Shown piece by piece: positions 1-20,460 of a stretch of 20,460 nt of DNA. The notes below the pieces were generated by a model. That model worked only from the letters and a program-made list of their open reading frames with translations. It did not search any database and was not told the DNA's origin. A program made the translations under genes and the position numbers. This stretch comes from Collinsella sp. AF08-23 (GTDB taxonomy: Bacteria > Actinomycetota > Coriobacteriia > Coriobacteriales > Coriobacteriaceae). Every line of letters starts with the position of its first letter. Positions within the stretch are counted from its first letter, which is position 1. The DNA lies in NCBI RefSeq assembly GCF_003479805.1, contig NZ_QUHV01000014.1, positions 39,998-60,457 of the forward strand, read 5' to 3'.

Positions 1-63
1 CGGCCCCCTCCCGCAATCCCATCGCATCCCGCAACCCGATCTTTACGTCATAATGAAGGAAAA

Positions 64-2964
64 ATGCCTTATAGAACGGACCTGCCCATGCCAGACGCAT
101 CCAAGCAGCTTGAATCTCAAAACGCCTTCGACCCCTTCGCCCACGGGTCGCTTGGTTCGCTTGCCCCAAGCTGGTGGGAGCCCGAGGCTGCGGACACCAG
201 CGGCAACACAACCGATGAGTACGCTGACGGGCAAGGTCCCTTCGACAGCGACGACGCCCCTGTCGCACGGACCTGTTCTCCCGGATCCGAACTCGAACCT
301 TGGCTCACGTCAGAAAAAGCCTACGAACGCTTCATCGACTGGGTTGCCGCACGTGGCATCGACCTCTGGCCGCATCAGGAGGACGCGCTGTTCGCCCTGG
401 CTGCAGGTAGCAACGTCATCCTCGGCACGCCTACCGGTTCCGGCAAATCGCTCGTCGCGCTCGGTATGATGTTCATGGCAATGGCGAGCGGTCAGCGTGC
501 ATACTACACCGCCCCCATCAAGGCCCTCGTCAGCGAGAAGTTCTTCTACCTGGTCGATATCCTGGGCCGCGACAACGTCGGCATGATCACCGGCGATTCG
601 CATATCAACACCGGTGCCCCCATCATCTGCTGCACTGCCGAGATCCTTGCCAACCAGGCGCTGCGCGAGGGAGAGGACACCGACGTCGGTTGCGTCGCCA
701 TGGACGAGTTCCATTTCTTCTCCGACCCCGACCGCGGCTGGGCCTGGCAGGTTCCCCTGCTCACGCTGCCCCACGCGCAATTCCTGCTCATGAGTGCGAC
801 CCTGGGCGACATGACCGCCATCGGCCAGACCCTTAACCGCACAACAGGCCGCGACCTCGAGCTCATCGCCGACGCCCCGCGACCCATCCCGCTTTCTTAC
901 GAGTACGTCAAAACCGCGCTCGAGGGCACTGTGGAGCTGGCACTTCGCCAAGGGGACTCCCCGCTCTACATCGTGCACTTCTCGCAAGACGCCGCCCTGC
1001 AGTCTGCCCGCTCGCTCGCCAGCTACGGCGTCGCCAGTAAAGAGCAGCGCGAGGCCATCAAGGAGGCGATCAAGGGCGGGCGCTTCACCACGGCGTTCGG
1101 CAAGACCTTGAAGCACCTCATCTCCAGTGGCGTCGGGCTCCATCACGCCGGCATGCTGCCGCGCTACCGCCTGCTCGTCGAAAAGCTTGCGCAGCAGGGC
1201 CTTCTGCCCGTCATCTGCGGCACCGACACCCTGGGTGTGGGCATCAACGTGCCCATCCACACCGTCCTGCTCACCGGCCTCACCAAATTCGACGGTCGCA
1301 AGCAGCGCCGCCTGCGCTCACGCGAATTCCACCAAATCGCCGGGCGCGCGGGGCGGTCGGGCTTTGACACCGAGGGCGTCGTCATCGCCGAGGCACCCGA
1401 GTTCGAGATCGAGAACCACAAAGCCGAGCTCAAGGCCATGGGCGACCCCAAGAAGATGAAGAGGCTCAAGAAGAAGAAGCCGCCGGAGGGCTTTGTCACC
1501 TGGAACGAGGCGACCTTCACGCGCCTCATCGAAAGTGAACCGGAGATGCTCAAGCCGAGGCTGCGCATCACGCACTCCGTGGTGCTCGCCGAGGTCGAGC
1601 AGGGCGGTGACGCCTGGGGCCGCGTCCTCGAGCTGATCGAGGCATCCCTGCAGACCCCGGAGGAGAAGGCGAAGCTCAAGCTCCGGGCTGCCGAGATCTT
1701 TGCCACGCTCATCGATGCGGGCGTTGTGGTGCGCGAAGCCTGCGGAACCGAGGCGGACGCCGATAACGGCATCGGGAGCGACAAGACGGTCTCGCTCACC
1801 GAGGCCCCAAAGAACATAGATGCACTCAGGGCACTCGACGCCACGGCCAATGAGGATGACGGCGCGGACGACAACGACGGTCGACCGCTCGGCGATACGA
1901 ACGCCGCAACTGGTCACCCCCTCGACGGGCCGGCAGCTTATTACCTCACGGTCGACCTGCCCGAGGACTTCGCCCTCGACCAGCCGCTCTCCCCGTTTTT
2001 GCTCGCCGCGCTCGAACTGCTCGATCCCGAGAGCCCCACGTACACGCTCGACCTCATCTCGATGGTCGAGGCGACCCTCGAGGACCCCAAGCAAATCTTG
2101 CGCGCGCAGGAGCGACGTGCCCGCGACGCTGCCATGAGCGCCATGAAGGCCGAGGGCGTGGACTTCGAAGAGCGCCTGGACCGCCTCGAGGACGTCAGCT
2201 ACCCCAAGCCGCTCGAGGACATGCTCGAGGTCGCGTTCGCGAAGTACTGCGCGCAGGTGCCCTGGGCGAACGACTACGAGCTCAGCCCCAAGTCCGTGCT
2301 GCGCGACATGCTCGAAACGGGCTGCGACTTCAAGAGCTACATCGCCCAGTACAAGATCGCTCGCTGCGAGGGCATTCTTCTACGCTACCTCACCGAGGCC
2401 TACCGCTCGCTCGACCGCACCGTGCCGGTCGAGCGCGGGACGGAAGAGCTCGACGATATCGTCTCGTGGCTGGGCCTCGTCGTGCGTTCGGTCGACTCCA
2501 GCCTGGTGGACGAATGGGAGAACGCCGGAGCGGCGCCCGGAGCGGCACCGCTCAAGCGAACCGACGAGGTGGTAGCCGACCGCCGCGGCATGACGCTCAT
2601 GGTCCGCAACGCTTTGTTCCAGCGCGTGCGCCTCGCCGCTCTCGATAAGGCCGCCGAACTCGGAGCCCTCGACGAGGACTGGGGCTTCGGCGAGTTCCGC
2701 TGGGGCCGCGTGCTCGATGCGTTCTACGGGGCCCACGAGGACCTGCTCACCGATGCCGATGCACGATCGGCCGCGTTCCTCGAGATCGATGATTCTGACG
2801 AACTCAGCGAGCACGTCTGGCATGTGCACCAGATCTTCCACGACTCGGACGGCGACCACGACTTCGGCATCATGGCCGACGTCGATCTGGACGCCACGCA
2901 GGACGGCGATGGCATCGTTTTCAAGAATTACCGCGCAGGGTCCTTCGAAGACCTCGCCGACTGA
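64..2964 (+). CDS. SKI2-like DEAD/DEAH RNA helicase with DUF3516-type C-terminal region
   Basis: This 966-residue protein is a superfamily 2 helicase that most likely unwinds structured RNA in the cytoplasm using ATP. Visible motifs are Walker A GTPTGSGKS (121-129), a DEFH Walker B box (214-217), SAT (244-246) and motif VI QxxGRAGR (424-431). After a Lys-rich stretch, the C-terminal half resembles the DUF3516 region fused to such helicases in actinomycetes. Two additions stand out: about 85 low-complexity residues before the helicase core, and an Asp/Ala-rich insertion at roughly residues 558-625. The ATG at 64 is preceded by AAGGA at 56-60; Met9 has no comparable site. The family assignment is recognised from motifs; the RNA substrate is inferred from relatives such as Ski2/Mtr4 and mycobacterial helicases. 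No partner gene is adjacent. Confidence 0.93.
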   Translation: MPYRTDLPMPDASKQLESQNAFDPFAHGSLGSLAPSWWEPEAADTSGNTTDEYADGQGPFDSDDAPVARTCSPGSELEPWLTSEKAYERFIDWVAARGIDLWPHQEDALFALAAGSNVILGTPTGSGKSLVALGMMFMAMASGQRAYYTAPIKALVSEKFFYLVDILGRDNVGMITGDSHINTGAPIICCTAEILANQALREGEDTDVGCVAMDEFHFFSDPDRGWAWQVPLLTLPHAQFLLMSATLGDMTAIGQTLNRTTGRDLELIADAPRPIPLSYEYVKTALEGTVELALRQGDSPLYIVHFSQDAALQSARSLASYGVASKEQREAIKEAIKGGRFTTAFGKTLKHLISSGVGLHHAGMLPRYRLLVEKLAQQGLLPVICGTDTLGVGINVPIHTVLLTGLTKFDGRKQRRLRSREFHQIAGRAGRSGFDTEGVVIAEAPEFEIENHKAELKAMGDPKKMKRLKKKKPPEGFVTWNEATFTRLIESEPEMLKPRLRITHSVVLAEVEQGGDAWGRVLELIEASLQTPEEKAKLKLRAAEIFATLIDAGVVVREACGTEADADNGIGSDKTVSLTEAPKNIDALRALDATANEDDGADDNDGRPLGDTNAATGHPLDGPAAYYLTVDLPEDFALDQPLSPFLLAALELLDPESPTYTLDLISMVEATLEDPKQILRAQERRARDAAMSAMKAEGVDFEERLDRLEDVSYPKPLEDMLEVAFAKYCAQVPWANDYELSPKSVLRDMLETGCDFKSYIAQYKIARCEGILLRYLTEAYRSLDRTVPVERGTEELDDIVSWLGLVVRSVDSSLVDEWENAGAAPGAAPLKRTDEVVADRRGMTLMVRNALFQRVRLAALDKAAELGALDEDWGFGEFRWGRVLDAFYGAHEDLLTDADARSAAFLEIDDSDELSEHVWHVHQIFHDSDGDHDFGIMADVDLDATQDGDGIVFKNYRAGSFEDLAD

Positions 2965-3205
2965 CCCGAGTAGGACGGCATACGATTGGCCGTGCACCGG
3001 ACGGCACGCGTCAGCCCGGCGGCGACGGGACCCGAGCGCGGGGGGCACGGCTGCCTCCCGTCCCCGCCGGGAGGTTCACACTGTGTTAAGAAAGGTTTAA
3101 CCCCTCCTTTAGCACTGTGACCGTTCCGTCACGGTAGCGTCATCATCGAGTTAGAAGTGCAGGTCACCATGGGTGTTGTACACATACCGACCATGGAGGA
3201 CCGCC

Positions 3206-4063
3206 ATGCACACCCAAAGACGCCAGCCCGCATACCGCCCCACGCGTGTCTTCGACGGACCCATCGACAGCGGGCGCTTCAGACGCGGGAACGGGCAGGG
3301 CCCGACGGCGGGCGCGGAACAGACGGCAGGCGCAAGGCGCAAGGCGAGCGGCGGGTGCTTCAGGCCCGATAGCGGATTTGATTCCGGTGACGGGCGACGC
3401 GAACGCAAGAGGCAACGAGGGCGCGGTCGGGGCAAGCTCATCCTCGTGGCAGCCCTTGCGCTCGCCGCCCTATTCGTCGCGCAGTCGCTCATCAGAGGAC
3501 GCATAGAAACGCTCACGAGTCCCGTCGCCGGCAAGGGCGAACCGGCGAGCTCCACGCCCGTGGGGGGATGGCGGCAGGGCGAAGTTCCATACCTGTACCA
3601 AACCGATCCTCAATGGTCCGAGGAGCCCTACGCCGGTGGAAACATGCGCGAAAATGGCTGCGGGCCCACGTGCCTGTCCATGGCATACGTCGCGCTAACG
3701 GGAAACACGAATCTCGATCCCACCGCGATGGCTCGCCTCAGTGAGGAACAGGGGCACACCGTTGACGGCATGACCGCATGGACCCTCATGAGCGACGGAG
3801 CGGCTTCAATCGGCCTGAACTCCCGGGAAATCTCAGCATCCGCCGATGCCGTCCGCGCCGAGTTAGAGGCGGGCCACCCCGTCATCTGCAGCGTACGGCC
3901 CGGCGACTTCACGACCACGGGGCATTTCATCGTACTCGCGGGCCTCGCCGAGAACGGACAGGTTACGGTGCGAGACCCCAACAGCGAGCAGAACAGCACG
4001 CACCCCTGGGACCTCGAGCGCATTCTCGCGCAATGCGCCAACCTGTGGGCTTTCAGCCTCTAG
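3206..4063 (+). CDS. Membrane-anchored C39-like cysteine peptidase
   Basis: The 285-residue product has a basic, low-complexity cytoplasmic N-terminus (about 1-76), one transmembrane segment (about 78-95) and an extracytoplasmic papain-like domain of the C39_2 type. The likely catalytic Cys152 lies in NGCGPTCLSM, His240 in TTGHFIVLAG and Asp257 in RDPNS, the usual C39 order. Proteins of this type cleave peptides or cell-surface proteins outside the membrane; no ABC exporter domain is fused, so it is not a bacteriocin-processing transporter. I chose ATG 3206 because GGAGGA at 3195-3200 lies five bases upstream; an in-frame GTG at 3173 would add 11 residues without a good site. The 125 bp after its stop separate it from a convergent kinase gene and show no clear terminator. 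Confidence 0.85.
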   Translation: MHTQRRQPAYRPTRVFDGPIDSGRFRRGNGQGPTAGAEQTAGARRKASGGCFRPDSGFDSGDGRRERKRQRGRGRGKLILVAALALAALFVAQSLIRGRIETLTSPVAGKGEPASSTPVGGWRQGEVPYLYQTDPQWSEEPYAGGNMRENGCGPTCLSMAYVALTGNTNLDPTAMARLSEEQGHTVDGMTAWTLMSDGAASIGLNSREISASADAVRAELEAGHPVICSVRPGDFTTTGHFIVLAGLAENGQVTVRDPNSEQNSTHPWDLERILAQCANLWAFSL

Positions 4064-4188
4064 ACAGACGAGGCGGGACGCATCTGCCCACGGCCGCAGA
4101 GCGGACGCACCGGCCCCGCCGCCGAACGCGCGACACTTTGGACACGGTGCGATTTCAGCTCCACAGCCACGTCGTTGTGAGTTTACGA

Positions 4189-5499
4189 TCACTCAACCAG
4201 AACCATGATGAGCGCACCCCCAAAGAGGATGGCGACGATCACGATGAGGCCGTAGACGGTTTCGCGCAAAACGCCCCATCGCGCCAAGGCGGGACACCTC
4301 TCGCGGATCCTGCGGCGATCGAGCATCAGGTAGGACCCGATGATCAATATGGGATCGATGCAGACGATGTTCTGAACGAACAGGAGCCCCACAGACTTCC
4401 CCGCATCCTGCGGCAAAGGGTTGAAGATCGTGTCGACGCTCATCCACAGCATCGCGGCGAGCATCAGCAGGACCCAGACGTTCCAGGCCCGCCCCATCCA
4501 CGTGGGAACACGGACCGATTGCCTCCGGCTATTTGCAGACTCTCGCAAGACCCTCGTGGACTCTCGCAAGGCGGGAGCTGCGCCGGCCCCTCGCTTTGAC
4601 ACGCCGGCGGGCACACGCCCGGCCGCGGCGGTGACCGCTGCGCCGAAATCCGCAACCGAGCCATACCGGGCAGCGGGATCGAACGCGCACGCAGTTCCTA
4701 TGGCCTGCGCCCATGCGCCTCCGATGCCCCTTTGGGTGCATTCCTCGGCCCCGCAGATATTCGGGGGCTGCTCACCCGTCAGACAGAAATAGAGGATCTT
4801 GCCGAGCGCGTAGACATCGGTGCGTTCGTCGGTCTGCCCGAACCCGAACTGCTCGGGCGGGGCGTAGCATCGCGTGAGGAAATGCGTGGTGTCGGTCGAC
4901 GCATCGGGATTCCACGTGCGCGCACTCCCGAAGTCGATGATGACCGCCTCGCCGCCGCGCATAATCACATTCGTCGGCTTGAGGTCTCGATGGATGATCG
5001 GGCGGTCGAACGCCGTGTGCAGCTCCGTCACCGACCGGCACAAAGTGGGCAGCACCGAGGTGGCGAGCACCTCGCCCGCACCGAGAGCCCGCTCCAACTC
5101 TTCGACCGTACAGCCGTCGACGTGCTCCATCACGACGGTCATCGTGCCGCCGTTACGCGAGCACTCTATCAGTTTTGGGACGCAGGCGAGGCTCATTCCC
5201 TGCTCCTGGGCGCGCCACAGCTCCTCATACGCCCCGCCGACGCCTGAAGAGGCGTCGATGGTTTTGCGGATGTACCTGCCGGCCCTGCCAGCACCCGGAC
5301 ATCCGCGGACCAACTCGGTCGTCTCAAAGTCGGACTGTTTGATCACCCGCTCGACATGCCACGTCGTGGCCTCGGACGCGCGGGACAGGAACACCTCGAG
5401 CTCGTGGCGGAACGTGCCGTCCCCCGGGTTCGAGGCATTGAATGCGGATATGTCTTCGGAATTCCCCATGACCTGCATCATACCAGCGCACGGAGACAT
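4189..5499 (-). CDS. Membrane-bound Ser/Thr protein kinase
   Basis: This 436-residue protein has a complete Hanks-type kinase domain at about residues 45-290 and a C-terminal membrane part. Visible are the ATP-anchoring Lys79 (YIRKT), an alpha-C Glu at 92/93, the catalytic loop HRDLKPTN (170-177), DFG (189-191), an APPEQ activation-segment end (213-217) and DERTDVYALG (224-233). A linker with two LRES-type 7-residue repeats leads to hydrophobic segments at about 340-358, 369-392 and 415-434, so the kinase faces the cytoplasm from the membrane. It has no PASTA or other known sensor domain. The ATG at 5499 directly follows the TAA of the upstream HTH gene; GAGGAG lies about 12 bases upstream. 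Starts at 5481, 5478 or 5469 are possible. Translation is probably coupled to the HTH gene. Confidence 0.9.
   Translation of the reverse strand: MSPCAGMMQVMGNSEDISAFNASNPGDGTFRHELEVFLSRASEATTWHVERVIKQSDFETTELVRGCPGAGRAGRYIRKTIDASSGVGGAYEELWRAQEQGMSLACVPKLIECSRNGGTMTVVMEHVDGCTVEELERALGAGEVLATSVLPTLCRSVTELHTAFDRPIIHRDLKPTNVIMRGGEAVIIDFGSARTWNPDASTDTTHFLTRCYAPPEQFGFGQTDERTDVYALGKILYFCLTGEQPPNICGAEECTQRGIGGAWAQAIGTACAFDPAARYGSVADFGAAVTAAAGRVPAGVSKRGAGAAPALRESTRVLRESANSRRQSVRVPTWMGRAWNVWVLLMLAAMLWMSVDTIFNPLPQDAGKSVGLLFVQNIVCIDPILIIGSYLMLDRRRIRERCPALARWGVLRETVYGLIVIVAILFGGALIMVLVE
4538..4570. repeat. Two 12-bp direct repeats in the kinase linker
   Basis: GACTCTCGCAAG occurs at 4538-4549 and 4559-4570, a 21-bp period. 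On the coding strand it gives two 7-residue units beginning LRES in the linker between kinase domain and membrane segments. A copy-number change would stay in frame. Confidence 0.8.
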
Positions 5500-5919
5500 T
5501 TAGCAGACGGTCTCCTCGCCCAGGCGATACAGTTCCTCGTTCACCTTCTGGAGGCTGCACCCCTGGCCGATGCAAAAGATGATGATTGCATCGCGGCGGA
5601 ATTTGGGGTTGAGGGAGCTCGTCCCGGCGGCTCTGAGCGCCCGGTTCGTCTCGCGCAGGGTGAGTGCCATGGCGAAGGCAATCTGCAGGACCTTGTCGCG
5701 CGAGGGGTTGCGGGCACCCGTGAAGATCTGGTAGCCGAACGTCTCGTTGAGGTCTGCCATGCGCACCACGCGCGAGCGCTTGAGGTGCTTTTTCTCGAGC
5801 ATGTGCCCCAAGAATCCCGCCAGCGTCTCAGCAGGGAATTCGCGCCCGTCGACGAACGCGTCGAGGCTCGGCGCATCCAACAGCTCCTGCAGCACTTCTT
5901 CAGTTAACCGCTCCGTCAT
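5500..5919 (-). CDS. Small helix-turn-helix protein coupled to the kinase
   Basis: The 139-residue product contains an XRE-like helix-turn-helix region at about residues 45-98 (RMADLNETFGYQIFTGARNPSRDKVLQIAFAM), in which the FTGARNPSRDKVL stretch looks like the recognition helix and what follows. A charged N-terminal helix and a C-terminal region with two Cys (116, 121) flank it. The start at 5919 has GGAGG six bases upstream. Its stop codon abuts the kinase start codon, so the two are almost certainly made together. A reasonable inference is that the kinase phosphorylates or otherwise works with this putative DNA-binding protein, but nothing in the sequence proves that. The assignment as an HTH protein is firmer than any regulatory target. 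Confidence 0.8.
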   Translation of the reverse strand: MTERLTEEVLQELLDAPSLDAFVDGREFPAETLAGFLGHMLEKKHLKRSRVVRMADLNETFGYQIFTGARNPSRDKVLQIAFAMALTLRETNRALRAAGTSSLNPKFRRDAIIIFCIGQGCSLQKVNEELYRLGEETVC

Positions 5920-5965
5920 GACCGGCCTCCACTTTCTCCATTCCCATTGTAATCACGTTCTACGC

Positions 5966-5994
5966 AAAGGGGCGCATGCCCGATGCGCCCCTTT
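5966..5994 (-). terminator. Strong hairpin, probable terminator of the DUF4190-like gene
   Basis: A perfect 12-bp stem (AAAGGGGCGCAT with ATGCGCCCCTTT) closes a 5-base loop. It lies between the stop at 6116 and the start at 5919, both leftward. The U tract is only the three Ts of the stem, so termination is likely but not certain; it may act in both directions. Confidence 0.7.
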
Positions 5995-6115
5995 GGCCCA
6001 AATCACCGCCACGTTCCGATCGATGCGATTATGCCGGGACTTTCGCCAGGCACCTCACATGTGCCGAGGTTCCCCACACCCGCGCGAATTCCCAGCGGCA
6101 CCCCGTTCAAACCGC

Positions 6116-6850
6116 TTAGGCTATCGCCCAAGTCGCAGCGGGCTTGTCGGCAAATGGCGAAGAATAATACAGGATGCTCGAGACATCGCCCTCGAAGTAC
6201 ACATAGCCGCTCACCGTGCCTCCCGCCGACAGGTCACCAAAGGAAAGCTCTTCGGTCGCCTCGGAATAATACGTATTATCGCCCTGGACGCCGTTCGCGC
6301 TCTCCCCCTTCCAGTCGTACGAGTTGAACGATAGCTTTTCATCGCTGTTGTTCGTGTAGGTGACGCGCACACCGGTCATGGCGGTGCCATCGTAATTGGT
6401 GAGGCCCGGCGTGACCTCGTCCACCGAAACCGTCATGCCGTTGGACAGCTCGACCGAAGCTCCCACGGCGAGCTTCTCATCAGCAGACGACGTAGGCTCA
6501 TCATCGCTGGAATCATCGTCCTCAGAGGCATCGTCCTTTGAAGACTGCACGGCCTTCGGGCCGTTCACGGCGTCGTCGATTGCAGCGCTATACATGCTCT
6601 GGCTACCCAAAACAGCTGCAACGGAAACGATGTTCACCACAATCGCGGCGATGGCGAGGCCCTTGCCCGCGCGCTTTCCACGCAGGCAAGACACAAGCCC
6701 GGCAATGGCGAGCACGGCGCCGACGAGCGCCATGAAGAACGACACGTTGTTGATGATCGGCAGCAAGGACGTGAGGAGCGCGATGATTCCGAGCACCAAC
6801 CCGGCAATGGCGATCCCGGAACGCGGCTGTTTTACCTGATTATTTTCCAC
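6116..6850 (-). CDS. DUF4190-like membrane protein with DUF4352-like extracellular domain
   Basis: This 244-residue protein has hydrophobic segments at about 12-32, 35-55 and 64-82. The first two resemble the DUF4190 membrane module (SGIAIAGLVLGIIALL, with Gly-rich turns). An acidic Ser/Asp linker (about 103-125) leads to a C-terminal beta-rich domain of about 115 residues resembling the DUF4352/telokin-like fold (AVGASVELSNGMTVSVDEV). It is probably displayed on the cell surface; a function cannot be named. The start is GTG at 6850, supported by GGGAGGG six bases upstream. It is transcribed alone, with a hairpin downstream at 5966-5994. Expansion of the acidic linker is common in surface proteins and gives no further clue. 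Confidence 0.8.
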   Translation of the reverse strand: MENNQVKQPRSGIAIAGLVLGIIALLTSLLPIINNVSFFMALVGAVLAIAGLVSCLRGKRAGKGLAIAAIVVNIVSVAAVLGSQSMYSAAIDDAVNGPKAVQSSKDDASEDDDSSDDEPTSSADEKLAVGASVELSNGMTVSVDEVTPGLTNYDGTAMTGVRVTYTNNSDEKLSFNSYDWKGESANGVQGDNTYYSEATEELSFGDLSAGGTVSGYVYFEGDVSSILYYSSPFADKPAATWAIA

Positions 6851-6930
6851 GTTTTCCCTCCCATGACAGCGACCTATCCCTCAAGTCGCCTCGACACCCC
6901 CCATTATTTACACCTCTGCCGGGGATTTCA

Positions 6931-6945
6931 TTAGCTGCGAGCTAA
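6931..6945. promoter_or_regulatory. Palindrome in the divergent intergenic region
   Basis: TTAGCT-GCG-AGCTAA is a perfect 6+6 inverted repeat between the leftward DUF4190-like gene and the rightward NifX-like gene. Its size and position suit an operator. No regulator can be named. Confidence 0.35.
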
Positions 6946-7042
6946 GGCCTCGACATGCGGAGCGAGCGGAAACGCGTTACCATGGGTGTCGGTTTATCTT
7001 CACCGCGCGTCAATGGACGTGCCCGGAAAGGTGGTTTTGCAC

Positions 7043-7405
7043 ATGAAGCTCGCAGTTCCCTCCATTGGCAAAGGCGGCTTTGACGCCCAGCGTTCCGCGC
7101 ATTTTGGCCACGCCGACTGCTTCACCATCCTGAACATCGAGGACGGCAAGGTCTCCGTCGAGGGTACCATCGCCAATCCCCCTCACGAAGAGGGCGGCTG
7201 CATGCGGCCCGTGCGTATCCTCTCCGAGGCCGGTATCGACGCCATCGTGGCCGTAGGCATGGGCATGCGCCCCATGCAAGGCTTTGCCGCCGCGGGCATC
7301 ACCGTCCTGCACGATGCTGAGTCCGCGACCGTGGGAGCCGCCGCCGAGCGCATCGCCACTGGGCGGCTCGACGCTATGGGGCCCGAGCACGCCTGTCACC
7401 ACTAG
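7043..7405 (+). CDS. NifX/NafY-like (dinitrogenase iron-molybdenum cofactor family) protein
   Basis: The 120-residue product matches the Fe-Mo cofactor-binding family pattern. It starts with MKLAVPS, then SAHFGHADCF near residue 19, NPPHEEGGC at about 44-52, the signature VGMGMRP, and a C-terminal His/Cys tail (EHACHH). Members bind or carry metal clusters; in organisms without nitrogenase they are widespread and of unknown substrate. The start at 7043 has AAAGGTGG about eight bases upstream; an upstream in-frame start at 6986 lacks a site. No nif genes are present, so a nitrogen-fixation role is not implied. A ModD-like gene lies about 3.5 kb away, but the two are separated by other genes and need not be linked in function. 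Confidence 0.88.
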   Translation: MKLAVPSIGKGGFDAQRSAHFGHADCFTILNIEDGKVSVEGTIANPPHEEGGCMRPVRILSEAGIDAIVAVGMGMRPMQGFAAAGITVLHDAESATVGAAAERIATGRLDAMGPEHACHH

Positions 7406-7532
7406 AAGACCGAGGGTAATTCCGCCCACAGTCGTTCAGGTCTCGTGCCGTTCGCACAAACAGCGATTCAATCAGGGACGAGCGCAGCAATCTGCGATAC
7501 CCGCCCCGATTCCTTTATCGATGGGAGTTTCC

Positions 7533-7841
7533 ATGGCGAGCAACAAGCGCTCAGCGCGCGCCAAGCAACGAGCGGCATTCGAGGCCGGCCTTGAGGACGG
7601 CTTGAGCGCTGGCGGCATGGACGACCTCTTTGCTCGCGAACATGCACGCGAAGAACGAATCGACGCTGAACATGACGCAGCCCTCCGCCACAAGGCTTGC
7701 GAGTCAAAGAACCGCTACGCGAGCCGCCCCGAGGCAGAAGCGGCCCTGATTTCCTGCGAGGAACACGGGAGACGCGGGCTCTCGATATACCGCTGCCCGT
7801 ATTGCAATGGCTGGCACCTCACGAGCCACGCGCGGAACTGA
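7533..7841 (+). CDS. Small conserved protein with zinc-ribbon-like C-terminus
   Basis: This 102-residue protein has a charged, Ala/Arg/Glu-rich helical N-terminal part and a C-terminal segment KNRYASRPEAEAAL...YRCPYCNGWHLT. The CPYCNGWH stretch, with Cys75 of LISCEEHG upstream, suggests a metal-binding knuckle. Short proteins ending in the same pattern are found in actinobacteria and their phages, but no function is known to me. The ATG at 7533 is set by GGGAG at 7524-7528 with a five-base spacer; Met at 7524 overlaps that site and is unlikely. It lies between the NifX-like gene and the ABC-F gene; the 177 bp after it carry a promoter-like sequence, so the ABC-F gene is probably separately transcribed. 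Confidence 0.72.
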   Translation: MASNKRSARAKQRAAFEAGLEDGLSAGGMDDLFAREHAREERIDAEHDAALRHKACESKNRYASRPEAEAALISCEEHGRRGLSIYRCPYCNGWHLTSHARN

Positions 7842-7855
7842 CGGATTACCCCGCG

Positions 7856-7885
7856 TTGCCTGCATGGTAGACGGCGTGCTACACT
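7856..7885 (+). promoter_or_regulatory. Candidate promoter of the ABC-F gene
   Basis: TTGCCT (7856-7861) and TACACT (7880-7885) are separated by 18 bases, each matching four of six consensus positions. Transcription would begin near 7892 and give a leader of about 125 bases before the ABC-F start. Based on consensus matching only. Confidence 0.4.
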
Positions 7886-7951
7886 CCAAATCGCCCGCCC
7901 GATGGATTCGGGCTCCATGCGAGGGCACCTCCGCGAAGAGACAAGGCGACC

Positions 7952-8018
7952 ATGCGCTTTTAGACATCCCCATCAACCGACCCGTTGACCTCCGATAGAA
8001 CAAGGAGGGGATGTCTTC
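7952..8018 (+). promoter_or_regulatory. Putative translational attenuator with a 3-codon leader ORF
   Basis: AGACATCCCC (7962-7971) is the perfect complement of GGGGATGTCT (8007-8016), which covers the end of the Shine-Dalgarno stretch and the bases just before the ABC-F start. A small hairpin TCAAC/GTTGA (7973-7977, 7984-7988) sits in the loop. A competing pairing CCTCC (7989-7993) with GGAGG (8004-8008) also hides the Shine-Dalgarno sequence. Immediately upstream an ORF of ATG-CGC-TTT-TAG (Met-Arg-Phe, 7952-7963), with AAGG five bases before it, ends inside the first strand. A ribosome stalled there would cover that strand and could free the ABC-F start. ABC-F resistance genes are known to be controlled this way in other bacteria; here it is an inference from pairing and position. 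Confidence 0.5.
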
Positions 8019-9542
8019 ATGCAGCTCGCACTCTCGCGTGTGACCTACACGCACCCCGCGGCGCAAGACCCCATTTTGAATAACGTGACCGTTGCCTTCC
8101 CGCAAGGTTGGACCGGGCTTTTGGGTGACAACGGCTGCGGCAAGTCAACGCTCGCCAAAATCGCCTGCGGCTTGATCGCCCCCGACGCCGGCACGGTATC
8201 GAACGACCTGTTCGCCGTCTATTGCCCTCAGGAGACCGACGAGGCACCTCATGCGCTCGCGGACTTCGCACTCGACTTTGACCGTGAGGCACGCGGCCTC
8301 CGCACGCAGCTGAATCTCACCGACGACATGCCATGGCGCTGGGACGAGCTCAGCTTCGGCGAGCGCAAGAAACTCCAAATCGCCTGCGCGCTGTGGCAGC
8401 GCCCCGATGTGCTCGCTGTCGACGAGCCCACCAACCACCTCGACCGCGAGGCGCGGGTGCGGCTCGAGCGCCTGCTCACCGCGTTCACCGGCATCGGCAT
8501 CCTGGTGAGCCACGACCGCGAGCTGCTCGATGCGCTCGTGGAGCGCTGTGCATCGTTCGAGCCCACGGGCCCGCGCGGAGAGATGCGCATCGTCGTGCGG
8601 CCCGGTGGCTATTCCGCCGGGCACATGCAGGCGGAGCGGGAGCGCGCCACAGCGGAGGGCGAGCGCAAACGCGCCAAAGACGAACTCGCGCGACTCGCCG
8701 CCGAGCGGGAGCAGCGCTCCCAAGAGGCGGCGCGATCTGATGCCAGACGATCGAAGCGAGGGCTCGACCCCAAGGACAGGAGCACACGGGCGAAAATCGA
8801 CCTCGCCATCTTTACCGGCCAAGACGGCGCTCGCGGCAAACTGCTGCGGCAAATGGACGGCCGCATTGCCGCGGCGCAAAGCAGGGCCGATGCGGCATTC
8901 GTCCCCAAACGCTACGACGGCAGCCTGTTCCTGGACGCCAAACCCAGCCCCCGCAAAACCGTGCTCCACATTCCTGCGGGCCGTATCCCGTGCGGCGAGA
9001 GCGAACTCGATCTGCCGGAGCTCTTTGTGGGAAATACGGAGCGCATCGGCATCATTGGGCCAAATGGTGCCGGAAAGACCACCCTGCTCGATCATCTTCG
9101 CGCGCTCTTGCATCTGCAGGCAGAACACCGAGATGCGCACGCCCTCACAATCCTCGACATACCCCAAGAGCCGAGTCGGGAGCAACGGTCGCAGATACTC
9201 GAAGAGGTCCGCTCCCTCTCCCCTACCGACCGCGGACATGTATTCAGCTGCGTGGCGCAGCTGAACTCAGAACCCGACCGCATCATGGAAGGCGCTGCAA
9301 CCAGCCCCGGTGAGCTGCGAAAACTGATGATTGCCCGCGGCCTGCCGGACGCGCCCGCGCTCATCATCATGGACGAGCCCACCAACCACCTCGACCTGCA
9401 CTCGGTTGAGGCATTGGAGCAAGCGCTCGCGCAATTCGGAGGAGCGCTGCTCCTCGTGAGCCACGACCATGCGTTCCTGCGAGCGTGCACAAGCATCACC
9501 TGGGAAATCGAAGCGGGCGCGCTGAAGGTGACGCAGCACTGA
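8019..9542 (+). CDS. ABC-F family ATPase, possible ribosome-protection protein
   Basis: The 507-residue protein has two ABC ATPase domains on one chain and no membrane segment. Domain 1 has Walker A GDNGCGKST (36-44), signature LSFGE (111-115) and Walker B ending DEPTNHLD (135-142). Domain 2 has GPNGAGKTT (347-355), a reduced signature SPGE (429-432) and DEPTNHLD (452-459). A charged Arg/Glu-rich linker of about 100 residues joins them, where ABC-F proteins reach into the ribosome. Its length is nearer the antibiotic-resistance ABC-F proteins (Vga, Lsa, Msr types) than EttA or Uup, which fits release of drugs from the 50S subunit, but housekeeping roles cannot be excluded. The start has AAGGAGG at 8002-8008, ten bases upstream. 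The leader suggests inducible translation. Confidence 0.9.
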   Translation: MQLALSRVTYTHPAAQDPILNNVTVAFPQGWTGLLGDNGCGKSTLAKIACGLIAPDAGTVSNDLFAVYCPQETDEAPHALADFALDFDREARGLRTQLNLTDDMPWRWDELSFGERKKLQIACALWQRPDVLAVDEPTNHLDREARVRLERLLTAFTGIGILVSHDRELLDALVERCASFEPTGPRGEMRIVVRPGGYSAGHMQAERERATAEGERKRAKDELARLAAEREQRSQEAARSDARRSKRGLDPKDRSTRAKIDLAIFTGQDGARGKLLRQMDGRIAAAQSRADAAFVPKRYDGSLFLDAKPSPRKTVLHIPAGRIPCGESELDLPELFVGNTERIGIIGPNGAGKTTLLDHLRALLHLQAEHRDAHALTILDIPQEPSREQRSQILEEVRSLSPTDRGHVFSCVAQLNSEPDRIMEGAATSPGELRKLMIARGLPDAPALIIMDEPTNHLDLHSVEALEQALAQFGGALLLVSHDHAFLRACTSITWEIEAGALKVTQH

Positions 9543-9544
9543 GC

Positions 9545-9668
9545 GTTTTGTTGCAGTAAACGGGCGACAGATCGAGTACCAATAAGATTCTCAAGAAGAA
9601 AACCGCAGTTAGCAACTTCGTGAATCCCCGCGTCTACTTAGCAATCCCTTGGTCCACTGCAACAAAAC
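9545..9668. repeat. 124-bp segment bounded by perfect 13-bp inverted repeats
   Basis: GTTTTGTTGCAGT (9545-9557) is perfectly complementary to ACTGCAACAAAAC (9656-9668). Between them are 98 bases, which include two copies of TTAGCAA (9609-9615, 9638-9644). It lies between the convergent ABC-F and guaA genes and holds no ORF. It could be a miniature inverted-repeat element or a structured RNA; no target-site duplication is visible. Confidence 0.6.
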
Positions 9669-9670
9669 AA

Positions 9671-9700
9671 GAAAGGCCGACCCATGTGGGCCGGCCTTTC
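9671..9700 (-). terminator. Hairpin terminator of guaA, possibly bidirectional
   Basis: GAAAGGCCG (9671-9679) pairs with CGGCCTTTC (9692-9700). Read leftward, the stem is followed by a T-rich run (TTGTTTTG), which gives a convincing Rho-independent terminator for guaA. Read rightward it is followed by Cs, so it would be weaker for the ABC-F gene. Confidence 0.8.
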
Positions 9701-9749
9701 CCCCGTCGACGCGCGTTACGCGCGAAATCCGACGAAGTGTCAGTTCAAA

Positions 9750-10733
9750 CTACTCGAACTCGATGGTCCCGCAGGGCTTCGGGGTGAGGTCGTACAGGAC
9801 GCGGCAGATGCCGTCGACCTCAGAGGCGATGCGGTCGCCGATCTTCTTGAGGAGTGCCCAGTCGAGCTCGGGCACCTCGGCGGTCATAGCGTCGACCGTG
9901 TTGACGGCGCGGATGAACGCCGGCCACTCGTAGAGGCGCTTGTCGTCCTTCACGCCGGTAACGCGGAAGTCGGGCACGGACACGAAGTACTGCCAAACCT
10001 TGCCCTCGAGGCCGGCGGATGCGAACTCCTCGCGCAGGATCGCGTCGGCCTCACGCAGGGCCTCCAGGCGATCGCGGGTGATGGCGCCGAGGCAGCGCAC
10101 GCCCAGGCCGGGACCCGGGAAGGGCTGGCGCTCGACCATGCTCTCGGGCAGGCCGAGCTCGCGACCAACCACGCGGACCTCGTCCTTGTACAGCAGGCGG
10201 ACGGGCTCGCAGAGCTCGAACTGCAGGTCGTCGGGCAGGCCGCCCACGTTGTGGTGGGCCTTCACGCCGTCGGACTCGAGGATGTCGGGGTAGATGGTGC
10301 CCTGGGCGAGGAAGGAAACCTCGTCGCCCACCTTGCGGGCCTCCTCTTCGAACACGCGGATGAACTCGGCGCCGATGATCTTGCGCTTGGCCTCGGGCTC
10401 GGCCACGCCGTAGAGCAGGGACAGGAAGCGATCCGTGGCGTCAACGTAAACGAGGTTGGCGTCGAGCTGGTTGCGGAACACATCGATGACCTGCTCGGAC
10501 TCGCCCTTGCGCATGAGGCCGTGGTTCACGTGCACGCAGATGAGCTGCTTGCCGATGGCCTTGATGAGCAGCGCGGCGACCACGGAGGAATCGACGCCGC
10601 CGGACAGGGCCAGGAGGGCCTTCTTATCGCCGATCTGCTCGCGGCAGGCGGCGACCTGCTCCTCGATGAAAGCCTGAGCGAGCTCAGGGGTGGTGATGCG
10701 GACCATGTCGTCGGGGCGCTTGTTCAGATCCAT
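9750..10733 (-). CDS. guaA: GMP synthase, ATP-pyrophosphatase subunit (no glutaminase domain)
   Basis: This enzyme adenylates XMP and aminates it to GMP in the last step of guanine nucleotide synthesis. The 327-residue protein has the ATP-pyrophosphatase P-loop SGGVDSS (44-50) and FPGPGLGVR in the XMP-binding part, and ends in LTPKPCGTIEFE, the usual GuaA dimerisation end. The N-terminal class I glutamine amidotransferase domain of the roughly 520-residue one-chain enzyme is absent. The start at 10733 has AAAGGAG close upstream, and no GATase-like sequence lies in frame before it, so this looks like the two-subunit form with the glutaminase encoded elsewhere rather than a truncation. It is divergent from the modD-like gene and ends in a strong hairpin. 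Confidence 0.95.
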   Translation of the reverse strand: MDLNKRPDDMVRITTPELAQAFIEEQVAACREQIGDKKALLALSGGVDSSVVAALLIKAIGKQLICVHVNHGLMRKGESEQVIDVFRNQLDANLVYVDATDRFLSLLYGVAEPEAKRKIIGAEFIRVFEEEARKVGDEVSFLAQGTIYPDILESDGVKAHHNVGGLPDDLQFELCEPVRLLYKDEVRVVGRELGLPESMVERQPFPGPGLGVRCLGAITRDRLEALREADAILREEFASAGLEGKVWQYFVSVPDFRVTGVKDDKRLYEWPAFIRAVNTVDAMTAEVPELDWALLKKIGDRIASEVDGICRVLYDLTPKPCGTIEFE

Positions 10734-10769
10734 GGGTCTCCTTTCAAGGGCGCGCGCGATGGGCGCGAT

Positions 10770-10793
10770 GGGACGTCTTATAGGCGGGACGTC
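10770..10793 (-). promoter_or_regulatory. Repeated GGGACGTC around a possible guaA -10 box
   Basis: GGGACGTC occurs at 10770-10777 and 10786-10793, a 16-bp period. Read leftward, TATAAG (10782-10777) between the two copies matches five of six -10 positions. No good -35 box is present at the normal distance. The repeats could be regulator sites for guaA. Confidence 0.35.
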
Positions 10794-10839
10794 ATATATC
10801 ACACAGCATTATGCCTTTTCCGCGTGATAGATGCGGGAG

Positions 10840-10862
10840 AATCGTGCGGTGATGATACGATT
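10840..10862. promoter_or_regulatory. Inverted repeat upstream of the modD-like gene
   Basis: AATCGT (10840-10845) and ACGATT (10857-10862) form an inverted repeat spaced by 11 bases, ending 31 bases before the start codon. This is a plausible operator; the regulator is unknown. Confidence 0.35.
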
Positions 10863-10893
10863 TCCACCGTAGGAACCTGTCTAAGGAGGACCG

Positions 10894-11793
10894 ATGGTCA
10901 CCCTGTCCGACGCCCGCATCGACGAGCTCATCGCCGAGGACGTGCCTTATATCGACCTGACCAGCCATATTCTGGGCGTCGACACCCAACCGGGGGAAAT
11001 GGAGTACTTCACCCGCGAGGCGTGCGTGCTCGCCGGAAGCGAGGTGGCCTCCCGCATCGCAACCAAGCTTGGGTGCACCGTTGCATGCATCCTGCCCGAC
11101 GGCACGGAGCTCGAGGCGGGCCAGGCCTTCATGACCCTCGGCGGGACGGCCGCCCAGCTCCATCAGGCCTGGAAGGTCTGCCTCAACGTGTTCGACCATC
11201 TCTCCGCCGTTGCGACCAAGACCCGCGCGATGGTCGACGCCGCGCACGCCGCCAACCCGTCCTGCGAGATCCTCACCACGCGCAAGAGCATGCCGGGCGT
11301 GAAGGACCTCCTCGTGGAGGCTACCATCGCCGGCGGCGCGTTCCCCCACCGCCTGGGCCTGTCCGAGACCGTCCTCGTGTTCGACCATCACCTCTCGTTC
11401 ATGGGAGGGATCGACGCGTTCATTGAGCAACTGCCCCAGATCCGTTCGCGCTGCATCGAGAAGAAGCTGTTCGTCGAGGTGAACGCCGAGCAGGCGCTCG
11501 CCCTCGCATGGCACAACGCCGCCTGCACGCGCGCCTGCGCCGCCTCGCGCGGGGCCGTTGCCTGGGCCGGCGTCGATGGCATCCAGCTCGACAAGGTCGC
11601 AGTCGACGAGCTGGCCGAGCTCGTGGGCAACCTGCGCGCGCTCGACCCGCGCCTCACCATCATCGCTGCCGGGGGCGTCAACCCCGAAAACGCGGGGGAA
11701 TATGCCGCCACCGGCGTGGACGGACTCGCCACCACCGCGCCCTTCACCGCCAAGCCCATCGACATGAGCGTCCGCATGCGACGCCTGGGATAG
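10894..11793 (+). CDS. modD: ModD-type phosphoribosyltransferase (NadC-like fold)
   Basis: The 299-residue protein is of the quinolinate phosphoribosyltransferase superfamily but carries ModD features. The opening EDVPYIDLTS, TTRKSMPG (128-135), GGAFPHRLGLSETVLVFDHH (147-166), EVN (195-197), QLDK (231-234) and AAGGVN (258-263) line up with the substrate-binding segments of the fold. ModD has HRLGLSE..LVF where NadC has a D..LIK..H pattern, which points to a substrate other than quinolinate. ModD genes were named from molybdate transport operons; their reaction is not settled to my knowledge. No molybdate transporter is present here. The start has AAGGAGGA four bases upstream. A permease gene begins six bases after the stop, so the two form an operon. 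Confidence 0.82.
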   Translation: MVTLSDARIDELIAEDVPYIDLTSHILGVDTQPGEMEYFTREACVLAGSEVASRIATKLGCTVACILPDGTELEAGQAFMTLGGTAAQLHQAWKVCLNVFDHLSAVATKTRAMVDAAHAANPSCEILTTRKSMPGVKDLLVEATIAGGAFPHRLGLSETVLVFDHHLSFMGGIDAFIEQLPQIRSRCIEKKLFVEVNAEQALALAWHNAACTRACAASRGAVAWAGVDGIQLDKVAVDELAELVGNLRALDPRLTIIAAGGVNPENAGEYAATGVDGLATTAPFTAKPIDMSVRMRRLG

Positions 11794-11799
11794 GAAACC

Positions 11800-13206
11800 A
11801 TGACCTCTTCCTCCAAGTCCGCCGCCGAAGGCCCCTCCGCCAGCGCGAGCACCGCCGTCAACGCCAACGCGGCGCCGGTGAAGCGCTACTCGCTGTTCAC
11901 CGCGATCTGCCTGATCGTGGGCATCTGTATCGGCTCCGGCATCTTCTTCAAGTCCGACAACGTCCTCATCGCCACCGGCGGCAACGTCGCGCTCGGCGTC
12001 GCCATGATGCTGCTCGCCGCCACGACCATCGTCTTCGGCGGCCTCACCCTGGCCCGCTTTGCCGCGCGCACCACCGGCCACGGAGGGCTGATCGACTACG
12101 CGGAGGAATTCCTGGGCCCGCGCCGGGCCGCGTTCATCGGCTGGAACTTCACCTTTCTGTACATGCCCGTCGTCTGCTCCGTGCTCAGCTGGGTCGTGGG
12201 CGTGTACGCGTGCATGACCTTCAACCTGCCTGGGACGTTTGCCTGGCAGATGGGCATCGGCCTGGCATTCCTGCTGGCCTGCACCGCGTGGAACATCCTG
12301 TGGCCCACCTTGAGCGGCTACTTCCAAAATCTCACCACGCTGGCCAAGGCCCTGCCGCTGGTGCTCGTGGGCGTCATAGGCCTTATGGTGAACGACCCGG
12401 TCGCCCAGCTGAGCTCCGACATCGCCGCCGCACCGGCAGCCGGCACCGCATGGATCGCCGCGGCGGCGCCCGTCGCCTTCGCCTTCGACGGCTGGAGCTC
12501 CGCAGTGAGCATCGCGCCGGAACTTAAAGATGCACGCCGCAACCTGCCCCGCGCGCTCATCGCCGCCCCCGTCATCATCCTCGCGCTTTACCTGGGATAC
12601 TTCGTGGGTATCTCGTGCTTCCTCGGGCCGCAGACCGTCATCGAGGCGGGCGATGCGAGCCTCTCGCTCATGTTCGTCAAGCTCTTTGGCGAGCAGGCCG
12701 GTGCGCTGCCCAACGTCATCGCGCTCATCGCCGTGCTCGGAGGTGCCAACGGCATGGTGCTTGCCACCCTGCGCATGCCCCAGTCCCTGGCGCTCCACCA
12801 CATGATGCCTTGCGAGCGCACCGTGAGCCGCATGAACGCGACGCTGCGCTTCCCGGTGGTGAGCGCCATGATCGCATTGGCCACCACGTTGTTCTGGGTT
12901 GGCGTGCATGCCGTGGTGAGCACCCTGGCGCTGCTTCCCAACGGCGATATCTCCGAGGTCGTGGTGGCAATGACCATGCTGATCCTGCCGCTGTATTACG
13001 CCGAAGCGCTCCGCGGGGCGCTGCGCGAGGACGCCCCCGCGCTCATGCGCGTACGCCGCGCTGTGGCACCCGCCATCGCGCTCGCGAGCTCACTCACCAT
13101 CGGCCTGTCGAGCATCTCCGATCCAACGCGCTGGCCGTTCGTCATGGCCTTCACGGCGCTGCTCCTCGTGATGACCTTCGCGCTCACACCCAAGCGGGGC
13201 GCTTAG
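11800..13206 (+). CDS. APC-superfamily amino acid permease
   Basis: The 468-residue protein has about 12 hydrophobic segments after a 28-residue Ser/Ala-rich N-terminus. The first helix carries [17 protein letters not shown], the unwound GxGSGIF-type substrate site of the APC superfamily. [26 protein letters not shown] near residue 230 is the conserved helix 6 region with the following loop. It resembles the LAT/SteT branch of amino acid exchangers or symporters in the cytoplasmic membrane. It starts six bases after the modD-like gene with TAGGA as the ribosome binding site, so both are translated from one message. Substrate specificity cannot be read from the sequence. Its stop overlaps the stop of a leftward DUF2130 remnant. 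Confidence 0.88.
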
Positions 13207-13348
13207 GCGTCCGGAAGCGCGCGCTCCTCGCGAGCCTCGGCGAAGGCTGCCTTCATGGTGGGGTTATTCCGCGTGAGCTTGCGGATGGTGAGGCCCTGGG
13301 CCTTGTCGTTCGCCAGGCGCAGGTTGTTCTCGCTCGAAATCAGATTGT
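13203..13348 (-). pseudogene. Remnant: duplicated 3' end of a DUF2130 gene
   Basis: About 47 codons ([18 protein letters not shown], then [21 protein letters not shown]) match the C-terminal region of the complete DUF2130 protein encoded at 13816-15519. DNA similarity begins sharply at 13348, five bases beyond the ygbA stop, and corresponds to about 14024 in the complete gene. The copies differ at many positions (for example [10 protein letters not shown] against LSIRKLTWGN), so this is a diverged allele or old duplicate. An in-frame ATG at 13397 lies inside ygbA and gives an unrelated start. It has no proper start of its own and is probably not functional. Confidence 0.85.
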
Positions 13349-13353
13349 TTCTT

Positions 13354-13809
13354 CTATCGCGATGAGCGGATGCGCCGTCGCTCGCGCTGCGACTCAATCA
13401 TATGGCGTATCGCCATCACGGGATGATGGAAGAGCATGCGCGGACCCGCGTACCGCATCACCGTGCGGATGCGCTCGAGCATCTCGGGTCGGTAGCAGTG
13501 CACCGTGCAATTCGAGCAGAACGTCTTTTCTTCCATGAACGGGCAGTGCTCGCTGCGCGCGTGGGCATACGCCTCGAGCTCGGCGCATTCGGGACAGAGG
13601 TCCCGCCGCTCCCCGGAGTCCTGCTCCCGAAGGGCCGCCCCCTCCCGCATCTGCTGCATCTCGCCGCCCCGCTCTCGCAGCGGCGCCGAACGATGCGCGG
13701 AATGATTGCCCTTGCAATACAAGGCGATCATCTGGCTTACGATTTCCTGCTCGCGTTCGCGCTTGCGCTTCAGCGCATCGGCCGTCAGGCGCGCCTCGCT
13801 CTTCACCAT
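13354..13809 (-). CDS. ygbA: YgbA-like (nitrous-oxide-stimulated promoter family) protein
   Basis: This 151-residue protein matches the family through its cysteine pattern and C-terminal motif: CKGNH, then [34 protein letters not shown] and [21 protein letters not shown]. The clustered Cys and His residues suggest metal binding. In E. coli, ygbA belongs to the NO-responsive NsrR regulon; its biochemical role is unclear, and the nitrosative-stress link here is by homology only. The start at 13809 lies six bases after the DUF2130 stop codon, with GAGGTG overlapping that stop as ribosome binding site, so translation is coupled. A remnant of a second DUF2130 3' end lies just downstream. Confidence 0.85.
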
Positions 13810-13815
13810 CGTCCG

Positions 13816-15519
13816 CTACACCTCGTAACTATCCGTAAAATCGGGATCGACGCCCGGCGCCTCCTCGACGGCGACGCCCTCGCGGGCAGCGCGCTCCGCC
13901 TCCTCGCGGGCCTCGTCGAACTTCGCCTTCATGGTTTTGTTACCCCAGGTAAGCTTGCGGATGCTGAGCCCCTGGGCTTTGTCGTTCGCCAGACGCAGGT
14001 TGTTCTCGCTCGAGATCAGATTGTCCTTGACCTTCTGCAGGTGCTTGATGGTGGCGTCGATCTCATCGATGGCCGTCTGGAACTTGCGGCTCGCCAGGTC
14101 GTAGTTGCGGTTGAAGCCCTCCTGGAATCCCAGCAGCTTTTCCTCGAACTCTGTGACGTCGATGTTCTGTTGGCGTACGAGCTCGAGCTCCTGCTTGTAG
14201 GCGAGCGCGTTCATGGCGGCGTTACGCAGCAGCGTGATCATGGGGATGAAGAACTGCGGGCGGATCACGTACATCTTCTCGTAGCGGTAGCTCACGTCCA
14301 CGATGCCCGTGTTGTACAGCTCGCTCTCCGGCTCGAGCAGAGTGACCAGCACCGCGTACTCGCAGCCCTTCTTCTTGCGGTCCGAATCGAGCTTCTTGAA
14401 GAAGTCCTCGTTCTTGTGCTTGGTGGCCGTGGTGTCGTTCTCGTTCTTCATCTCGAACATGATCGAGACGATCTCATTACCGGCCTCATCGCACTCGCGG
14501 AAGATGAAGTCACCCTTGGTGCCGTCGGAGGCGTCGTTGTCCTTCTCGAAGTAGGCACGAGGGAACGCCGTGGCGCGCAGCTGATTGAACTGGGTCTCGC
14601 AGTGCTGCTCGAGGGTCTCGCCCACCATCTTGGTGGAGAGGCGCGCCTTCATATCGCGCAGGCGCTCGATCTCCTCGTCCTTGTAGCGGATAAGGTCCTG
14701 AGCGCTCTTGCGGGCCTGCTCGATCTCGAGCGCGTGGGCGGTCTCGATCTGCCGCTTCTCCGCCTCGCGCGTCTCGTGGTCGGCGGCGCGGCCGTCCTTT
14801 TCGCGCGCGAGGTCAAAGCGAGCCGCATCCAGGTCGTGAGCGAGCTTGGCGCGCTCCTCCTCGAAGGCGGTGCGCGCCTCATTCACAGCTTGCGTCACCG
14901 CGAGATCTCGCTGGGTGGCGCCGGCGTCCAGCTGCGCCTTGAGCGAGGCGATCTGCGCATCGCGCGCGGCGACCATCTGGCGCAGCTCCTCTTTTTTGTC
15001 GGCGGCGTCCTGCTGCACGACCATGCGCTCGCGCTGGGCGGCGACCTTCACCGCAGACTCGCGCTCCTCAACGGCGGACTCGAGCTTGGCGGAGAGCTCG
15101 GCGATGCGGGCATCCGCCTCGGCACGGACACGCATGAGCTCGGCGGCGCGCTCAGCCTGCTCGCTCGCCAGCTTTGCGGAGCTCGCCGCGTTCGCCTCCT
15201 GCAGGGCCGCGGCGCCCTGCGCTCGCGCCTCCTGCAGCTCGGCGGCACTGCGGGCCTTGGCCTCCTGTAGCTCTGCCGCGCCGCGTGCGAGCGCCTCCTG
15301 CAGCTCGGCCTTCTGGGCCGCCATCGTGCGGTCGAGCTCTGCCTTGGCCTGAGAGCGGGCGAGCTCGAGCGCCTGCTCGTGCTCGCGACGCAGCGAGGCG
15401 GCGCGCTCCTCCACCTCATGGGCGAACTGATCATCTCGCACCTGACGGACAATGCCCTCGTAATCGCTCTCATCGAGATTGATGACCGTACCGCACTTGG
15501 GACACGTGACCTGGTTCAT
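13816..15519 (-). CDS. DUF2130 coiled-coil protein with nuclease-like core
   Basis: The 567-residue protein starts with a zinc-finger-like CPKCG (6-10), continues as a long coiled coil (about 30-295) and ends with a restriction-endonuclease-like domain. GDFIF (Asp337) followed by FEMK (Glu356, Lys358) fits the D...ExK core of PD-(D/E)XK nucleases. DUF2130 proteins resemble RmuC in layout and are thought to act on DNA, but no activity is established that I can cite. The coiled coil includes about four 11-residue AELQEAxARGA repeats at 71-110. The start at 15519 has GAGGAG seven bases upstream; an in-frame Met 16 codons earlier has no site. ygbA follows directly and is probably in the same operon. 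Confidence 0.88.
   Translation of the reverse strand: MNQVTCPKCGTVINLDESDYEGIVRQVRDDQFAHEVEERAASLRREHEQALELARSQAKAELDRTMAAQKAELQEALARGAAELQEAKARSAAELQEARAQGAAALQEANAASSAKLASEQAERAAELMRVRAEADARIAELSAKLESAVEERESAVKVAAQRERMVVQQDAADKKEELRQMVAARDAQIASLKAQLDAGATQRDLAVTQAVNEARTAFEEERAKLAHDLDAARFDLAREKDGRAADHETREAEKRQIETAHALEIEQARKSAQDLIRYKDEEIERLRDMKARLSTKMVGETLEQHCETQFNQLRATAFPRAYFEKDNDASDGTKGDFIFRECDEAGNEIVSIMFEMKNENDTTATKHKNEDFFKKLDSDRKKKGCEYAVLVTLLEPESELYNTGIVDVSYRYEKMYVIRPQFFIPMITLLRNAAMNALAYKQELELVRQQNIDVTEFEEKLLGFQEGFNRNYDLASRKFQTAIDEIDATIKHLQKVKDNLISSENNLRLANDKAQGLSIRKLTWGNKTMKAKFDEAREEAERAAREGVAVEEAPGVDPDFTDSYEV
15190..15309. repeat. 33-bp tandem repeats in the DUF2130 coiled coil
   Basis: About four imperfect 33-bp units, each containing a GCCTCCTG[CT]AG-like core on the + strand, encode 11-residue AELQEAxARGA units. 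The period keeps frame and suits a hendecad coiled coil, so length variation between strains is likely. Confidence 0.7.
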
Positions 15520-15581
15520 ATGCCTGCTCCTCGTCTGGCCGCCACCCGAAGGCTCATCCGAGCCCATTCCATATGCTTCGA

Positions 15582-15587
15582 ACTATA
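15582..15587 (-). promoter_or_regulatory. -10 box candidate for the DUF2130-ygbA operon
   Basis: TATAGT, read leftward, matches five of six -10 positions and lies about 62 bases before the DUF2130 start. The -35 region is poor. Proposed from sequence only. Confidence 0.4.
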
Positions 15588-15660
15588 CCCGCCCGTCCGG
15601 ACAAAACTCGTACGCGGCACCGCGCGGAGCGAGATCGCCCGACGCGTCCACTCGGCGCGC

Positions 15661-16884
15661 TCATCGGACAGACGCCACCATCCTGCGGATACTCGGCAAA
15701 CTCGAGGCTTCCTCCAGTATGGCGATCAGTTCGTCAGCCTGGAAGAACACACCACGACGCCTGTTTCCAATCGGCCGTAAGATCTCATATTCACATGCCC
15801 TGGACACAACGTTTTGTGCCGCGCGTGGAGTGATATCCAATTCGCTCGCGACGTACGCAACGTTGACCACCGGCTGCTCCGCCAATATGGACGGCAGCTT
15901 ATAGATGCTGGAATTTTCGCGCTCGGTCATTATCTCGCGCCAGCCCTCGAACACGTCATCGAGGCTCCTCGCCACGAGCCTGCCCACCACAAGAGACAAC
16001 TCAAGCGCCTCCACGAGCTGCCTGACCACGGCGATGGGATCACCTTGCTGATACGCATCGAGAGACTCCATGTAGGCATCTACGTTGTGAAGCAGGCCCG
16101 CGGACACGGGCAGTGTGACATGGGACATCACCCCGGATTTGCGCAGCATCTTGTGCAGCAACACACGGCCCGTCCGCCCGTTCCCATCAATGAACGGGTG
16201 AACCGTTTCGAACTGTGCATGCAAAACCGCGGCCTGAACGACGGGGTCGACATCATCGCGTGAGGCAAAGCGAACCATGTCGTCAAGATACTCGGGAACG
16301 CGCTCCCATGCCGGCGGCACATACTGAGCGCCGTGGGGACTGTACGGGGTCCCTCCCACCCAAACCTGCTCTTCCCGTAACTCTCCTCCAAATGTCTCAC
16401 CGCTCCAATTGATCAGAGCCCGATGAATATCGAGGATTGATTCGACGGTCAGTTCGTCACGAGCGGACAGCGCCTCTCGCATCGCAGCGATGTTTCCCGC
16501 GATGAGGCGGGCGTTCTGAGGCGTCTCATCGGTCAGCTCCGCCAACGCGACGTTTCGAACACTTGAGGTGAGCCGTTCAATCTGAGAGCTTGCGGAGGAT
16601 TCGCTTCTCAACAGGAGGGCGGGCAGGTCATACCCGCGCTCAGCCTGTTCGCCATCAAAACGGGCGATCGATATGAGCAGGTCGGACATGCGCGCCGAAA
16701 GAACCGAATCAAGGAAGACGTCCTTGTGCGTAATCATGTGCGGAACCGCGGCATCGTACTCGGGCAATATTCTTCTACGGGCGCTTTTGGGAAAAAACTC
16801 GAGCTCGTCTGGGTCGCGCTGCCACGCTCGCTGTTCATACGAGATTGGCTGCCATTGATTAAGCCGTCTGCCCGCTGCCACCAT
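15661..16884 (-). CDS. Fic-domain AMP-transferase with C-terminal winged helix
   Basis: The 407-residue protein has a Fic_N-like N-terminal region, a Fic core with the full motif HPFIDGNGRTGR (229-240) and a C-terminal HTH region (about 345-385, VNVAYVASELDITPRAAQNVVSRA). Fic enzymes usually transfer AMP from ATP to Ser, Thr or Tyr of target proteins. The helix RSESSASSQIERL (93-105) carries an SxxxE inhibitory pattern (Ser99-Glu103), with Arg104 where G or N is usual, so the enzyme is probably self-inhibited. The start at 16884 has AAGGAAG about five bases upstream; longer reading frames run through the upstream palindromes and are unlikely. Three phased palindromes upstream suggest tight control, perhaps by its own HTH domain. 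No antitoxin gene is adjacent. Confidence 0.93.
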   Translation of the reverse strand: MVAAGRRLNQWQPISYEQRAWQRDPDELEFFPKSARRRILPEYDAAVPHMITHKDVFLDSVLSARMSDLLISIARFDGEQAERGYDLPALLLRSESSASSQIERLTSSVRNVALAELTDETPQNARLIAGNIAAMREALSARDELTVESILDIHRALINWSGETFGGELREEQVWVGGTPYSPHGAQYVPPAWERVPEYLDDMVRFASRDDVDPVVQAAVLHAQFETVHPFIDGNGRTGRVLLHKMLRKSGVMSHVTLPVSAGLLHNVDAYMESLDAYQQGDPIAVVRQLVEALELSLVVGRLVARSLDDVFEGWREIMTERENSSIYKLPSILAEQPVVNVAYVASELDITPRAAQNVVSRACEYEILRPIGNRRRGVFFQADELIAILEEASSLPSIRRMVASVR

Positions 16885-16907
16885 TTTTACTTCCTTTACA
16901 TAGCTGC

Positions 16908-16939
16908 TAACGGAAGTGAACTGGATTTCACTTCCGTTA
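16908..16939. promoter_or_regulatory. Operator-like palindrome 1 upstream of fic
   Basis: TAACGGAAGTGAA and TTCACTTCCGTTA, perfect 13-base arms, flank a 6-base spacer. It lies 24 bases before the fic start and overlaps the probable transcription start. Confidence 0.82.
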
Positions 16940-16944
16940 TTGTA
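16939..16944 (-). promoter_or_regulatory. -10 box candidate for fic
   Basis: TACAAT read leftward matches five of six -10 positions. It sits at the edge of palindrome 1, between palindromes 1 and 2, so a bound protein would block RNA polymerase. No convincing -35 box is visible. Confidence 0.45.
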
Positions 16945-16952
16945 GCTTAAGA

Positions 16953-16974
16953 GAAGTGAACTATATTTCACTTC
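16953..16974. promoter_or_regulatory. Operator-like palindrome 2 upstream of fic
   Basis: GAAGTGAA and TTCACTTC flank a 6-base spacer. The core is the same as in the other two copies but the outer bases have diverged, which suggests a weaker site. Its centre is 40 bp from that of palindrome 1. Confidence 0.78.
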
Positions 16975-16988
16975 CGATAGCATATGGC

Positions 16989-17020
16989 TAACGGAAGTGA
17001 AACTCGATTCACTTCCGTTA
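16989..17020. promoter_or_regulatory. Operator-like palindrome 3 upstream of fic
   Basis: This has the same perfect 13-base arms as palindrome 1 around a 6-base spacer. Its centre is 41 bp from palindrome 2. The stop codon of the upstream GNAT gene (17018-17020) lies inside its right end. Confidence 0.82.
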
Positions 17021-17623
17021 GGTGCCCTCTTTTGGAAGCGAGCTGCTCGCGGCGCCGTCTTCCCTTGAGGGAAGGGCGCGACGCAGATACACCATGTCCC
17101 TGAGCTGAACTCCCGCCTCGATAATCGGATGGTCGTAGTTGTCGACGAAGAAATTGGGCAGCACATGTGAACGCGCGAAGCCGCACGTCTCGTAAAACGG
17201 CACGGTAAGCGGGCTATCCCCCGTGCCCACCTGCAGCACGCCGTGCGTGGGCGCGTACCGGGTGGCCGCAAAGTCCAGAAGGGCGCGACCCACGCCGCGG
17301 CGCTGGAACTCGGGAGCGACCGCCAGGTTCTTCACCTCGGCAATGCGCGCACCGGAGGCGTCAACGCCCTCGTCAGTCACGATCATGCAACCGAGGACGG
17401 GCGCGGGCCGGACCGAAAGCTCAGATTCGGCTCCACTCATAGGGGTGAGTCCGGAGCTCTCAGCTGAAGCGCATCCCAAATCTCCCCATCCGAACGCCGC
17501 GTACATATCGCCTCGGCGCAAATAGCGCTCGACCATATCCCACTGCTCATCGGCAAGCAGGAGCAGGTCGCGGTATCGCTCACGGTCGCGATCGACGGAT
17601 GCGATGTGAAGGGACAACGTCAC
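17018..17623 (-). CDS. GNAT-family N-acetyltransferase
   Basis: The 201-residue protein has the acetyl-CoA binding motif VKNLAVAPEFQRRGVGRALLDFA, with the Q-R-R-G-V-G pyrophosphate loop, followed by PFYETCGFARSHV, a typical GNAT beta-6/7 region. The N-terminal LLLADEQWDMVERYLRRGDMY is shared by a branch of GNAT proteins with unknown acceptor. I chose GTG 17623 because GGGAG lies seven bases upstream and the product then begins like its relatives; ATG 17665 would add 14 residues with a poor site. A short insertion (about 65-85, SAESSGLTPMSGAESE) is unusual. The stop lies in the first operator upstream of fic. No shared function with fic is evident. Confidence 0.85.
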   Translation of the reverse strand: MTLSLHIASVDRDRERYRDLLLLADEQWDMVERYLRRGDMYAAFGWGDLGCASAESSGLTPMSGAESELSVRPAPVLGCMIVTDEGVDASGARIAEVKNLAVAPEFQRRGVGRALLDFAATRYAPTHGVLQVGTGDSPLTVPFYETCGFARSHVLPNFFVDNYDHPIIEAGVQLRDMVYLRRALPSREDGAASSSLPKEGT

Positions 17624-17983
17624 GAGTGAACTCCCAAAGCCATCGAAGGGTGATTGCGGCGTCATTGTAGCGTGCCTTTTCACCCTCGTCTCTGGGTCGA
17701 AAGCCACAAATCGAGTGATTTTGTAACGAATAATCGGAAGGGGCAAGTAGACGGGCAAAACCGACGGCATAACCGCTGATAAACTCCTTTACTTTTTCCC
17801 TCTATCCGGCCATGCAATTTCTTCGTTACAAAAACGCTCGATTTGCGGCAATCCGCTTTGGACACGACAACGAGAACGACCTTCACGCCATCTGGCATCC
17901 TCTGGGAAGTCTGCCAGCGGGGACCGGAGCGGCGGCGGACTGCGCACCGGGAACCGCAACGTCAGGCTGTACGCTGGGTTAAC
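17624..17983. other. 360-bp region without a convincing gene
   Basis: Apart from the inverted-repeat element at 17703-17849 nothing could be supported here. A leftward 72-codon frame (17680-17898) spans the element and looks like chance. No promoter for the GNAT gene and no terminator for the HIRAN gene were recognised. Confidence 0.6.
17703..17849. repeat. 147-bp MITE-like element with 28-bp inverted repeats
   Basis: Bases 17703-17730 are complementary to 17822-17849 with three mismatches; the inner ends read TTTTGTAACGAA and TTCGTTACAAAA. The 91-base interior is AT-richer than the surroundings and has no supported gene. The structure fits a miniature inverted-repeat element or a large RNA hairpin. 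No transposase lies nearby and no clear target duplication is seen. Confidence 0.7.
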
Positions 17984-18310
17984 TTACCGCGAGTCGGTCA
18001 CGAACACGGCGGCGCGGACCTGATGCCACGGACTGCGTTCGGGCGCGACCTGGAGCACGCGGCACTCGAAGACGTCCTCGTGACCGTAGAAGAACATGGT
18101 CGAGAGCGGCCCCACCAAATCAGCTGGGATGTAACCGAGCATGGTGCCGTGGAACTTGACGGCGATGGCGTCAGCGTCGTGCGGGTTATCGCGCTCCGGC
18201 TCGAGGTCGAGCGTGTCGCCCGCTTTGAGCTCGTTGAGGACAAGCGCACCGTCGTGGTGCTGGAATCCGGCGATATTGAACGTGAACAGATTGCGTGACG
18301 GCTCGTACAT
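17984..18310 (-). CDS. Stand-alone HIRAN-domain protein
   Basis: Almost the whole 108-residue protein is a HIRAN domain. FNIAGFQHHDGALVLNEL is followed by GDTLDLEPERDNPHDADAIAV and LGYIPADL, the conserved core of the family. In eukaryotic Rad5/HLTF the domain recognises DNA 3' ends; bacterial single-domain forms are believed to bind DNA, often near helicases or nucleases. The start at 18310 has GAAGGGAG six bases upstream. It is divergent from the DUF262/HNH gene, 154 bp away, and may share a control region with it. Base composition is like the main chromosome, unlike the AT-richer DUF262 gene, so the two need not have arrived together. Confidence 0.88.
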   Translation of the reverse strand: MYEPSRNLFTFNIAGFQHHDGALVLNELKAGDTLDLEPERDNPHDADAIAVKFHGTMLGYIPADLVGPLSTMFFYGHEDVFECRVLQVAPERSPWHQVRAAVFVTDSR

Positions 18311-18464
18311 GGTGGACTCCCTTCAAGCCCTGCACCGCGCTCCGTTTACGCGGCTTTTTCTACGGCTTAAAGGTACGACCCCGTGCAGACAAAATGACGA
18401 TCTACCCAACTTGACGCCGAGCAGCGCATTGATAGATCATGCAACCAGTCGAAGGAGGCATCCC

Positions 18465-20180
18465 ATGCACACCGTCCAATACGAAATCATCAACATTCCT
18501 GCCATCGATCTGGAACGAATTAAGTTGCCAAGATTCCAGCGTAAGCTCGTGTGGCCAAGAAGCAAAAAAGAGCAGTTTATCAATACTCTTCATGAGGGAC
18601 TGCCCTTCGGGTCGGTGTTGGTCTATCCCGAAAGCCAAGAGCCGGATGCCAACCTCCTCATCATAGACGGCCAGCAGAGACTATCAACCATCATCGAATT
18701 CAACCGCGACCGTCTTAAGTTTTGGAAACCACTGAACCCAGAGATTTATGGAAGTGCACTTCTCTCAATCAACAGCTCCCTTCCGGACGGTGCCCAACTC
18801 AGCGAGTCAGAATTTGATAACCTCCTTCATCAAGACAGGCGTTCTCTCGATGACTGGCTTGACGATATCGATGACAAGGCGAGCCGGAAAACCGTGCGTG
18901 CGGAATTTGGAAGAATCGAGCAGGAGCTATCCAATTATGTCGATTTCTCCAGCCTCCTCATACCCGCAATCAAGTTCATCGGTGACAAGAGCCTTATCGC
19001 AGAGGTCTTCTCTCGTCTGAATCAAGGTGGCGTTAAATTATCGAAATACCAGGTATTCAGTGCCGCTTGGATACACACGCAAATCAAACTCTCTACATCC
19101 GAACTTCAAAACGACATTTTGGAAAATGTAAAGAAGTACTACACATCCATGGGAAAGGGAGCAGCTTTTGAACTCGATGACTTTTCTGAAGATGCATTGA
19201 CCGCGACTAGAATAATCACCCTCTCCGACCTCGCCATCGCTCTTGGAATGTACATGCAGGAGCACCTGAATTCACTCGCCCCTCAAACCGACAATAAGAT
19301 TGCTGAACTCGGATTCGGCCTTCTGGGCGTCGCCGTCGATCTCGATAATCGAAAATTGGGAAAGCTACTCGACTACTCCGACTTTATCCAATCCAATCTC
19401 CAGATCATCCTGGAAAAGACCGAGCGCATCTGCAGCAATCTGCAAGACGTGTTTTCAAAAATGTTGAAGGTCGTCAAGGCCAACAAAAGTGACGAATACG
19501 CCCGGGCACTTTCGACCAATTTCAAAACCCTGTCTTATTTTGCCGCGCTTTGGTACCTGGATCCTGACTCACCTGAGTATCGTCACACCCTTAGGAACAT
19601 TAAGGGCCATTACCTGCTCGACGCCCTTACGGGAGTCTGGAGCTCCGCCGGCGACCAGCGCCTCCTCGAGTATCAGCCAAGCTATAAAAAACGCGACTAC
19701 CTTACCCCCGTTGACCAACGCGAACTCGAATCCGCTTTCGACCAATGGCTTTCATCCAACACGGCGGGAATTCGGTTCAATGGGGAGACCAAGGCGATCA
19801 TCACTATTCATGCCAATTTAACCTACTTGGCGAAAACAGTTCCAAATGGAGAGAGCTTCGAGCTCGAGCACATCATTGCGAAAAAATACTTCGAAGCGGC
19901 GGACGAGAAAACTAGGCAGGCGCTATTTGGCAATTCCATAGGTAACTGCATGTTCCTGCCCAAAGGGCTCAACAACCGAAAGAAAGCCAAAACCCTTTAT
20001 GAGGTCAATACCGATGAGCGCTACACAAAGCTCATCACGGAGTCTTTCTATTTCTCTGAGCAAGACTTAGAGGATGCAATCGGGGCTATTGCATCTGGCA
20101 ATCGCGAGCTCGCCAACAGCATCATTAAAAGACGCGCAAAGCTTATCGCAGATGACACAGTCAGAATCCTGCTCATATAA
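18465..20180 (+). CDS. DUF262/HNH protein, GmrSD-like restriction or defence factor
   Basis: The 571-residue protein begins with a DUF262 (ParB-like nucleotide-binding) domain: LPRFQRKLVWPRSKKEQFI (21-39) and the hallmark DGQQR (68-72). Its end has a DUF1524/HNH-type pattern: ELEHIIAKK with His469, IGN (492-494) and LPKGLNNRKK (498-507). This layout is that of GmrSD-type modification-dependent nucleases, which cut modified phage DNA using nucleotides, and of related defence proteins. The start has GAAGGAGG six bases upstream. The gene is clearly AT-richer than its neighbours (19 G or C in bases 19081-19140, against 42 in 11641-11700), a sign of horizontal transfer. It converges with a C5 methyltransferase gene 27 bp away. 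Activity and trigger are inferred from family. Confidence 0.88.
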   Translation: MHTVQYEIINIPAIDLERIKLPRFQRKLVWPRSKKEQFINTLHEGLPFGSVLVYPESQEPDANLLIIDGQQRLSTIIEFNRDRLKFWKPLNPEIYGSALLSINSSLPDGAQLSESEFDNLLHQDRRSLDDWLDDIDDKASRKTVRAEFGRIEQELSNYVDFSSLLIPAIKFIGDKSLIAEVFSRLNQGGVKLSKYQVFSAAWIHTQIKLSTSELQNDILENVKKYYTSMGKGAAFELDDFSEDALTATRIITLSDLAIALGMYMQEHLNSLAPQTDNKIAELGFGLLGVAVDLDNRKLGKLLDYSDFIQSNLQIILEKTERICSNLQDVFSKMLKVVKANKSDEYARALSTNFKTLSYFAALWYLDPDSPEYRHTLRNIKGHYLLDALTGVWSSAGDQRLLEYQPSYKKRDYLTPVDQRELESAFDQWLSSNTAGIRFNGETKAIITIHANLTYLAKTVPNGESFELEHIIAKKYFEAADEKTRQALFGNSIGNCMFLPKGLNNRKKAKTLYEVNTDERYTKLITESFYFSEQDLEDAIGAIASGNRELANSIIKRRAKLIADDTVRILLI

Positions 20181-20207
20181 AGCTGGGCACAACGCGCTGG
20201 CATGGCG

Positions 20208-20460
20208 TCAATTATTCATCCTGTTGACAATCGCCTTGCCGATTAAATGCGGTATGCCCACGATGAGGGCGTTTCCCATGCAGAACGCACGGTTGACATC
20301 AGTCATGCCGGTGTCCGTCCAGCCTCTCGGGAAGCCCTGAAGCTGATCGAGCTCATCTGGGACCAAACGGCGATACCTGCCGTCCGCCGTCGCGACAATA
20401 TGTTTGCTTCGAGAAGCCGACCCCATTACAGTCTGAAATAGGCCATCGATAAATTTCGAT
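20208..20460 (-). CDS. C-terminal part of a C5-cytosine DNA methyltransferase (cut by the window edge)
   Basis: The frame is open through the window edge and encodes the last 83 residues or so. LFQTVMGSASRSKHIV, then YRRLVPDELDQLQGFPRGWT (motif IX) and RAFCMGNALIVGIPHLIGKAI (motif X) are typical of 5-methylcytosine methyltransferases, which transfer a methyl group from S-adenosylmethionine. The catalytic PCQ motif, the target-recognition domain and the true start lie beyond 20460, so recognition sequence and intactness are unknown. The stop is 27 bp from the stop of the convergent DUF262/HNH gene. Together they could be a restriction-modification or modification-dependent defence pair, which is an inference from position. 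Confidence 0.88.
   Translation of the reverse strand, partial: SKFIDGLFQTVMGSASRSKHIVATADGRYRRLVPDELDQLQGFPRGWTDTGMTDVNRAFCMGNALIVGIPHLIGKAIVNRMNN

Follow-up and report, generated by a model that had tools for sequence, protein, structure and literature searches.

The fic gene of the window, by which we mean the whole 20,460-nucleotide stretch of DNA that was analysed, is preceded by a series of inverted repeats, and the locus raises the question of which protein reads them. Two possibilities were put forward in an earlier note: Fic may repress its own gene, or a distant regulator may keep the enzyme off. Here the gene, the repeats, their counterparts in other genomes and the Fic proteins encoded beside them are considered in turn.

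The fic gene and the repeats upstream of it

The fic gene and the parts of its product are as follows:

15661..16884, minus strand: fic gene, encoding a 407-aa class II-like Fic with a C-terminal winged helix (protein P0001)
16573..16590, minus strand: inhibitory-helix motif SSQIER, residues 99-104, with the inhibitory Glu103, read from the sequence
16165..16200, minus strand: catalytic Fic motif HPFIDGNGRTGR, residues 229-240, read from the sequence and (near-)invariant in alignment A1
15706..15909, minus strand: winged helix-turn-helix domain, residues 326-393, from an AlphaFold2 model
15790..15828, minus strand: predicted recognition helix, residues 353-365, with R354 at its start, from the model and the peak of operator co-variation

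By its motif and profile, the window Fic is a member of the Fic (Fido) AMP-transferase family, and AMP transfer is its predicted activity: HPFIDGNGRTGR conforms to HxFx(D/E)GNGRxxR, and the protein matches PF02661 at 1.4e-23. Class II Fic proteins carry an N-terminal inhibitory helix with the consensus (S/T)xxxE(G/N) before the Fic core. The glutamate (E103) is invariant in alignment A1, which comprises 53 Fic homologues; SSQIER has R where the consensus has G or N, and the same position is R, H, N, S or C in the relatives of clade A and mostly G in those of clade B (clades defined below). The C-terminal winged helix that the earlier note had read from the translation is borne out by the AlphaFold2 model, with helices at residues 326-336, 342-349 and 353-365 and strands at 370-372 and 380-382. 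The window Fic has the whole-length fold plus C-terminal winged helix by which SoFic-type proteins are recognised, and it scores 67.6 bits against the cut-off of 550 of the NCBIfam SoFic equivalog NF046030.

The upstream region contains the following features (palindromes without strand):

16886..16894, minus strand: half-site 8, GGAAGTAAA, 8/9 matches, overlapping the fic Shine-Dalgarno sequence
16908..16939: palindrome 1 (half-sites 6 and 7), perfect, 13+13
16939..16944, minus strand: TACAAT, a possible -10 box on sequence grounds only
16948..16979: palindrome 2 (half-sites 4 and 5), outer bases degenerate
16989..17020: palindrome 3 (half-sites 2 and 3), perfect, 14+14, one extra base per side
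17018..17626, minus strand: GNAT acetyltransferase gene upstream of fic (Pfam Acetyltransf_7, 1.9e-11)
17034..17042, plus strand: half-site 1, read there as GGAAGCGAG, 7/9 matches, within the end of the GNAT coding sequence

A half-site scan revealed eight GGAAGTGAA-like half-sites of alternating orientation in 16886-17042, so arranged that three palindromes are flanked by a lone half-site at either end; the GNAT stop codon (17018-17020) falls within palindrome 3. The two perfect 13+13 palindromes and degenerate third copy described in the earlier note are confirmed, one of them being even 14+14, as are the distances of 40 and 41 bp between their centres and the 24 positions that separate their nearest edge from the fic ATG at 16884. 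Half-site centres lie alternately 15 bp apart (inside the palindromes) and 25-26 bp apart (in the outward-facing pairs joining them), with a period of 40-41 bp; counted from the minus-strand fic ATG, they are at -154, -128, -113, -87, -72, -47, -32 and -6. The core GAAGTGAA-N6-TTCACTTC occurs three times in the window against 0.03 expected, a number reached in none of 100 dinucleotide shuffles.

The TACAAT word noted between copies 1 and 2 is present; its reading as a promoter finds no support, the promoter scan having recognised no sigma-70-type promoter in 16800-17150. Of 44 clade A loci, 22 contain words resembling a -10 box (25 such words overall vs 9.1 in shuffles); their positions vary widely, and they were set aside as promoter evidence for that reason.

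The gap between fic and the next called ORF in the window is at least 93 bp. A conserved partner gene was sought and not found at the size compared: among 31 loci, with complete ORFs of at least 120 aa and most flanks of about 1.5 kb, the most recurrent neighbour appears in at most three, and no GNAT homologue lies beside fic in the fetched loci. A type II toxin-antitoxin operon, the arrangement of class I Fic proteins, would have a conserved antitoxin gene next to fic; antitoxins are usually encoded by ORFs of less than 120 aa. Directly downstream of fic is a DUF2130 gene (13816-15567), homologues of which are found beside fic in L100, beside a palindrome in L020, where fic is absent, and, at a distance of 2.4 kb from the site, in L058. 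The GNAT gene is adjoined by a HIRAN-domain gene (minus strand) and a GmrSD-type gene (plus strand) with overlapping called ORFs (17984-20180), both of which were matched as neighbours in L061; a DEAD-box helicase with DUF3516 (E 1e-171) occupies 64-2964.

A conserved array nearly restricted to fic loci

A protein search of 296 Coriobacteriia genomes identified a close homologue (clade A, 43-71% identity) in 39 genomes, along with more distant relatives at 29-38% (clade B) and 27-34% (clade C) identity to the window Fic. Each upstream region was scored for a palindrome with further copies at a distance of 40/41 bp, without a motif being supplied, and the array was called significant at p<0.05 against 100 shuffles per locus that kept base composition alone. 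It is significant upstream of 37 of the 38 testable clade A genes drawn by protein similarity alone, a result that goes against the absence of palindromes beside close Fic homologues that the earlier note had named as telling against its reading. The array is also significant upstream of 32 of 40 clade B genes, where the letters differ and the spacing is kept (e.g. AAAGGTTA, CCAAGGTTA, TTTCAGGTTA and TTAGGTTTA), the other eight missing p<0.05; in clade C, 10 of 19 genes reach that level and nine miss it. The corresponding figure is 4/71 for control genes from the same loci, from which Fic genes and genes with a clade A half-site word upstream were omitted. Farther afield, 15 of the 22 loci with enough upstream sequence in a phylum-wide draw plus three plasmids are significant; the loci fetched for this count and that of clade C were the 19 clade C genes, 20 of 45 phylum-wide matches and three of 147 plasmid records. 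Three loci (L153, L159 and L178) are borderline, at 5 of 101, barely under the limit.

The clade A array set comprises 45 loci, namely the window, the 38 of the protein draw and six found via the palindrome (L013, L015, L019, L039, L100 and L101), and leaves out L099, in which fic is broken; the clade B set consists of 39 protein-search matches and L141. The direct-repeat, flanking half-site, Mantel, residue and sliding-window analyses use this mixed set of loci from the protein draw and via the palindrome. In the direct-repeat test (46 clade A and 40 clade B loci, 20 shuffles each), the best shift was 40 or 41 bp in 20 of the 26 clade A and four of the eight clade B loci that exceeded their shuffles. 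Among the loci with a called palindrome (39/46 in clade A, 28/40 in clade B), extra half-sites occur at the predicted offsets in 28 cases on the left and 24 on the right in clade A and in eight and 13 in clade B, the rate in shuffles being 0.22-0.37 hits for each locus and orientation across some 250 positions. The earlier note had called a triple phased operator for a single fic gene unusual; this finds no support, because arrays of this kind, with a period of 40-41 bp, are normal among the Fic genes studied here.

Were the divergent pair the dimer site, arrays should start and finish with outward-facing half-sites. At 7/10 matches, clade A arrays end outward in 30/44 cases on the left and 28/44 on the right, and at 8/10 in 25/44 and 14/44; in clade B, for which six of the 32 significant loci were left out of the count, the numbers are 15 and 14 of 26 at 7/10 and 11 and 12 at 8/10.

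A scan of the genome collection found the exact 18-base core in 60 stretches, 35 of which are from Coriobacteriia (L028 being assigned via its fic fragments). At these 35 sites fic lies directly behind the core in 23, remnants or a deleted form of fic in five (L007, L010, L028, L032 and L053), and seven are without fic; the other 25 stretches gave no fic match. In a whole-genome search allowing up to two mismatches, the core palindrome was confined to one location in 34 of the 35 genomes, the exception (G017) having one additional match with two mismatches, and a second copy lies 40 or 41 bp away in nine of the 35. The palindrome is therefore not that of a genome-wide regulon, and the scatter upstream of unrelated genes that the earlier note had proposed to look for did not materialise. 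At the same stringency, the core is present in 32/39 genomes with a clade A Fic versus 18/257 others, as tallied by eye and with three of the 18 doubtful (L192, L193 and G288). The seven clade A genomes that miss it include five with a diverged array, one with none (L085) and one with a broken gene (L099).

Some operators have outlived part or all of their gene. Five loci (L010, L032, L053, L187 and L188) retain an operator with a C-terminal fic remnant alone. In L028, an open frame (5877-6401) behind a perfect operator joins the N-terminal part through the inhibitory helix to the winged helix and lacks the catalytic core; this variant comes from a single metagenome assembly and may be an assembly artefact, and its predicted product fits a DNA-binding role separate from catalysis. 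Eleven of the 296 genomes have a core palindrome beside which, within the stretch examined, no fic remnant was found; the site can therefore survive by itself. Loci without a remnant beside the palindrome are L003, L014, L020, L035, L038, L049, L054, L184, L185, L186, L189, L190 and L191, the last with a contig end 411 bases from the palindrome, and some fic-less palindromes are accompanied by another copy at 40 or 41 bp. In L014 an AAGGTTA-type inverted pair, seen by eye some 120-160 bp after the palindrome at 1934, resembles clade B operators and lies near this clade A-type orphan site.

Operator letters co-vary with the Fic recognition helix

Operator letters were compared with the two parts of the Fic protein at 78 loci. 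Seven of 85 had been dropped, their register not being settable (among these, L122, L139 and L140 each gave p 0.01); for a further five (L100, L128, L132, L135 and L138) it was assigned manually. The partial Mantel correlation of operator with winged helix given the catalytic part is 0.49 (p 0.001), and that of operator with catalytic part given the winged helix is 0.01 (p 0.42), figures to be read in the knowledge that such tests remove relatedness incompletely and that relatedness inflates them. Within clades, the values for winged helix and catalytic part are 0.45 and -0.16 in clade A and 0.29 and 0.07 in clade B. Such a contrast between parts of one protein, repeated in two clades, would be hard to obtain otherwise.

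Among 72 sliding windows of 25 residues, the best overall is 331-355 (0.54) and the next three extend to residue 370; the best elsewhere are 101-125 (0.44) and 91-115 (0.42). The peak lies at 341-365 in clade A, or at 346-370 once its two most diverged members are removed, and at 336-360 in clade B. Residue 354 is the top column of the distance test overall, joint top in clade A and third in clade B after 355 and 289; when the 331 columns are ordered by normalised mutual information, it comes fourth, after three that lie outside the winged helix. The winged helix is modestly enriched among the 20 best columns (p 0.02 for all loci, 0.05 for A, 0.07 for B). Arg at residue 354 pairs with CGGAAG in 79 of 90 half-sites; it also occurs with CGGATG in the clade B member L127 and with TTGAAC in two loci. 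Glu is found with CAAG or CAAA in seven of seven loci, Ser with TTTC in four of four, Asn with TTGC or TTTC in two loci, and Pro with several different half-sites. These pairings suggest a putative recognition code that links residue 354 to the outer half-site bases.

We propose that the eight half-sites together serve as the operator array of Fic itself, and the comparisons above make it likely that Fic binds this array via its own winged helix and represses its own gene. The C-terminal winged helices of Fic dimers, or of larger assemblies, would contact the half-sites, and residue 354, which opens the recognition helix, would contribute to the reading of the outer half-site bases. Bound Fic would cover the promoter region and the ribosome-binding site, so that fic expression would be kept low. 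We infer physical binding, the use of dimers, a repressing and not an activating effect, and cooperative binding along the lattice of 40-41 bp.

Between the two possibilities of the earlier note, self-repression appears favoured because the operator co-varies with the Fic recognition helix and the operators of paralogues differ; the distant regulator is unlikely. A separate protein, encoded elsewhere and with fic as its sole target, would account for palindromes that survive in some genomes without fic alongside, yet the operator letters follow the recognition helix of Fic in two clades independently, and it would be odd for a regulator with one target to co-diverge with the helix-turn-helix of another protein. 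No gene of at least 120 aa is regularly linked to fic in the 31 loci compared. Five genomes were seen to encode a Fic of clade A together with one of clade B, and in four of them (G004, G068, G208 and G268) the two genes carry different operators, which a single common regulator therefore cannot explain; in G068, the clade B paralogue (L132) has a strong palindrome as its operator, with p 0.069, and the operator of the second paralogue in the fifth genome, G283, was not callable.

The repeats could also belong to a mobile element or recombination site carrying fic, in keeping with the orphan palindromes at places that lack the gene and with the absence of any gene regularly adjoining it. This is very improbable given that each genome has the palindrome at one location, in front of fic, and lacks a downstream copy at up to two mismatches, and that the sole exact core match in the viral collection is inside a coding gene, on a contig whose examined part is without fic. 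RNA hairpins in the fic leader, acting in attenuation or RNA stability, would fit the strong leader fold (z -10.8), which such inverted repeats must give. This reading is the least credible, since lone outer half-sites at fixed distances beyond the palindromes, conservation of sequence beyond pairing that tracks the DNA-binding helix, and the lack of a terminator-like site in the window region scanned all speak for protein sites.

Comparison with known Fic proteins and implications

The closest parallel to the proposed self-repression is CccR from Yersinia pseudotuberculosis (PDB 7XUX), a class II Fic-HTH protein reported to repress its own promoter via inverted repeats on the basis of gel shift, footprint and reporter experiments (PMC9755527). 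As described there, CccR shares with the class II-like window Fic the C-terminal HTH and an inverted-repeat operator upstream of its own gene; its operator consists of two 10-bp boxes 26 bp apart, or 36 bp between centres, whereas the window half-sites are 15 and 25-26 bp apart. The open-access literature yielded no paper on a self-repressing coriobacterial Fic and no printed account of a 40-41 bp operator lattice for Fic, CccR being the subject of the relevant paper.

Other Fic proteins are comparable in part. SoFic (PDB 3EQX, 3ZCN) is a family into which the window Fic does not fall by the equivalog cut-off; the E. coli anti-phage Sofic is described as paired with a 47-residue antitoxin encoded downstream (PMC12249575), a size below the 120 aa from which our neighbours were compared, and, according to PMC10628234, SoFic has yet to be shown to bind DNA. 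The Mycobacterium marinum Fic with CDP (PDB 7CB8), for which no paper was found in the open-access literature, differs from the window Fic in its recognition-helix sequence. CbFic2 from Coxiella burnetii (PDB 8CIL) is a class II Fic that has a winged helix-turn-helix, as does the class II-like window Fic, and its DNA binding is reported to favour dimers and a change from AMP transfer to AMP removal (PMC10628234). Because CbFic2 reportedly moves to AMP removal on DNA-driven dimerisation, it is conceivable, if rather doubtful, that the array also acts as an antitoxin: lattice-bound Fic dimers might be kept inactive or AMP-removing, the number of half-sites might set how much Fic is tolerated, and loss or copying of the DNA, for example during phage infection, might free active enzyme. 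Were this so, fic-less genomes with intact palindromes could be relics, or cells protected from incoming Fic.

Judged against the account of CccR, self-repression by a Fic protein is already known, and the new elements are the conserved lattice, the suggested code between residue 354 and the operator, and the spread of the array across Fic loci. A winged helix is present in many bacterial Fic enzymes, and among the papers considered here its use is demonstrated for CccR (PMC9755527) and CbFic2 (PMC10628234) only. In the actinobacterial Fic family studied here, the genomic record indicates that the winged helix and the upstream operator array have changed in step with each other under a constant geometry, which suggests a readable recognition code. 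With such a code, the operators of Fic genes that have yet to be studied could be predicted, and a direct test becomes possible of whether binding to DNA also governs the enzyme activity of Fic.
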